A program made the position numbers and the translations under genes. The notes beneath the pieces are model-generated. The model saw nothing but the letters and a program-made list of their open reading frames with translations. It was not told where the DNA came from and searched no databases. Positions 1-58,550 of a stretch of 58,550 bases of DNA are shown in pieces. The first letter of the stretch is position 1. The number at the start of each line of letters is the position of its first letter. This DNA is from Alsobacter soli (lineage in GTDB: Bacteria; Pseudomonadota; Alphaproteobacteria; Rhizobiales; Beijerinckiaceae), in the NCBI RefSeq assembly GCF_003004785.1, contig NZ_PVZS01000025.1, positions 1 to 58,550 of the forward strand. The letters are read 5' to 3'.

Positions 1-35
1 CGACATCTCCCCCGCTGCGCGGGAGAGAGTCCCCC

Positions 36-160
36 GTCCTTGCGAGGAGCCCAAAGGGCGACGAAGCAATCCAGGGGGACCGGGCGCCATCCTGGTCACA
101 ACGGAGGGACACGCGCGCCTTGCCCCTGGATTGCTTCGTCGCTGCGCTCCTCGCAAGGAC
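36..160. repeat. Inverted pair of Rhizobiales-type palindromic repeats (family A)
   Basis: Copy one (36-74) runs from GTCCTTGCGAGGAGC to ACGAAGCAATCCAG, and a near-complement lies at 126-160. The two could pair into a long stem-loop. The same word recurs at 15934-15974, 17019-17114 and 41689-41797, always between genes. A shorter hairpin of another family (CTCCCCCGC / GCGGGAGAG) lies just left of it at about 8-28. Confidence 0.8.
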
Positions 161-458
161 GGAGAGAAGGCGGCCCAACCCCACCGCCGTCATCCCCGGC
201 CGGAGCGGCGAAGCCGCGCAGGGGAAGGGGATCCAGGGGCCATCCGCGCGAAAGTCGACCAGGAGTCAGCCCACGAAGGCTTGGCCGCCTCCGACAACCA
301 ATCCGCCCAGCGCCCCTGCCCGCCAACCCCGCCCCATTGACGCGGGGGCGTTCCCTTGATTTGAACAGCCGCTTCCGCCGGAAGGCGTCACACGCGTGTG
401 GCGCCGACGCGCGACAAGCTGGCTTTCCCTCAAGGAGCCCACAAGGAGGTTCGCAATC
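161..458 (+). other. Non-coding leader region before homospermidine synthase
   Basis: No convincing gene is seen here. Positions 188-240 carry a fragment of a GTCATCCCCGGCCGGAGC-type repeat that also occurs near 7832. A perfect 12-bp palindrome CACACGCGTGTG lies at 389-400, about 60 bp before the start codon. An AAGGAGGT ribosome-binding site lies at 443-450. I cannot place a promoter with confidence. Confidence 0.5.
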
Positions 459-1892
459 GTGACCACGCACCCCGTGCACGGCCGCATCAACGGCCCCATC
501 GTGATGATCGGCTTCGGGTCGATCGGCCGCGGCACGCTGCCGCTCATTGAGCGCCATTTCGAGTTCGACAAGTCGAAGCTCACCGTGATCGACCCGGTCG
601 ACACGGATCGCGCGCTGCTGGACAAGCACGGGGTGACCTTCATCCACCAGGCGGTCACGAAGGACAACTACAAGCACCTGCTCGGCCCGCTGCTGCAGGC
701 CGGCCCCGGCCAGGGCTTCTGCGTCAACCTCTCGGTGGACACCTCCTCGCTGGACATCATGGAGTTCTGCCGCGAGATCGGCGCGCTCTACATCGACACG
801 GTGGTCGAGCCCTGGGCCGGCTTCTACTTCGACAAGAGCAAGGGCCCGGAGAGCCGCTCCAACTACGCGCTCCGGGAGACCCTCCTGGAGGCGCGTCGCC
901 GCAATCCGGGCGGAACCACCGCCGTGTCCACCTGCGGCGCCAACCCCGGCATGGTCTCCTGGTTCGTGAAGCAGGCGCTGCTGAACCTCAAGGCCGACAT
1001 CGGCGTGCCCGGCGACGAGCCGACCACCAAGGCCGGGTGGGCGAAGCTCGCCCAGACGCTCGGCGTCAAGGGCATCCACATCGCCGAGCGCGACACCCAG
1101 CGCGCCAAGCAGCCGAAGCCGCGCGAGGTGTTCGTCAACACCTGGTCGGTGGAGGGCTTCGTGTCCGAGGGCCTGCAGCCGGCCGAGCTCGGCTGGGGCA
1201 CCCACGAGCAATGGATGCCGGAGAACGGCCGCACCCACCAGACGGGCTGCGGCGCCGCCATCTACCTGCTGCAACCGGGCGCCAACACCCGCGTCCGCTC
1301 CTGGACGCCGACCGCCCAGGCCCAGTACGGATTCCTGGTGACGCATAACGAGTCGATTTCGATCGCCGACTACCTCACGGTTCGCGACGAAAGCGGCAAG
1401 GCCATCTACCGCCCGACCTGCCACTACGCCTACCACCCCTGCGACGACGCCGTGCTGTCCCTGCACGAGATGTTCGGCCAGGAGGGCGTGCGCCAGCCGG
1501 AGTGGAAGATCCTCGACGAGAACGAGATCGTGGACGGCGTCGACGAACTCGGCGTCCTGCTCTACGGCCACGCCCGCAACGCCTACTGGTACGGCTCGCA
1601 GCTCTCCATCGAGGAGACCCGCATGATCGCCCCCTACCAGAACGCCACGGGCCTGCAGGTGTCCTCCGCCGTGCTCGCCGGCATGGTCTGGGCGCTCGAG
1701 AACCCGAACGCCGGCATCGTCGAGGCGGACGACATGGACTTCCGCCGCTGCCTCGAGGTGCAGATGCCCTACCTGGGCCCGGTGGTCGGCGCCTACACGG
1801 ACTGGAACCCGCTCACGAACCGCCCCGGGCTCTTCCCGGAGGACATCGACACGTCGGATCCCTGGCAGTTCCGCAACGTGCTCGTGCGCTAG
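459..1892 (+). CDS. hss: Homospermidine synthase
   Basis: Makes sym-homospermidine from putrescine by NAD-dependent aminobutyl transfer, a typical alphaproteobacterial polyamine route in the cytoplasm. The 477-residue product matches the usual length of the bacterial enzyme. A nucleotide-binding glycine motif GFGSIG lies at residues 18-23, and the saccharopine-dehydrogenase-like fold is conserved along the whole length. I chose the GTG at 459 because AAGGAGGT sits 9 bp before it. The frame stays open to 396, but the extra residues look non-conserved. The ornithine decarboxylase that would supply putrescine is at 12009, so the two steps are in the same region but not the same operon. The stop overlaps the convergent DUF2937 gene by 4 bp. 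Confidence 0.95.
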   Translation: MTTHPVHGRINGPIVMIGFGSIGRGTLPLIERHFEFDKSKLTVIDPVDTDRALLDKHGVTFIHQAVTKDNYKHLLGPLLQAGPGQGFCVNLSVDTSSLDIMEFCREIGALYIDTVVEPWAGFYFDKSKGPESRSNYALRETLLEARRRNPGGTTAVSTCGANPGMVSWFVKQALLNLKADIGVPGDEPTTKAGWAKLAQTLGVKGIHIAERDTQRAKQPKPREVFVNTWSVEGFVSEGLQPAELGWGTHEQWMPENGRTHQTGCGAAIYLLQPGANTRVRSWTPTAQAQYGFLVTHNESISIADYLTVRDESGKAIYRPTCHYAYHPCDDAVLSLHEMFGQEGVRQPEWKILDENEIVDGVDELGVLLYGHARNAYWYGSQLSIEETRMIAPYQNATGLQVSSAVLAGMVWALENPNAGIVEADDMDFRRCLEVQMPYLGPVVGAYTDWNPLTNRPGLFPEDIDTSDPWQFRNVLVR

Positions 1893-2389
1893 ACGCGGAT
1901 CCCGCGCGCTCGCCGCCGCCTGAACGGCGCGGCGGCGAGCCGCACCAGGCCATAGCCGCCCAGGAAGCCGAGGCCCGCGGCCACCGCGCCTTCGCCCGTG
2001 GTCGGCACGGCCGGCTCGAAGCTCTGGAAAGCCCCGCGCATCACCAAAGTGTCCGTGTCTTGGACCATCGCCCCGATGCGTCCGAAAGGGCCCGCAGCCC
2101 TCATCCGGTCCCGCTGCCGCTCCAAGGCTTGCAGCCGCGCCGCGGAGCTCTCGGCATCGACTCCGCGCCGCCGCGCCAAGTCGTCCGGATTGCCCCGGAG
2201 CCGCGCGATCGCCTCCGCCCGGCCGAGCTGGGAGGCCCGCGCGTCGGCGTCGAAGCGCTCCATGGCGGATTGCAGCTCGTCGATGGCGCCGCCCAGCCGC
2301 TGCCGGTACTGCTGCCCGAACTCCGGCACCTGGGACGCCGCGACCGCGCCCAGGAGCCCCGTCGCGAAAGCCAGCGTGCGCGACAGCAT
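1889..2389 (-). CDS. DUF2937 family membrane protein
   Basis: A 166-residue protein of the DUF2937 type. It has an N-terminal hydrophobic segment (about 1-20), a long charged, helical middle rich in Arg, Asp and Gln (about 30-110) that could form a coiled coil, and a second hydrophobic segment near 130-150 followed by an Arg-rich tail. This fits an inner-membrane protein whose central part is outside the membrane. The ATG at 2389 follows GGAGGGTCGCTG, an adequate ribosome-binding site. It lies 31 bp after the small gene at 2421 and may be the last gene of the zinc cluster, or have its own promoter. Function unknown. Confidence 0.75.
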   Translation of the reverse strand: MLSRTLAFATGLLGAVAASQVPEFGQQYRQRLGGAIDELQSAMERFDADARASQLGRAEAIARLRGNPDDLARRRGVDAESSAARLQALERQRDRMRAAGPFGRIGAMVQDTDTLVMRGAFQSFEPAVPTTGEGAVAAGLGFLGGYGLVRLAAAPFRRRRARGIRV

Positions 2390-2420
2390 CAGCGACCCTC
2401 CCTCCGGAGCGAACGCCCCC

Positions 2421-2699
2421 TCAGGAGCATTGTTCCTGGACCGCCTTCTCCACCAGAGGCCGGGTCAGGGCGACGAGGCTGCCGGCGATCTTCACCGCCC
2501 GGGTCTTCTCGCCGGCCCGCATCACCAGGATCACGGTCTCGAGCCCCGGGCAGGCCGGGTCCGTGCAGGCGATCTCGTTCACTGTGATCTGGTCGTCCTC
2601 GCCCAACCCGAGCGCCCCGGCGGCCCACGCCTTGACGCGGGCCACGTCCTCGGGATCGGGCCGCGGGGCCCGGAACCGGTCGAGGATCTCGCGCAGCAC
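2421..2699 (-). CDS. Conserved small hypothetical protein
   Basis: 92 residues, probably starting at the GTG at 2699, only 4 bp after the WD40 gene stop, which implies co-translation. It is acidic to neutral with no signal peptide or membrane segment. The centre has a CTDPACPGLET stretch with two close cysteines (about residues 45-50), followed by a hydrophobic strand VILVM and a basic KTRAVKIAG segment. I do not recognise a characterised family. Position behind CobW-like GTPase and WD40 genes suggests a cytoplasmic accessory role in the same zinc-related unit, which is inference only. Confidence 0.7.
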   Translation of the reverse strand: MLREILDRFRAPRPDPEDVARVKAWAAGALGLGEDDQITVNEIACTDPACPGLETVILVMRAGEKTRAVKIAGSLVALTRPLVEKAVQEQCS

Positions 2700-2703
2700 G
2701 GGC

Positions 2704-3720
2704 TCAGGCCGGCAGCGTGAGCACGCCGGCGGCCCCGCCTTCCGTGCCGAACACGAGGTGCTTGCCGCGCTTGTCCCAGGCCAGCGCCGTCACCGCCCCG
2801 CGCTCCGGATCGGCCTTGCGGACAAGCAGCTCGGCGCCGTCGTTCAGGCGCACCAGCAGAATGAAGCCGTCTTCGTAGCCCACGGCCAGCACCAGCGCGC
2901 CCGGGTGGAACGCCACCCGAGACACCTTCGCAGGCCGGATGCCGCACTCGCGCGGCGGTTTGCCCATCGGGCCTTCCTTGGACGAGAACGGCCACACGAT
3001 GGCGGCGTCAGCGCCGGATGTGGCCAACCAGTTCCCGTCATGGGACCAGGAGAACGAGCGCGTCTTCGACGGGTAGCCCGTCATCCGCATGTCCGCCTTC
3101 TCGGGCAGCCGCCATCCGTGCAGCGAATTCTCCTGCATGGAGGTGACCACGAAGCGGCCATCCGCCGACCAGGTCACGTCGAGGTGGGAGCCCTTCCACT
3201 CGAGCTTCTCGGGCTCGGCCTCCGTGTTGGGGAACCACAAGCTCACGCCGTTGTAGTGGCTCACCGCCACCCGGTAGCCCTTGGGCGCGAAGCACAGGCC
3301 CTGCGGGGTGCTGGGCGCCTGCCAGGTGCGGAGCCGGCCCTTGTCGTCCCGCGCCGTCACGATTTTGCCCGCCGCCCAGGCCAATGCGCCGCTGGGGCTG
3401 ACCGCGAGGGCGTCGATCCATCGCCCCTTGGAGTTCCCGACCTCCTCTGTGGCTCCGTCCGCGGTCGTGCGGACCACGCGGCCGTCGTCGCCGCCGGTCA
3501 CCAGCGCAGCGCCGTCCGAGGCGGCCGTCAGGATGCCGGCGTCCGGATGGGCCTCCACCTTGCGGGCGGCGCCCTCGCCCACGATGAGCAGCACCGAACC
3601 ATCGGCCAGCGCGAGCGTCGGCGTCTGCTTCAGGAACGCGGCCGCGACCACATGCTCGCCGGCGGCGTGCTCGACGACGAACTGGGTCAGGCTGGTGATG
3701 GAGGGAGTGGGCGAAGACAT
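2704..3720 (-). CDS. WD40 repeat (beta-propeller) protein
   Basis: 338 residues with repeated blades of the form AVSPSG..AWAA, CFAPKGYRVAVSH, TWSADGRFVVTS, SWSHDGNWLATSGAD and AFHPGALVLAVGY. This is a single seven-bladed propeller without a signal peptide, so a cytoplasmic scaffold is likely. It lies downstream of the CobW/COG0523 GTPase on the same strand, with a palindromic repeat (3797-3876) in between. The COG0523-WD40 pairing recurs in alphaproteobacteria near zinc genes (from memory), so a role as a partner for the zinc metallochaperone is plausible but unproven. The start codon at 3720 has only a weak ribosome-binding site. Confidence 0.85.
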   Translation of the reverse strand: MSSPTPSITSLTQFVVEHAAGEHVVAAAFLKQTPTLALADGSVLLIVGEGAARKVEAHPDAGILTAASDGAALVTGGDDGRVVRTTADGATEEVGNSKGRWIDALAVSPSGALAWAAGKIVTARDDKGRLRTWQAPSTPQGLCFAPKGYRVAVSHYNGVSLWFPNTEAEPEKLEWKGSHLDVTWSADGRFVVTSMQENSLHGWRLPEKADMRMTGYPSKTRSFSWSHDGNWLATSGADAAIVWPFSSKEGPMGKPPRECGIRPAKVSRVAFHPGALVLAVGYEDGFILLVRLNDGAELLVRKADPERGAVTALAWDKRGKHLVFGTEGGAAGVLTLPA

Positions 3721-3796
3721 GCGGTGGTCTTAACGCTCGCAAAGGCGGAGGAGAAGAGCGGACAGGAAGGCGAAATCGGGATTCGATGCTCCTCGC

Positions 3797-3876
3797 CGTC
3801 ATCCCCGGGCTGCCCCGGGGATCAACGTCCTGACCACGCCGTGGATGGCCGGGACAATCCCGGCCACGACGGAAGG
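3797..3876. repeat. Palindromic intergenic repeat (family B)
   Basis: Contains CCGTCATCCCCGGG, CCCCGGGGATCAACG and later GCCGGGACAATCCCGGCCA. It is a diverged, opposite-orientation relative of the elements at 15803-15881 and 22604-22680. It sits inside the putative zinc operon between the CobW-like gene and the WD40 gene, where its hairpins could lower expression of the distal genes. Confidence 0.75.
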
Positions 3877-3878
3877 CG

Positions 3879-4919
3879 TCAGGCCGCGCAGGCCTGGGCG
3901 CCGGCGCGGATCATCTCGGCGTCGAGGTCGCGGCCGATGAAAACGAGGCGCGACTGCCGCTCTTCGCCCGGCTTCCAGTCGCGCTGGAGGTCGCCATCCA
4001 GGATCATGTGCACGCCCTGGAAGACGAAGCGCTTCGGCTCGTTCTTGAACGCCAGGATGCCCTTGGAGCGCAGGATCTTCGGGCCCTCGCGCTGCGTCAG
4101 GTCGTTGATCCACGGCATGAACTTCTCGGGATCCACCTCGCCGAGCTTGATGGACACCGACTGCATGTGCTCGTCGTGATAGTGCTTCAGCCCGCCATGG
4201 TCGTGAGCGCAGCCCGGCCCGCACCCGTGATCATGGTCGTGATCATGATCATGGTGGTGGTGATGCCCCTCCCCTTCCTCCAGGAAGGCGGGCTCGATCG
4301 CCAGGATTCGGTCCAGGTCGAAGGCGTTCCGGCCGAGCACCGCGTCGAGCGGCACGGCCGCGCGCTGGGTCCTGTGCAGGGTGGCGTAGGGATTGATGGC
4401 GCGGATGCGCGCCTCCACCTCGGCCAGCTCCTCCGGCGACACCAGGTCGGTCTTGTTCAGGATGATCACGTCCGCAAAGGCGATCTGGTTCTTGGCCTCC
4501 GGCGCGTCCTTGAGGCGTTCGGTGAGCCACTTGGCGTCCGCCACCGTCACCACCGCGTCGAGGCGCGCCTTGTCGGAGACGTCCTGGTCCACGAAGAAGG
4601 TCTGCGCCACCGGAGCCGGGTCGGCAAGGCCGGTGGTCTCCACGATGATGGCGTCGAACTTGCCGCGCCGCTTCATTAGGCCCTCGATGATGCGGATCAG
4701 GTCGCCGCGCACGGTGCAGCAGATGCAGCCGTTGTTCATCTCGAACACTTCCTCGTCGGCCCCCACCACGAGGTCGTTGTCGATGCCGATCTCGCCGAAC
4801 TCGTTGACGATCACGGCGTATTTCTTGCCGTGCTGCTCGGTGAGGATGCGATTGAGAAGCGTCGTCTTGCCGGCGCCGAGATAGCCGGTGAGCACCGTGA
4901 CGGGGATCTTGTCGGACAT
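3879..4919 (-). CDS. CobW/COG0523 family G3E GTPase, His-rich, probable zinc metallochaperone
   Basis: 346 residues. Walker A GYLGAGKTT at 12-20, the metal-binding CxCC motif CICC at 65-68, ETTGLADP and NKTD guanine-specificity motif are all present, with a C-terminal CobW domain. Between the domains (about residues 220-250) is a stretch of alternating His and Asp with two further Cys, typical of zinc-binding members. COG0523 proteins can be cobalamin, nitrile hydratase or zinc chaperones. Here the gene follows znuCBA by 65 bp behind Zur-like boxes, and no cobalamin genes are near, so a ZigA/ZagA-like zinc role is favoured. An ATG at 4919 is used; no strong alternative is seen. Confidence 0.9.
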   Translation of the reverse strand: MSDKIPVTVLTGYLGAGKTTLLNRILTEQHGKKYAVIVNEFGEIGIDNDLVVGADEEVFEMNNGCICCTVRGDLIRIIEGLMKRRGKFDAIIVETTGLADPAPVAQTFFVDQDVSDKARLDAVVTVADAKWLTERLKDAPEAKNQIAFADVIILNKTDLVSPEELAEVEARIRAINPYATLHRTQRAAVPLDAVLGRNAFDLDRILAIEPAFLEEGEGHHHHHDHDHDHDHGCGPGCAHDHGGLKHYHDEHMQSVSIKLGEVDPEKFMPWINDLTQREGPKILRSKGILAFKNEPKRFVFQGVHMILDGDLQRDWKPGEERQSRLVFIGRDLDAEMIRAGAQACAA

Positions 4920-4984
4920 TGGGTCTGTCTCTCGCGAACGGATGGCCTGGACTCGGACGAGCGAAGGCGTGGGCGGCCGGCAGG

Positions 4985-5899
4985 TCAGCTCGAAAGGGCC
5001 GCGCTCAGCTCTCTTATATTGTTGCGCATCATGTCGATGTAAGTCCCCGCGGGGCCGCCCTGCTCCGAGAGCGCATCGGAATAGAGCTTGCCGCCGATCT
5101 TCGCCCCGGTCTCCTTGGCGATCCGCTGCATGAGCCGCGGATCGGAGATGTTCTCAAGGAACACGGCAGGGGTCTTCTCAGCCCGCACCTGCCTGATGAT
5201 GCGGGCCACGTCGGCGGCGGACGCCTCGGCCTCGGTCGAAACGCCCTGGGGCGCCACGAATGCGATGCCGTAGGCCCGGCCGAAATACCCGAAGGCGTCG
5301 TGGGTGGTGATCACGCGCCGCCGCTCCGGAGGAATCCGCTCCACCGCGGCCCGCACCTCGCGATCGAGAGCGTCCAGTCGGGCCAGGTAACCGGACGCGC
5401 GCGCCTCGTAGGCCGCCCGCTCGTCCGGATCCGCCGAGATCAGGGCGTCCCGAATGGCGGCCACGTAAAGCTTGGCGTTGGCGATGTCCTGCCACGCGTG
5501 CGGGTCGGCCCCGCCGTGGTCATGGCCATGGGGCTGTTGCCCTTGCCTCTCTCCGGGCGCGATCGGCTTGACGTCGGCGGCCGCCGTGACGACGGCGGCC
5601 TTGGAGCCGGACGACCTGATGAGCCGGTCGATCCAGCCTTCCAGGCCCAAGCCGTTGATGACGATGACCTTCGCCGCGCCGAGCGTCTTCGCGTCCGCCG
5701 GGGTCGGCTGGTAGACATGCGCGTCGCCGTTCGGCCCCACCAGGGCCGTCACTTGCACCCGATCCCCGCCGACCTCCCGGACGAAGTCGGCCAGGATCGA
5801 GAAGGTCGCCACGACCGGCAGCTTCGGTCCCTGCGCGAAACCGGGAACCAGGCTCGCTGCGAACAGGAGTGCGACCAGAAAGGCGCGGCCTTTGGGCAT
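4985..5899 (-). CDS. znuA: Zinc ABC transporter substrate-binding protein ZnuA
   Basis: Periplasmic zinc-binding protein of the cluster A-I solute-binding family, 304 residues with an N-terminal Sec signal ending near VPGFAQG. A short His-rich loop (PHGHDHGGADPHAW) near residue 125-140 supplies metal ligands, and a second conserved His lies in TTHDAFGYFG. The loop is much shorter than in E. coli ZnuA. The frame is open well upstream, but the ATG at 5899 begins the signal peptide and lies 8 bp after znuB. A manganese role is possible for this family, but the Zur-like boxes and neighbouring CobW gene favour zinc. Confidence 0.9.
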   Translation of the reverse strand: MPKGRAFLVALLFAASLVPGFAQGPKLPVVATFSILADFVREVGGDRVQVTALVGPNGDAHVYQPTPADAKTLGAAKVIVINGLGLEGWIDRLIRSSGSKAAVVTAAADVKPIAPGERQGQQPHGHDHGGADPHAWQDIANAKLYVAAIRDALISADPDERAAYEARASGYLARLDALDREVRAAVERIPPERRRVITTHDAFGYFGRAYGIAFVAPQGVSTEAEASAADVARIIRQVRAEKTPAVFLENISDPRLMQRIAKETGAKIGGKLYSDALSEQGGPAGTYIDMMRNNIRELSAALSS

Positions 5900-5907
5900 G
5901 GCTTCTC

Positions 5908-6780
5908 CTAGGCCTCCAGGTGCCGCCGCGGCAGGAGGCGCGTCAGCCATCCCCGCTCCGTACCGAACAGCAGCGAGGCCGCATACGCCCCGCCAGCCGT
6001 CAGGATGATCGCCGGCCCGCTGGGCAGCCCGGCATGGTAGGACAGCAGCAGCCCCGCAACGCTGGAACCGATCCCAATCCCGGTTGCTATTCCGATCAGG
6101 GCTGTGAGGTCCTTGGCCCAGAAGCGCGCGGCGATGGCAGGCAACATCATGATCCCGACCGCCAGCAAGGTCCCGAGGGCGTGGAATCCGGCGACGAGGT
6201 TCAGCACCACGAGGCCCAGGAACGCCAGATGGGTGGGGCCGCCCATGCGGCTGACGGACCGGAGAAACCCAGGGTCCACGCTCTCCATCACCAAGGGCCG
6301 GAACAGCACGGCCAGCGCGAGCACGGTGACGGAGGAAATGCCGGCCAGGAGCAGCAGGGTGGCGTCGTCCAGAGCCAGCACGCTGCCGAAAAGGACGTGG
6401 AGCAGGTCGATGCTGGACCCGCGGACCGAGACGAGCGTCACCCCGAGAGCCAGCGAGAGCAGGTAGAAAGCCGCCAGCGAGGCGTCCTCCTCCAACGCCG
6501 TGGTGCGCGCTACCGCGCCGGCGAGAAGCGCTACAGCCAATCCAGCGGCCAGGCCCCCCACCGTCATCCATCCGAGCGACAGGCCTGTGAGCAGGTAAGC
6601 CGTGGCGGCGCCCGGCAGGATGGCGTGCGCCATGGCGTCCCCAACGAGGCTCATGCGGCGCAACATCAGGAACACTCCAAGAGGACCGGCGCCCAGCGAC
6701 AAGGCGATGGAGCCGGCCAGCGCGCGGCGCATGAACTCGAATTCCGCAAAGGGACCGATCACGGCGTCGTAAGGGGACAC
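5908..6780 (-). CDS. znuB: Zinc ABC transporter permease ZnuB
   Basis: Inner-membrane permease of the ABC-3 family, 290 residues with about eight to nine hydrophobic helices and the family signature GDAMAHAILPGAA near residue 50. The conserved LNLVAGFHALGTLLAVGIMMLP-like region lies in the second half. It is flanked 55 bp upstream by znuC and 8 bp downstream by znuA, which fits a single znuCBA transcript. Substrate choice between zinc and manganese is not readable from the permease itself. Confidence 0.9.
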   Translation of the reverse strand: MSPYDAVIGPFAEFEFMRRALAGSIALSLGAGPLGVFLMLRRMSLVGDAMAHAILPGAATAYLLTGLSLGWMTVGGLAAGLAVALLAGAVARTTALEEDASLAAFYLLSLALGVTLVSVRGSSIDLLHVLFGSVLALDDATLLLLAGISSVTVLALAVLFRPLVMESVDPGFLRSVSRMGGPTHLAFLGLVVLNLVAGFHALGTLLAVGIMMLPAIAARFWAKDLTALIGIATGIGIGSSVAGLLLSYHAGLPSGPAIILTAGGAYAASLLFGTERGWLTRLLPRRHLEA

Positions 6781-6835
6781 GGTCGCTCCTGGGGGCGGGC
6801 CTTGTGGATCGGGGGCCGCAAGCGGTGCAGTGCGC

Positions 6836-7569
<734 letters not shown>

Positions 7570-7570
<1 letters not shown>

Positions 7571-7707
7571 CAGCGCATCGCCCATCCGACGAGGGCCCAG
7601 ATCGCCATCACCACGCCGGCGGCGCCGAAAAGCCTCTGCGCAGCCGACAGCCGCAAGAGGGAGAACGGCGCGCGTGCGGCGATGGCGTGGGAACGACTGT
7701 GAGCCAC
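7570..7707 (-). CDS. Small single-helix membrane protein, first gene of the znu operon
   Basis: A 45-codon frame starting at GTG 7707, nine bases after GGAG, and ending in TGA whose last base is the A of the znuC ATG. The product has a basic N-terminus (AHSRSHAIAARAP) and one hydrophobic C-terminal helix (LFGAAGVVMAIWALVGWAMR). This looks like a one-pass membrane peptide. It sits between the Zur-box promoter and znuC, so it would be made under zinc starvation. I do not recognise a family. It could be a transporter accessory peptide or a leader that couples translation of znuC. The exact overlap and ribosome-binding site make a chance frame less likely. Confidence 0.6.
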
Positions 7708-7745
7708 AGGGAGAAACTCCAGCGGGCCCGGAGGCCAGCCAGGAA

Positions 7746-7774
7746 GTGTTACAACATAACAGTCCCACCGCCAA
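7746..7774 (-). promoter_or_regulatory. Candidate sigma70 promoter of the znu operon
   Basis: On the minus strand TTGGCG (7769-7774) and TAACAC (7746-7751) are spaced by 17 bp, about 40 bp before the small ORF. The -10 element overlaps the first Zur-like box, the expected geometry for repression. Confidence 0.45.
7748..7760. promoter_or_regulatory. Zur-like box 1
   Basis: GTTACAACATAAC, flanked by T and A, gives TGTTA-N5-TAACA arms. It is the exact reverse complement of the core of box 2, 34 bp away, and covers the candidate -10. It resembles alphaproteobacterial Zur sites, which are AT-rich palindromes of GTTATxxTATAAC type. Confidence 0.7.
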
Positions 7775-7778
7775 GCGG

Positions 7779-7797
7779 AACGTTATGTTGTAACGTT
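7779..7797. promoter_or_regulatory. Zur-like box 2
   Basis: AACGTTA-TGTTG-TAACGTT, a perfect 7-bp inverted repeat around a 5-bp centre. It contains GTTATGTTGTAAC, the reverse complement of box 1. The centre-to-centre distance of 34 bp is about three helical turns. Two boxes suggest cooperative Zur binding. Confidence 0.7.
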
Positions 7798-7999
7798 TCG
7801 GTCGGTGCAGCGGCCGGCTCGATTCTTCACGCGGTCATCCCCGGCCGGAGCCAGGCAGGGTCGGAAGGGAAGGCCAGGGCAGCGCGCGCCGAGCCTGCCG
7901 GTTCGCGCGCTGGAACAAAAGCGGGCACAGATCCCCTGCATCCCCTTGGCGCTTCGCGCCGGATGACGGCGATCGTGGAGAGAGGCCCAGCCTCTCGCC

Positions 8000-9580
8000 T
8001 CAGAATGGGTGATACTGGTAGAGCCAGGTCTCGCTCAGCACCTCGTCCCCGTGCTTGAGGTAGAGGCGCATCTCCACCGGATCCTTGCCATCCACCGTGA
8101 AGTCGAACTGCGCGCGCCAATGGCCGGGCACCTCGTTCGGCACCGCCTCAGCGTAGATGTAGGAGAACTGGCCGCGCGAGGCGGACAGCACCGGCTCGGG
8201 CTTCACGCCGAAGGGCAGCTTGGCCAGTACGTCGCCCTTGAACTCCACCATGAACTTGCGAACGCCCTTGGGGCGCGGCTGCCCCGGCTGCCCGCCGTTC
8301 CCGAGCCGGGTGGCCATGCAGCGCGCCAGCGGCGACGGATAGGGCTCGTCCGCCAGCCAGTGGAGGCGGTACCTGTAGTCGTAGGTCTTACCCGCCGCGG
8401 TGGGGTCCTTGGGCACCCACATGGCCACGATATTGTCGTGGATCTCGTCGTCGGTCGGGATCTCGGTGAGCTGGATGGCGCCTTCGCCCCAGTCGCTGAG
8501 CGGCTCGACCCAGGCGGTCGGCCGGAGCTGGTACTTCACGCCGTCCTGGTAGTTGTTGAAGTCCCGGTCGCGCTGGCACAGGCCGAAACCGCGGGGCGTC
8601 TGGTCCACGAAGCTCGACACCATGATGCGGCTCGGGTTGTTGAGCGGGCGCCAGATGTGTTCGCCCTTGCCGTTCCACATCGCGAGGCCATCCGAGTCAT
8701 GAACCTCGGGCCGCCAGTCGACCGCCGTCGCCTTCACGGTTTCGGAGAACCAGAACATGGAGGTCAGGGGCGCGAGCCCCATGCGCTCGATCGGCTTGCG
8801 CAGGTTGAGGCTCGCCTCGATGTCCATCACCACGCCCTTGCCCCGCCGCATGGCGAAGCGGTACGCGCCAGCTACGCTCGGGCTGTCCAGCAGCGCGTTG
8901 ACGATCACGGGGTCCGCTTCGGTCAGCGCCGGCTCGAACCAGAAGGCCACGAAATCCGGGAACTCCTCCGGGTTGGCCGTGCCCGGCCCGATCGCGAGGC
9001 CGCGGGACGACAGGCCCACCTGGCCGAGTTCGCCCACCGCCCGGAAATAGGAGGCGCCCAGGAAGGTGGCCCAGGGCTCCGCCTTCTTCCAATCGGGCCG
9101 GTTGCGGCTCTCATGGACCCAGAACCCCGCGAACGCGGACGGCTCCGGCCCGAGCTTCTTGGCCACGTGGCCCGGCCCGCCCATGAACAGGTTTGGATTG
9201 TAGAGGATCTCGCGGGCCGCGCCCTTCTCGATGAGGTGCATCCGCACCGTCTTGGGGAAATAGCGCCCAACGTGCTGGAAGCTGATCGGGTAGACGCTGC
9301 CGCCCTCGCCCCAGAGCGCGTTCTCAAGCTTGTAGCGGAGCTTGCCGTGCGCGTCATAGTCGATCTGCTGCACGATCTCCGGGTTCGGCCGGGGCGGGCT
9401 CTCATAGGGCTTGCCGGCCAGCTCCCTGGCGTGGCGCTTCAGGCCCTCCCAGCTGAAGGGCTCGGCGGGGCCGAAGGTGAGGCCCTCCGCCTTCTCGGCC
9501 ATGGCGGGACCGATCCCGAGGGCGGAGGCGGCTTGGAAGGCGGCGGCGAGTTGCAGGAAGGTGCGACGATCGAGGCTCAT
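8000..9580 (-). CDS. opgG: Glucan biosynthesis protein, MdoG/OpgG-OpgD family (distal copy)
   Basis: 526 residues. Periplasmic protein of the MdoG family that shapes or branches osmoregulated periplasmic glucans. The N-terminus SLDRRTFLQLAAAFQAASA has a twin-arginine signal followed by AMA cleavage. Conserved blocks include FLGASYFRAVG, LAPLTSMFWF, DSDGLAMWNGKGE, TPRGFGLCQRDRDF, PTAWVEP..WGEG and FDFTVDG, covering both MdoG beta domains. A Tat signal is the pattern of E. coli OpgD, so the paralog type is not settled by sequence. The 150-bp gap after the upstream copy (9731-11305) suggests one transcript. No glycosyltransferase OpgH is in the window. Confidence 0.85.
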   Translation of the reverse strand: MSLDRRTFLQLAAAFQAASALGIGPAMAEKAEGLTFGPAEPFSWEGLKRHARELAGKPYESPPRPNPEIVQQIDYDAHGKLRYKLENALWGEGGSVYPISFQHVGRYFPKTVRMHLIEKGAAREILYNPNLFMGGPGHVAKKLGPEPSAFAGFWVHESRNRPDWKKAEPWATFLGASYFRAVGELGQVGLSSRGLAIGPGTANPEEFPDFVAFWFEPALTEADPVIVNALLDSPSVAGAYRFAMRRGKGVVMDIEASLNLRKPIERMGLAPLTSMFWFSETVKATAVDWRPEVHDSDGLAMWNGKGEHIWRPLNNPSRIMVSSFVDQTPRGFGLCQRDRDFNNYQDGVKYQLRPTAWVEPLSDWGEGAIQLTEIPTDDEIHDNIVAMWVPKDPTAAGKTYDYRYRLHWLADEPYPSPLARCMATRLGNGGQPGQPRPKGVRKFMVEFKGDVLAKLPFGVKPEPVLSASRGQFSYIYAEAVPNEVPGHWRAQFDFTVDGKDPVEMRLYLKHGDEVLSETWLYQYHPF

Positions 9581-9730
9581 GGGGCAGCCATATTGGGCGG
9601 GACCGGGAGTTCCGCAACGGGCCGGCGCCGCTCAGGGCGAGGAAAGGCGGGAGGCTTCATCCTCCACGAAGATGGCCGAATCGGGCCGGCGGAGGCGGCG
9701 TCCGGCGGAAGCCGCCTCAAGGGTCCGGGA

Positions 9731-11305
9731 TCATTCGGCCTTCCACGGGAAGGTCCAGGTCTCAGTCAGCGCCCGGCTCCCGGCGCGGAGGAACGCGCGC
9801 AGGTCGGCGGTCTGGCCCTTGTCCAGCTGGACGTCGATGCCGGCACGGAACCCGTCCGTCTTCGGGTTCGGGACCAGGAAGGTGCGCACGATGCGCCCGG
9901 CCGAAGTGGTCGGCACGATCTGCACCTTCTCCGGGTCGTTCAGGTAGTAGGCCAGGTCGCCGCCCGCGAAGTCGATGATGAAGCGGCGCGAGCCCGGGGC
10001 CGGCGGCTCCGGCGCGCCGAGCGCCCGTGCCGAGGTCTGCCACGTGTTAAAGGCGGCCCCGCCGGCGTGAAGCTTGAAGTCGTCCGTCACCGCGGTGATG
10101 CGGTAGCCCCAAGCGAGCGTCTGCCCCGGCTCGGGCGCCGCATTGGGTGTCCAGTAGGCCACGACGTTGTCGTTGGTCTCGTCCCCGGTCGGGATCTCGA
10201 TGAGTTCGATCCGCCCCTCGCCCCAGGAGCCGCGCGGCTCCACCCAGTAGCTGGGCCGCGCCTCGTAGCCGAGGTCGATGTCCTGGTAGTGTTCGAAGGT
10301 GCGGTCCCGCTGCATCAGGCCGAACCCGCGCGGGTTCGTGTCCATGAAGGCCGAGAAGCTGATCTCCTTGGGGTTGCGCAGCGGCCTCCACAGCCACTCG
10401 CCCGAGCCCGTCTGCATCAGCAGGCCGTCCGAATCGTGCAGCTCCGGCCGGAAATCGTCGTTGAAGCGGCGGTCGTTCTCGCCGACGAAGAACATGGAGG
10501 TGAGCGGCGCGATTCCCATGCGCTCGATCCGCTTGCGCGGGAAGAGCTGCAGGGAGACGTCCACCACGGTCTCGTTCGCCGGATAGACGTAGAACTGGTA
10601 GGCGCCGGTCAGCGAGGGGCCGTCGAGCAGGGCGTAGATCACGGCCCGGTCTGCGTCCGGGCCGGGCTGCTCCACCCAGAACTCGCGGAAGAACGGAAAC
10701 TCCTCGGTCTCCTTCGCGCCAACCCCGATCGCGAGCCCACGGGCCGAGAGACCGTAGCGCTGCCGCCGGCCCAGGAATCGGAAATAGCTCGCGCCCAGGA
10801 AGGAGATCAGCTCGTCCTGCACGCGTGGATCGTTGAGCGGATAGTGCAGCCGGAACCCGGCGAAGCCGAGGTTCACCGGGAGATTCCCGAGCTTGTTGCG
10901 GCCGTAGTCGAACAGTGACGCCGAATAGGGCACCGGGGCGCTGACCCCGTCCCGAATCACGTTCACCACCACCGGCCGGGTGAACAGGAAGCCCGGATGG
11001 AACATGTGCATGCGGTACTGCCCGCCATTGCCCCCCAGCAGCGCCTTGTCCGGCCGGAAGCGGATGTCCCGGTAGGCGTCGTAGTCCAGCTTGGCGAGCG
11101 CCTCGGGCAGCGCTGGCGGATTGGCGTCGAAAGGCGCGCCCGAAAGGTCCCGCGCCTTGCGGATCACGTCGTCGAAGCCGAATCGCGGCTGGTTCGGTTG
11201 CGCCTGGGCGCCTGGCGCGGTCTGGGCGAAGGAGGGCCTGGCCGCGAGCAGGGCGGCCGCAAGGCCTCCAAGCCGCTCGATGAAGTGGCGACGGGAAAGA
11301 GACAT
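9731..11305 (-). CDS. opgG: Glucan biosynthesis protein, MdoG/OpgG-OpgD family (proximal copy)
   Basis: 524 residues with a twin-arginine signal SRRHFIERLGG and a cleavage region SFAQTAP. It carries the same block order as its neighbour at 8000 (FLGASYFRFLGRRQRYGLSARGLAIG, MGIAPLTSMFFVGEN, NPRGFGLMQRDRTF, PSYWVEPRGSWGEG), but the two differ over much of their length. This looks like an old duplication or subfunctional pair, as in E. coli OpgG/OpgD. It is the first gene of the pair, reading away from the ornithine decarboxylase leader. G versus D identity is uncertain. Confidence 0.85.
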   Translation of the reverse strand: MSLSRRHFIERLGGLAAALLAARPSFAQTAPGAQAQPNQPRFGFDDVIRKARDLSGAPFDANPPALPEALAKLDYDAYRDIRFRPDKALLGGNGGQYRMHMFHPGFLFTRPVVVNVIRDGVSAPVPYSASLFDYGRNKLGNLPVNLGFAGFRLHYPLNDPRVQDELISFLGASYFRFLGRRQRYGLSARGLAIGVGAKETEEFPFFREFWVEQPGPDADRAVIYALLDGPSLTGAYQFYVYPANETVVDVSLQLFPRKRIERMGIAPLTSMFFVGENDRRFNDDFRPELHDSDGLLMQTGSGEWLWRPLRNPKEISFSAFMDTNPRGFGLMQRDRTFEHYQDIDLGYEARPSYWVEPRGSWGEGRIELIEIPTGDETNDNVVAYWTPNAAPEPGQTLAWGYRITAVTDDFKLHAGGAAFNTWQTSARALGAPEPPAPGSRRFIIDFAGGDLAYYLNDPEKVQIVPTTSAGRIVRTFLVPNPKTDGFRAGIDVQLDKGQTADLRAFLRAGSRALTETWTFPWKAE

Positions 11306-11521
11306 CGGAGTGGGACTCTGAGGACCGGAGAGGCGTGCGAAGCGAGGGCTCGACGAGGGCGGAGGAGCGCCTCATGGCCCGGGGGTTTGGCCATTCGTGG
11401 GCGCCGGTCGCGCCAGCCTCTCCGGCCAGCTCTCCGGCGTCGCCCTCCAGGTCGTCTTCCCTCCTCAATATCAGAGACTTAATCCCCCTGTCAGCAATTT
11501 GCGGAAAGCGCAAAAAAACTA

Positions 11522-11550
11522 TTGAAGAGGGGGGCGAACGCCCCTATGTA
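11522..11550 (+). promoter_or_regulatory. Candidate sigma70 promoter for the ornithine decarboxylase leader
   Basis: TTGAAG (11522-11527), a 17-bp spacer and TATGTA (11545-11550). It would start transcription near 11557, leaving a leader of about 450 nt before the decarboxylase ATG. The spacer contains GGGGCGAACGCCCC, a small hairpin or operator. Confidence 0.55.
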
Positions 11551-11556
11551 TCGCCT

Positions 11557-12005
11557 CGCCCAATTTCGCACGTGCCTGTGGCCGCGTGCTGGTCGGTGGG
11601 CATCCGGACAAGAGGCCGGACAGCCGCCCGGGACATGGATCGGGACCAAACGGGGTGGGAACCCCAGTTGGCGATGATCCCGGCAGAAATGCCGCGTTCC
11701 GAACCCTGACCAGCAGCCGGAGGCGAAACCGGCGTACCCCGCTCTCCCCGGGGGACGTGGCTTAAAGCAACGACGGAACGGGCTTTTTTGGTCTCGTCCG
11801 GCCCTCCAAAGGTCGGGTCACCGAAGAGGCTTGTCCTTCTTGCCAGGCGTGCGGATCGGGGTCTCCCCAATCCAATCCAAGGCAGCATCATCGGGTGTCC
11901 TCACCCGACGTCGGCGTCTCCACAGCGCCGCGTCGTGGGACCGTCATCCGGGGTTCTCACCTTTCGAGCGCCTGACCGGCGTTCGGCAGACCTTGGGGAG
12001 ATCGT
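11557..12005 (+). ncRNA. Long structured 5' leader of ornithine decarboxylase, candidate speF-type RNA
   Basis: About 450 nt without a plausible gene lies between the candidate promoter and the decarboxylase. It contains compact hairpins (for example TCGGGTG-TCCT-CACCCGA near 11891-11908), a six-T run at 11784-11789 preceded by AAAGC that can pair with GCTTT, and GGGGTCTCCCC. Established knowledge: alphaproteobacterial speF-class decarboxylase genes carry a conserved leader RNA, the speF motif, of several hundred nt. I cannot verify the consensus here, so identity is inferred from position, length and structure. Confidence 0.4.
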
Positions 12006-12008
12006 GCC

Positions 12009-13139
12009 ATGACTGCACGCATCCGCGAGTTCCTTCGTACGCGCCGCGAAGACGGGCCCTGCATGGTGCTCGACCTCGACGTCGTGCGGGACAACTACAA
12101 CGCCTTCGCGCGCGCCCTGCCGGACACCCGGGTGTTCTACGCCGTCAAGGCGAACCCGTCGCCCGAGGTGCTGCACCTGCTCGCCACGCTGGGCTCCTGC
12201 TTCGACACCGCTTCGGTCGCCGAGATCGAGATGGCGCTCGCGGCCGGCGCGACGGCGGACCGGATCTCCTTCGGCAACACGATCAAGAAGGAGCGTGACG
12301 TCGCGCGCGCCTATGCGCTCGGCATCCGCCTCTTCGCCGTCGACTGCCTCGCCGAGGTGGAGAAGATCGCGCGCGCCGCGCCCGGCTCCAAGGTGTTCTG
12401 CCGCATCCTCTGCGACGGCGCAGGCGCCGAGTGGCCCCTGTCGCGCAAGTTCGGCTGCGTGCCGGAGATGGCGGCCGACGTGCTCGAGCATGCGCACCGC
12501 AACGGGCTGGAGGCCTATGGGGTCTCCTTCCACGTCGGTTCGCAGCAGCGCAACACGGAGGCCTGGGACCAGGCGCTCGCCTCGTCCGCGGCCATCTTCC
12601 GCGAGTGCGCCGAGCGCGGCATCACGCTCTCGATGGTCAACCTCGGCGGCGGCTTCCCGACGAAGTACCTGAAGGAGGTTCCGGCGGTGGAGCGCTACGG
12701 CGACTCCATCTTCCAGGCCCTCTCGAAGCACTTCGGCAACCGCCTGCCCGAGACCATCATCGAGCCCGGTCGCGGCATGGTCGGCAACGCCGGCCTGATC
12801 GAGGCCGAGGTCGTGCTGATCTCGAAGAAGTCGGAAGACGACGACGTGCGCTGGGTCTACCTGGACATCGGCAAGTTCGGCGGTCTCGCCGAAACGATGG
12901 ACGAGTCGATCCGCTACCCCATCCGGACCCGTCACGACGGGGACGAGATGACCCCGTGCGTGCTCGCCGGGCCGACCTGCGACTCGGCCGACGTGATGTA
13001 CGAGAAGGAGCCGTACCCGCTCCCGGTGAGCCTCTCGATCGGCGACAAGGTGCTGATCGAAGGCGCGGGCGCTTATACGACCACCTACTCGGCCGTCGCG
13101 TTCAACGGCTTCCCTCCGCTCCGATCCTACGTGATCTGA
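12009..13139 (+). CDS. odc: Type III PLP-dependent ornithine/lysine decarboxylase
   Basis: Decarboxylates ornithine to putrescine (possibly also lysine to cadaverine). 376 residues, alanine-racemase-fold group IV enzyme. The PLP lysine is K47 in FYAVKANP. SFHVGSQ, VNLGGGFP and EPGRGMVG phosphate-binding motifs follow, and the catalytic cysteine of the partner active site is C324 in AGPTCDSAD. The start has GGGGAGA 8 bp before the ATG. The putrescine feeds homospermidine synthase (459-1892). The long leader suggests RNA-level regulation. The specificity loop does not let me separate ornithine from lysine use, though the alphaproteobacterial context favours ornithine. Confidence 0.92.
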   Translation: MTARIREFLRTRREDGPCMVLDLDVVRDNYNAFARALPDTRVFYAVKANPSPEVLHLLATLGSCFDTASVAEIEMALAAGATADRISFGNTIKKERDVARAYALGIRLFAVDCLAEVEKIARAAPGSKVFCRILCDGAGAEWPLSRKFGCVPEMAADVLEHAHRNGLEAYGVSFHVGSQQRNTEAWDQALASSAAIFRECAERGITLSMVNLGGGFPTKYLKEVPAVERYGDSIFQALSKHFGNRLPETIIEPGRGMVGNAGLIEAEVVLISKKSEDDDVRWVYLDIGKFGGLAETMDESIRYPIRTRHDGDEMTPCVLAGPTCDSADVMYEKEPYPLPVSLSIGDKVLIEGAGAYTTTYSAVAFNGFPPLRSYVI

Positions 13140-13143
13140 GCCT

Positions 13144-13166
13144 GCCGCCGGCCTCGCGCCGGCGGC
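13144..13166. terminator. GC-rich hairpin after the decarboxylase gene
   Basis: GCCGCCGGC-CTCGC-GCCGGCGGC, a 9-bp perfect stem 5 bp after the stop, without a T tract. It may stabilise the mRNA or give partial termination before the GNAT gene. Confidence 0.5.
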
Positions 13167-13312
13167 TCCGGCTGGCCTGAACACACCAGGCCTCGGCGCG
13201 CACGTTCCCGCGCCCGCGTCCCGGGTCCGAACATCGGGCCCGGCTTCCCCACGAACCTTCACTGGATTCGGATCCGTTCCGGCCGTGCGCCGGGCGGGGA
13301 AGGAGCACGGCC

Positions 13313-13906
13313 ATGATTCACCTATCCGACGCGGCCCTCACGGGCCTGACCCTTCGCGCCGAGACGGCCGCCGACGTGGACGCCCGCGAGGCGCTGCTCG
13401 ACGCCGCCTTCGGACCTGCGCGATTGCTAAAGACCTGCGAGCGCCTGCGCGAAGGACGCCTGCCCGCGCTCGCCCTGGTGGCAGTGCGCGAGGGCGCTCT
13501 CGTCGGGACGGTCCGCCTGTGGAACGTCAGCGCCGGCCCCGGTCGCCCCGCCCTGATGCTGGGCCCGCTCGCCGTCGACGCGAGTGCGCGATCGGAAGGC
13601 GTGGGCGGCAAGCTGATGCGCGCCTCCCTGTCGCTCGCGGCGGTGACTGGCCACGAGGCCGTTCTGCTGGTGGGCGATGCGCCCTACTATGAGCGCTTCG
13701 GCTTCTCGGCTGAGCTCACGTGGGGCCTGTGGATGCCCGGCCCGGTGGAGCGCGAGCGCTTCCTCGGTCTGGAACTCACGCCAGGCGCCCTGGCCGGCGC
13801 GCGCGGGCTGGTGAGTCCGACTGGGGCGCCTGCGCCCAAGGCGGACCTCAGCCAGCTCGTGGCCGCCGCCATGGCCCGCGAGGCCGCGCTGCGCGCGGCC
13901 GCGTGA
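13313..13906 (+). CDS. GNAT family N-acetyltransferase (YhbS-like)
   Basis: 197 residues. A GNAT fold with motif A LAVDASARSEGVGGKLMRASL (about 90-110), which holds the acetyl-CoA pyrophosphate loop, and a C-terminal PYYERFGF motif. The acceptor is unknown. It follows ornithine decarboxylase by 173 bp in the same direction, with its own AAGGAG ribosome-binding site. A decarboxylase-GNAT arrangement is, from memory, repeated in related genomes, so polyamine or ornithine acetylation is possible, but the family is too broad to claim it. Confidence 0.85.
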   Translation: MIHLSDAALTGLTLRAETAADVDAREALLDAAFGPARLLKTCERLREGRLPALALVAVREGALVGTVRLWNVSAGPGRPALMLGPLAVDASARSEGVGGKLMRASLSLAAVTGHEAVLLVGDAPYYERFGFSAELTWGLWMPGPVERERFLGLELTPGALAGARGLVSPTGAPAPKADLSQLVAAAMAREAALRAAA

Positions 13907-13939
13907 CGGCTTGCGTCCGAAGCGGCTTGCCGTGATTGT

Positions 13940-13971
13940 CCGGACTGCGGGCGACGTCGCCCGCAGTCCGG
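13940..13971. repeat. Perfect 32-bp palindrome
   Basis: Left arm CCGGACTGCGGGCGAC, right arm GTCGCCCGCAGTCCGG, with no loop between them. It lies 34 bp after the GNAT stop and 26 bp before the ABC ATPase start. It is unrelated to the dispersed repeat families in this window and has no T tract. Confidence 0.9.
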
Positions 13972-13996
13972 CGAGAGCGCCGTCATAGCCGGTTTC

Positions 13997-14743
13997 ATGC
14001 CTTCTCCTCTCCTGCAGCTGTTCGACGTCGGGAAGGTCTTCGAGACCGGCGCCGCAGCCCTGTCGGGGCTGACGCTCGATGTGCGCGAAGGCGAGTTCCT
14101 GTCCCTCCTGGGCCCGTCGGGCTGCGGCAAGACCACCGCGCTGCGCATCATGGCGGGCCTGGAGCGCGCGACCGCGGGGCGGGTCGAAGGACGGACGATC
14201 GCCGCCGGCGAGGGCGGCCTCTCCTTCGTCTTCCAGGATCCCACCCTCATGCCGTGGGCGAGCGCGGCGGACAATGTCTGGCTGCCGCTGCGCATTACGG
14301 GCCTGTCCCGCAAGGCGGCTGCCGGCCGGATCTCCGAGGCTCTCCAACTCGTCGGCGTCTCCGACTTCGCCGACGCTCTGCCGAGCCAGCTCTCGGGCGG
14401 GATGCGCATGCGCGTATCCATCGCGCGCGCCTTGGTGACCCGCCCTCGCCTCCTGCTGATGGACGAGCCCTTCGCCGCCCTCGACGAGATCACCAGGTTC
14501 CGCCTCAACGACGACCTCTTGCGCCTCAAGCGCGAGATCGGCTGCACCATCGTGTTCGTGACGCATTCCGTCTACGAGAGCGTCTACCTTTCCACCCGCG
14601 TGGTGGTCATGACCCGTCGCCCCGGCCGTGTCCTGGCCGAGATCCCGGTTGATCTGCCCGCCGATCGCAACGACGGCACGCGCCGCGAGCCCGCCTATCT
14701 GGAGCTGTGCCAGCGGGCCTCGGAAGCCTTGGCCCGGGCCTGA
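13997..14743 (+). CDS. ABC transporter ATP-binding protein, nitrate/sulfonate/taurine type (orphan)
   Basis: 248 residues with Walker A GPSGCGKT at 39-46, Q-loop FQDP, signature LSGGMRMR, Walker B LLMDEPFAALDE and H-loop VTHSVYES. The sequence resembles SsuB/TauB/ThiZ-type ATPases, which normally sit beside a permease and a periplasmic binding protein. Neither is adjacent: the flanks are a GNAT and a DMT exporter. The permease may be elsewhere or lost. The ribosome-binding site is weak, and the palindrome at 13940-13971 would be in its leader. Confidence 0.85.
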   Translation: MPSPLLQLFDVGKVFETGAAALSGLTLDVREGEFLSLLGPSGCGKTTALRIMAGLERATAGRVEGRTIAAGEGGLSFVFQDPTLMPWASAADNVWLPLRITGLSRKAAAGRISEALQLVGVSDFADALPSQLSGGMRMRVSIARALVTRPRLLLMDEPFAALDEITRFRLNDDLLRLKREIGCTIVFVTHSVYESVYLSTRVVVMTRRPGRVLAEIPVDLPADRNDGTRREPAYLELCQRASEALARA

Positions 14744-14787
14744 AGCGTCTCGCGCCAGCGCAGGGGTGCCCCGCCCAACAAGGGGCA

Positions 14788-14798
14788 TCAAACGATTA
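14788..14798. promoter_or_regulatory. Operator-like word TCAAACGATTA
   Basis: An 11-mer identical to 26362-26372 and similar to the palindrome TCAATCGATTGA at 36098-36109. It sits in an AT-rich patch 61 bp before the DMT exporter start. The AA-CG-TT core is LacI-family-like. Confidence 0.35.
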
Positions 14799-14858
14799 GA
14801 ATTATCCCGTATGGTGCGTCAAAGAGCGTGATGCGTCCGACTGGGCGCGGGGAGAAAC

Positions 14859-15749
14859 ATGCACCAGCGGGTGGACCTGACGCGCGATGCGAACGCGCGG
14901 CGCGAGCGGCTGACCGGCATCCTGCTGATCTGCGGCGCCTTCCTGTGCTTCTCGCTCCTGGACTGCACCGCGAAGTGGCTGAACCACTCCATCCCGGCGA
15001 TGCAAACCACCTGGGCGCGCTACATGTCCAACGTGGTCCTGGTGTTCGCCGTCCTGAACCCCTGGACGAAGCCTGGCGTGAGCCGCACGGTGCGACCAGG
15101 GCTGCAGGTCGTTCGATCTCTGCTGCTGTTCGGCTCGACGGCCGCCAACTTCTTCGCCCTGCAATACCTGCAGCTCGCCCAGACGATCTCCATCGCTTTC
15201 GCGACGCCCCTGCTGGTCGCCCTGTTGGCAGGGCCCATCCTGGGCGAGCGTGTAGGCGTGCACCGCTACCTGGCCATCGTGGTAGGGTTCATGGGCGTGC
15301 TCGTCGTCACCCGCCCCGGCTTCGGCATGCATCCCGCCATCCTGATGTGCATGCTGAGCGTCACCTGCTACGCCTTCTACAACATCGCGACACGGAAACT
15401 CGCGGCCTACGACCCTCCCCACACCACGCTCTTCTACTCGGGCCTGGGCGGAGTCGTGATCCTGACGCCGTTCCTGCCGCTTTTCTGGAGCGCGCCACCC
15501 AGCGCGCTCGTCTGGGTGGGCATGGTCATAACCGGCGTCCTGGGCGGCTTCGGCCACTTCCTGCTGATCCTGGCCCACCAACGCGCCCCGGCGGCGGTGC
15601 TGTCGCCCTTCATATACACCCAGCTGCTTTGGATGATTGGCCTGGGCTACTTCGTCTTCGGCGACGTGCCGGATCGGTACACCGTGGTCGGCTCGCTCAT
15701 CGTTGTCGCGTCCGGCCTCTACCTGCTCTTACGCGAGCGCCGGCGCTAG
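14859..15749 (+). CDS. DMT superfamily (EamA) transporter
   Basis: 296 residues with about ten hydrophobic helices in two EamA repeats (roughly 20-145 and 160-290), a typical small-molecule exporter of the inner membrane. FGSTAANFFALQYL and the LGERVGVHRYLAIVVGFMGV region mark repeat one. A second VPDRYTVVGSLIVVASGLY motif closes repeat two. GGGGAG precedes the ATG. Substrate cannot be predicted. It is followed by palindromic repeats that probably end the transcript. Confidence 0.88.
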   Translation: MHQRVDLTRDANARRERLTGILLICGAFLCFSLLDCTAKWLNHSIPAMQTTWARYMSNVVLVFAVLNPWTKPGVSRTVRPGLQVVRSLLLFGSTAANFFALQYLQLAQTISIAFATPLLVALLAGPILGERVGVHRYLAIVVGFMGVLVVTRPGFGMHPAILMCMLSVTCYAFYNIATRKLAAYDPPHTTLFYSGLGGVVILTPFLPLFWSAPPSALVWVGMVITGVLGGFGHFLLILAHQRAPAAVLSPFIYTQLLWMIGLGYFVFGDVPDRYTVVGSLIVVASGLYLLLRERRR

Positions 15750-15802
15750 ACGCGCTCTTCTCCACCGTCGTCACGTCCTCGCACGGACGGAAACCGATCC
15801 CC

Positions 15803-15881
15803 GTCATGGACGGGCTCGTCCCGACCATCCGCGCCGTCAAGCAAGGCGTGGATCCCCGGGACAAGCCCGGGGATGACGGCC
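15803..15881. repeat. Palindromic intergenic repeat (family B)
   Basis: Starts CCCGTCATGGACGGGCTCG and ends GGATCCCCGGGACAAGCC followed by CGGGGATGACGGCC. The last 33 bases are shared almost exactly with 22647-22680. Internal inverted halves can form a double hairpin between the convergent DMT and denD genes. Confidence 0.85.
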
Positions 15882-15933
15882 ATCGAAGCGCCTGGCGATG
15901 ACCTGAAGAACAGTCCTCAGGATGACGCCGCGT

Positions 15934-15974
15934 CGTCCTGGATTGCTCTGTCGCTATGCTCCTCGCGAAGACGG
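15934..15974. repeat. Single copy of palindromic repeat family A
   Basis: CGTCCTGGATTGCTCTGTCG onward to CGCGAAGACGG. This is an inverted-orientation copy without a partner, next to the family B element, just before the denD stop. Confidence 0.75.
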
Positions 15975-15982
15975 CGAGTGGA

Positions 15983-16975
15983 TCAGGCGATCTTGCCGCC
16001 CAGCTCGTCCTCGATGTGCACGCGGATGATCTCGTCGAAGCTGGTCTCGGCCTTGAAGCCCAGCGCCAGGGCGCGGCTCGGGTCGAGGTCGCGCGCCCAG
16101 CCGGAGACGATCTTGATGATCGCCGGATCCGGCTCGCGCTTGATCCGCGCCACGACGGCGTCCCCCGCCACGCGCCGCAGGGCCTCGATCTGCTCGCCCA
16201 CCGTGCAGGACAGGCCCGGCATGCTGAGGTTGCGACGGGGGCCGACCTTGTCGCCGTCGATCTCCGCCGCGTGGATCAGGAAGCCCACGGCCGAGCGCGG
16301 AGAGGCGTGCCAGTGGCGCACGTCCTCGGACACGGGCAGCACCGCCTCCTGGCCGGCCAGCGGCTCGCGGATGATGTTGGAGAAGAAGCCCGAGGCCGCC
16401 TTGTTGGGCTTGCCCGGCCTCACGCAGATGGTGGGCAGCCGGATGCCGACGCCGTCGAAGAAGCCCTTGCGCGTGTAGTCGGCCAGCAGCAGTTCGCCCA
16501 CGGCCTTCTGGGTTCCGTAAGAGGTCAGCGGCGTGGTCGCGAACTCGTCATAGATCTTGTCCGGGAACGGCGCCCCGAACACCGCGATGGAGGAGGTGAA
16601 CACCACCCGCGGCTTGTAGGCGCCGCCGCTCTGCATGTTGAGCTGGCGGATGGCCTCGAACAGGTTCCAGCTGCCCGTGAGATTGATGCGGTAGCCCTTG
16701 TCGAAGTCCTGCTCGGCCTCGCCGGACACGATCGCCGCGAGGTGGAAGATGAAGTCCGGCTTGCCGGCGACCAGCTTCTCCGCCTCGCCGGGCGCCGAGA
16801 AGTCGGACGCCAGCGTGGTGACCGCAAAAGGCGCGCCAGCCGGCGCCGTGGGCTCGATCACATCGTGCAGCGTGGCCTTGGTGATTTTCTTGCCCGCAAG
16901 CGCGCCGTCCTTGGCCAAGCGCTCCGTGAGCTTGCGGCCGACCATGCCGGCCGCGCCGATGATCAGGATGTGCAT
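15983..16975 (-). CDS. denD: D-erythronate dehydrogenase (extended SDR)
   Basis: 330 residues from the ATG at 16975, preceded by GGGGAGG. Upstream codons in frame look non-coding. N-terminal NAD-binding motif GAAGMVGRKL at about 6-15, and the SDR catalytic YGTQK follows TSSIAVFGAPFP. The sequence matches the DenD family, which oxidises D-erythronate to 2-oxo-D-erythronate in the tetronate degradation route. The usual partners (OtnK/DenK kinase, OtnC decarboxylase, OtnI isomerase) are not in the window, but an LtnD-like dehydrogenase is at 40808. Neighbours are an SDR and other sugar-acid genes. Confidence 0.85.
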   Translation of the reverse strand: MHILIIGAAGMVGRKLTERLAKDGALAGKKITKATLHDVIEPTAPAGAPFAVTTLASDFSAPGEAEKLVAGKPDFIFHLAAIVSGEAEQDFDKGYRINLTGSWNLFEAIRQLNMQSGGAYKPRVVFTSSIAVFGAPFPDKIYDEFATTPLTSYGTQKAVGELLLADYTRKGFFDGVGIRLPTICVRPGKPNKAASGFFSNIIREPLAGQEAVLPVSEDVRHWHASPRSAVGFLIHAAEIDGDKVGPRRNLSMPGLSCTVGEQIEALRRVAGDAVVARIKREPDPAIIKIVSGWARDLDPSRALALGFKAETSFDEIIRVHIEDELGGKIA

Positions 16976-17018
16976 GGTTTCCTCCCCTGTTTCTTCTTGG
17001 TCCACCAGCATAGGCCGC

Positions 17019-17114
17019 CGTCATTGCGAGCCGAAGGCGAAGCAATCCAGCTTACCGTTGAGAGCTGGCCCAGCGCCTGGATTGCTGCCGTCGCTGCGCT
17101 CCTGGCCATGACGG
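17019..17114. repeat. Inverted pair of palindromic repeats (family A)
   Basis: CGTCATTGCGAGCCGAAGG at 17019 and its partner CTGGATTGCTGCCGTCGCTG ending near 17114. It forms a potential long stem-loop in the gap between the denD and SDR genes. Confidence 0.85.
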
Positions 17115-17124
17115 CGAAAGGCCT

Positions 17125-17871
17125 TCAGAGCGCGAAGCCGCCGTCGACCAGGAAGATCTGGCCCGTGGTGTAGGCCGCCTCGTCGCCGGCGAGGTACACC
17201 GCCATCGCGGCGATCTCCTCGGGCTTGCCCAGCCGACCGATCGGCTGGCGGTCGATGAAGGCCTGCCGGACCTTCTCCACCGGCTGCTTGGTCTCCTGCG
17301 CCAGCGTCTCGATGCGCTGGTCGAGCGAAGGCGACTCGATGGTGCCCGGGCAGATCGCGTTAGCGCGGACGCCCTTGCGGATGAAGTCTGCCGCCACCGC
17401 CTTGGTGAGGCCGATCACGGCCGCCTTGGTGGTCCCGTACACGTAGCGGTTCGGGATGCCGCGCACCGAGCCCGCGCCCGACGCGATGTTCACGATGGCG
17501 CCGTTCCCCTTTTCCAGCATGCCGGGCAGGAAGGCCTTGATCATGCGGTGCATGGAGCGGACGTTGAGATCGAAGGAGAAATCCCAGGCCTTGTCGTCCG
17601 TTTCCAGCACGGTGCCGTGATGCACGTAGCCCGCGGCGTTGCACAGGATGTCGATGGGGCCGACCTTCTCGGCGAAGTTCGCGACCTGCTTGTCCGACAG
17701 GACGTCGAGCTTGCGCTTCTTGGCCTTGGCGATGCCCTCGAGCTTGCTCACGTCGAGGTCGGTCGCGTAGACGGTCGCCCCCTCGGCCACGTAGGCCTCC
17801 GCGATGGCGCGACCGATCCCCTGTCCGGCCGCGGTGACCACCGCGACCTTGCCCTGCAGCCTCTTGGCCAT
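17125..17871 (-). CDS. SDR family oxidoreductase, DHRS6/BDH2-like
   Basis: 248 residues, classical SDR. Glycine motif TAAGQGIGRA at 14-23, NNAG-equivalent CNAAGY, catalytic Ser in ASGAGS, and YVYGTTK with the active Tyr and Lys. Sequence features (FVHHGTVLE-type region, NLNVRSMHRMIKAFLPGML, CPGTIESPSLDQRI) match the DHRS6/BDH2 branch. Bacterial members include 2-keto-3-deoxy-L-fuconate dehydrogenase and 3-hydroxybutyrate dehydrogenase-like enzymes. Next to DenD and near the xylonate dehydratase, oxidation of a 2-keto-3-deoxy sugar acid is the more likely job. Not proven. AGGGAG precedes the ATG. Confidence 0.88.
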   Translation of the reverse strand: MAKRLQGKVAVVTAAGQGIGRAIAEAYVAEGATVYATDLDVSKLEGIAKAKKRKLDVLSDKQVANFAEKVGPIDILCNAAGYVHHGTVLETDDKAWDFSFDLNVRSMHRMIKAFLPGMLEKGNGAIVNIASGAGSVRGIPNRYVYGTTKAAVIGLTKAVAADFIRKGVRANAICPGTIESPSLDQRIETLAQETKQPVEKVRQAFIDRQPIGRLGKPEEIAAMAVYLAGDEAAYTTGQIFLVDGGFAL

Positions 17872-17891
17872 TCTTCGCTCCCTGTCAGCTC

Positions 17892-18350
17892 TCAGAAATC
17901 TGTTTTGATCATGTGCACGATCGCGCGGTCGGGCATCGTCTCGACGCTCTCGACCCGGTAGCCATGGCGGCTGTACCAGGCGACGTTGTGGGTGAGCTTC
18001 TGGCCCGTGTAGAGCCGCACGGCCGGTCGCCCGATTTGGCGCGCCCGGTCCTCGGCCGCAGCCAGGAGCCGGTTGCCGACCCCGCTCTTCTGGGCCGTCG
18101 GCGACACCGCGACGCTCCAGATCAGGAGATCGTCCGGCCGCAGCTCCAGGATGAGCGCTCCGGCGAGCCCGTCGGGCCCGTCTGCGAGCCAGACCTCCCA
18201 GTCCCGAAGCACCTGGGCGTAGTCCGCCTGCAGCGGGATGGGCTCGACGCCCAGTTTGACGCGGTTGCCCGCATAGGCGGCGTGCTGGAGGGCGACCAGG
18301 GCGTCGAGGTCGCCGCTCGTGGCGCGGCGCAGGCTCGCAAGGGCGCTCAC
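17892..18350 (-). CDS. GNAT family N-acetyltransferase (second of a coupled pair)
   Basis: 152 residues from a GTG at 18350 whose GTGA overlaps the TGA of the upstream GNAT, so the two are translationally coupled. Motif A VSPTAQKSGVGNRLLAAAEDRA (about 80-100) and a C-terminal WYSRHGYR are clear GNAT signatures. The open frame continues upstream to 18917 but only as antisense or overlap sequence. The acceptor substrate is unknown. It lies 20 bp before the SDR gene on the same strand. Confidence 0.8.
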   Translation of the reverse strand: MSALASLRRATSGDLDALVALQHAAYAGNRVKLGVEPIPLQADYAQVLRDWEVWLADGPDGLAGALILELRPDDLLIWSVAVSPTAQKSGVGNRLLAAAEDRARQIGRPAVRLYTGQKLTHNVAWYSRHGYRVESVETMPDRAIVHMIKTDF

Positions 18351-19084
18351 GCCGGACCGCTCCGCAGTTTCGTCAACGCCTTCTTCTGCCGTCCCTCGGC
18401 GTCGAAGTTGGCCGGGTCGAGCCAGCGCTCGAAGGCCGCCTTGCGCGACGGCCATTCGCTGTCCAGCATGGAGTACCAGGCCGTGTCGCGGTTGCGGCCG
18501 CGCACGATCACGGCCTGCCGGAAAAGGCCCTCGAAGGTGAAACCCAGTCGGTCGGCTGCGCGCCGGGACGGCGCGTTCAGGGCGTTGCACTTCCACTCGT
18601 AGCGCCGATAGCCGAGGTCGTCGAAGACGTAGCGGGCCAGCAGGTACTGCGCCTCCGTCGCCCCCGGCGTGCGCTGCAGGCCGGCCCCATACATCACGTT
18701 GCCGACCTCGATCACGCGGTTCGCCGGGTCGATGCGCATCAGCGTCTCGTAGCCCAGCGCCCGCCCCGTCGCCTTGTCCACGATGGCGTAGAACAGCGGA
18801 TCCTCGGACGCCGCCTTGCGCTCGAGATGGGCCTTGAAGGCCGCGTAGTCGGGAAAGGGCGCCTCGAACAGGTACTGCCAGATCGCATCCTTGGTCGGCC
18901 CGTGCGAGTCCTCCCACAGCGACGGCCCATGCGCGTCCGGGTCGAGCGGAACAAGGTCGACGAAGCGCCCCGGCAGCACGCGGCGCTCCGGCCGCGGCGC
19001 CGGGTGGTCGGATACCTCGGCTCCGATAGGAAGGCCGGAGATGGGATCGGGGACGGAGGCGGGTTCGAACATGGCGGAGTTCAT
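18347..19084 (-). CDS. GNAT family N-acetyltransferase, RimJ/RimL type
   Basis: 245 residues. The sequence has the RimJ/RimL layout: LVPLDPDAHGPSLWED, IDPANRVIEVGNVMYGAGLQRTPGATEAQYLL and NALNAPSRRAADRLGFTFEG. It acetylates an amino group of a protein or small molecule, and no target is readable. GGGAGCC precedes the ATG. Its stop overlaps the next GNAT start. The first 40 residues are poorly conserved and Pro-rich. Confidence 0.85.
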   Translation of the reverse strand: MNSAMFEPASVPDPISGLPIGAEVSDHPAPRPERRVLPGRFVDLVPLDPDAHGPSLWEDSHGPTKDAIWQYLFEAPFPDYAAFKAHLERKAASEDPLFYAIVDKATGRALGYETLMRIDPANRVIEVGNVMYGAGLQRTPGATEAQYLLARYVFDDLGYRRYEWKCNALNAPSRRAADRLGFTFEGLFRQAVIVRGRNRDTAWYSMLDSEWPSRKAAFERWLDPANFDAEGRQKKALTKLRSGPA

Positions 19085-19204
19085 CGCTCAGGCTCCCTGC
19101 GAAGGGAGAAGGTTCGGTGGGCGGCTGCCTGGGAATCCCGGGGCCGGCGACAGCACGCCCGAGTGGGCCTGTTCAGCCGGGCGCCCAGCAGCCCTCACCC
19201 CTGC

Positions 19205-19229
19205 CCCTCTCCCGCGGCGCGGGAGAGGG
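19205..19229. repeat. Hairpin repeat (family C) after xylD
   Basis: CCCTCTCCCGC-GGC-GCGGGAGAGGG, an 11-bp perfect stem 12 bp after the xylD stop. Related hairpins lie at 8-28 and 45359-45384. It probably protects the mRNA end or terminates weakly, since no T tract follows. Confidence 0.75.
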
Positions 19230-19241
19230 TGATCGCGGGCG

Positions 19242-21164
19242 TCAGTGGTTGTCGCGCGGCACGCCCTGCGTCTGGGCGACCTTCTGGTATTTGACCGCGG
19301 GCTTCAGCACCATGCCGGAACCGAGCTGGTCGACCATGCCGCGCTGAATCTCCTGCCAGGGCGTCTGGCTGCCCGGGTACTTGTAGCCGCCATGGGCCTG
19401 CAGGTCGGCGCGGCGCTGGTTCAGCTCCTCGTCCGAGATCAGGATGTCCGCCGTGCCCTTGCGCAGGTCGATGCGGACGCGGTCGCCCGTGCGCAGCAGC
19501 GCCAGGCCGCCGCCGGCGGCCGCCTCCGGCGAGGCGTTCAGGATGGAGGGCGAGCCCGAGGTGCCGGACTGACGTCCGTCCCCGATGCAGGGGAGCGCAT
19601 GGACGCCCTTCTTGATGAGGGCCGCCGGTGGCTGCATATTCACCACCTCGGCCGCGCCCGGATACCCGATCGCGCCCGCGCCGCGCATGAACAGCATGCA
19701 GTTCTCGTCGATCTCGAGCGCCGGGTCCTCGATGCGGTGGTGATAGTCCTCCGGCCCGTCGAACACGATGGCCCGGCCCTCGAAGGCCTCGGGGTCGTTC
19801 GGGTTGGACAGGTACCGCTGGCGGAACTCCTCCGAGATCACGCTGGTCTTCATCACCGCGTTGTCGAACAGGTTGCCCTTCAACACCACGAAGCCGGCGT
19901 TGAGCTTCATCGGCTTGTCGATGGGGAAGATCACGTCCGTGTCTTCCACGACCGTGTTGCGGCAGTTCTCGCCGATGCTCTTGCCGTTCACCGTGAGAGC
20001 GTTCTCGCGGATGAGGCCCTTCTTCATCAGTTCGTTCACCACGGCCGGCACGCCGCCGGCCCGGTGGTACTCCTCGCCCAGGTACATGCCGGCCGGCTGC
20101 AGGTTCACCAGCAGCGGCACCTCGAGGCCGACCTTCTGCCAGTCGAACACGTCGAGTTCGACGCCGATGTGGCGCGCGATGGCGTTGATGTGAATCGGCG
20201 CATTGGTGGAGCCGCCGATGGCCGAGTTCACCACGATGGCGTTCTCGAACGCCTCGCGGGTCAGGATGTCGGAGGGCTTCAAGTCCTCCCACACCATCTC
20301 GACGATGCGGCGGCCGGTCTCATACGAGATCTGCCCGCGCTCGCGGTAGGGCGCCGGAATCGCGGCGCAGCCGGGTAGGCTCATGCCGAGCGCCTCGGCC
20401 AGCGAATTCATGGTCGAGGCCGTGCCCATGGTGTTGCAGTGGCCGACCGACGGAGCGGACGAGGCCACGATGTCCATGAACTCGTTGTAGTCGATCTCGC
20501 CCGTGGCGAGCCGCTCGCGCGACTCCCACACGATGGTGCCCGAGCCGGTGCGCTTGCCCTTCCACCAGCCGTTCAGCATCGGCCCGCCGGAGAGCACGAT
20601 CGCCGGGATGTTCACCGTGGCGGCCGCCATGATGCAGGCCGGGGTGGTCTTGTCGCAGCCCGTGGTCAGCACGACGCCGTCGAGAGGGTATCCGTACAGG
20701 ATCTCGACCAAGCCCAGATAGGCCAGGTTGCGGTCGAGCGAGGCCGTCGGCCGCTTGCCGGTCTCCTGGATCGGGTGCACCGGGAACTCGAAGCAGACGC
20801 CGCCCGCCGCCGTGATGCCCTCGCGAATGCGCTTGGCGAGGTCGAGGTGGTGGCGGTTGCACGGCGAAAGGTCGGAGCCGGTCTGGGCGATGCCGATGAT
20901 CGGCTTGCCCGACATCAGCTCTTCGCGGGTGAGGCCGAAGTTCAGGTAGCGCTCCAGGTAGAGCGCCGTCATGCCGGGGTTGTCGGGATTGTCGAACCAG
21001 AGCTGCGAACGCAGCTTGCGCTTGCCGGTCTCCAGCGCCGCGTCATGTGGAACGTGATCGGTGTGGACGGACTGGTCGTGCCGCTCCGGCCCGCGCCCTC
21101 CCCCGTGCGGCTCAGCCGCGATTCCGCCCGTGCCGTTCCCCTTGCCGCCCTGATCGCCGGCCAT
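19242..21164 (-). CDS. xylD: D-xylonate dehydratase (IlvD/Edd family)
   Basis: Dehydrates D-xylonate to 2-keto-3-deoxy-D-xylonate in the Weimberg/Dahms pathways. 640 residues. The three Fe-S cysteines are C102 ([10 protein letters not shown]), C170 (TTGCDKTTP) and C243 ([11 protein letters not shown]). The body matches Caulobacter XylD as I remember it, from [20 protein letters not shown] to the C-terminal RDNH. The start at 21164 follows GGGAGA and adds an unusual Gly/His-rich extension of about 45 residues compared with the 595-residue Caulobacter enzyme; no later start fits. The downstream XylX/XylA genes of the Weimberg route are not adjacent, but an aldolase and a hydratase lie 5 kb away. 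Confidence 0.9.
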
Positions 21165-21383
21165 CGCGTCTTCTCCCGTCGCATCCTGGCTTGACCGACG
21201 CCAGACGCCGATCGAACCGATTTGATTTCGCGGCAGCATGGTCCCAAACGCCGGCGGAAATCAACGCCCGATCCATGCAACGGGCGCGGAGGCGCCCCTT
21301 GTCGGCAGTTGCGCTCGCTTAGCGCCTGGGGCATGCACGCGGGGTCGCAGCTCGAATGACGGCGCACGGGGGAGAGAACGTCG

Positions 21384-22568
21384 ATGACCCTTCACATCAC
21401 CGAGGCCTTCGGCCGCATCGGGGAAGAGAACGCCTTCGCGGTGCTGGCCCGCGCCACGGACCTCGCCGCCCAGGGCCGCGACATCATCAACCTCGGCATC
21501 GGCCAACCGGACTTCCGCACGCCTGACCACATCGTCGAGGCCGCCATCAAGGCGCTGCGCGACGGCCACCACGGCTACACGCCTGCGACGGGGATCAAGC
21601 CCCTCCGGGAGGCGGTGGCCGCCGACCTGCAAAAGCGCTTCGACGTAACCGTAGACCCCGACCTCGTGCTGATCGTGCCGGGCGGCAAGGTCACCATGTT
21701 CATGGCCATCTTGATGTTCGGCGAGCCCGGCGCCGAGATCCTCTATCCGGACCCCGGCTTCCCGATCTACCGCTCGATGATCGAGTTCACGGGCGCCAAG
21801 CCCGTGCCGGTGCCCATCCGCGAGGAGAACGGCTTCGCCTTCTCGGCCGAGGAGACCCTGTCCCTCATCACCCCGAAGACCCGGCTCCTCGTCCTGAACT
21901 CGCCCGCCAACCCGACCGGGGGCGTGACCCCGAAGGCCGAGATCGACAAGCTCGTGGCGGGCCTCGCCCGCTTCCCCGACGTGGCGATCATGTCGGACGA
22001 GATCTATGGGCAGATGACCTATGACGGGCTGGCACACCAGACGCTTCTCGCCTACCCGGAGATCCGCGACCGTCTGATCCTGCTCGACGGCTGGTCCAAG
22101 ACCTACGCCATGACCGGTTGGCGCATGGGATACTCGGTCTGGCCGAAGCCGCTCTACGACGCAGCGCGCAAGCTCGCCGTGAACTCCTATTCCTGCGTCA
22201 ACGCCTCCGCGCAGTATGCGGGGCTCGCCGCCCTCACCGGCCCGCAGGACGCGGTGCGCGCCATGGTGGCCGAGTTCGACCGCCGCCGTCGCGTGGTGGT
22301 GGAGGGACTGAACGCTCTCCCGGGCGTCTCGGCCGTGACGCCGAAGGGCGCCTTCTACGCCTTCCCCAACATCAAGAAGACCGGCTGGAGGGCCAAGGCG
22401 CTCGCCTCCGCCCTGCTGGAGACGGCGGGCGTGGCCACCATCGGCGGCCCGGATTTCGGCGTGTTCGGCGAGGGCTACATCCGCCTCAGCTACGCGAATT
22501 CCACCGAGAACATCCAGCGCGCCCTTGCGCGCATGGCCGAATTCCTGGAACAGAACAAGCCAGCCTGA
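21384..22568 (+). CDS. PLP-dependent class I/II aminotransferase (aspartate aminotransferase fold)
   Basis: 394 residues. Fold-type I signatures: NLGIGQPDFRTPDHI, GYTPATGIKPLREA, NSPANPTGG, MSDEIYGQMTYDG, and the PLP lysine in DGWSKTYAMTGWRMGY. The C-terminal region reads YIRLSYANSTENIQRAL. The substrate amino acid is not predictable; aspartate, tyrosine or aromatic substrates are all possible. GGGGGAGAG precedes the ATG. It is divergent from xylD with a 219-bp gap that shows no clear operator beyond an imperfect TCGAACC/GATTTGA repeat at 21212-21225. Confidence 0.88.
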   Translation: MTLHITEAFGRIGEENAFAVLARATDLAAQGRDIINLGIGQPDFRTPDHIVEAAIKALRDGHHGYTPATGIKPLREAVAADLQKRFDVTVDPDLVLIVPGGKVTMFMAILMFGEPGAEILYPDPGFPIYRSMIEFTGAKPVPVPIREENGFAFSAEETLSLITPKTRLLVLNSPANPTGGVTPKAEIDKLVAGLARFPDVAIMSDEIYGQMTYDGLAHQTLLAYPEIRDRLILLDGWSKTYAMTGWRMGYSVWPKPLYDAARKLAVNSYSCVNASAQYAGLAALTGPQDAVRAMVAEFDRRRRVVVEGLNALPGVSAVTPKGAFYAFPNIKKTGWRAKALASALLETAGVATIGGPDFGVFGEGYIRLSYANSTENIQRALARMAEFLEQNKPA

Positions 22569-22603
22569 GGCTTCGCCTTAGGCTTGGAGCCGATCTTCAG
22601 CCG

Positions 22604-22680
22604 TCTTGACCGGGCTTGTCCTGCCCATCCACGCCACCCCCCAGCGCGTGGATCCCCGGGACAAGCCCGGGGATGACGGT
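22604..22680. repeat. Palindromic intergenic repeat (family B)
   Basis: GTCTTGACCGGGCTTGTCC at the left and GTGGATCCCCGGGACAAGCC plus CGGGGATGACGG at the right. The right half is nearly identical to 15847-15880. It lies between the aminotransferase and a secreted hypothetical protein. Confidence 0.85.
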
Positions 22681-22735
22681 GGAGAGATCCGCGCATCCAG
22701 ACTTTTCGCTCTGCTCCGGACGACCGTGGACCGCC

Positions 22736-23677
22736 ATGCGCCCGATCTCTTCCCTGGTTCCGATCGCCGCCCTGGCGCTTCTTGCCGCCGCCCCGGCCTT
22801 GGCGCAGCAGCCGCTCACCGTCACGGTGCGCAACAAGTCCGTGCCGACGCTCTGCGCCGAGGACGACAACGTGTACCTGACCTTCCAGAACCCGAAGGTG
22901 CGCCACTTCCGGGTAGAGGCGCGCGCCCCGGCGGTGATCGGCTCGATCGCCGTCGACAGCCGCGCGCCGGACTTCACCAACTGCACCATCAAGGACCAGC
23001 CTCCCGGGCCGGAGGACAAGGTCGAGAAGCTCGTCCTGTTCGAGGACGACACGATGCAGCTGGTTGGCTACCGCCACTCGGAATTCTGGCGCAAGGGCGA
23101 CGTGCCCCTGAAGGTCGGGGACCGCGAGGAAAAGGCGCTTTATCTCGTCCAGCTCTTCACCAAGACGCCCCGCGGCCCCTACGAGCACCTCGTGCTGTAC
23201 CCGCTGGACGGCTACTGGCGCCTGCGCCCCCTGCCTCCGGCGCGGCTCGATGAGGTCGCCTACGGCACATCCGTGCTCATTGGCCCCATCGAAGAGAACG
23301 AGCGCCCGTTCGTCTCCATCAAGTCCATCAAGTTCACGCCGAAGTCGAAGACCTTCGACCTGACCTTCCCCAAGGGCGACCAGGCCAGCATCCGCGTCGC
23401 CGGGCTGTCCGAGCAGTCCACGGCGCTCGAAGTCACGTTCGAGAACGCGGTCAAGCGCCGCCCCTTTGCGGCCCTGCGTTCCATGTACGTCACGGACGTG
23501 AACGCCGATTCATCCCAGGTCGCCTGGCGCGCGCCCTATGACAAGGGCTGGCGGCAGAAAGGCGTCATGGAGTTCGGCTCCGGCCAGGCTCACGACGTGT
23601 GGCTCGGCCGCGCGGTCACGTCGAAACACAACACCAGCGCGCCCGACACGGCGCTGTTCGACTTCCAGCCCGAGTGA
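22736..23677 (+). CDS. Hypothetical periplasmic protein
   Basis: 313 residues with a Sec signal (LVPIAALALLAAAPALAQQ). The mature part is beta-rich with two cysteines, C40 in PTLCAEDDN and C83 in FTNCTIKDQ, that could form a disulfide. A LVQLFTKTPRGPYEHLVLYPLDGYWRLRPL region and KFTPKSKTFDLTFPKGDQASI follow. I recognise no family. I start at the ATG at 22736 because it begins the signal peptide; upstream codons fall in a palindromic repeat. The ribosome-binding site is weak. The PhnA-like gene follows by 30 bp. Confidence 0.75.
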   Translation: MRPISSLVPIAALALLAAAPALAQQPLTVTVRNKSVPTLCAEDDNVYLTFQNPKVRHFRVEARAPAVIGSIAVDSRAPDFTNCTIKDQPPGPEDKVEKLVLFEDDTMQLVGYRHSEFWRKGDVPLKVGDREEKALYLVQLFTKTPRGPYEHLVLYPLDGYWRLRPLPPARLDEVAYGTSVLIGPIEENERPFVSIKSIKFTPKSKTFDLTFPKGDQASIRVAGLSEQSTALEVTFENAVKRRPFAALRSMYVTDVNADSSQVAWRAPYDKGWRQKGVMEFGSGQAHDVWLGRAVTSKHNTSAPDTALFDFQPE

Positions 23678-23707
23678 TCGGGCGCACCAACGGCGAGGGG
23701 GCTTGCC

Positions 23708-23938
23708 ATGAGCGACGACGAGGTGATCGTCAAGGACTGCAACGGAACGCGCCTGCAGAACGGCGACACCGTCCACGTCATCAAGGACCTGAAGGTGAAG
23801 GGCACGTCGTCCACCATCAAGCAAGGTACGAAGGTGAAGGGCATCCGCCTGACGGACGACCCGGAGCACATCGAATGCCGCGTCGACAACATCAAGGGAC
23901 TGATGCTGAAGACGTGCTTTCTCAAGCGCGTGAACTGA
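23708..23938 (+). CDS. Short PhnA/YjdM C-terminal domain protein
   Basis: 76 residues matching the C-terminal domain of YjdM (PhnA): VKDCNGTRLQNGDTVHVIKDLKVKG, QGTKVKGIRLTDDPEHIECRVD and LKTCFLKRVN. The N-terminal zinc-ribbon of full-length YjdM is absent, and nothing upstream resembles it. Despite the historic name, the family is not established as phosphonate-degrading. GAGGGGG precedes the ATG. Confidence 0.85.
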   Translation: MSDDEVIVKDCNGTRLQNGDTVHVIKDLKVKGTSSTIKQGTKVKGIRLTDDPEHIECRVDNIKGLMLKTCFLKRVN

Positions 23939-23953
23939 GCCGCCGCGCTGGGC

Positions 23954-24565
23954 TCAGCCCAATGCCCCGATGATCGCGTCCGTCGACGCCACGGTTGCGA
24001 ATTCGGCCGCCAGGGTCGCCAGGTGAACCGCCTGGACCGTTTCGGCCGGGATGACCGTACCGTCCAGGCCCGGCATGTCGAAGCAGGAGCACGCGTCGCC
24101 GGCGACGATCATGCGCCAGCCCAGGTTCGAGCCGACCCGCACCGTGGTGGAGACGCACTGGTCCGTGGTGATGCCGAAGGCCACGACCGCCGTGGCGCCC
24201 AGGCGCCGCAGCCGAAGGTCCAGGTCCGTGCCGATGAAGGACGCGTTCACGCTCTTGGCGACCAGCGGCTCGTCCCCCTGCGGCCCGAACCCCAGCCGAA
24301 AAGCGTTGCCGGGGGCGGCCGGGCTCAGCTTCGAGCCAGGCTCAACGGAATCGTGGCGCACGTGGATGATCGGCATTCCGCGCTCCCGCCAGGCGTCGAG
24401 CAACGCGAGCCCTTTCCGATCGCAATCCGGGTTGCACCGGCGCGGGAAGGCAGGGTCGTCAAATGCCTGCTGCATGTCGATGGGCAGCAGGACGGTGGTG
24501 GGCGGGAGCTGCAGCATGGCGTCTGAATAGACGCCATGCGCCGGGCCGGCAATCGGTCGGCTCAC
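23954..24565 (-). CDS. Cysteine hydrolase, isochorismatase-like
   Basis: 203 residues with an intact catalytic triad of the family: D30 (LLPIDMQQAF), K104 (LVAKSVNASF) and C137 (TTDQCVSTT), plus the cis-peptide region before the Cys. These enzymes hydrolyse amides or vinyl ethers (nicotinamide, N-carbamoyl compounds, isochorismate); the exact substrate is not readable. The ATG at 24565 overlaps the TGA of the DUF533 gene (ATGA), which favours this start over an internal Met 16 codons later. The two genes are coupled on the minus strand. Confidence 0.85.
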   Translation of the reverse strand: MSRPIAGPAHGVYSDAMLQLPPTTVLLPIDMQQAFDDPAFPRRCNPDCDRKGLALLDAWRERGMPIIHVRHDSVEPGSKLSPAAPGNAFRLGFGPQGDEPLVAKSVNASFIGTDLDLRLRRLGATAVVAFGITTDQCVSTTVRVGSNLGWRMIVAGDACSCFDMPGLDGTVIPAETVQAVHLATLAAEFATVASTDAIIGALG

Positions 24566-25521
24566 GCTACCTGCTGGACCTTCACGCTCTCCGCTGCAGC
24601 GTCGATATTCGCCACGAGTTGCGGATCAAGCTGCAACGCGCCAGCGAGTTCCTGCAGGAACGCCGTTTCCGTGGGCTCGTCCGGGTCGATCGTGAGCCGG
24701 GCCGCCGTGTAGACCTGCGCGGCGATCTCGGGCGAACCAGCGCCGGCGGCTAGGTCGGCCGCGCTGGCCGGGTTCGCGAACTGCTGGTCCAGGAACTGCG
24801 CGGCTTCCGGATTGGCCCCGAGTTGCTGCAGGTTGCCCGTGATGTGCGCACGTTCGGCGTCATCCACCACCCCGTCCGCCGAAGCGGCGGCGATCATGGA
24901 TCGGATGAGCAGGAGCGAGGTGGCGTTATCCTGCCCGGCGTCCCCGGTCGTCCCGAACGGGCTCTCCACCGGGGCCTCGGCCACGGACGCTCCCATGCCG
25001 GGGATGTTCACCAGCGGTTTGCCTTGCTGATAGTTCTGCCAGGCCTGGTATGCGAGGCCCCCGACGAGCGCCAGCCCGCCGAGCTTGGCGGCGTCCACGG
25101 CCAGTCCACGGCCAGCCTTGCTGCCGAGAAACAGCCCGGCGAGGCTCCCCAGCGCGGCCCCGCCGGCGAGCTGGTTCTGGTTCAGCATGTCCTTCGCCCG
25201 GGCCAGCAGGTCTCCACCGCCCTGCCCACCCGTCAACTGGCCGAGCATCTGCCCGAGCGCGTCGCCTGCGCCAGTGGCCTGGTTCACCTGCTGGCCGGCG
25301 CCCTGCAGGCCCTGCTTGGCCTGCCCGAGAACGGAGCCGATCAGGTCGCCCAATCCGCCGCCGGGAGGCTGCGCCGGCTGCCCCGGCTGGGCCGCGCCTC
25401 CTTGCTGAAGCTGCCCGAGGACATTCCCCAGCAGCCCGCCGAGGCCTCCCTGCCCACCGCCCTGCGTGGGCGCTTGGCTGGCGGACATCATGGCGTCGAG
25501 CAACTTCTTGGCGTCAAACAT
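24562..25521 (-). CDS. DUF533 (YebE-like) TerB-fold protein
   Basis: 319 residues. The N-terminal half (about 15-130) is a Gly/Gln-rich low-complexity linker with repeats of GLGDLIGSVLGQ type. Then comes a hydrophobic Gly-rich stretch LAGLFLGSKAGRG near 140-165 and a membrane-like ALVGGLAYQAWQNYQ. The C-terminal 130 residues form a TerB-like helical domain (LLLIRSMIAAASADGVVDDAERAHI). YebE-type proteins are inner-membrane associated and respond to envelope stress in enterobacteria. I start at 25521 because GGAGGGA precedes it; the 61 upstream codons look unlike protein. Function unknown. Confidence 0.85.
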   Translation of the reverse strand: MFDAKKLLDAMMSASQAPTQGGGQGGLGGLLGNVLGQLQQGGAAQPGQPAQPPGGGLGDLIGSVLGQAKQGLQGAGQQVNQATGAGDALGQMLGQLTGGQGGGDLLARAKDMLNQNQLAGGAALGSLAGLFLGSKAGRGLAVDAAKLGGLALVGGLAYQAWQNYQQGKPLVNIPGMGASVAEAPVESPFGTTGDAGQDNATSLLLIRSMIAAASADGVVDDAERAHITGNLQQLGANPEAAQFLDQQFANPASAADLAAGAGSPEIAAQVYTAARLTIDPDEPTETAFLQELAGALQLDPQLVANIDAAAESVKVQQVA

Positions 25522-25601
25522 GGCGGCTCCCTCCGCGGTCAATGCGGGGGATGTAAGCACGCCCTTGCCAAATGTGAATGACGCCGCGCAATCCGTTCCG
25601 C

Positions 25602-26243
25602 TCAGGCCCGCAAGGCCGCCGCCGCACGCGAGAGCGCCGTGATGGCGGACCAGTCGCCGGCTTTCACCGCCGATGCCGGGGCGATCCAGGAGCCGCCCAC
25701 GCAAATCACGTTGGGGAGCGCGAGGTACGTCTTCGCCTTCTCGGCGTCGATGCCGCCGGTCGGGCAGAACTGGATTTGCGGGAGCGGCGCGCCCAAGGCC
25801 TTCAGGAAGGCTGCGCCGCCAGCTGGCTCGGCCGGGAAGAACTTCATGAGATGGTAGCCCATCTCCGCCAGCGTCATGGCCTCGCTCGCGGTCGAGGCCC
25901 CGGGCAGAAGGGGCGTTGAGCCGCGCGCCGCGGCTTCCGCCAGCTTGGTCGTGCAGCCCGGGCTTACGAGGAATTGCGCCCCGGCCGAGGTCGCCTCGCC
26001 CACCTGCGAGGGCGTCAGCACGGTGCCTGCGCCCACGATCGCGTCCGGCACGTGCTGGGCGATCTGCTCCATGGCGTCCAACGCCGCGTCCGTGCGCAGC
26101 GTGATCTCCAGGGCGGGCAGCCCGCCCGCGACCAGCGCCTGGGCGAGCGGCACGGCCGTATGGGGATCGTCGATGGTAAGCACCGGGACCACGGGCGCGC
26201 GGCGCAGGATGGCGAGGAGTGCGGATTGGCGGGCGTCGTTCAC
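25602..26243 (-). CDS. eda: KDPG/KHG-type aldolase
   Basis: 213 residues from the GTG at 26243, which has AAGGAGGT 7 bp before it. Class I aldolase: the Schiff-base lysine is K134 ([10 protein letters not shown]) and the acid/base glutamate is E46 (LEITLRT), matching E45 and K133 of E. coli Eda. PTGGID forms the phosphate site. It cleaves 2-keto-3-deoxy-6-phosphogluconate or related 2-keto-3-deoxy acids to pyruvate and an aldehyde. No edd or zwf is adjacent, so a role in a non-phosphorylated sugar-acid route is possible. Divergent from the hydratase gene at 26388. Confidence 0.88.
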
Positions 26244-26361
26244 GGGAGAACCTCCTTGGCCGGCGCTCAGTGTTCGCCCCAAGCCGGTGCGGGTCAACGG
26301 CCTGGCGCGCGGCCGCGACGGCCCTTGGCGCGGGTTTAGTTTCGTGCGATCTCTGGCGCCT

Positions 26362-26372
26362 TCAAACGATTA
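26362..26372. promoter_or_regulatory. Operator-like word TCAAACGATTA
   Basis: An exact copy of the 11-mer at 14788-14798, here 16 bp before the hydratase start in the 144-bp divergent gap next to the aldolase. It resembles the palindrome at 36098. It could be a LacI-family or other sugar-acid regulator site. Confidence 0.4.
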
Positions 26373-26387
26373 AGTCGAGGGCGGAAA

Positions 26388-27125
26388 ATGGCTGAGGATG
26401 TCGTCGCAACCCTGCTGGGCTGCTATCGCTCGAAATCGCGCGTCCCGAGCGCGAGCGTGGGCCCGCTGAGCCGTTCGCAGGGCTTCGCCGCCCAGGCGCG
26501 CATCGCGCGGGAGCTTGGCGTCGCAGCCGGCGGCTGGAAGGTCGCCCTGCCCAATGGGGTTTCAACCGCCGCCCCCATGTTCTCGGACGTGATCCTGCCC
26601 AATGGCGCGCGCTTTCCGCTCGCGCAGGGCCCGATCGTCGAGGTCGAGCTTGGCGTTCGCCTCGCGAAGGATTTGCCGCCCCGCGCGGGCCAGCCGTACA
26701 CGCGGGAGGAGGTCGGCGACGCCATCGGCGACGCCCTGGTGGGCGTCGAGCTGATCGGCAGCCGCTATGAGGAGATGCCTCCGGCGGTCGATCCCAACGT
26801 CTGGCTCGCCGACAACATGGGCAACGCCGCCTATGTCGTGGGTGACGCCAAGCCCCTCGCCGCCATCGGCGATCCCGCGACCCTGCGCTGCCGCTACTGG
26901 GCCGACGGCGAGCTCAAGCACGACGTGGTCGGCGGACACCCGGCCGGCGACCCCATCGAGTGGCTGGTGCTCTGGGCCAACGCGCAGGATGACGCGCTCG
27001 GCGGCCTCAAGGCCGGGCAGGTGATCACCACCGGCAGCCTCATCGTGCCCGCCCGCTTCGACAGGCCGACCCGCATCGAGGCCGAGCTCGACCGCATCGG
27101 CCGCGTCACGGTCGACCTGGTTTAG
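26388..27125 (+). CDS. 2-keto-4-pentenoate hydratase-like protein (FAH superfamily)
   Basis: 245 residues of the MhpD type. The metal-site region VEVELGVRLAKDLP and GVELIGSRYEE, with DNMGNAAYVVG and ITTGSLIVP near the C-terminus, fit the FAH/hydratase fold. Hydratases of this group add water to 2-keto-4-pentenoate or isomerise keto acids; KDX dehydratase in the Weimberg route belongs to a related branch. Beside a KDPG-type aldolase it may act on a 2-keto-3-deoxy acid, but that is inference. GAGGGCGG precedes the ATG. The stop overlaps udgX convergently by 4 bp. Confidence 0.8.
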   Translation: MAEDVVATLLGCYRSKSRVPSASVGPLSRSQGFAAQARIARELGVAAGGWKVALPNGVSTAAPMFSDVILPNGARFPLAQGPIVEVELGVRLAKDLPPRAGQPYTREEVGDAIGDALVGVELIGSRYEEMPPAVDPNVWLADNMGNAAYVVGDAKPLAAIGDPATLRCRYWADGELKHDVVGGHPAGDPIEWLVLWANAQDDALGGLKAGQVITTGSLIVPARFDRPTRIEAELDRIGRVTVDLV

Positions 27126-28594
27126 CGCGCGCCGACGAGGCCACCCGCGGTTCGGAGGTCGTGGACCAGCGCCGCGAAGGCGGCCTCCTTCTCGGCCTCC
27201 GTCTGAAGCCGCAGGATGTAGGACGGGTGCGTGGCGATCACGCCCCAGCGCCCGTCCGGCAACCGGAACGGCCTCCCGCGCTCGCGCGTGACCGCGACCG
27301 CGCGCCCCAGCACCGCCTGCGCGGCCGAGGCGCCCAGCATCACCACAACCTCAGGGTCCACGGTCTCCAGTTCCCGCTCCAGCCAGCTGCGGCAGGCGTG
27401 GATTTCCCCGACGGAAGGCCGCTTGTGGATGCGCCGCTTGCCGCGCGGCTCGAATTTGAAGTGCTTCACCGCGTTGGTGACGTAGGCCCGCTCGCGTCCT
27501 ACCCCGGCTTCGGCCAGCGCCCGGTCGAACACCGCGCCGGCGGGACCCACGAAGGGCTTGCCGGCGATGTCCTCCAGGTCCCCCGGCTGCTCGCCGACCA
27601 CCATCAGTCTCGCGTCTGCGGGCCCCTCCCCCGGCACGGTCTGTGTCGCCTGCTCCCACAACGGACATGCCCGGCACGCGCGCGCCGCCTCGGCGATGGC
27701 GGGCAGGCCGGTGGGTCCGGCGGATCCCTGGTCGGGGGCGATCTCCACGACCGCGCCCCTGCGCTGCACCGGCAAGGTCGGCGCCGCCTCGATCATGGCG
27801 GCAGTGCGCGTCGCGGCTGTCGCCACGAGATCCGGGATGAGCTGTGCCTCCGGCAGGTTCTTCCAGAATCGCTTGGGCATCTCGGCCCGCATGGCCTCTG
27901 GGTTCAGCCGAGCCGGATTGAACACGTTGGCGTAATAGGAGCGCCAGAGGTCCTCCAGCGGATCGCCCTGCTGCGCCGCGCTGGGGTGTGCCCCGGGTCC
28001 GATCAGCAGGTCCTCGCCTGTCCAATGCGCCGAGCGCTCGGGAGTCAGGATGGTCCAGCGCAGGCTGGCGAAGCGCTTGACGAAGAACGGCGCAGCCGCC
28101 TCGAGGATGTGGTGGTCGGGCTCGTACCAGGCCACGAAGGCCTCGCCGTCCGGCCCCTGCACGTCGCGGAAGCGCACGAAGGCGTGCATCTTGTGGATGT
28201 CACGACGCACGGCCTTCGCCATCTCGCGAAACTGGATCACGTCCGGGTCGGAGGCCAGGTCCAGCAGGCGCGGCTCCTCCGAAAGCCGCCACAGCAGCCG
28301 ATAGATCAGCCGAAACCGCTCCCGATCCCGGTGCAGCCCGACAGTGCGGGCGTCGTCGACGAAGGCGCGCGACACGCGCGGCGCCGGCCGCGCCGGAGCC
28401 GGGGCCGCACTCTCCGCAGAGCCGAGCCCGCCTCCCTGGCCGAACAGGTCGACCTCCGCTTCGTCGCCTGTCAGCCAGGTGGTCCGGTGCGGCGGAACGC
28501 CCTCGGCGAGCAGCTTCCGCGCGGCCTCGCGAAAGCCGTCGAAGTCCGTCTCCCCGGCCAGCTGGACGCGATGCAGATCCCCGTCGCGCGACAC
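27122..28594 (-). CDS. udgX: UdgX family uracil-DNA glycosylase fused to DUF4130
   Basis: 490 residues. The first half is a DUF4130 domain (FRLIYRLLWRLSEEP, KMHAFVRF, WYEPDHHILEAAAPFFVKRF, RYYANVFNPARLNP). The C-terminal half is UdgX: GEQPGDLEDIAGKPFVGPAG, the insertion KRRIHKRPS and HPSYIL. In UdgX the histidine of KRRIH (H390 here) becomes covalently linked to the abasic sugar after uracil removal. Cysteines in ARACRACPLW and HACRSW could hold the Fe-S cluster. The GTG at 28594 follows CGGAGCC. The gene lies 18 bp behind the radical SAM gene, as in other bacteria. The SOS box upstream of the pair implies damage induction. Confidence 0.92.
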   Translation of the reverse strand: MSRDGDLHRVQLAGETDFDGFREAARKLLAEGVPPHRTTWLTGDEAEVDLFGQGGGLGSAESAAPAPARPAPRVSRAFVDDARTVGLHRDRERFRLIYRLLWRLSEEPRLLDLASDPDVIQFREMAKAVRRDIHKMHAFVRFRDVQGPDGEAFVAWYEPDHHILEAAAPFFVKRFASLRWTILTPERSAHWTGEDLLIGPGAHPSAAQQGDPLEDLWRSYYANVFNPARLNPEAMRAEMPKRFWKNLPEAQLIPDLVATAATRTAAMIEAAPTLPVQRRGAVVEIAPDQGSAGPTGLPAIAEAARACRACPLWEQATQTVPGEGPADARLMVVGEQPGDLEDIAGKPFVGPAGAVFDRALAEAGVGRERAYVTNAVKHFKFEPRGKRRIHKRPSVGEIHACRSWLERELETVDPEVVVMLGASAAQAVLGRAVAVTRERGRPFRLPDGRWGVIATHPSYILRLQTEAEKEAAFAALVHDLRTAGGLVGAR

Positions 28595-28612
28595 CGTACG
28601 GCTCCGCTTCGC

Positions 28613-29833
28613 TCAGGCCGCAAAAAGGTCGAGCTGCCGCGCCGGAGCCGGTTTCAGCCAGGCCTGCAGGTCGGCGCGATCCAGGAGCCGCGTGGGGCGA
28701 TGGTCCGGCAGGACCAGGAAGGGTGACACCTTCCGCATGGGCACCTTCAGGCGCGCCAGATCGTCGCTGCGCAGGCTGCGCACGCGCCGCGAAGAGATGA
28801 TGCGCTCGACGGTGCGCACGCCGAGCCCCGGCACGCGCAGGAGCTCCTCCCGGGTCGCCTTGTTGACGTCCAGCGGGAAGCGCTCGCGGTGCTTGAGCGC
28901 CCAGGCGAGCTTGGGGTCCATGTCGAGCGACAGCATGCCGGCCTCGCCGCCCGCGACGATCTCGTTGACGTCGAACCCGTAGAATCGCATCAGCCAGTCG
29001 GCCTGGTACAGCCGGTTCTCGCGGATCAGCGGCGCCGGCTTGAGCGGCAGCGCCTTGCTCGAATCCGGGATAGGGCTGAAAGCCGAGTAGTACACGCGCC
29101 GCAGCCTGTAGCCGCCGTAGAGGGCGGCGCTGGTCGTGAGGATATGCTGGTCGTTGGCGTCGTCCGCCCCGACGATCATTTGGGTCGACTGGCCTGCGGG
29201 CGCGAACACGCGCCCGTTGCTCCGCGGCGCCTCGTCGATCACGCCCCGCAGGTGACCCATGGAGCGCCGGATCGCCCCGATCTCCTTGCGAGGCGCAAGC
29301 CTTTCCAGGCTGTCCGCCTTCGGAAGCTCGATGTTGACGCTGAGGCGGTCCGCCCAGCGCCCGGCTTCCTCCACCAGCTTCGGATCGGCGTTCGGGATCA
29401 CCTTCAGGTGGATGTAGCCCCGGAAGCCGTGCTCCTCGCGCAGCGTTCGCGCCACCCGGACCAGTTCCTCCATCGTGTAGTCCGGGCTCTTGATGATGCC
29501 GGAGGAGAGAAACAGTCCTTCGATGTAGTTGCGCTTGTAGAAGCCCAGCGTGAGTTTCACGACCTCCTCGACCGTGAACCGCGCCCGCCGCACATGGCTG
29601 GACGACCGGTTGATGCAGTAGAGGCAGTCGTAGATGCAGGAGTTGGTCAGCAGGATCTTCAGCAGGGACACGCAGCGCCCGTCTGGCGTGTAGCTGTGGC
29701 AAATGCCGGACCCTCCTGAGGAGCCGATGCCCTTGCGGTCGAGCGAGTCGCGCTTGGCCCCGCCGCTCGAGGCGCAGGAGGCGTCGTACTTGGCGGCGTC
29801 CGCCAGGATCTCCAGCTTGCTCTTAAGGTCCAT
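28613..29833 (-). CDS. Radical SAM protein, putative DNA modification/repair partner of UdgX
   Basis: 406 residues. The radical SAM cluster CIYDCLYC has cysteines at 66, 70 and 73. An additional N-terminal cysteine-rich segment (KYDASCASSGG, SGICHSYTPDGRC) may bind a second cluster. A helix-hairpin-helix DNA-binding motif (LDVNKATREELLRVPGLGVRTVERI) lies near 310-345. This matches the family described as putative DNA modification/repair radical SAM, paired with UdgX-DUF4130. The ATG at 29833 follows the LexA box by about 36 bp. The reaction is unknown. Confidence 0.9.
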   Translation of the reverse strand: MDLKSKLEILADAAKYDASCASSGGAKRDSLDRKGIGSSGGSGICHSYTPDGRCVSLLKILLTNSCIYDCLYCINRSSSHVRRARFTVEEVVKLTLGFYKRNYIEGLFLSSGIIKSPDYTMEELVRVARTLREEHGFRGYIHLKVIPNADPKLVEEAGRWADRLSVNIELPKADSLERLAPRKEIGAIRRSMGHLRGVIDEAPRSNGRVFAPAGQSTQMIVGADDANDQHILTTSAALYGGYRLRRVYYSAFSPIPDSSKALPLKPAPLIRENRLYQADWLMRFYGFDVNEIVAGGEAGMLSLDMDPKLAWALKHRERFPLDVNKATREELLRVPGLGVRTVERIISSRRVRSLRSDDLARLKVPMRKVSPFLVLPDHRPTRLLDRADLQAWLKPAPARQLDLFAA

Positions 29834-29858
29834 GCTGTCCGTTCCCGAATGAGGCGGA

Positions 29859-29887
29859 AAGCTAGCGTGTTCCTTTTTCGTTCTCAA
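29859..29887 (-). promoter_or_regulatory. Candidate promoter of the radical SAM-udgX operon
   Basis: Minus-strand TTGAGA (29882-29887), a 17-bp spacer and TAGCTT (29859-29864). The LexA box occupies most of the spacer and touches the -35, so binding would block RNA polymerase. Confidence 0.65.
29869..29883. promoter_or_regulatory. Alphaproteobacterial LexA (SOS) box
   Basis: GTTC-CTTTTTC-GTTC, an exact match to the GTTC-N7-GTTC consensus of alphaproteobacterial LexA. It reads GAAC-N7-GAAC on the minus strand, 36 bp upstream of the radical SAM start and 92 bp before the divergent DUF5872 gene. Confidence 0.8.
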
Positions 29888-29974
29888 TCCCACGACCTGC
29901 GGCAGACGGTCACGCAAGCCCGTTTCCGGCTGCATGCCGCGTTGAAGCCGCAGCGGATCTGAGGAGAGCGGACG

Positions 29975-30493
29975 ATGAGCAAGACAGCGGAGAAGACGGA
30001 TCCCAAGCTCTGGGACAAGGTGAAGCGCCAGGTCCAGAAGGGCGACAAGGGCGGGCGCGCCGGCCAGTGGTCGGCCCGCAAGGCTCAGATGGCCGTGCAG
30101 GAATACAAGCACGAGGGCGGCGGCTACGAAGGCCCGAAGACGACCGACAACCACCTGGTCGAGTGGACGCAGGAGGAATGGGGCACGAAGTCAGGCCGCA
30201 AGAGCGGCGAGACCGGCGAGCGCTACCTGCCGAAGAAAGCCCGCGAGCGCCTGTCCAACAACGAATACAAGCGGACCACCGCCAAGAAGCGTGCGGACAC
30301 CCGCAAGGGCAAGCAGTTTTCGGCTCAGCCCCGGGACATTGCGCGGAAAGTCGCCCAGGATCGTCATCACGACGGCTCCGGGCGTCGCGAACCCACAAAG
30401 GCCGCCCTCTACGCGGAAGCGCGCCGCCGCGACCTTCCTGGGCGGTCTCGCATGAACCGGGATCAGCTTCAGCGAGCCCTCGCCCGAGGCTGA
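29975..30493 (+). CDS. DUF5872 protein with C-terminal Rho-N/SAP-like motif
   Basis: 172 residues, strongly basic. The first 120 match DUF5872: KTDPKLWDKVKRQVQKGDKG, GQWSARKAQMAVQEYK, WTQEEWGTKSG, GERYLPKKARERL. The last 35 (EPTKAALYAEARRRDLPGRS followed by RMNRDQLQRAL) resemble a Rho N-terminal/SAP helix-extension-helix that binds nucleic acid. It is divergent from the SOS-controlled UdgX pair and shares the 141-bp gap. GAGGAGAG precedes the ATG. Function unknown; nucleic-acid binding is inferred. Confidence 0.8.
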   Translation: MSKTAEKTDPKLWDKVKRQVQKGDKGGRAGQWSARKAQMAVQEYKHEGGGYEGPKTTDNHLVEWTQEEWGTKSGRKSGETGERYLPKKARERLSNNEYKRTTAKKRADTRKGKQFSAQPRDIARKVAQDRHHDGSGRREPTKAALYAEARRRDLPGRSRMNRDQLQRALARG

Positions 30494-30500
30494 GACGGCT

Positions 30501-31541
30501 TCAGGCCGCGACCGTGGAGGCGCGGACGATCAGCTCGGGCCTGATGAGGACGCGGCGGGGCGGCAGGTCGGGCCGTTCGATTCGCTCGATCAGCAACTCG
30601 GCCGCGCGCCGGCCCATCTCGGCGTGGTTGTTCCTCACCGTGGTGAGCGCCGGATACCACTGCGCCGCTTCCTGGACGTCGTCGCAACCGACGATGGAGA
30701 AGTCGAGCCCGGCCTCCCGGCCGCAGCGGCGAAGCCCCAGCAAGGCCCCGAAGGCCGTCAGATCGTTGAAGCAGAACGCCGCCGTGGGCGGATCAGGCAG
30801 GGCCAGTACCTTCTGGATGCCGGCGAGGCCGGTCTGGCGCGTGCCGTAATCCATGTAGACCAGGTCGGGATCGAAACGCAGCCCATGCTTCTCGATGGCC
30901 TCGCGGTAGCCCCGATGACGGCACCATCCTGTCGAGGTGTCCTCCATGCCTCCGATCATCGCGATCCGCGTATGGCCGAGCTCGACCAGATGCGCGATCG
31001 CCAGATGGGCGCCCTGCACGTCGTCGGAGCCGACGAAGTCGAGACCCACGCCCTCGATCTCGCGCGAGATCTGCACGACCGGGATGCGCGCCGCCGTGAG
31101 GTGGGCCAGGCTTTCCGCCGTCGCCCCGCCAGCGGGGCACAGGATCATCCCGTCGGGCCGGTACTCCTTCAGCGTGCCGAGGACGCGCTCCTGTCTTTCC
31201 AGGCTTTCCCCGTAGGTGCCGAGCAGGATCGTGCGTCCCGCCTCCGCCGCCGTTTCCTCCACGGCGACCAGCATTTCGGCGAAATAAGGGTTGGTGATGT
31301 CGTGGAATCCCACCGCGATCATGTTGGTTCGCGCGGTGCGCAGGCTCGCGGCGCTGCGGTTGTAGATATAGCCGAGCTCCCTGGCCAGCGCCTGAACGCG
31401 GCTCTTGGTAGCCTCCGCCACCACCGGGCTGTCACGCAGCGCCAGCGACACGGTCGCGGTGGACACGTCGAGCTTTTCTGCGATCACCTGCAGCGTGACG
31501 CGGCCCCGCTCGCCCCTGTCGATCACGTCGCCCATGCTCAT
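30501..31541 (-). CDS. LacI family transcriptional regulator
   Basis: 346 residues. N-terminal helix-turn-helix VTLQVIAEKLDVSTATVSLALRDSPVVAEATKSRV and hinge helix (about 15-65), followed by a periplasmic-binding-like sensor domain (GFHDITNPYFAEML, DGMILCPAGG, VGSDDVQGAH, FCFNDLTAFGAL). The ligand is probably a sugar or sugar acid. I chose the ATG at 31541 rather than the longer frame from 31577 because it begins just before the conserved helix-turn-helix. It is divergent from the HIBADH-like dehydrogenase at 31661 across 119 bp, a layout in which LacI regulators often control the neighbour. Confidence 0.9.
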   Translation of the reverse strand: MSMGDVIDRGERGRVTLQVIAEKLDVSTATVSLALRDSPVVAEATKSRVQALARELGYIYNRSAASLRTARTNMIAVGFHDITNPYFAEMLVAVEETAAEAGRTILLGTYGESLERQERVLGTLKEYRPDGMILCPAGGATAESLAHLTAARIPVVQISREIEGVGLDFVGSDDVQGAHLAIAHLVELGHTRIAMIGGMEDTSTGWCRHRGYREAIEKHGLRFDPDLVYMDYGTRQTGLAGIQKVLALPDPPTAAFCFNDLTAFGALLGLRRCGREAGLDFSIVGCDDVQEAAQWYPALTTVRNNHAEMGRRAAELLIERIERPDLPPRRVLIRPELIVRASTVAA

Positions 31542-31660
31542 GCGTTTTGACTTCCCGTTTCCCCCGCGGGCTCGCATGATGCCGCCGCCCTGGCGACCCG
31601 CGTCGCGGAATGTCCGCCGGGCCTGATCAGAATAGAAGCACAAGAGCGGGAGAGCGCACA

Positions 31661-32572
31661 GTGTCAACGGAACGCGAGCGGATCGGATTCATCGGCGTGG
31701 GGCTGATGGGCCACGGCATGGCCAAGAACATCGTCGAAAAGGGCTATCCGCTCACCGTCATGGGTCACCGCAATCGCAAGCCCGTCGAGGACCTCCTCGG
31801 CCGCGGCGCGCGCGAAGCGAAGTCGGCCCGCGAAGTCGGCGAAGCCTCCGACATCGTCTTCCTCTGCGTCACCGGCTCGCGCGAGGTGGAGGGCCTGGTG
31901 CGCGGCCCGGATGGCCTCGCCGCCGGCCTCAAGTCCGGCTCCGTGATCGTGGACTGCTCCACCTCCGACCCGAACTCGACGCTGGCCCTGGCCGCCGAGT
32001 TGGAGCCGCACGGGATCACCTACGTGGACGCGCCCCTGTCCCGCACGCCCAAGGAGGCGTGGGAAGGCATGCTCGACACGATGGTGGGCGCCTCGCCGGA
32101 GGTGTTCGCGCGCCTCAAGCCCGTGCTGGATGCGTGGGCCGGACGCGTCATCCATATCGGCGGCACGGGCGACGGCCACCGCATGAAGCTGCTCAACAAC
32201 TTCATCGCCATGGGCTACGCCGCGCTCTTCTCCGAGGCGCTCGCTTTGGCCCAGAAGGTGGGCATCACGCCCGAACGCTTCGACAGCGTGATCCGCGGCG
32301 GCCGCATGGACTGCGGCTTCTACCAGACGTTCATGAAGTGGACGCTGGAGGGCGACCGCGAGGCCCACAAGTTCACCCTGAACAACGCCTTCAAGGACAT
32401 GCGTTACCTCGAGTCCATGGCGGACGCCGCTGGCCTGGCCAACCCCATGGGCAACGCCGTGAAGAACGCCTACGCGGTCCCGGTCGCGACCGGCAAGGGC
32501 GAGGACTACGTGCCGATGCTCTCCACCCATGTGGCTGCGCTGAACGGCGTCGAGCTGAAGCGCAAGGTCTGA
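31661..32572 (+). CDS. NAD(P)-dependent 3-hydroxyisobutyrate dehydrogenase-like protein
   Basis: 303 residues from the GTG at 31661 (GGGAGAG upstream). N-terminal dinucleotide motif GFIGVGLMGHGMAKN, the substrate loop DAPLSRTPKEAWEG and the catalytic lysine in HRMKLLNNF. It belongs to the beta-hydroxyacid dehydrogenase family (HIBADH, tartronate semialdehyde reductase, GLYR). The substrate is a 3-hydroxy acid of unknown identity. The DAPLSRTPKEAWEG loop differs from the usual DAPVSGG. Divergent from a LacI regulator that may control it. Confidence 0.85.
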   Translation: MSTERERIGFIGVGLMGHGMAKNIVEKGYPLTVMGHRNRKPVEDLLGRGAREAKSAREVGEASDIVFLCVTGSREVEGLVRGPDGLAAGLKSGSVIVDCSTSDPNSTLALAAELEPHGITYVDAPLSRTPKEAWEGMLDTMVGASPEVFARLKPVLDAWAGRVIHIGGTGDGHRMKLLNNFIAMGYAALFSEALALAQKVGITPERFDSVIRGGRMDCGFYQTFMKWTLEGDREAHKFTLNNAFKDMRYLESMADAAGLANPMGNAVKNAYAVPVATGKGEDYVPMLSTHVAALNGVELKRKV

Positions 32573-32670
32573 GCCCGGCCGCCGTCGTCCCGGACGCGCC
32601 CAAACGGACGGGGAAGGGATGACGGCGCAGCTCGTCGCTGCGGCGCCGCCAGGGAGAAATCGCCCGCACT

Positions 32671-32684
32671 TTGACCCGTATCAA
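32671..32684. promoter_or_regulatory. FNR/FixK-type anaerobox upstream of hemN
   Basis: TTGACCCGTATCAA matches TTGAT-N4-ATCAA with one mismatch (C for T). The centre is 64 bp before the ATG. A class II site at -41.5 would place the start near 32719. Confidence 0.8.
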
Positions 32685-32711
32685 CGAGCGTCCTGCCCTG
32701 GCTTGAGACAA

Positions 32712-32740
32712 ACGGCGTGTCATTCCCCTGGACACGCCGT
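32712..32740. repeat. Perfect 10-bp inverted repeat directly before hemN
   Basis: ACGGCGTGTC (32712-32721), a 9-nt spacer and GACACGCCGT (32731-32740), ending one base before the ATG. No Shine-Dalgarno sequence is seen in the space. It may be an operator (a second regulator) or an RNA hairpin covering the start. Confidence 0.7.
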
Positions 32741-32741
32741 C

Positions 32742-34091
32742 ATGACCCTTCCGTCTTCCCTGATCCTCGCCGAGAAGTCCGTCCCCCGCTACACCAGCTA
32801 TCCCACCGCGCCGCACTTCACGCCCGCGGTGGATGCTTCCGTGGCGAAGCATTGGCTGGGCGAATTGAACCGCGACGCCAGCCTCTCCGTCTACCTCCAC
32901 GTCCCTTATTGCCGGGCCATCTGCAATTACTGCGGCTGCAACACCAAGGCGGCGCGGCGGGACGAGCCCCTGGACGACTACACCGAGACGCTTCTGGCCG
33001 AGATCGACGTCGTCGCCGACGCCACCCCGGCGCGCCGCATCACCCACATTCACTGGGGCGGCGGCACGCCGAGCCTGCTCGGCCCCGAGCGCCTGGCGCG
33101 CCTCGCCGACAAGCTCGCGTCCCGGTTCGACTTCGGCGCCATCGTGGAGCACGCCATCGAGCTCGACCCGCGCACGGTGGATGAGAACCTGGCCCGCGGC
33201 CTCGCCCGCATCGGCGTAAATCGCACGAGCCTGGGAGTCCAGGACCTGAACCTGCACGTGCAGAAGGCGATCGGCCGCGTGCAGCCCTACGAAACCGTGG
33301 CGCGCTGCGTGGACATGCTGCGCGCCGTCGGGATCGAGGCGATCAACCTGGACCTGATGTATGGCCTGCCCCACCAGGGCGTGGACGACGTCGTCCGCAC
33401 GGCGGAGCTCGCCGCCGGCCTCGAGCCCTCGCGGTTCGCAATCTTCGGCTACGCCCACGTGCCGTGGTTCAAGCCGCATCAGCGCCTGATCGACGCCGCT
33501 GCCCTGCCGGGCGCCGCCGAGCGCCTGCAGCAGGCTGACGCAGCCCGGGCGGCCCTGGTCGGCCGCGGCTACGAGGAGATCGGCCTCGACCATTTCGCCC
33601 GCCCGGACGATCCCATGGCGGTGGCCTCCCGCGAGGGCTCCCTTCGGCGCAATTTCCAGGGCTACACCACCGACCTCGCGGACGCCCTGATCGGCCTGGG
33701 GGCCTCGTCCATCGGCCGCGTGCCCAAGGGCTACGTGCAGAACGCCGTGGACGTGCCCGGCTGGCGGCGCGCCGTGGAGGCGGGCCAGCTGTCCATCGTG
33801 AAAGGCGTCGCCTTCTCAGCGGACGACCATGTCCGGGCGAGCGTGATCGAGCGGCTGATGTGCGACTTCGCCGTGGACTTCGGCGAAATCGCCGCCGGCG
33901 CCTACGGTCGCCAGGAAGCCCTCGACGACGCCATCCCGCCCCTGCGCGACCTGGAGCGCGACGGTGTTCTCCATCTGGATGGCCGCCGTGTGACGCTGAC
34001 GGACGAGGGCAAGCCCTTCATGCGGCTCGCCGCCGCCGCCTTCGACGCGTACCTGCGGAAGGGGACCGGCCGCCATTCGGCGGCCGTGTGA
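32742..34091 (+). CDS. hemN: Oxygen-independent coproporphyrinogen III dehydrogenase
   Basis: Radical SAM enzyme that converts coproporphyrinogen III to protoporphyrinogen IX without oxygen. 449 residues. The CxxxCxxCxC cluster has C57, C61, C64 and C66 (PYCRAICNYCGCN). GGGTPSLL and the conserved HVPWFKPHQ and LMYGLPHQ motifs support HemN rather than the HemW/YggW chaperone branch. It is preceded by an FNR/FixK-type box, so expression at low oxygen is expected. The ATG at 32742 lacks a ribosome-binding site because the inverted repeat 32712-32740 occupies that position. Convergent with an AprI/Inh-type gene. Confidence 0.93.
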   Translation: MTLPSSLILAEKSVPRYTSYPTAPHFTPAVDASVAKHWLGELNRDASLSVYLHVPYCRAICNYCGCNTKAARRDEPLDDYTETLLAEIDVVADATPARRITHIHWGGGTPSLLGPERLARLADKLASRFDFGAIVEHAIELDPRTVDENLARGLARIGVNRTSLGVQDLNLHVQKAIGRVQPYETVARCVDMLRAVGIEAINLDLMYGLPHQGVDDVVRTAELAAGLEPSRFAIFGYAHVPWFKPHQRLIDAAALPGAAERLQQADAARAALVGRGYEEIGLDHFARPDDPMAVASREGSLRRNFQGYTTDLADALIGLGASSIGRVPKGYVQNAVDVPGWRRAVEAGQLSIVKGVAFSADDHVRASVIERLMCDFAVDFGEIAAGAYGRQEALDDAIPPLRDLERDGVLHLDGRRVTLTDEGKPFMRLAAAAFDAYLRKGTGRHSAAV

Positions 34092-34094
34092 CGC

Positions 34095-34922
34095 TCACTG
34101 CTTCTTGAGGTAGAGCTGGGCCCCGCTCACGGGGTCCTTCTGCCACGTCCCGTCCGGCATCACGGAGAAGCCTTGCTCGTGGCCCTTCTTGGCCACGAGG
34201 TAGAGGCGGCCGTTGCCGGTGCGCCACCCGACCGGGTCGAACACCTTCAGCCCTGAATCGATGCAGCCGCCGGAGAGCTTGGCGGGCATCCGGCCCTCTT
34301 TCCGCCCCTGCGCGAGGATGAGGTCGATCGAACAGATCGGCTTGTTCTTTTCGCGGGCCACGCCGTAGAGCCCGGCGAGCGACTGGGGAGTCACGTTCGG
34401 CGCGACGGAGGCCGGAGGAGGAGGAGGCGCTGCAACCCCGCCGCCCGCTTTCGGAGCGTGGGTCGCTGCCGGCCCGGCCGCCGTATGGACTGGCTCCGCG
34501 GCAGGCGCCCTGGCCTGGCCCAGCGGCTTCAAGGTGAGGCCTTCCGCCGCCGAGGCGAAGCCCGGACCGTTCGCTTCCCGCTCCAGCGAGACGAGCTTCT
34601 TGCCGGACGCGTCCACCATGGTGACCCTGGCGCCTTCGAGGTTCCAGCCTGCCGCCTGGCCGAGCAGAGGCAGGGCGGCGCGGCAGGCCGGCGGCGCGCC
34701 GAGCTGGCGCCCGTGCAGGCCTGCTTCGTCGCCCAGATGCACGCGACAGCTTCGGGCCGTCTTGGCGTTGGTGAACTCCCACGTGCCGGTCATGCCAGAC
34801 ACGTCGGCGTCTCCTTGCGCGGAGGCCGGAACGGCGCCTGCGGCCCAGAAAAGGGCCGCGCTTGCCGCGAGACCAAGCCCAAGCCGCGCCCAATAAGCGC
34901 CCATCAACCCACGCGCCCGCAT
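34095..34922 (-). CDS. Secreted AprI/Inh-type metalloprotease inhibitor-like protein, two domains
   Basis: 275 residues from the ATG at 34922, preceded by GGGGAGG. A GTG 7 codons earlier has no ribosome-binding site. Signal peptide ends near AVPASAQG. Two domains follow: one at about 45-130 with GTWEFTNAKTARSCRVHL, typical of AprI/Inh, then a Pro/Ala-rich linker (APPPPPASV), then a related domain (LAGLYGVAREKNKPICSIDL, GGCIDSGLKVFDP) to the end. AprI/Inh proteins are periplasmic inhibitors of serralysin proteases. No serralysin is in the window, so a target is unknown. Confidence 0.75.
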   Translation of the reverse strand: MRARGLMGAYWARLGLGLAASAALFWAAGAVPASAQGDADVSGMTGTWEFTNAKTARSCRVHLGDEAGLHGRQLGAPPACRAALPLLGQAAGWNLEGARVTMVDASGKKLVSLEREANGPGFASAAEGLTLKPLGQARAPAAEPVHTAAGPAATHAPKAGGGVAAPPPPPASVAPNVTPQSLAGLYGVAREKNKPICSIDLILAQGRKEGRMPAKLSGGCIDSGLKVFDPVGWRTGNGRLYLVAKKGHEQGFSVMPDGTWQKDPVSGAQLYLKKQ

Positions 34923-35031
34923 CCGCCAGCCTCCCCGCCGCACGATTGTCAGCTGTCGCCCGTTTAACCGCGAAACGGGCGACGCTCAATCCAACATGCG
35001 GGGAACGCGCGAGCGCAAGAAGAGGATGCGC

Positions 35032-36003
35032 TCAGCCCTTCCGAGGCCAGGGCGTTTCCGCAACAGGCGTCAGCGGCCCCTTGCCGGACAGGAAGGAGGT
35101 GATGTTGTCCACCACGAGCTGGCCCATCAGGTTGCGGGTGTGGTGGGAGGCCGAGCCGACATGCGGCAGGAGCACGGCGTTCTCCAGCGCCATGAGTTCG
35201 GCCGGGACGTGCGGCTCCTTCTCGAACACGTCGAGGCCGGCAGCCGCGATCACCTTGTTCTGGAGGGCGTTGATCAGCGCGCCCTCATCCACCACCGTCC
35301 CGCGGCCGATGTTGATGAGCACGCCCTGGGGACCAAGCGCACGAAGGACTTCCGCGTCGATGATGTGGAACGTGTCCGCTCCGCCCGGCGCGACGCTGAT
35401 CAGGATGTCGCAGGCCTCCGCCATCCCGACGAGCGTGGGATAGTACTTGTATGAGACGCCCTTCTGCTCGTTGCGGCCGTGGTACACGACCGTGAGGCCG
35501 AACGCCTCGCACCGGGTCGCGATCGCCTTGCCGATGCGCCCAAGCGCCAGGATGCCGACCGTCTTGCCCCGCAGCGTGTTGTGCGTCAGCGGATAGGGCC
35601 CCTGCTTCTCCCACTTGCCGGCCCGCAGATAACGCTCCGAGGCCGACAGTTCGCGAACCGTCATGAGCAGCAGCCCGAGGCAGGTGTCCGCGACCTCCTC
35701 GGTCAGCACGTCCGGCGTGTTGGTGACCACGATGCCGTGCTGGCCCGCCCAGGCCGCGTCCACCGTGTCGTAGCCGACGCCGAAGTTCGCCACGATCTCG
35801 AGCTTCGGCAGCTTCGACATGAGCGCCGCGTCCGTCTTCGCGTGCCCGCCGGTCGCCACCGCGCGGATGCGGGGGCCGAACTCCGCCAGGAAGGCGTCGC
35901 GGTCGCCAATCTCGTTGAGCTTGTGAAGGGTGAACCGGTTCTCCAGCTGCTCCATGACGAGCGGCATCATCTTGCCGGTGACCAGAACCTCGATGTCCTT
36001 CAA
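35032..36003 (-). CDS. D-2-hydroxyacid dehydrogenase (glyoxylate/hydroxypyruvate reductase-like)
   Basis: 323 residues. It starts at TTG 36003, which has the strong ribosome-binding site GGGAGGA; no ATG fits. NAD(P)-binding GILALGRIGKAIA, active-site NIGRGTVVDEGAL (Arg), DVFEKEP (Glu) and LLPHVGSAS (His) are intact. It reduces glyoxylate, hydroxypyruvate or another 2-keto acid, or works in reverse. It is divergent from the CUT1-type ABC transporter, sharing a 262-bp gap with a LacI-like palindrome, so it may handle the imported acid. Confidence 0.88.
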   Translation of the reverse strand: MKDIEVLVTGKMMPLVMEQLENRFTLHKLNEIGDRDAFLAEFGPRIRAVATGGHAKTDAALMSKLPKLEIVANFGVGYDTVDAAWAGQHGIVVTNTPDVLTEEVADTCLGLLLMTVRELSASERYLRAGKWEKQGPYPLTHNTLRGKTVGILALGRIGKAIATRCEAFGLTVVYHGRNEQKGVSYKYYPTLVGMAEACDILISVAPGGADTFHIIDAEVLRALGPQGVLINIGRGTVVDEGALINALQNKVIAAAGLDVFEKEPHVPAELMALENAVLLPHVGSASHHTRNLMGQLVVDNITSFLSGKGPLTPVAETPWPRKG

Positions 36004-36097
36004 GACGTCCTCCCAAGCGCCTCGTTCGAGGCGTCATTCAAACAGATCACGGCTCAGCGCCGTTCGGCCGGCACTTCACACGCTTGGCGCCTGAATT

Positions 36098-36109
36098 TCA
36101 ATCGATTGA
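36098..36109. promoter_or_regulatory. Palindromic operator-like site TCAATCGATTGA
   Basis: A perfect 12-bp palindrome with the central AATCGATT typical of LacI-family sites. It lies midway in the divergent gap (94 bp from the TTG, 156 bp from the ABC ATPase ATG). It resembles TCAAACGATTA at 14788 and 26362. Confidence 0.5.
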
Positions 36110-36265
36110 TGTTCGGCGGAAGCAGGCCTGCCTTGATTTCCGTGCAGCGCTTCGCGATGATGACGCCGCGCGCCGGCCGGAGCAAGGCTCAGCCCTGATC
36201 CGGCCGGCAAAATACAATGCTCGCCGACACGTTGGCATGGCCCGTGGCGAGACAGGGAGGACTTT

Positions 36266-37330
<1,065 letters not shown>

Positions 37331-37336
37331 TCTTCA

Positions 37337-37370
37337 AGCCGCGCGCGCCGACAGGTTCGCGCGGCTTTTT
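37337..37370 (+). terminator. Intrinsic terminator between the ATPase and binding-protein genes
   Basis: Stem AGCCGCGCG (37337-37345) and CGCGCGGCT (37358-37366) followed by TTTTT. It starts 7 bp after the ATPase stop, so the ATPase may be transcribed separately or act as an attenuated first gene. Confidence 0.8.
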
Positions 37371-37492
37371 CGTTCAGGGCCATCGCAAGCGGACGTAGAG
37401 CCGCCCTGCCCGCCGAGCTCCGCCGCCCCGCGGCCAACGCCAAGACCGCCGCAGGCGGCCCAACAAGAAACGACGCAAGGGAAGGAAACCAC

Positions 37493-38803
37493 ATGTTCAA
37501 TCTCGATCGCCGCTCGCTGATCAAGGGGGGCGCCGCCCTGGGCGCCATGGGCGCCACGGGGCTGCTCGACTTCGCCAAGGCCTGGGCCCAGCAGTCCCAG
37601 TGGAAGCCCGAACAGGGCGCCAGCCTCAACATGCTGCGCTGGAAGCGCTTCGTGGAGGCCGAGGACAAGCAGTTCATGGTCATGATCGACGCCTTCTCCA
37701 AGGCGACCGGCGTGAAGGTGAACATCTCCAACGAGTCCTTCGACGACATCCAGCCCAAGGCTTCCGTGGCGGCCAACACCGGCCAGGGTCCGGACCTGGT
37801 ATGGGGCCTGTTCTCCCTGCCCCAGTTGTTCCCGTCCAAGTGCCTGCCTGTCGGCGACGTCGCCGAATACCTCGGCAAGAAATACGGCGGCTGGGTGCCT
37901 TCGGCCCAGGCCTACGGCCAGTTCGAGGGCAAGTGGGTCGCAATCCCCGTCGCGTTCAACGGCGGCTACATCAACTATCGCATCTCGTCGATGAACAAGT
38001 CGGGGTTCAAGGAATTCCCGAAGGACACCGGGGGCTTCCTCGATCTCTGCAAGGCCATGAAGGGCAACAACTTCCCGGTCGGCTTCGCCCTCGGCCACGC
38101 CACCGGCGACGGCAATTCCTGGTGCCACTGGGCGCTGTGGTCCCACGGCGGCTACCTCGTCGACAAGAACGACAAGGTCATCATCAACTCGCCTGAGACC
38201 GCCAAGGCGCTGGAATACGTGAAGGAGCTCTACGGCACCTTCACGCCCGGCACCGCCTCCTGGAACGACTCGTCCAACAACAAGGCCTTCCTGGCTGGCG
38301 ACCTGCACCTGACGGGCAACGGCATCTCGATCTACGCCGCCGCGGTGGCGCAGGGGATGAAGAACATCGCCGAGGACATGGACCACGCGTTCTGGCCGAT
38401 TGGGCCCGTGGGCAAGCCGACCGAATTCCAGCTGGCCTTCCCGCTCCTGGCGTTCAACTTCACGAAGTACCCGCAGGCCTGCAAGGCGCTGATGGCCTAC
38501 ATGCTGGAAGCGGAGAACTACAATCCCTGGCTGGAGGCGGCGGCAGGCTACCTCACCCATCCGCTCAACGCCTACGACAACAACCCGGTCTGGACGAAGG
38601 ACCCGAAAAACACTGTGTTCCGCGAAGCCGCGAAGCGTACGCTCACGGCGGGCGGCCTTGGCTCCATCGGCGAAAAGGCGGCCGCCGCCCTGGCCGACTT
38701 CATCGTCGTGGACATGTTCGCGAACTACTGCACCGGCCGCGAGGACCTGAAGGGTTCCATCCGGGTGGCCGAGCGCCAGGCGCAGCGCCTGTTCCGTTCG
38801 TGA
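37493..38803 (+). CDS. Carbohydrate ABC transporter substrate-binding protein
   Basis: 436 residues, extracytoplasmic solute-binding family 1. The N-terminus FNLDRRSLIKGGAALGAMGA is a twin-arginine signal with AWAQQ cleavage. The mature protein has the WGLFSLPQLFP and GNSWCHWALWSHGGY regions typical of sugar or polyol binders. AAGGGAAGGAAA precedes the ATG. It is followed by a strong hairpin (38846-38869) and two permeases. The nearby 2-hydroxyacid and LtnD-like dehydrogenases hint at a sugar-acid or polyol substrate. Confidence 0.88.
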   Translation: MFNLDRRSLIKGGAALGAMGATGLLDFAKAWAQQSQWKPEQGASLNMLRWKRFVEAEDKQFMVMIDAFSKATGVKVNISNESFDDIQPKASVAANTGQGPDLVWGLFSLPQLFPSKCLPVGDVAEYLGKKYGGWVPSAQAYGQFEGKWVAIPVAFNGGYINYRISSMNKSGFKEFPKDTGGFLDLCKAMKGNNFPVGFALGHATGDGNSWCHWALWSHGGYLVDKNDKVIINSPETAKALEYVKELYGTFTPGTASWNDSSNNKAFLAGDLHLTGNGISIYAAAVAQGMKNIAEDMDHAFWPIGPVGKPTEFQLAFPLLAFNFTKYPQACKALMAYMLEAENYNPWLEAAAGYLTHPLNAYDNNPVWTKDPKNTVFREAAKRTLTAGGLGSIGEKAAAALADFIVVDMFANYCTGREDLKGSIRVAERQAQRLFRS

Positions 38804-38845
38804 CGGAGCGCGCATCCGCGCGACGGATCGAGAGAGCGAAGTCAT

Positions 38846-38869
38846 CCCGGCGGTCGCATGACCGCCGGG
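38846..38869 (+). terminator. mRNA hairpin after the binding-protein gene
   Basis: CCCGGCGGTC-GCAT-GACCGCCGGG, a perfect 10-bp stem 43 nt after the stop, no T run. It probably protects the binding-protein message or limits read-through to the permeases. Confidence 0.6.
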
Positions 38870-38930
38870 CCTGACGGGTCTTGACCCGAGGCGGCCGGCG
38901 GCAGGGCTGGCCGAACCCACGGAGACAACG

Positions 38931-39905
38931 ATGAGCGACAGCGTGGCGGGCCGCCTCACGGCCCCGGCCATTCGTCACACCACCCGGTGGGACAGGCTCC
39001 GCATCAACCGCAACTGGCTCGGCTTCTGGTTCATGCTGCCGGCGGCGCTGATCCTGGTGCTGTTCCTCGCCTACCCGCTCGGCAAGGGGGTCTGGCTGTC
39101 CTTCACGGACGCCAAGATCGGCCGCACCGGCGTCTTTATCGGCCTCGAAAACTACGAATGGCTCGGGCTTCCCTGGTGGGAAGACGCCGACGGCGTGTTC
39201 TGGCTCTCCGTGTTCAACACCGTTGTCTACACGGTGGTGGCGTCCGTCGTTAAGTTCGCCATCGGCCTCTACCTAGCGATCCTGCTCAACCAGCACCTGC
39301 CCTTCAAGGCGCTGATCCGATCGATCGTGCTGATCCCCTTCGTGGTGCCGACGGTCCTTTCGGCCATCGCGTTCTGGTGGATCTTCGATTCGCAGTTCTC
39401 GATCATCTCCTGGTCGCTGCGGCACATGGGCCTCATCGACCACAACATCAACTTCCTGGGCGACCCTAACAACGCCCGCGCGGCCGTCATCTTCGCGAAC
39501 ATCTGGCGCGGCGTGCCGTTCATCGCCATCACGCTGCTCGCCGGCCTGCAGACGGTCTCGCCCTCGCTCTACGAGGCCGCCACGCTCGACGGCGCGACGC
39601 GCTGGCAGAACTTCCGCTTCGTCACCTTCCCGTTGCTGACCCCCATCATCGCCGTGGTGATGACCTTCTCGGTGCTCTTCACCTTCACGGATTTCCAGCT
39701 GATCTGGGCCATGACCCGCGGCGGCCCCGTGAACGCCACCCATCTCATGGCCACCCTCTCGTACCAGCGCGCCATCCTGGCCGGGAACCTCGGCGAAGGC
39801 GCCGCCATCGCGACCGCGATGGTGCCCTTCCTGCTTTTCGCCATCATGGTTTCGTGGTTCGGCCTGCAGCGCCGCAAGTGGCAGCAAGGAGCGGACAATG
39901 ACTGA
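38931..39905 (+). CDS. Carbohydrate ABC transporter permease (MalF/UgpA type)
   Basis: 324 residues, six core transmembrane helices plus an N-terminal one. The EAA loop that contacts the ATPase is YEAATLDGATRWQNFRFVTFP (about 215-235). It pairs with the MalG-type permease, whose start overlaps the end of this gene by 8 bp. GGAGAC precedes the ATG. Confidence 0.88.
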   Translation: MSDSVAGRLTAPAIRHTTRWDRLRINRNWLGFWFMLPAALILVLFLAYPLGKGVWLSFTDAKIGRTGVFIGLENYEWLGLPWWEDADGVFWLSVFNTVVYTVVASVVKFAIGLYLAILLNQHLPFKALIRSIVLIPFVVPTVLSAIAFWWIFDSQFSIISWSLRHMGLIDHNINFLGDPNNARAAVIFANIWRGVPFIAITLLAGLQTVSPSLYEAATLDGATRWQNFRFVTFPLLTPIIAVVMTFSVLFTFTDFQLIWAMTRGGPVNATHLMATLSYQRAILAGNLGEGAAIATAMVPFLLFAIMVSWFGLQRRKWQQGADND

Positions 39906-40803
39906 CGCCGCCGTCCGCGAGCATTCGCGCCCAGCCCTCACCGACGACCGGGAGGGCATGAGCTACCTCGACAGCATCGGGCGCCGGCTGGTGCACCTGT
40001 ACCTGCCGCTCGGCCTCATCATGGTGGTGCTGATCTTCCCCTTCTACTGGATGGCCCTCACCGCCATCAAACCGGACAATCAGCTCATCGACATGGACAC
40101 CTACAACCCGTTCTGGGTTGTCAGTCCTACCTTGAAGCACATCAACAAGCTGCTGTTCGAGACGAACTACCCGACCTGGCTCTGGAACACGATGTACGTG
40201 TCCATCCTGGCCACCGTGCTGTCGCTGTTCGCCAGCGTGCTGGCCGCCTACGCCATCGTGCGCATCCGCTACAAGGGGGCCCAGTGGGTGGGCGCGGCCA
40301 TTTTCCTGGCCTACCTGGTGCCGCCGTCGATCCTGTTCATCCCGCTGGCCACGATCATCCAGGCCTATGGGCTGTTCGACAGCCCCATGGCGCTGGTGCT
40401 CTGCTATCCCACCATCCTGATCCCGTTCAGCACCTGGCTGCTGATGGGCTACTTCAAGACGATCCCTTACGAGTTGGAGGAGTGCGCCCTCATCGACGGC
40501 GCCTCGCGCTGGCAGATCCTGGTCAAGATCATCCTGCCGCTCGCTGTGCCGGGGCTGATCTCTGCCGGCATCTTCTCGCTCACGCTTTGCTGGAACGAGT
40601 TCATCTACGCGCTGACCTTCCTGTCCTCGACGACCAAGAAGACGGTGCCGGTGGCGATCGTCAGCGAGTTCGTGGACGGCGACATCTATCGCTGGGGATC
40701 CCTGATGGCCGGCGCCCTGGTGGGATCGCTGCCCCTCGTGATCCTGTATTCGTTCTTCGTCGAGCACTACGTCTCCGCCATGACCGGGGCCGTGAAGGAG
40801 TAA
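39898..40803 (+). CDS. Carbohydrate ABC transporter permease (MalG/UgpE type)
   Basis: 301 residues with six helices and the EAA loop ELEECALIDGASRWQILVKIILP (about 195-215). Overlap of 8 bp with the upstream permease and an AAGGAG ribosome-binding site indicate coupled translation. The next dehydrogenase begins 4 bp after its stop, using the AAGGAG that precedes the stop codon. Confidence 0.88.
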   Translation: MTDAAVREHSRPALTDDREGMSYLDSIGRRLVHLYLPLGLIMVVLIFPFYWMALTAIKPDNQLIDMDTYNPFWVVSPTLKHINKLLFETNYPTWLWNTMYVSILATVLSLFASVLAAYAIVRIRYKGAQWVGAAIFLAYLVPPSILFIPLATIIQAYGLFDSPMALVLCYPTILIPFSTWLLMGYFKTIPYELEECALIDGASRWQILVKIILPLAVPGLISAGIFSLTLCWNEFIYALTFLSSTTKKTVPVAIVSEFVDGDIYRWGSLMAGALVGSLPLVILYSFFVEHYVSAMTGAVKE

Positions 40804-40807
40804 GCGC

Positions 40808-41683
40808 ATGATCGTTGGTTTCGTCGGCCTCGGCGCCATGGGGCTCCCCATGGCGCAGAACCTCGTGCGGCGTCAGTTTCGCGTGCGGGGCTTCGACATG
40901 CGGCGCGAGGCCGTTGACGCCCTGGCGCAGGCGGGCGGCGTCGCGGCCGGCTCCGCCCGGGAGGCGGCCGAGGGCGCGGACGCGCTCGTCCTCATGGTGG
41001 TCAATGCCGCCCAGGCCGAGGCGGTGCTGTTCGATGCCAGCGCCCTGGAGGCGCTCGCGCCGGGCGCGACCGTCATCGTCATGGCGACCTGCCCGCCCGC
41101 GGCCGCCAAGGCGCTCGCCGAGCGCGTGGCCGCCACGGGCCGCAGCTTCGTGGACGCACCCGTGTCAGGCGGCGTGGTCGGCGCCATCGCCGGCACGCTC
41201 ACCATCATGGCGTCCGCGCCGAAAGCGGTTTTCGAAGGCGCGAAGCCCGTGCTCTCGGCCCTGGGCGACAAGTTGTTCCATGTCGGCGAGGAGCCCGGCC
41301 AGGGCTCGGCCGTGAAGACCGTCAACCAGCTCCTCTGCGGCGTGCACATCGCCGCCGCCGCCGAAGGGCTCGCCCTGGCTGAGAAGGCCGGCATCGACGG
41401 CCGGATCTTCCTGGAGATCCTCGGCGGCTCCGCCGCCTCGAGCTGGATGCTCAAGGACCGTGGCCCGCGCATGCTGGAAGACGAGCCGCGCGTCACCAGC
41501 GCTGTCGACATCTTCGTGAAGGACCTCGGCATCGTGCTGGACGCCGGGCGCGCCTCCAAGAGCGCCACGCCGCTGGCGGCGGTTGCGCACCAGTTCTTCC
41601 TGTCCGCCTCCGCCCAGGGTCTCGGCGGCAAGGATGACAGCCAGGTGGTGGAGGTCTACCGCGCGCTGGCGGGGATGAAGTAG
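40808..41683 (+). CDS. NAD-dependent 3-hydroxyacid dehydrogenase, LtnD/GarR-like
   Basis: 291 residues of the beta-hydroxyacid dehydrogenase family. NAD-binding GFVGLGAMGLPMAQN, the substrate loop DAPVSGGVVGA, catalytic Lys in VKTVNQLL and the C-terminal KDLGIVLD. The VVNAAQAEAVLF segment is like L-threonate dehydrogenase (LtnD). As the last gene of the CUT1-type transporter operon it likely oxidises the imported compound or its product. With DenD at 15983, tetronates are candidate substrates. Identity within the family is not certain. Confidence 0.85.
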   Translation: MIVGFVGLGAMGLPMAQNLVRRQFRVRGFDMRREAVDALAQAGGVAAGSAREAAEGADALVLMVVNAAQAEAVLFDASALEALAPGATVIVMATCPPAAAKALAERVAATGRSFVDAPVSGGVVGAIAGTLTIMASAPKAVFEGAKPVLSALGDKLFHVGEEPGQGSAVKTVNQLLCGVHIAAAAEGLALAEKAGIDGRIFLEILGGSAASSWMLKDRGPRMLEDEPRVTSAVDIFVKDLGIVLDAGRASKSATPLAAVAHQFFLSASAQGLGGKDDSQVVEVYRALAGMK

Positions 41684-41688
41684 CCCTC

Positions 41689-41797
41689 CGTCATTGCGAG
41701 CGTAAGCGAAGCAATCCAGGGCCGTCAGGCTCGACCGGCAAGGGTTCCGCCCCTGCCCTTCTGGATTGCTTCGTCGCTGCGCTCCTCGCAAGGACGG
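41689..41797. repeat. Inverted pair of palindromic repeats (family A)
   Basis: CGTCATTGCGAGCGTAAGCG at the left and CTGGATTGCTTCGTCGCTGC plus GCTCCTCGCAAGGACGG at the right. The right copy is almost identical to 126-160. It fills the gap between convergent genes and may terminate both. Confidence 0.85.
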
Positions 41798-41799
41798 AT

Positions 41800-42651
41800 T
41801 CACCCCAGCTCGAACGTCGTCACCCCGAAGATGCGCCCGACCGGGAGTTCCGGCGCGGGCCCCCGATACATTCGCGCTGTCTCGAACACGGGAGACAGGT
41901 CGAAGCGCTCGGCCAGCTCAAGCGCCTCGTCGTTCGGCTCCGGTGGGTCCAGCGCCACCGTTTCGCCCTTCACCTCCGAGGCGAGAGCCCTGAAGATCAG
42001 CTCAGCGGTCTCTGGATCGTCCGCGAACAGCGGGCCGATCTTGTGCCCCTGCCGGCAGGGCCGGATGACGCCGTAGCCACGCAACTCCCCCTCGTCGATG
42101 AGGGCGTAGCCAATGCGGCCCTCGCCGCGGACCCAGCGGGTCACGAAGTCGTCCCGTGGCGCCCCGAAGCACGGGCGGTCGTAGGCCAGAACCGAAGGCA
42201 GGATCCCTTGCCCGATCCGCTGCAGCCGGGGATCCAGTGGCATGTCCGCCCTCGCCAGCCCTTCGTAGCGCACGTTGCGCCAGGCGAACTCGAAGCCGCT
42301 CTTCCTGTAATTGTCCTGCTGCGCCGGGACGCCGTCGAGGCCGACCCTGCGGCCACCTTGATGCGTCATGCCGGCCTGCCACAGCCGCCATCCGATTCCC
42401 TTGCCACGAAATGCCGGGGCGGCGATGTAGAGGCCCAGGAAGCCGAACGTCTCGCCATAGCGCACCACCGAAATGGCCGCGGCCGGCTCCTCGCCCACAA
42501 AGGCCGTGAGAAACCCGCCCGGGTCCGTCGCCCGGAACACGCCGGCGTCCGCCAGGCCCGGGTTCCAGCCCTCGGCCGCCGCCCAGTCGAGCGTGCGCTG
42601 CAGGTCGTCGTGCATCATGGGGCGGATGACGAGATCGGGCTGCTCAGTCAT
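41800..42651 (-). CDS. GNAT family acetyltransferase (two-domain, YitH-like)
   Basis: 283 residues from the ATG at 42651; an in-frame ATG 12 bp upstream is an alternative. The N-terminal GNAT domain (about 10-135) has IAAPAFRGKGIGWRLWQAGM as motif A. The C-terminal half (GYGVIRPCRQGHKIGPLFADDPETAE) is the extra domain of YitH-like acetyltransferases. The acceptor is unknown. The gene lies 62 bp after the racemase-like gene, on the same strand, and may be independent. Confidence 0.82.
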   Translation of the reverse strand: MTEQPDLVIRPMMHDDLQRTLDWAAAEGWNPGLADAGVFRATDPGGFLTAFVGEEPAAAISVVRYGETFGFLGLYIAAPAFRGKGIGWRLWQAGMTHQGGRRVGLDGVPAQQDNYRKSGFEFAWRNVRYEGLARADMPLDPRLQRIGQGILPSVLAYDRPCFGAPRDDFVTRWVRGEGRIGYALIDEGELRGYGVIRPCRQGHKIGPLFADDPETAELIFRALASEVKGETVALDPPEPNDEALELAERFDLSPVFETARMYRGPAPELPVGRIFGVTTFELG

Positions 42652-42713
42652 GAGGACTTCCATGTGACCGCCATGGCCGGGCCGGTCCCGAGCCGGGCCA
42701 TGACGGCTGAATG

Positions 42714-43454
42714 CTACGAGCCTCCCGGCGCCCCCTCCGGCGCGCCGCCCGCGAAAGTCTTGCGCAGCGGCGGAGCGTAGCCCCCGATCTTGGAGGTGCG
42801 CAAGCCAAGCGCGGCGAGGCCTTCCGCGAGCTTCACGGCGGCCGCCACGCCATCGACCACCGGCAATCCGTGCTCCGCCGAGAGCCGAGCCGCGAGGTTC
42901 GCCATGCCGGCGCAGCCGAGCACGATGGCCTCGGCGCGGTCCTCCGTCTTGGCTCGCTCGATCTCGGCAGAAATTCGCGCTGCGGCGTCGGAGGCGGGGT
43001 TCTCCAGTTCCAGCACCGGAACCTCGGACGCCCGCACCCGCGCGCAGCGCCGGTCGAGGCCGTACTTCATCAGGTTCGTCTCGATGGCCGGGATGGAGCG
43101 CGACAGCGTGGTCACCACCGAAAAGCGATGCGCCAGCAGGCTCGCGACGTGGAACGCCGCCTCGCCGATCCCGACCACCGGAGCGCGCGCGGCGCATCGG
43201 GCCGCCTCAAGCCCCGTATCGTCGAAGCACGCGATGATGTGCCCGTCGACGCCCGCCTTCTCGGCGCGGGCGATCTCGACCAGCAGCCCGGGAACGGAAT
43301 AGGCCTCGTCCCAATAGCCCTCGATGGAGACGGGCCCGCTCTCCGGATTGACAGCCAGGATCTCCGTGCCGGGCGCGGCCGCGGCCCGCGCGGCCGCGCC
43401 GATCTTCGCCGTCATGGAGGCCGTGGTGTTCGGGTTGATCACCGCGATGCGCAT
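42714..43454 (-). CDS. Hydantoin racemase-like Asp/Glu racemase family protein
   Basis: 246 residues. Two catalytic cysteines are visible: C76 in IIACFDDTG and C181 in IVLGCAGM, the same positions as in the characterised Sinorhizobium hydantoin racemase. The N-terminal INPNT motif is typical of HyuE. Its ATG overlaps the permease stop by one base (TGATG), so it belongs to the PotABCD-type operon. It could racemise a 5-substituted hydantoin, allantoin or a related compound brought in by this transporter. No hydantoinase or carbamoylase is adjacent. Confidence 0.87.
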   Translation of the reverse strand: MRIAVINPNTTASMTAKIGAAARAAAAPGTEILAVNPESGPVSIEGYWDEAYSVPGLLVEIARAEKAGVDGHIIACFDDTGLEAARCAARAPVVGIGEAAFHVASLLAHRFSVVTTLSRSIPAIETNLMKYGLDRRCARVRASEVPVLELENPASDAAARISAEIERAKTEDRAEAIVLGCAGMANLAARLSAEHGLPVVDGVAAAVKLAEGLAALGLRTSKIGGYAPPLRKTFAGGAPEGAPGGS

Positions 43455-44344
43455 CACACCATCCCCTTGCCGGCGTCGGAGCCGTGCCTGGCTTGGCGTG
43501 CGCGCAACAGCAGGATGGCCCCTAGCGCCGCGCCGATCACCAGGAACGACACGCCCGTCGTCACTGTGCCGAGTGCGTAGATCTCGGGGGTCGTCACCGT
43601 GGTGGTGAGCGCCTGCAACTCCAGCGGCAGCGTGTTCTTCTCCCCCACGGCCTGCGAGGACCGGGCGATCTCGTCCCACGAAAGCGTGAAGCCGAACAGC
43701 CCTACGCCGACCAGCGAAGGCAGGATGATGGGCAGGACCACGTGCCGGAACGTCTGCCAGGGCGTGGCCCCGAGGTCGCGCGCAGCCTCCTCGAAGCGAT
43801 GGTCGAAGCGGTTGAAGATGGCGAACATGATCAGCAGGCCGAACGGCAGCGTCCACGTGAGATGCGCGCCGAGCGCGGACGTGTACAGCCCCATGCCCGT
43901 CGTCCAGTCGTCCGCAATGAAAGCCGGCGCATAGGCCTTGATGGCGTCGTCCAGCAGACGAAACTGCAGCGCGATCCCCAGAGAGGTGATGATGGACGGC
44001 ACGATCAGGCTCGCCACCGCCACGTAGAACAGCATGGCCTGGCCGCGGAACGTCTTGCGGAAGGCGAGCCCCGCCAGCGTGGACAGCACGACTGTCAGCC
44101 CCATCACCACCAGGCCGAGCTTGAGCGAGCGCACGAAGGCCGACTTGATGTCGACGATTCCTCCGCCGCTCCAGAGCTTTTCGAACCAGTGCAGCGAGAC
44201 GCCGTTCATCGGGAACGTCAGCCCGCCGCTGGGCCCCTGGAAGCTGAGCGCCACGATGGCGATCATCGGGCCATAGAGAAACAGCAGGAACGCCCCGAAG
44301 AACGCTGCGAGCCAATAGAAGGAAGCCGGCCGGCCCTCGCGCAT
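43454..44344 (-). CDS. Spermidine/putrescine-type ABC permease (PotC-like)
   Basis: 296 residues with six helices. The EAA loop DLGATPWQTFRHVVLPIILPS (about 190-210) and a WNEIARSS-like C-terminal loop (LSWDEIARSS) follow the PotC pattern. It starts 1 nt after the PotB-like stop and uses an AAGGAG within the end of that gene. Confidence 0.88.
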   Translation of the reverse strand: MREGRPASFYWLAAFFGAFLLFLYGPMIAIVALSFQGPSGGLTFPMNGVSLHWFEKLWSGGGIVDIKSAFVRSLKLGLVVMGLTVVLSTLAGLAFRKTFRGQAMLFYVAVASLIVPSIITSLGIALQFRLLDDAIKAYAPAFIADDWTTGMGLYTSALGAHLTWTLPFGLLIMFAIFNRFDHRFEEAARDLGATPWQTFRHVVLPIILPSLVGVGLFGFTLSWDEIARSSQAVGEKNTLPLELQALTTTVTTPEIYALGTVTTGVSFLVIGAALGAILLLRARQARHGSDAGKGMV

Positions 44345-44345
44345 T

Positions 44346-45233
44346 TCAGAGCTCCTTCCGGATGTCGACGAAGCGGTTCAGCGCCGTGATGATCAGTAGC
44401 GTAATCGCCAGCAGGATCACCGCGTTGGCCGCAGCCGGTGGAAATTGCAGGGCATTGAGCCGCGTCTCGATGATCTTGCCCGCCGAGGCGATCTGCTGGC
44501 CGCCCATGACGCCCACCGTGACGAAGTCGCCCATCACGATGGTGATGACGAAAATGGAGCCGATCACGATTCCCGGCTTCGCCAGCGGGACCACGACGTT
44601 CCACAGCGTCTGCCAACCGCTCGCGCCGGCGTCGTAGGCCGCCTCCAGCAGGCGCTTGTCGATGCGCGCCATGCTGTTGAAGATCGGGATGACCATGAAA
44701 AACGTGAACAGGTGAACGAAGGCGAGCACCACGGCGAAGTCGGAATAAAGGAGCCACTCCACCGGCTCCCTGACCACCCCGAGCTTCACGAGCCCCTGGT
44801 TCACCAGCCCGTTGCGGCCGAGCAACGGGATCCACGAGATCATGCGGATCACGTTCGACGTCCAGAACGGGATGGTGCAGACCACCGCCAGCGTCATCTG
44901 CGTCGTGACGCTCCGGACGTGGAAGGCCAGGAAATACGCGATCGTGAAGCCGATCAGGAGCGTGATGAGCCAGACCAGGAAGCAGAACTTCACCGTCGAC
45001 AGGTAGGTCTTCAGGATCGTGCACAACCCGGGCAGCTGGTCGTAGCAGCCCTCAAAGGTCTCGACGTAGCTTCTGAAGGTGAAACCCGGCACGATGGCGT
45101 AGTCGTTGTAATCCCAGAAGCTCACCATCACCACGAAGGCGAGCGGGATCAAAAAGAACAGCGCGAAGACGAGCCCGAAGGGCGCCGCCTGGGCCCAGGC
45201 CGGGAGAGCGAAGGGACGATCCTTTTTCGCCAT
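44346..45233 (-). CDS. Spermidine/putrescine-type ABC permease (PotB-like)
   Basis: 295 residues from the ATG at 45233, six to seven helices. The EAA loop DAGASGWQTLWNVVVPLAKPG is near 215. An acidic periplasmic loop (FEGCYDQLPGLCTILKTYL) with two Cys near 65-80 is unusual and may hold a disulfide. Substrate is set mainly by the binding protein. Confidence 0.87.
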   Translation of the reverse strand: MAKKDRPFALPAWAQAAPFGLVFALFFLIPLAFVVMVSFWDYNDYAIVPGFTFRSYVETFEGCYDQLPGLCTILKTYLSTVKFCFLVWLITLLIGFTIAYFLAFHVRSVTTQMTLAVVCTIPFWTSNVIRMISWIPLLGRNGLVNQGLVKLGVVREPVEWLLYSDFAVVLAFVHLFTFFMVIPIFNSMARIDKRLLEAAYDAGASGWQTLWNVVVPLAKPGIVIGSIFVITIVMGDFVTVGVMGGQQIASAGKIIETRLNALQFPPAAANAVILLAITLLIITALNRFVDIRKEL

Positions 45234-45258
45234 GAAGCGAGCAGGCTCCGGGTTGATC

Positions 45259-45301
45259 CCTTCGCCCCGGGCGCGCCTTGCGCGCCAAAACGGGGAGAAG
45301 G
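45259..45301. repeat. Two-tier hairpin repeat
   Basis: Outer arms CCTTCGCCCCG (45259-45269) and CGGGGAGAAGG (45291-45301), inner arms GGCGCGC (45270-45276) and GCGCGCC (45280-45286), with AAAA as an internal bulge. The outer arms pair at all but one position. Confidence 0.75.
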
Positions 45302-45358
45302 TGGTGCGAAGCGCCGGATGAGTGGCCGTCCGTCGGGCGAACAAGCCCCTCAGCCCAG

Positions 45359-45384
45359 CCCTCTCCCCGTGGCCGGGGAGAGGG
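45359..45384 (-). terminator. Hairpin after the PotD-like gene (repeat family C)
   Basis: CCCTCTCCCC-GTGGCC-GGGGAGAGGG, a 10-bp stem 24 nt after the binding-protein stop on the minus strand. With 45259-45301 it fills the gap before the permease genes. Confidence 0.6.
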
Positions 45385-45408
45385 GGCGCAGTCAGCTTTT
45401 GGAGACGA

Positions 45409-46704
45409 TCAAGCGGCGATGAACTCGTTCCACTTGCGGACCATGTAGTCGTTCTCGTCCATGACGGCGTTCCAGCACGCGACGTTGCCCATGCGGTCGT
45501 CATAGGAGCCGCCGTCGCGCACCGCGCCAGCCTTCTCGAGCAGCGAGCCGTCCGGGGCCTTGATGTCGCTCTTGGCCGGCTTGCCCTCCATCCAGTAGCC
45601 CCACTCGTCCTCGCTCATGAACTTCTTGGCCGTGGGGAGCACGGCCGAGTAGTAGCCCTGGCGGTTGAGGTAGGCGCCGGCCCAGCCGGACAGGAACCAG
45701 TTGACGAACTCGTAGGCCCATTCGGCCTTCTTGCCCGAGACGCCCTTCGACATGCAGAAGCCCGAAGCCCAGGAGCGGTAGCCTTCCTTGAGCGGCTGGA
45801 ACACGCACGGGATGCCCTTCGAGCGCACCGCCGTCACCGCCGGCGACCACATCGACTGGATCACCGTCTCGCCCGATGCCATCAGGTTCACGGACTCGTT
45901 GAAGTCCTTCCAGAAGGCGCGGAACTGGCCGGACTTCTTGGCTTCGGTCAGCACCTTGATGGTGAGGTCGATCTCGGCCTTGGTCATGTTCCCCTTGTCG
46001 GGGTACTTGTAGAGGCCGGCGGCCTCCACGACCATGGCGGCGTCCATGATGCCGATGGACGGGATGTTGAGGATGGAGGCCTTGCCCTTGAACTCGGGGT
46101 TCAGCAACTCCTTCCAGCTCTCGATCGGGCGCTTGATCAGGTCGGGCCGGATGCCCAGGGTATCGGCGTTGTAGACGGTCGGGATCAGCGTCACCCACTC
46201 GGTGACGCCCTTGGCGAAGGTCGTGGAGTCCTTGCCTTCCAGGAACATGACCTTCTTGGGCGCGGTGCCCTGATCGCCGATCTTCTTGCCGTTCGGCAGC
46301 TCACCCTTGGTGAACACCGGGGTGATGTTGTCGAACTCCTTGATCTTCCTGGCGTCGAGCGCGAGGATGTTCTTGGAAGGAATGAGCTTCTTGAGGCTGA
46401 AATACTCGGTGTCGAGCACGTCGAACGAGTTCGGCTGCGTCACGACGCGCTTGGTCACGTCGTCGGTGGTCACCGAAATGTATTCGAGCGTGATGCCCGT
46501 ATCCTTGAACAGCTGCTTGTTGATGTCGTCCGACTGGTTCACGGCGGTGCCGAGGTAGCGGAGGACCTTCTTTTCCTGCGCCCATACAGCCGGGAAGCCC
46601 GTGATGGCGCCAGAGCCCGCCACGGACCCAATGGTGGCGCCGGCGCTCTTCAGCACCGAGCGCCGGGAAAGGCCCTGGGCTCCGTCCTTCTTATTCATCG
46701 TCAT
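45409..46704 (-). CDS. ABC transporter substrate-binding protein (PotD-like, family 1)
   Basis: 431 residues with a twin-arginine signal LSRRSVLKSAGATIGSVAG and AVWAQ cleavage. The mature part contains LGTAVNQSDDINKQL, YISVTTDDVTKRVV and NVVAC-type polyamine-binding regions of the PotD cluster, but the pocket residues of PotD are not obvious. Two hairpins follow (45359-45384 and 45259-45301). With a racemase as operon partner, a hydantoin-like, allantoin or amide ligand is as likely as a polyamine. A second ATG 6 bp downstream is possible. Confidence 0.88.
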   Translation of the reverse strand: MTMNKKDGAQGLSRRSVLKSAGATIGSVAGSGAITGFPAVWAQEKKVLRYLGTAVNQSDDINKQLFKDTGITLEYISVTTDDVTKRVVTQPNSFDVLDTEYFSLKKLIPSKNILALDARKIKEFDNITPVFTKGELPNGKKIGDQGTAPKKVMFLEGKDSTTFAKGVTEWVTLIPTVYNADTLGIRPDLIKRPIESWKELLNPEFKGKASILNIPSIGIMDAAMVVEAAGLYKYPDKGNMTKAEIDLTIKVLTEAKKSGQFRAFWKDFNESVNLMASGETVIQSMWSPAVTAVRSKGIPCVFQPLKEGYRSWASGFCMSKGVSGKKAEWAYEFVNWFLSGWAGAYLNRQGYYSAVLPTAKKFMSEDEWGYWMEGKPAKSDIKAPDGSLLEKAGAVRDGGSYDDRMGNVACWNAVMDENDYMVRKWNEFIAA

Positions 46705-46734
46705 CCCCTCACCCCTTCAGAAAACGGCCGCCAT

Positions 46735-47739
46735 TCAGGCGACGGTTGAAAGCCTGTGCACGTCCGCCTCGCGCCAGCTCACGGCCACCCGGTCGCCCGG
46801 CTGGAGGGGAGCGGCGTCGAAAATGGATTCGCTGAGTTGGGCGGCCAGTTCGTTCGCCTGGCCGGCCTCGAGGCCGACCTGCACGTAGGAGCCCTGGTAT
46901 TCTACGTCCCTCACGATAGCCGCGAGGGCCGAGCCCACCGGCGCGGTGGCCCCGTCGAGGGGCGTGAGCGACAGCCGGTCCGCCCGGACGGCGATCTGGC
47001 CATCCGGAACGCTGATCACATTGTGCCCGCCCATGAAGCGCGCCACGAAGGCCGTCGTGGGCGCGTTGAACACCTCCCGCGGCGTTCCCGCCTGCTCGAT
47101 GCGGCCGCCATTCATCACCACCACGAGATCGGCCAGCGCCATGGCCTCGTCCTGCCCGTGCGTGACGTGCACGAAGGTGATGCCGAGTTCCTTCTGCAGG
47201 CGCTTCAGCTCGGCGCGCATCTTGACGCGCAGGAACGGATCGAGCGCCGACAGGGGCTCGTCCAGAAGCAGCACCTGGGGCTCCGTGATCAGAGCACGCG
47301 CCAGCGCGACGCGCTGCTGCTGGCCGCCGGACAGCTGGGCCGGAAGCCGCTCGGCATAGGGCGCCATGGCGACGAGCTCCAGCAGTTCAGCGGCCTTGGC
47401 CCGCCGGGTCGCCTTGTCGACCCCCCGCATCTTCAGCGAGAAGGCGACATTGTCGACGCAGCTCAGGTGCGGGAACAGCGCGTAGCTCTGGAACATCATC
47501 GCCGTGCCGCGTTGCGCGGGCGGAAGGTCCGTCACGTTGTGCGGCCCGAGGATGATGTCGCCCTCGGTCACGGACTCGTGCCCGGCGATCATCCGCAGCG
47601 TCGAGGATTTGCCGCATCCTGAGGGGCCGAGCAGGCAGCAATAGGCGCCCGCCGGGATCTTGAGGTCGATCGCGTCCACGGCCGTGGTCTGGCCGTAGCG
47701 CTTGGTCACCTTCACGAGTTCGAGCGTCGAGCCCTTCAC
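46735..47739 (-). CDS. Spermidine/putrescine-type ABC ATP-binding protein (PotA-like)
   Basis: 334 residues starting at GTG 47739 with GGGAGAT upstream. Walker [11 protein letters not shown]-loop [10 protein letters not shown], signature LSGGQQQR, Walker [14 protein letters not shown]-loop VTHGQDE and a C-terminal TOBE domain. It is the first gene of the unit ATPase, binding protein, two permeases, racemase, all on the minus strand. The 294-bp gap to the divergent acyl-CoA dehydrogenase gene shows no obvious operator. Confidence 0.9.
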
Positions 47740-48033
47740 GCGGATCTCCCGTGTTCCGGGCGATCTCTTTCAAGGCGCGTGCCAAGCCGCACAGGCGCGC
47801 GGCGCAGGCGCGAATATGACAGTGCCGACGCCCGGCTCGAGCCTTACTGCAGTCGAAGGCGGCGCGCGGCGCTGCGAAGATTTGGGCACCCACGCGCTTG
47901 GCGCCCAAAATTGCGGCGCTTCAATCCTCTGGCCATGGCTCCTTCGCCGAGTCCCGCCGGGCTCCCCTTCCCCTCCCCCCTCGCTCCCACCTAAACTCAC
48001 GGAAAGAGGTCAGCCCGACCCAGGGGAAACGCC

Positions 48034-49230
<1,197 letters not shown>

Positions 49231-49232
49231 CC

Positions 49233-50381
49233 ATGGACTTCGATCTCACGGACGAGCAGCGGCTCCTGAAGGACAGCGTCGAGAAGATGCTCGCCGACGC
49301 CTACGACTTCGAGGCGCGCAAGCGCATCGTGGCCTCAGGCCAGGGCTTCAGCCCTGAGATCTGGGCCAGCTTTGCGGAATTGGGGCTCCTCGGTCTTCCC
49401 TTCGCGGAGGAGCACGGCGGCTTCGGCGCAGGCCCGGTGGAGACCATGATCGTCATGGAAGCCTTCGGAGGCGCCCTTGTGGTCGAGCCCTATTTGGCGA
49501 CCGTGATCCTGGGCGGCGGCCTTGTCCGGCATGCGGGCTCACCCGCCCAGCAATCCGCCATCCTGCCCGCCGTCGCCGCCGGCGAGCGCCGCCTGGCCTT
49601 CGCCCATGCGGAGCGGCAGGCCCGCTACGACCTCTTCGACGTCGAGACCGCTGCCCGTCGCGACGGCGACGGCTGGACCATCAACGGGCGCAAAGGCCTC
49701 GTGCTCGGTGGCGACACCGCCGACACCTTGGTCGTATCCGCCAGGACCGCCGGAGCCTCGCGCGACCGCCACGGCATTGGGCTCTTCGTTGTTGACGCCG
49801 ATGCGCCTGGCGTGGCCCGCCGCGGCTACCCCACCCAGGATGGCGCGCGCGCGGCCGAAATCACGCTGGAGAACGTGCGCGTCGAAGCCGGCGCCGTTCT
49901 CGGCGACCCGGCCGGCGCCCTGCCCGTCATCGAACGCGTCGTCGAGGAGGCCATCGCAGCGCTCTGCGCAGAAGCCGTGGGAGCGATGGAATCGGCCCTC
50001 GCAAGCACGGTGGAATATCTGAAGACCCGCCAGCAGTTCGGAACGCCGATCGGCGCCTTTCAGGCATTGCAGCACCGGGCGGCCGACATGCTGGTCGCGC
50101 TCGAACAGGCCCGCAGCATGGCCCTGTTCGCGACGATGATGGCCGGCGCCGCGGACCCGCGGGAGCGCCGCGCCGCGATCTCGGGCGCCAAGGTCCAGGT
50201 CGGCCGCTCGGCCCGCTTCATCGGCCAGCAGGCCATTCAGCTGCATGGGGGCGTCGGCATGACCATGGAGTTCCGAATCGGACATGTCTTCAAGCGCCTG
50301 ACCATGATCGATACCCTGTTCGGCGACGCCGACCACCACCTCGCGCTCGCCGCCGAGGCCGGCGGCCTGATCAACGCCTAG
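49233..50381 (+). CDS. Acyl-CoA dehydrogenase, pimeloyl-CoA dehydrogenase small-subunit-like
   Basis: 382 residues, N-terminal dehydrogenase domain (LTDEQRLLKDSVEKML), middle beta domain (DGDGWTINGRKGLVLGGDTADTLVVSART) and C-terminal helical domain (QQFGTPIGAFQALQHRAADM, GGVGMTMEFRIGHVFKRL). It starts 2 bp after the larger subunit stop. The divergence between subunits fits the PimC/PimD-type heteromer. Co-transcribed with the hydratase 15 bp downstream. Confidence 0.88.
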   Translation: MDFDLTDEQRLLKDSVEKMLADAYDFEARKRIVASGQGFSPEIWASFAELGLLGLPFAEEHGGFGAGPVETMIVMEAFGGALVVEPYLATVILGGGLVRHAGSPAQQSAILPAVAAGERRLAFAHAERQARYDLFDVETAARRDGDGWTINGRKGLVLGGDTADTLVVSARTAGASRDRHGIGLFVVDADAPGVARRGYPTQDGARAAEITLENVRVEAGAVLGDPAGALPVIERVVEEAIAALCAEAVGAMESALASTVEYLKTRQQFGTPIGAFQALQHRAADMLVALEQARSMALFATMMAGAADPRERRAAISGAKVQVGRSARFIGQQAIQLHGGVGMTMEFRIGHVFKRLTMIDTLFGDADHHLALAAEAGGLINA

Positions 50382-50396
50382 ACCCGAGAGCTCGCC

Positions 50397-51146
50397 ATGT
50401 CCGACCCCATCCAGCGCTCAACCCCGGCTCCCGGCCTGCTCCAGCTCACGATTCATCGTCCCGAGCGCCGCAACGCGCTGAACGAGGCCGCCTATGAAGG
50501 GCTGATCGCCGCCCTCAACCACGCTGCGGCGGACGAGGGCGTCAAAGTCGTCGTCCTCACCGGGGCCGAGATGTGCTTCACGGCCGGCAACGACATCGCC
50601 GACTTCATGAGCCGCGCCGATGGCCCGGCCGACCACGCCGCCATCCGCTTCCTGCGCGCCATAGCGGGCTTCGACAAGCCGGTCGTGGCCGCCGTGGAGG
50701 GCTTCGCCATCGGCATCGGCACGACCATGCTGCTGCACTGCGACCTCGCCTATGCGGGCCGCTCCGCGCGCTTTAAGCTGCCATTCGTGCCTCTCGGCAT
50801 CTGCGCCGAGGGAGCCTCGACCCTGCTGCTTCCTCTCGTGGCTGGCGCGAAGCGCGCCTCCGAGTTGTTGCTACTGGGCGAGGAGTTCTCTGGCTCGGAC
50901 GCGGCGCGCGACGGCCTCGTGAACGAGGCGGTAGAGGACGGCCAGGCGCTCCCCCGCGCCCTCGAGCGGGCGCGGGCGCTCGCCGCTCTGCCGGCGGCCT
51001 CCGTCCTCGCCACGAAGGCCTTGCTGCGCAAGGCTCGGGGCCCGGCCGTGCTGGCGACGATCGAAGCCGAGGCCGCTGAGTTCGACCGCCTGCGCCGCCT
51101 TCCCGAGACCCAGGCCCGCTTCGCCGCCTTCGTGGGCAAGAAGTGA
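50397..51146 (+). CDS. Enoyl-CoA hydratase/isomerase family protein
   Basis: 249 residues. The crotonase oxyanion-hole regions AEMCFTAGNDIADF and AVEGFAIGIGTTMLLHCDLAYA are present, and the LGICAEGASTLLLPLVAGAKRASELLLLGEEFS segment carries the catalytic region. It hydrates the enoyl-CoA from the two dehydrogenases, though the second catalytic Glu position is not clear, so an isomerase role remains possible. Convergent with the dehydratase gene (3-bp gap). Confidence 0.85.
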   Translation: MSDPIQRSTPAPGLLQLTIHRPERRNALNEAAYEGLIAALNHAAADEGVKVVVLTGAEMCFTAGNDIADFMSRADGPADHAAIRFLRAIAGFDKPVVAAVEGFAIGIGTTMLLHCDLAYAGRSARFKLPFVPLGICAEGASTLLLPLVAGAKRASELLLLGEEFSGSDAARDGLVNEAVEDGQALPRALERARALAALPAASVLATKALLRKARGPAVLATIEAEAAEFDRLRRLPETQARFAAFVGKK

Positions 51147-51149
51147 GCC

Positions 51150-52859
51150 TCAGCGCGGCAGAGGCTTCGCCCGGAGGAAGTTGAAGTCGCAGCCGTGCTC
51201 CGCCTGGAGCACCTCGTCGAAGTAGAGCTTGGCGTAGCCGCGCTCCGGCGTGGCCGCCGGCCGCTTCCACTGCGCCCGCCGGCGCGCCAGCTCCACTTCG
51301 TCGACGAGCAGGTCGATCCGGCCTGCGGCGACGTCGAGCCGGATGCGGTCGCCGGTCTGGACCAGCGCGAGCGGTCCGCCTTCCGCCGCCTCCGGGCTGA
51401 TGTGCAGCACGATGGTGCCGAAAGCGGTCCCGCTCATGCGCGCGTCCGAGATGCGCACCATATCCTTCACGCCGGCCGCCGCGAGCTTGCGGGGAATGGG
51501 GATGTAGCCCGCCTCCGGCATGCCGGGCGCGCCCTTCGGTCCGGCGTTCTGCAGCACGAGCACGTCGTCGGCGTTGACGTCGAGCTCCGGCGAATCCAGC
51601 CGCTCCGCCATGTCGGCCAGCGACGTGAACACGACGGCGCGTCCTTCGTGCTGCAGCAGGTTGGCCGTGGCGGCCGCCTGCTTGATCAGGGCGCCGTTCG
51701 GCGCGAGGCTCCCGCCTAGCACCCGCAGCCCGCCGCCCGCATGCACCGGGTTCGAGGCCGGCCGCACCACTTCCTGGGCCCAGGCTGGCGGCGCGCCTTC
51801 CAGGTTGTCGGCGAGCGTCCGCCCCGAAACCGTGAGACAGGAAAGATCCACCTGGTCGCGGATCTCGCGCAGGATGGTCGCGAGCCCGCCCGCGCGGTGC
51901 AGATCCTCCATGTAGTGCTGCCCGGAGGGCTTGAGGTCGACGAGAACCGGCGTCTCCTGCCCCATGCGGTCGAACTCTGTCATGTCGAGCTCGATCCCGA
52001 GCCGCCCCGCCATGGCGACCAGATGCACCACGGCGTTCGTCGACCCACCAATCGCCTGCAGGACGCGCAGCGCGTTTCCGAAAGCGGCCGGCGTCATCAC
52101 CTGGGAAGGCTTCAGCTTCTCCTGCGCGATCGCCACCGCTCTCGCGCCCGTGGCCTCCGCATGCCGCAGCCGGTCCGCATCTACGGCCGGAATCGCGGCC
52201 CCGCCCGGCAGCATCATGCCCAGCGCCTCGGCGCAGAGCGCCATGGTGCTGGCGGTGCCCATCACCATGCAGGTGCCCGGCCCCGGCGCCAGCTTGCCGC
52301 TGATCACCTCGATCTCGTCCCCGTCGATCGCTCCCGCTCTGTGCTGAGCCCAGAGCCTCCGGCAATCGGTGCAGGCGCCGAGCCGCTCGCCCTTGTGCGA
52401 CCCGGTGATCATCGGACCGGTCACGGTCAGGATGGCCGGCACGTCCGCGCTCGCGGCCCCCATCAGCAGCGCCGGCACAGTCTTGTCGCATCCCCCGATC
52501 AGCACCACGGCGTCCATGGGCTGGGCGCGGACCATCTCCTCCGCGTCCATGGACATCAGGTTGCGCAGGAACATGCTGGTCGGATGCGAGAAGCTCTCAT
52601 GCATCGAGATGATGGGGAACTCGAGAGGCATGCCCCCGGCCAGCATCACCCCACGCTTGATGGCGTCGATCAGGTCCGGGACGTTCCGGTGGCAGGCGTT
52701 GTAGGCCGAATAGGTGTTGGTGATGCCGATGATCGGCCGCGACAGCGCGTCGTCCGAGTATCCCATCGCCTTGATGAAGGCCTTGCGCAGGAACAGCGAG
52801 AACTCCGCGTCGCCATACTGGGCGAGGCCCTTGCGCATGCCCGTCTGCTCGTCGCTCAT
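51150..52859 (-). CDS. IlvD/Edd family sugar-acid dehydratase, L-arabonate dehydratase-like
   Basis: 569 residues from the ATG at 52859 (GGGGAGA upstream); the frame is open far upstream through the divergent chvE gene but that is antisense. Fe-S cysteines are C56 (AYNACHRN), C124 (IGGCDKTVP) and C197 (GTCMVMGTAST). Length and motifs fit the pentonate/hexonate dehydratase branch (L-arabonate, D-fuconate) rather than dihydroxyacid dehydratase IlvD. It is divergent from ChvE-GguAB, so the imported sugar could be oxidised and then dehydrated here. Substrate not proven. Confidence 0.87.
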   Translation of the reverse strand: MSDEQTGMRKGLAQYGDAEFSLFLRKAFIKAMGYSDDALSRPIIGITNTYSAYNACHRNVPDLIDAIKRGVMLAGGMPLEFPIISMHESFSHPTSMFLRNLMSMDAEEMVRAQPMDAVVLIGGCDKTVPALLMGAASADVPAILTVTGPMITGSHKGERLGACTDCRRLWAQHRAGAIDGDEIEVISGKLAPGPGTCMVMGTASTMALCAEALGMMLPGGAAIPAVDADRLRHAEATGARAVAIAQEKLKPSQVMTPAAFGNALRVLQAIGGSTNAVVHLVAMAGRLGIELDMTEFDRMGQETPVLVDLKPSGQHYMEDLHRAGGLATILREIRDQVDLSCLTVSGRTLADNLEGAPPAWAQEVVRPASNPVHAGGGLRVLGGSLAPNGALIKQAAATANLLQHEGRAVVFTSLADMAERLDSPELDVNADDVLVLQNAGPKGAPGMPEAGYIPIPRKLAAAGVKDMVRISDARMSGTAFGTIVLHISPEAAEGGPLALVQTGDRIRLDVAAGRIDLLVDEVELARRRAQWKRPAATPERGYAKLYFDEVLQAEHGCDFNFLRAKPLPR

Positions 52860-53165
52860 CCCCGCGTCTCCCCGTCGTGGCGTCTGTCGCGCCGGTCGCA
52901 GCCATAACGCGCGGAGGCGCGCCGGGACAGCGAAAACGGCCCGGAGTCGCAGCCCGTGCGGATGGCTCGGGGGCATGCAGCCCCTTATCCGAGGGTTCCG
53001 GACAAAGTAAGTTGCAGGCCATGCGGGCCTCGGTACTATCGGCTTGATCGATGCGCTGAAATCGGCCGCCGCGGGACGGACAGCCCGGCTCTTGATTTTT
53101 GTTGCAGAGGCATGCTCCACAGGAGCGACGGGCTTGGCCCGCAGAAAGTCATTGGGAGGAAACGG
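52860..53165. other. Divergent intergenic region before chvE
   Basis: 306 bp without a gene. A possible chvE promoter is TTGCAG (53012-53017), a 16-bp spacer and TACTAT (53034-53039). A CTTGATTTTTGTTGCAG patch lies near 53090. A GGGAGGA ribosome-binding site is at 53154-53160. I see no clear GbpR or LacI operator. Confidence 0.4.
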
Positions 53166-54230
53166 ATGAGGGACTTTGCGTCCATTCTCGGCGCGCTCGC
53201 GCTCGGCGCCACCTTGTTCGCCGGCGCCGCGGCGGCGCAGGACAAGGGCACCGTTGGCGTGTCCATGCCCACCAAGTCGTCGGCGCGTTGGATCGACGAC
53301 GGCAACAACATGGTCAAGACCCTGACCGCCAAGGGCTACAAGGTCGACCTGCAATACGCCGACAACGACATCCCCAACCAGCTCGCCCAGATCGAGAACA
53401 TGATCACCAAGGGCGAGAAGGTGCTGGTGATCGCCGCCATCGACGGCACCACTCTCTCCGGCGCCCTCCAGAAGGCCGCCGACGCCGGCATCAAGGTGAT
53501 CTCCTATGACCGCCTGATCCGCGGCTCGAAGAACGTCGACTATTACGCGACTTTCGACAACTTCCAGGTCGGCGTCCTGCAGGCCCAGAGCATCGAGAAG
53601 GCGCTCGGCCTGAAGGAGGGCAAGGGCCCCTTCAATATCGAGCTGTTCGGCGGCTCGGCTGACGACAACAACGCCTACTTTTTCTACAACGGCGCGATGT
53701 CGGTGCTGAAGCCCTACATCGACAGCGGCAAGCTCGTCGTGCAGTCCAAGCAGATGGGCATGGACAAGGTCGCGACTCTGCGCTGGGAGGCCTCCAACGC
53801 CCAGGCCCGCATGGACAACCTCCTGAGCGCCTACTACACGCAGAAGAAGGTGGATGCCGTCCTGTCCCCCTATGACGGCCTTTCCATCGGCATCATCGCC
53901 TCCCTGAAGGGCGTCGGCTACGGCTCCAAGGACATGCCCATGCCGGTGATCTCCGGCCAGGACGCCGAAGTGCCATCCGTGAAGTCCATCATCGCGGGCG
54001 AGCAGACCTCGACGATCTTCAAGGACACGCGCGAGCTCGCCAAGGTGGCCTCGAACATGGTCGACGCGGTGCTCTCCGGCAAGGAGCCCGAGATCAACGA
54101 CACCAAGACTTACGAGAACGGCGTCAAGGTGGTCCCCGCCTACCTGCTGAAGCCCGTTGCTGTCGACAAGTCGAACTGGAAGGAAGTTCTGGTCGACAGC
54201 GGCTACTACAAGGCGGACCAGTTTAAGTAA
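53166..54230 (+). CDS. chvE: Multiple monosaccharide ABC transporter substrate-binding protein
   Basis: 354 residues, Sec signal ([19 protein letters not shown]). Periplasmic sugar-binding fold of the ribose/xylose type with [40 protein letters not shown] and [11 protein letters not shown]. It matches ChvE, which binds glucose, galactose, arabinose, xylose and fucose in rhizobia and Agrobacterium. In Agrobacterium ChvE also signals to VirA; no such partner is visible here. A hairpin follows it at 54275. Confidence 0.92.
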
Positions 54231-54274
54231 GGACTTCGGCCCGCCCGCTCGTTCCGGGCGCGGGCTCAGGTACT

Positions 54275-54299
54275 CGCCGCCGCGGCCTCCGCGGCGGCG
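54275..54299 (+). terminator. mRNA hairpin after chvE
   Basis: CGCCGCCGCGG-CCT-CCGCGGCGGCG, an 11-bp perfect stem 45 nt after the stop and 28 bp before gguA. A second GC hairpin precedes it (54240-54265). It probably boosts binding-protein levels over the ATPase. Confidence 0.6.
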
Positions 54300-54327
54300 C
54301 CGATCCCCCTCCGGCCGGGCGCGCGAC

Positions 54328-55863
54328 ATGGATGCCATCCTCGAGATGCGCGGCATCTCCAAGAGCTTTCCCGGTGTGAAAGCTCTCAAGAACGTGAATC
54401 TCGTGGTTCGGGCCGGCGAGATCCACGCCATCTGCGGCGAGAACGGCGCCGGCAAGTCCACCCTCATGAAGGTGCTGAGCGGGGTCTACCCCTACGGCTC
54501 CTATGAGGGCGACATCGTCTACCAGGGCGAGGTGCGCCGCTTCGCCTCCATCCGCGACAGCGAGCATCTGGGCGTCATCATTATCCACCAGGAGCTGGCG
54601 CTGGTTCCGCTCCTGTCCATCGCCGAGAACATCTTCCTCGGCAACGAGCCCGCCCGCATGGGCGTGATCGACTGGAACGAGACCTTCGCACGCACGCGCG
54701 AGCTGCTGCGCAAGGTGGGCCTGAACGAGTCGCCCAACGCCCTCATCACCAACATCGGCGTCGGCAAGCAGCAGCTCGTCGAGATCGCAAAGGCCCTGGC
54801 CAAGCGCGTGCAGTTGCTGATCCTGGACGAGCCGACCGCCAGCCTCAACGAGACCGACAGCGCCGCCCTGCTGGATCTGCTGCTCGAGTTCAAGAAGCAG
54901 GGCCTCACCTGCATCATCATCTCGCACAAGCTGAACGAAATCGCCCGCGTGGCGGACAGCATCACGATCCTGCGCGACGGCAGCACGGTGGAGACCATTG
55001 ACTGCCGCACCGAGGCGATCAGCGAGAGCCGCATCATCAAGAGCATGGTGGGCCGCGAGATGTCCGATCGCTACCCGCCGCGCACGCCAAGGATCGGCGA
55101 TACGCTCTTCGAGATCCGTGACTGGCGTGTCGATCATCCGCAGCACGCCGGACGGGAGGTTATCAAGGGCGTGAACCTCTCCGTGCGCGCCGGCGAGGTC
55201 GTCGGCATCGCCGGCCTCATGGGCGCAGGCCGCACCGAACTCGCCATGAGCGTCTTCGGCGGGGCCTATGGACGCAACATCCGCGGCCAGGCCTTTATGC
55301 GAGGCCAGCCTGTCGACGTCAGCACCATCCAGAAGGCGGTGGCCGCTGGCCTGGCCTATGTCACCGAGGACCGGAAGGGCCTTGGCCTGATCCTGAACGA
55401 CGACATCAAGCACAACATCTCGCTGGTGAACCTGCCGGGCGTCGCCCACCACGGCGTCATCGACGACGCGCGCGAGACGGAGGTCGCGGCTCGCTACCGC
55501 AAGCAGCTCAACATCCGCTCGTCCTCCATCCTGCAGAAGACCCTCAATCTCTCCGGCGGCAACCAGCAGAAGGTGGTTGTGAGCAAGTGGCTCTTCGCCG
55601 ACCCGCAGGTGCTGATCCTGGACGAGCCCACCCGCGGCATCGACGTGGGCGCCAAGTACGAGATCTACACGATCATCAACGACCTTGCCGCCAGCGGCCG
55701 CGGCGTGGTCGTGATCTCCTCCGAGATGCCAGAATTGCTGGGCGTCTGCGATCGCATCTACGTCATGAACGAAGGCCGCTTCGTGGACGAGATGCCAGCG
55801 AAGGACGCCAGCCAGGAAAAGATTATGGCCGCGATCATGCGCCAGTACAGGGTGTCGGCATGA
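54328..55863 (+). CDS. gguA: Multiple monosaccharide ABC transporter ATP-binding protein (GguA/MmsA)
   Basis: 511 residues with two ABC domains in tandem. Domain one has Walker [10 protein letters not shown], a signature-like IGVGKQQL and LILDEPTAS. Domain two has the usual degenerate Walker [11 protein letters not shown], an intact LSGGNQQK signature and [13 protein letters not shown]. This is the RbsA/XylG architecture. The ATG at 54328 has only a weak ribosome-binding site, and upstream in-frame codons look non-coding. Its last bases overlap the gguB start (ATGA). Confidence 0.92.
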
Positions 55864-57086
55864 CCGAAGTATCGACCGCCAAGGGCCCAGCCTCCCCCGC
55901 CGGCGCCGGCACGGGCACGTCGTGGAAGAGCCACGTGCGCGAGTACGGGCTTCTCGCATCCCTGCTGGTGATCATGGTCTTCTTCCAGATCACCACGAAC
56001 GGCGTGCTGCTGCAGCCCGTCAACATCACGAATCTGATTCAGCAGAACAGCTACATCGTCATCATGGCGCTCGGCATGCTGTTCGTGATCGTGGGCGGCA
56101 ACATCGACCTGTCCGTCGGCTCCATCGTGGGCTTCGTCGGCGCGGTCGCAGCCATGCTGATGGTGGGCTTCACGGTCCCAGGGACCGAGGTCTTCATCAA
56201 GATCCACTGGTTCCCCGTGATGCTCCTGTCCCTGGCTCTGGGGGCGGCGATCGGAGCGGCACAGGGCTGGTTCGTGGCCTATGCGGCCATTCCGAGCTTC
56301 ATCGTCACGCTCGGCGGCATGCTGGTGTTCCGCGGGCTCACCGGCAACATGCTGGCGGGCCAGTTCGTCGGCCCCTTTGCGGATTCGTTCCAGAACATCA
56401 GCAAGGGTTTCATCCCGGAACTGGTCGACGTCGGCCGCTTTCACTGGACCTCGATGGCTCTGGGTTCGGCCATCGCCCTGGCGCTCTTCTGGTTCGACTA
56501 TCGCAAGTGGTCCCACGCCGGAGCCCGCGAGATCGAGCGTGAACCAGCGGCCCTGTTCTTCGGCAAAAACGTGGTCTTCGCCGGTCTCATCATCGGCGTC
56601 AGCTATCTCCTGGCCTCGTACAAGGGCCTGCCGGTCGTGCTCGTCATCATGGGCGCGCTCATCCTGTTCTACAATTTCGTCACGACCCGCACCGTCGTCG
56701 GCCGTCGGATCTACGCTTTGGGCGGAAACGCCCAGGCGGCGCGCCTCTCCGGCATCCGGACGCAGCGGCTGTCGTTCCTCACCTTCGTCAACATGGGAGC
56801 TTTGGCCGCCCTGGCCGGCCTCATCGTGGCGGCGCGCCTGAACTCCGCGACCCCCAGCGCGGGCAACGCCTTCGAACTCGACGTTATCGCCGCCTGCTTC
56901 ATCGGCGGCGTGTCCGCCTCCGGTGGCGCTGGCCGCGTCATGGGAGTCGTAATCGGCGCTTTCTTCATGGGGGTGATGAACAACGGCATGTCGATCCTGG
57001 GGATCGGCATCTTCTGGCAGCAGGTCGTGAAGGGTCTCGTCCTGCTCGCCGCCGTCTACCTGGACGTCTGCAACAAGAGCAAATAG
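55860..57086 (+). CDS. gguB: Multiple monosaccharide ABC transporter permease (GguB/MmsB)
   Basis: 408 residues with about ten helices, the XylH/RbsC family. Conserved [48 protein letters not shown] and [16 protein letters not shown] are present. The ATG overlaps the gguA stop (ATGA), so the two are coupled. It ends 6 bp from a convergent gene, with no terminator between. Confidence 0.92.
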
Positions 57087-57092
57087 CCGCCC

Positions 57093-58211
57093 CTAGGGGC
57101 TGAGGAGCTTGCTTCCGCGCTGGACGGGCACGGTCCCGGCCACTTTGCCGAGCCGCTGGCCGGGCATGGCGAACCGGGCCGATGTCCGCGCGAACAGGAG
57201 GCCGCCTTGCGTGGCCGTCACGGCCGTTCGCGCGCCCGAATAGGGGTCGATCACCTCCGCCACGGTCTCGCCGGCCCCGACGCGCGCCCCCAGGTCTCGG
57301 CGAAACGCCACGATGCCGGCGACTGGGGCCGAGAGCGGCTCGGAAGCGGCGAGTTCGGTCGCTTCGCACAGGCTTGCAGGGAGCGGCCCTGGATCTCCGG
57401 CCAGGACGCCGCGCCGCTGCAGGAAGCGGACGATGGCCGCGGCGTCTGCCGCGCCTGTAGAGTCCGCAACGTCCTGGGTTCCCCGGAACTCGACCGTGCA
57501 GGAGAAACACGCGAGCGGAACCGGGTGCTCAGGGAAACGAGCGGCAACCTCGACCCACGGACGCGTCACAGCCTCGTCGAACGGATCGTCTCCCGAAACA
57601 TCCGCCAGCAGGAGCGCCCCGGCGCCCAGTTCGGCCCCGAGCTCCGCTCCCAGGTCGGAGAGTGGCGTCAACGTATAGAGGTGGACGAGGGCCTCGGAGT
57701 CACAGTGGAGGTCCAGCACGAGATCGGCCGGCAGCGCCAGTCGCAGCAGCGCCTTCTTGAGGTGCTCGGCTGGCGTTACTGCAGCCAGCCCCTCGGCTGC
57801 CTCGAGCGCGGCGGCTCGGATCGCCTGGACGTTGGCGTCTGCGTCCTCGCCCAGGCGCGCCCCGACCCGCTCCGCCACGGCCTCGCCGAGCGCCGGAAAG
57901 CCCCTGTTGAAATTGAGCCCGTCCGCCAGGTCGAAGCGCCCGATGTGGCCGCCCAGCACCCGTTGCTGCAGCCCGAGGGGGTTCGCGACCGGCACGAGGA
58001 TGATCTCCCCATTGATGCGGCCGTCGCGCTCCATCCGCAAAAGAAGCTCGCGCAGGTGGACGACCGCCATCATCCCCGGAATCTCGTCCGCGTGGAGCGA
58101 AGCCTGCACATAGGCGAGGGGACGCGCCCCAGGCTCGCCGAAGCGCTGCACGGTGAGGGTTCGCCGCAAGCCAGGGAGTTCGGGGGGAAGGTCAAGGACT
58201 TCGGTTCGCAT
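57093..58211 (-). CDS. Succinylglutamate desuccinylase/aspartoacylase family M14-type deacylase
   Basis: 372 residues if started at the ATG 58211. The frame is open to 58355, but the extra 48 codons look non-conserved. Zinc ligands are visible: H40 and E43 in SLHADEIPG and a distal His in DLHCDSEALVHLY, with VEFRGTQD near the catalytic Glu. A C-terminal domain (ARVGAGETVAEVIDPYSGARTAVTATQGG) has a biotinyl-lipoyl-like fold seen in ectoine-degradation and AstE/AspA relatives. It hydrolyses an N-acyl amino acid or similar amide; the substrate is unknown. Confidence 0.85.
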   Translation of the reverse strand: MRTEVLDLPPELPGLRRTLTVQRFGEPGARPLAYVQASLHADEIPGMMAVVHLRELLLRMERDGRINGEIILVPVANPLGLQQRVLGGHIGRFDLADGLNFNRGFPALGEAVAERVGARLGEDADANVQAIRAAALEAAEGLAAVTPAEHLKKALLRLALPADLVLDLHCDSEALVHLYTLTPLSDLGAELGAELGAGALLLADVSGDDPFDEAVTRPWVEVAARFPEHPVPLACFSCTVEFRGTQDVADSTGAADAAAIVRFLQRRGVLAGDPGPLPASLCEATELAASEPLSAPVAGIVAFRRDLGARVGAGETVAEVIDPYSGARTAVTATQGGLLFARTSARFAMPGQRLGKVAGTVPVQRGSKLLSP

Positions 58212-58424
58212 GGCGCCTGCCGAAACTGGGGTGGGAGCGGAGCCATACACGTCGGAGCTCGCGTGCAAAACCCCTCCCAGGTTATCGGGCGGTTCGGAAA
58301 ACACGACCGCACTGTCCATGGATTGGCGGAGCGCTCTCCCCGGCCCCTTTGCCAAGAGGCCTCGCGATGCGCCCAGATCAGCAAATGCCGCCCGCCCTGG
58401 CCAAGTCCCAGGGCCCGAACGCGC

Positions 58425-58454
58425 AAAAAGCCCGCGCGGGATTCCGGGCGGGCT
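58425..58454 (-). terminator. Intrinsic terminator downstream of the tRNA fragment
   Basis: Read on the minus strand: AGCCCGCCCGGAATCCCGCG then CGGGCTTTTT. The stem AGCCCGC/GCGGGCT is followed by five T's. It starts 21 bp after the tRNA 3' end, the usual place for a tRNA terminator. Confidence 0.75.
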
Positions 58455-58473
58455 AGCGCTGTGTGTAGTTGGG

Positions 58474-58520
<47 letters not shown>

Positions 58521-58550
58521 TATGACGGCCTTACTTTCCCAGGCATTCCC
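58521..58550. other. Foreign-looking sequence joined to the tRNA fragment
   Basis: The last 30 bases of the window follow the tRNA 3' half directly and do not match the tRNA 5' half. If the tRNA fragment is an att site, an integrated element lies here and continues to the right beyond the window. It is too short to characterise. Confidence 0.4.

Follow-up and report, generated by a model that had tools for sequence, protein, structure and literature searches.

A very probably SOS-controlled operon joins a TIGR03916 radical SAM gene, whose product ends in a beta-clamp-binding-like motif, to a DUF4130-UdgX fusion gene

What does a radical SAM protein do in company with a DUF4130-UdgX fusion, and is the pair controlled by LexA? 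The question is raised by two adjacent genes in a window of 58,550 nt, that is, the whole stretch of DNA analysed here (Table 1). The product of the first gene scored 544.5 bits against the TIGR03916 profile (curated cut-off 343.5), and the NCBI name of this family states no reaction. The product of the second gene matched TIGR03915 with 226.4 bits (cut-off 112.25), the Pfam DUF4130 profile with 149.2 bits (cut-off 27) and the UdgX profile TIGR03914 with 313 bits (cut-off 189.95). We take COG4277 to be the TIGR03916 family. Control of such operons by the SOS response is already published: excerpts of PMC8565304 place a two-gene COG1573-COG4277 operon with a uracil-DNA glycosylase in the predicted LexA network of Bacteroidetes, and give SOS regulation of such a glycosylase-based system as reported in Verrucomicrobia and Alphaproteobacteria.

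Table 1. Positions of the features of the operon and its upstream region within the window
Feature	Coordinates	Strand	Remarks
LexA (SOS) box, GTTCCTTTTTCGTTC on the + strand	29869..29883		reads GAACGAAAAAGGAAC towards the radical SAM gene
-35-like hexamer TTGAGA	29882..29887	-	overlaps the box; 5/6 matches to TTGACA
Weak -10-like hexamer TAGCTT	29859..29864	-	17 bases from the -35-like hexamer; 3/6 matches to TATAAT
Radical SAM gene, 406 aa, TIGR03916 (rSAM_link_UDG)	28613..29833	-	ATG at 29833
Stretch with further invariant C20, C45, C54	29672..29776	-	possible auxiliary metal site
CxxxCxxC radical SAM cluster motif (C66, C70, C73)	29615..29638	-	invariant in 179 distinct proteins
Helix-hairpin-helix (HhH) region (HHH_3)	28784..28873	-	21.1 bits, under the Pfam cut-off of 27
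QLDLF, beta-clamp-binding-like motif	28622..28636	-	C-terminus, residues 400-404; putative binding
DUF4130-UdgX fusion gene, 490 aa	27122..28594	-	contains GEQPGD and KRRIH; behind the radical SAM gene
DUF4130 / TIGR03915 domain	27845..28552	-	profile match
UdgX / TIGR03914 domain	27149..27841	-	profile match
KRRIH R-loop with crosslinking-type His	27425..27439	-	His in 64/64 aligned proteins

The preliminary description of this DNA had reported a perfect LexA box upstream of the radical SAM gene. Its letters (GTTCN7GTTC with the spacer CTTTTTC) and coordinates are right and the term is fair. A motif search found no other exact GTTCN7GTTC in the window, and the gap from the box to the downstream radical SAM gene is 35 bp. 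A window of equal composition is expected to hold 1.23 exact matches, and at least one occurred in 71 of 100 shuffles; with roughly one such box per window to be expected from chance, its presence by itself is no proof, and the case has to be carried by conservation. The window's own genome contains 123 exact matches (0.0024 per 100 bp). When the 100 of these that were listed were ranked by spacer sequence, the other 23 being unranked, the operon box tied at rank 8, within the range spanned by the boxes of recA (rank 2), the imuB cassette (4), rmuC (11) and lexA (14). The genome encodes lexA with its own upstream box (C5:7089), and recA, the imuB cassette and rmuC are also preceded by boxes.

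Conservation was assessed in three surveys, in all of which the start codons were set by extrapolation, each copy being aligned with the window protein. In an alphaproteobacterial sample, TIGR03916 exceeded its cut-off in 18 of 289 genomes, and GTTCN7GTTC was found upstream of 17 of the 18 copies (a C-terminal fragment below the cut-off, L062, is not counted). The single box-less copy belongs to G198, which was also the one genome of six checked where no LexA exceeded the cut-off. A Pseudomonadota sample yielded TIGR03916 over its cut-off in 84 of 398 genomes; seven genomes are common to this and the alphaproteobacterial sample, and genomes that are related do not count as independent evidence. 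All 55 alphaproteobacterial copies of this sample carried an upstream GTTCN7GTTC, while CTGTN8ACAG was present in none of them exactly and in two with at most one mismatch. The 29 copies from outside the class showed the reverse: GTTCN7GTTC preceded none, CTGTN8ACAG preceded 19 exactly and 24 with at most one mismatch, and a recognisable box was missing in five. Among the best 80 of 593 relatives, inspected as named loci, 68 had GTTCN7GTTC upstream; of the 73 not titled beta, gamma or verrucomicrobial, five lacked the exact box, three of these having a box with one mismatch. A survey of this kind upstream of homologous pairs had been proposed in the preliminary description.

Since the box is conserved and the motif switches between bacterial classes, these upstream sequences strongly support SOS control, as had been claimed. 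The box is very probably genuine and functional as a LexA switch, and the operon, judged by its upstream sites, very probably belongs to the damage-response genes. A coincidental box, with the operon outside LexA control, would fit the expected 1.23 matches per window, but is highly improbable and was rejected in view of the 55 of 55 alphaproteobacterial copies and the reciprocal CTGTN8ACAG elsewhere.

The box had further been placed inside a promoter directed at the radical SAM gene, a claim that holds in part. The two hexamers are present at the spacing given. A TTGA overlapping the box was also observed in the relatives L074, L056, L224 and L225 and was absent in that form from L223, L226 and L243 (seven relatives or window rows compared); since the overlap recurs, TTGAGA is plausible as the -35 element of the radical SAM gene. 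TAGCTT is not established as a -10 element: it is a poor match to TATAAT, and a sigma-70 promoter scan at its threshold reported no promoter.

The radical SAM protein has six cysteines (C20, C45, C54, C66, C70, C73) that are invariant across 179 distinct proteins. The structure model has low confidence around the first three. Three cysteines N-terminal to CxxxCxxC are also a mark of the two-cluster radical SAM enzymes lipoyl synthase and MiaB; the distances here, 24 residues between C20 and C45 and 8 between C45 and C54, are unlike those of lipoyl synthase. A divergent Gemmatirosa homologue (L164), left out of the 179-protein set, lacks these three cysteines, and no DUF4130 match was found in its locus. 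A fold search matched radical SAM enzymes with E values down to 1.4e-6 and query TM scores of 0.31-0.44 (best 50 of 87 matches), led by MgmA, lipoyl synthase, AprD4, biotin synthase and HydE.

QLxLF is the consensus peptide of beta-clamp clients, and the radical SAM protein ends in such a motif. Of the 179 distinct proteins, 123 carry the strict pattern Q[LM]xL[FL] within their last 18 residues (shuffle mean 1.9, maximum 8), with no occurrence at any other place in these sequences; the other 56 lack it. A wide pattern matched 178 of 179 tails (shuffle mean 11, maximum 23), but was chosen after the tails had been seen, and the argument therefore rests on the strict count. L061, which is cut by a contig end, is not part of these counts. 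Residues 400-406 have pLDDT values below 50 in the predicted model, in keeping with a disordered tail, and comparable tails occur in copies from Spirosoma, Phocaeicola, Fusobacterium and Acinetobacter. Judged by its sequence, the conserved tail resembles a tether that would hold the protein at the sliding clamp of replication. Our literature search found no report of a C-terminal beta-clamp-like motif or of six invariant cysteines in TIGR03916, and the excerpts of PMC8565304 mention neither.

DUF4130 was observed alongside the TIGR03916 gene in 84 of 84 genomes of the Pseudomonadota sample. Among the control genomes, Caulobacter vibrioides gave matches to both families. Of the 80 classifiable partners, 60 carried UdgX as a fusion and 20 had no UdgX domain, and in five of 17 genomes with a full-length TIGR03916 copy (G045 and G182, which have no full-length radical SAM gene, are not counted) UdgX exceeded its cut-off nowhere. 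The alignment of the crosslinking-type His comprised the window and 63 of 80 loci with a complete ORF of <560 aa containing GEQPG, the other 17 being excluded. Out of five stand-alone UdgX genes, one from the own genome and four from relatives, four had no box in the surrounding 2.4-2.6 kb; the own-genome gene has an exact, GC-rich box whose start lies 140 bp from the first possible start codon after an in-frame stop. We therefore rejected UdgX itself as the SOS-controlled item. For DUF4130, no PDB fold reached E 0.001 in a fold search; the top hit, a PAP phosphatase (E 0.047, query TM 0.24), was set aside, and the profile gave a single match among PDB sequences, at E 0.13.

Taken as a whole, we consider it probable that this is a LexA-repressed, damage-induced operon encoding a clamp-held radical SAM protein that acts with DUF4130, UdgX being optional. 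LexA bound to the direct repeat overlapping the -35-like hexamer would repress the operon, and LexA cleavage driven by RecA would let both genes be transcribed. The C-terminal QLDLF would then hold the radical SAM protein at the sliding clamp, and the HhH region would hold it on DNA. Jointly with its constant partner DUF4130, it may direct SAM-radical chemistry at a damaged base in stalled or just-replicated DNA. UdgX, fused to DUF4130 in most alphaproteobacterial copies, may serve as an optional add-on that captures uracil or abasic sites. More tentatively, the SOS-induced pair might be tethered to the replisome by docking of QLxLF on the clamp, with Fe-S sites at C66/C70/C73 and C20/C45/C54, and might undo or alter a lesion that blocks replication, through chemistry new to DNA repair, DUF4130 being a new fold that provides a second active site.

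Other roles can be weighed against this. SOS-induced base-excision repair of uracil, removing nucleotides misincorporated by error-prone polymerases with the radical SAM protein as an accessory, has been proposed (PMC8565304, in excerpts), and the UdgX domain of the present gene is intact. We nevertheless regard it as unlikely, given that UdgX is dispensable where the radical SAM-DUF4130 pair is constant, and that UdgX, according to excerpts of PMC10359453, stays bonded to its product and does not release it. Direct reversal of UV photoproducts in the style of spore photoproduct lyase agrees with the radical SAM fold matches, the HhH region and SOS control, and excerpts of PMC3765255 tie DUF4130 to 'SplB-like' radical SAM photolyases; it also appears doubtful, in view of the three extra invariant cysteines. 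The family profile matched 21 PDB sequences, and neither these nor the best 50 of 87 fold matches included a spore photoproduct lyase. This is a weak argument, as a second boxed radical SAM protein of the own genome, a member of the PA0069 family used as a control, likewise gave no lyase match; this protein and TIGR03916 are alike at CxxxCxxC only.

The preliminary description had suggested a role in undoing the covalent crosslink between UdgX and DNA, which the radical SAM enzyme would reverse or resolve. The frequent fusion of UdgX and the conservation of its crosslinking-type His speak for this, but the steady partner is DUF4130, with UdgX missing from 20 of the 80 classifiable partners and nowhere over its cut-off in five of 17 genomes; only one of the five stand-alone UdgX genes has a box nearby, and according to excerpts of PMC10359453 the crosslink might be resolved by proteases or by pathways that depend on RecA. 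Crosslink reversal is thus quite improbable and is rejected as the general role only, since the fused versions still admit it.

The proposed clamp-held radical SAM-DUF4130 system can be compared with known ones. It shares with the COG1573-COG4277 operon (PMC8565304, in excerpts) the two genes, the uracil-DNA glycosylase and the predicted LexA network, but here the glycosylase is a DUF4130-UdgX fusion. The UdgX domain has the GEQPG motif and the R-loop His of KRRIH described for UdgX (PMC10359453, in excerpts), but forms the C-terminal half of a DUF4130 fusion behind a radical SAM gene; a text search of that paper found no DUF4130, 'radical' or 'operon'. The ImuA-ImuB-DnaE2 mutasome is SOS-controlled in Caulobacter (PMC1839093, in excerpts), and mycobacterial ImuB is predicted to work through the beta clamp (PMC11791113, in excerpts). 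SOS control and a predicted link to the clamp would be common to both, but the mutasome is a polymerase system, whereas the operon described here encodes no polymerase and relies on radical SAM chemistry. Spore photoproduct lyase, or SplB, which is SOS-linked in some groups (PMC3323433, in excerpts), is likewise a radical SAM protein acting on DNA, but the extra cysteines and the DUF4130 partner set the present protein apart.

The clamp-like tail, if it binds, would place the TIGR03916 protein at replicating DNA and makes its role easier to test. The DUF4130-first pairing marks DUF4130 as the protein to study with the radical SAM enzyme. The focus thereby moves from UdgX crosslink reversal to the action of the radical SAM protein and DUF4130, with DnaN, on replication-blocking lesions. 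The family matters for its prevalence in both samples and for a name that gives it no reaction.

The box GTTCCTTTTTCGTTC has the sequence and position given in the preliminary description, and is the sole exact match to GTTCN7GTTC, the alphaproteobacterial LexA box, in the 58,550 bases searched. Since 1.23 such matches are expected by chance, a single window is unable to decide whether it is a real site. The radical SAM ORF starts 35 bases from its near edge. The box had also been placed within a TTGAGA-17-TAGCTT promoter; the -35-like TTGAGA stands, with 5 of 6 consensus matches, but the -10-like TAGCTT matches at only 3 of 6, and no promoter reached the scan threshold. A TTGA overlapping the box is present in four loci (L074, L056, L224, L225) and absent in that form from three (L223, L226, L243). 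A divergent gene has its start some 92 bp away from the window's box, and the box could face this gene too. The window also contains 13 inverted repeats of the form GAACN2-8GTTC, in excess of the 4.6 expected and of the maximum of 11 in 100 shuffles.

Coordinates of the operon, its box and related features (L, locus of a relative or of the same genome; C, contig of the same genome)
Feature	Location	Strand	Remark
Radical SAM gene	window 28613-29833	-	TIGR03916
DUF4130-UdgX fusion gene	window 27122-28594	-	TIGR03915-TIGR03914
Exact LexA box	window 29869-29883		
Divergent gene	window 29975-30493	+	172 aa; no Pfam or NCBIfam match
lexA	C5:7188-7883		over cut-off; profile positions 4-202 of 203
Box before lexA	C5:7089-7103		
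Stand-alone UdgX gene	C2:91878-92617 (L244)		226-aa open frame; RRIH kept
Box before DUF3072 gene	L039:2491-2505		contig 45; exact
Hemerythrin HHE gene	L106:4768-5256		PF01814 over cut-off
Hemerythrin HHE gene	L125:4153-4635		PF01814 over cut-off
Hemerythrin HHE gene	L138:5089-5703		PF01814 over cut-off
Hemerythrin HHE gene	L148:4809-5288		PF01814 over cut-off
Hemerythrin HHE gene	L150:4994-5467		PF01814 over cut-off

The survey of GTTCN7GTTC upstream of homologous pairs that the preliminary description called for found the box widely. TIGR03916 exceeded its cut-off in 18 of 289 alphaproteobacterial genomes (class sample), and 17 of these copies, our own included, carry an exact box; its far edge precedes the estimated start by 25 to 50 bp. 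The single box-less copy belongs to G198, which is also the sole genome without LexA over cut-off among six checked; its best LexA match covers profile positions 85-201 only. An exact box was likewise found within 200 bp upstream in 68 of 80 loci with organism titles, the best 80 of 593 relatives. Seven of the 12 box-less loci bear beta- or gammaproteobacterial or verrucomicrobial titles, and three of the other five (L078, L083, L117, L127, L152) have a one-mismatch box. Among those seven, CTGTN8CCAG, read by eye, extends into the start codon in the betaproteobacterial L086, L131 and L142 and lies 41 bp ahead of the start in a Spongiibacter locus (L147); neither of the two Xanthomonadaceae loci shows such a motif, nor does L124. 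An exact CTGTN8ACAG, the E. coli LexA box, is found with a copy on a Caballeronia plasmid.

The decisive test of box conservation is the phylum sample of 398 Pseudomonadota genomes, in which all 84 loci over the TIGR03916 cut-off (one for each of 84 genomes, seven recurring from the class sample) were read. The genomes being related, these counts are non-independent: the alphaproteobacterial box was exact in 55/55 alphaproteobacterial copies and in 0/29 of the others, whereas CTGTN8ACAG was exact in 0/55 and 19/29, and within one mismatch in 2/55 and 24/29, respectively. Outside the alphaproteobacteria, the five loci that lack even this looser form are L167, L218 and, from a single genus, L199, L211 and L222. 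The boxes differ in spacer, offset and orientation, and the two groups are mutual controls. This switch of motif between classes supports the SOS control originally proposed.

The 5.19 Mb genome of A. soli holds 123 exact GTTCN7GTTC sites (0.0024 per 100 bp), against 62 for a reversed-pattern control. Besides lexA, a box precedes recA, rmuC and the gene ahead of imuB, which from its position we take to be imuA. A spacer matrix was trained on 74 distinct boxes of homologous loci, our own left out; among the 100 boxes listed of the 123, it ranked recA 2, the imuB cassette 4, the window box 8, rmuC 11 and lexA 14. Tied with the window box is one on contig 28 (L037, 2494), identical in all 15 bases, which lies between a metallo-beta-lactamase-fold ORF and a DUF2125 ORF, or inside a called start. 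On contig 4 (L031), a T-rich box at 2582 lies some 100 bp ahead of the matched domain of a second radical SAM gene, of the PA0069 family (NF033668 match from ORF residue 109, about locus base 2704); its product showed no similarity to TIGR03916 beyond CxxxCxxC. The DUF3072 gene on contig 45 is small, begins 11 bases after its box and is a possible SOS gene.

All three domains of the operon scored above curated cut-offs. In the phylum sample DUF4130 and the radical SAM gene are neighbours in 82 of 84 genomes; in the remaining two, DUF4130 lies about 3 kb downstream. UdgX is fused to it in 60 of 80 classifiable partners (of four further partners, two are truncated where the locus ends and two lay outside it), a count that includes L178, L184 and L220, which have a tblastn UdgX match and long ORFs while lacking the exact GEQPGD letters. 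The other 20 partners, of which 18 come from outside the alphaproteobacteria, are complete DUF4130-only proteins; copies in Spirosoma and Acinetobacter likewise have DUF4130 alone. Among the 17 class-sample genomes with full-length radical SAM, five (G252, G198, G175, G162, G271) have no UdgX over cut-off genome-wide, only weaker, family-4-like matches. The suggestion that the radical SAM protein reverses or resolves the UdgX-DNA crosslink is thus not supported as a general role, since its constant partner is DUF4130. Where present, UdgX looks active from its sequence, the crosslinking-type His being kept in 64/64 aligned. Of five stand-alone UdgX genes examined, only that of A. soli follows an exact box, which is GC-rich and starts 140 bp before the first possible start codon. 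In five of the best 80 of 593 loci, four with sphingomonad genus titles, a hemerythrin HHE gene lies between the two operon genes; its product might shield Fe-S chemistry from oxygen.

The DUF4130 model is good (mean pLDDT 87.5), and a search of the PDB gave no fold match with E of 0.001 or lower. H134, R141, W156, E158 and R174 are among its invariant residues and H161 is nearly so, which looks like an active site. Seven residues of the radical SAM protein (mean pLDDT 84) never vary across 179 distinct proteins: C20, C45, C54, C66, C70, C73 and H46. A divergent Gemmatirosa homologue outside this set keeps CxxxCxxC but not C20, C45 or C54, and its locus gave no DUF4130 match. Among the matches listed, the first folds were MgmA, lipoyl synthase, AprD4, biotin synthase and HydE, with MiaB slightly lower (query TM 0.31-0.44). 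Because the C20/C45/C54 stretch is modelled with low confidence, a second cluster there is only a guess. Ten phage-collection records also match the protein, all putative phages: eight 'Bacteriophage sp.' from human faecal samples and two 'Acinetobacter phage'.

The radical SAM protein has QLDLF at its C-terminus, a putative beta-clamp-binding motif of the kind found in bacterial replication and repair proteins. Within their last 18 residues, 123 of the 179 proteins have Q[LM]xL[FL] (300 shuffles: mean 1.9, maximum 8), and the remainder of these proteins is free of it; Q[LM]xLF is present in 49 of the best 80 of 593 loci (shuffle mean 0.3). Tails of this type recur in Spirosoma, Phocaeicola, Fusobacterium and Acinetobacter. 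Among the literature matches listed for radical SAM with the sliding clamp or its binding motif, no title or abstract opening dealt with the TIGR03916 family.

That family is presumably COG4277, and the NCBIfam text for TIGR03916, TIGR03915 and TIGR03914, as we understand it, notes their pairing and frequent fusion. SOS control of operons of this kind is on record (PMC8565304). An excerpt of an earlier study predicts that DUF4130 is an enzyme related to mutagenesis and links it both to SplB-like radical SAM proteins and to uracil-DNA glycosylases (PMC3765255), and CC2333 appears among the Caulobacter uracil-DNA glycosylases in Table 1 of another (PMC1839093). SOS control and gene pairing are therefore already known in outline, and the operon is a new member. 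It would encode a lesion-processing unit of radical SAM protein and DUF4130, under LexA control and held at the sliding clamp, to which UdgX would be an add-on.
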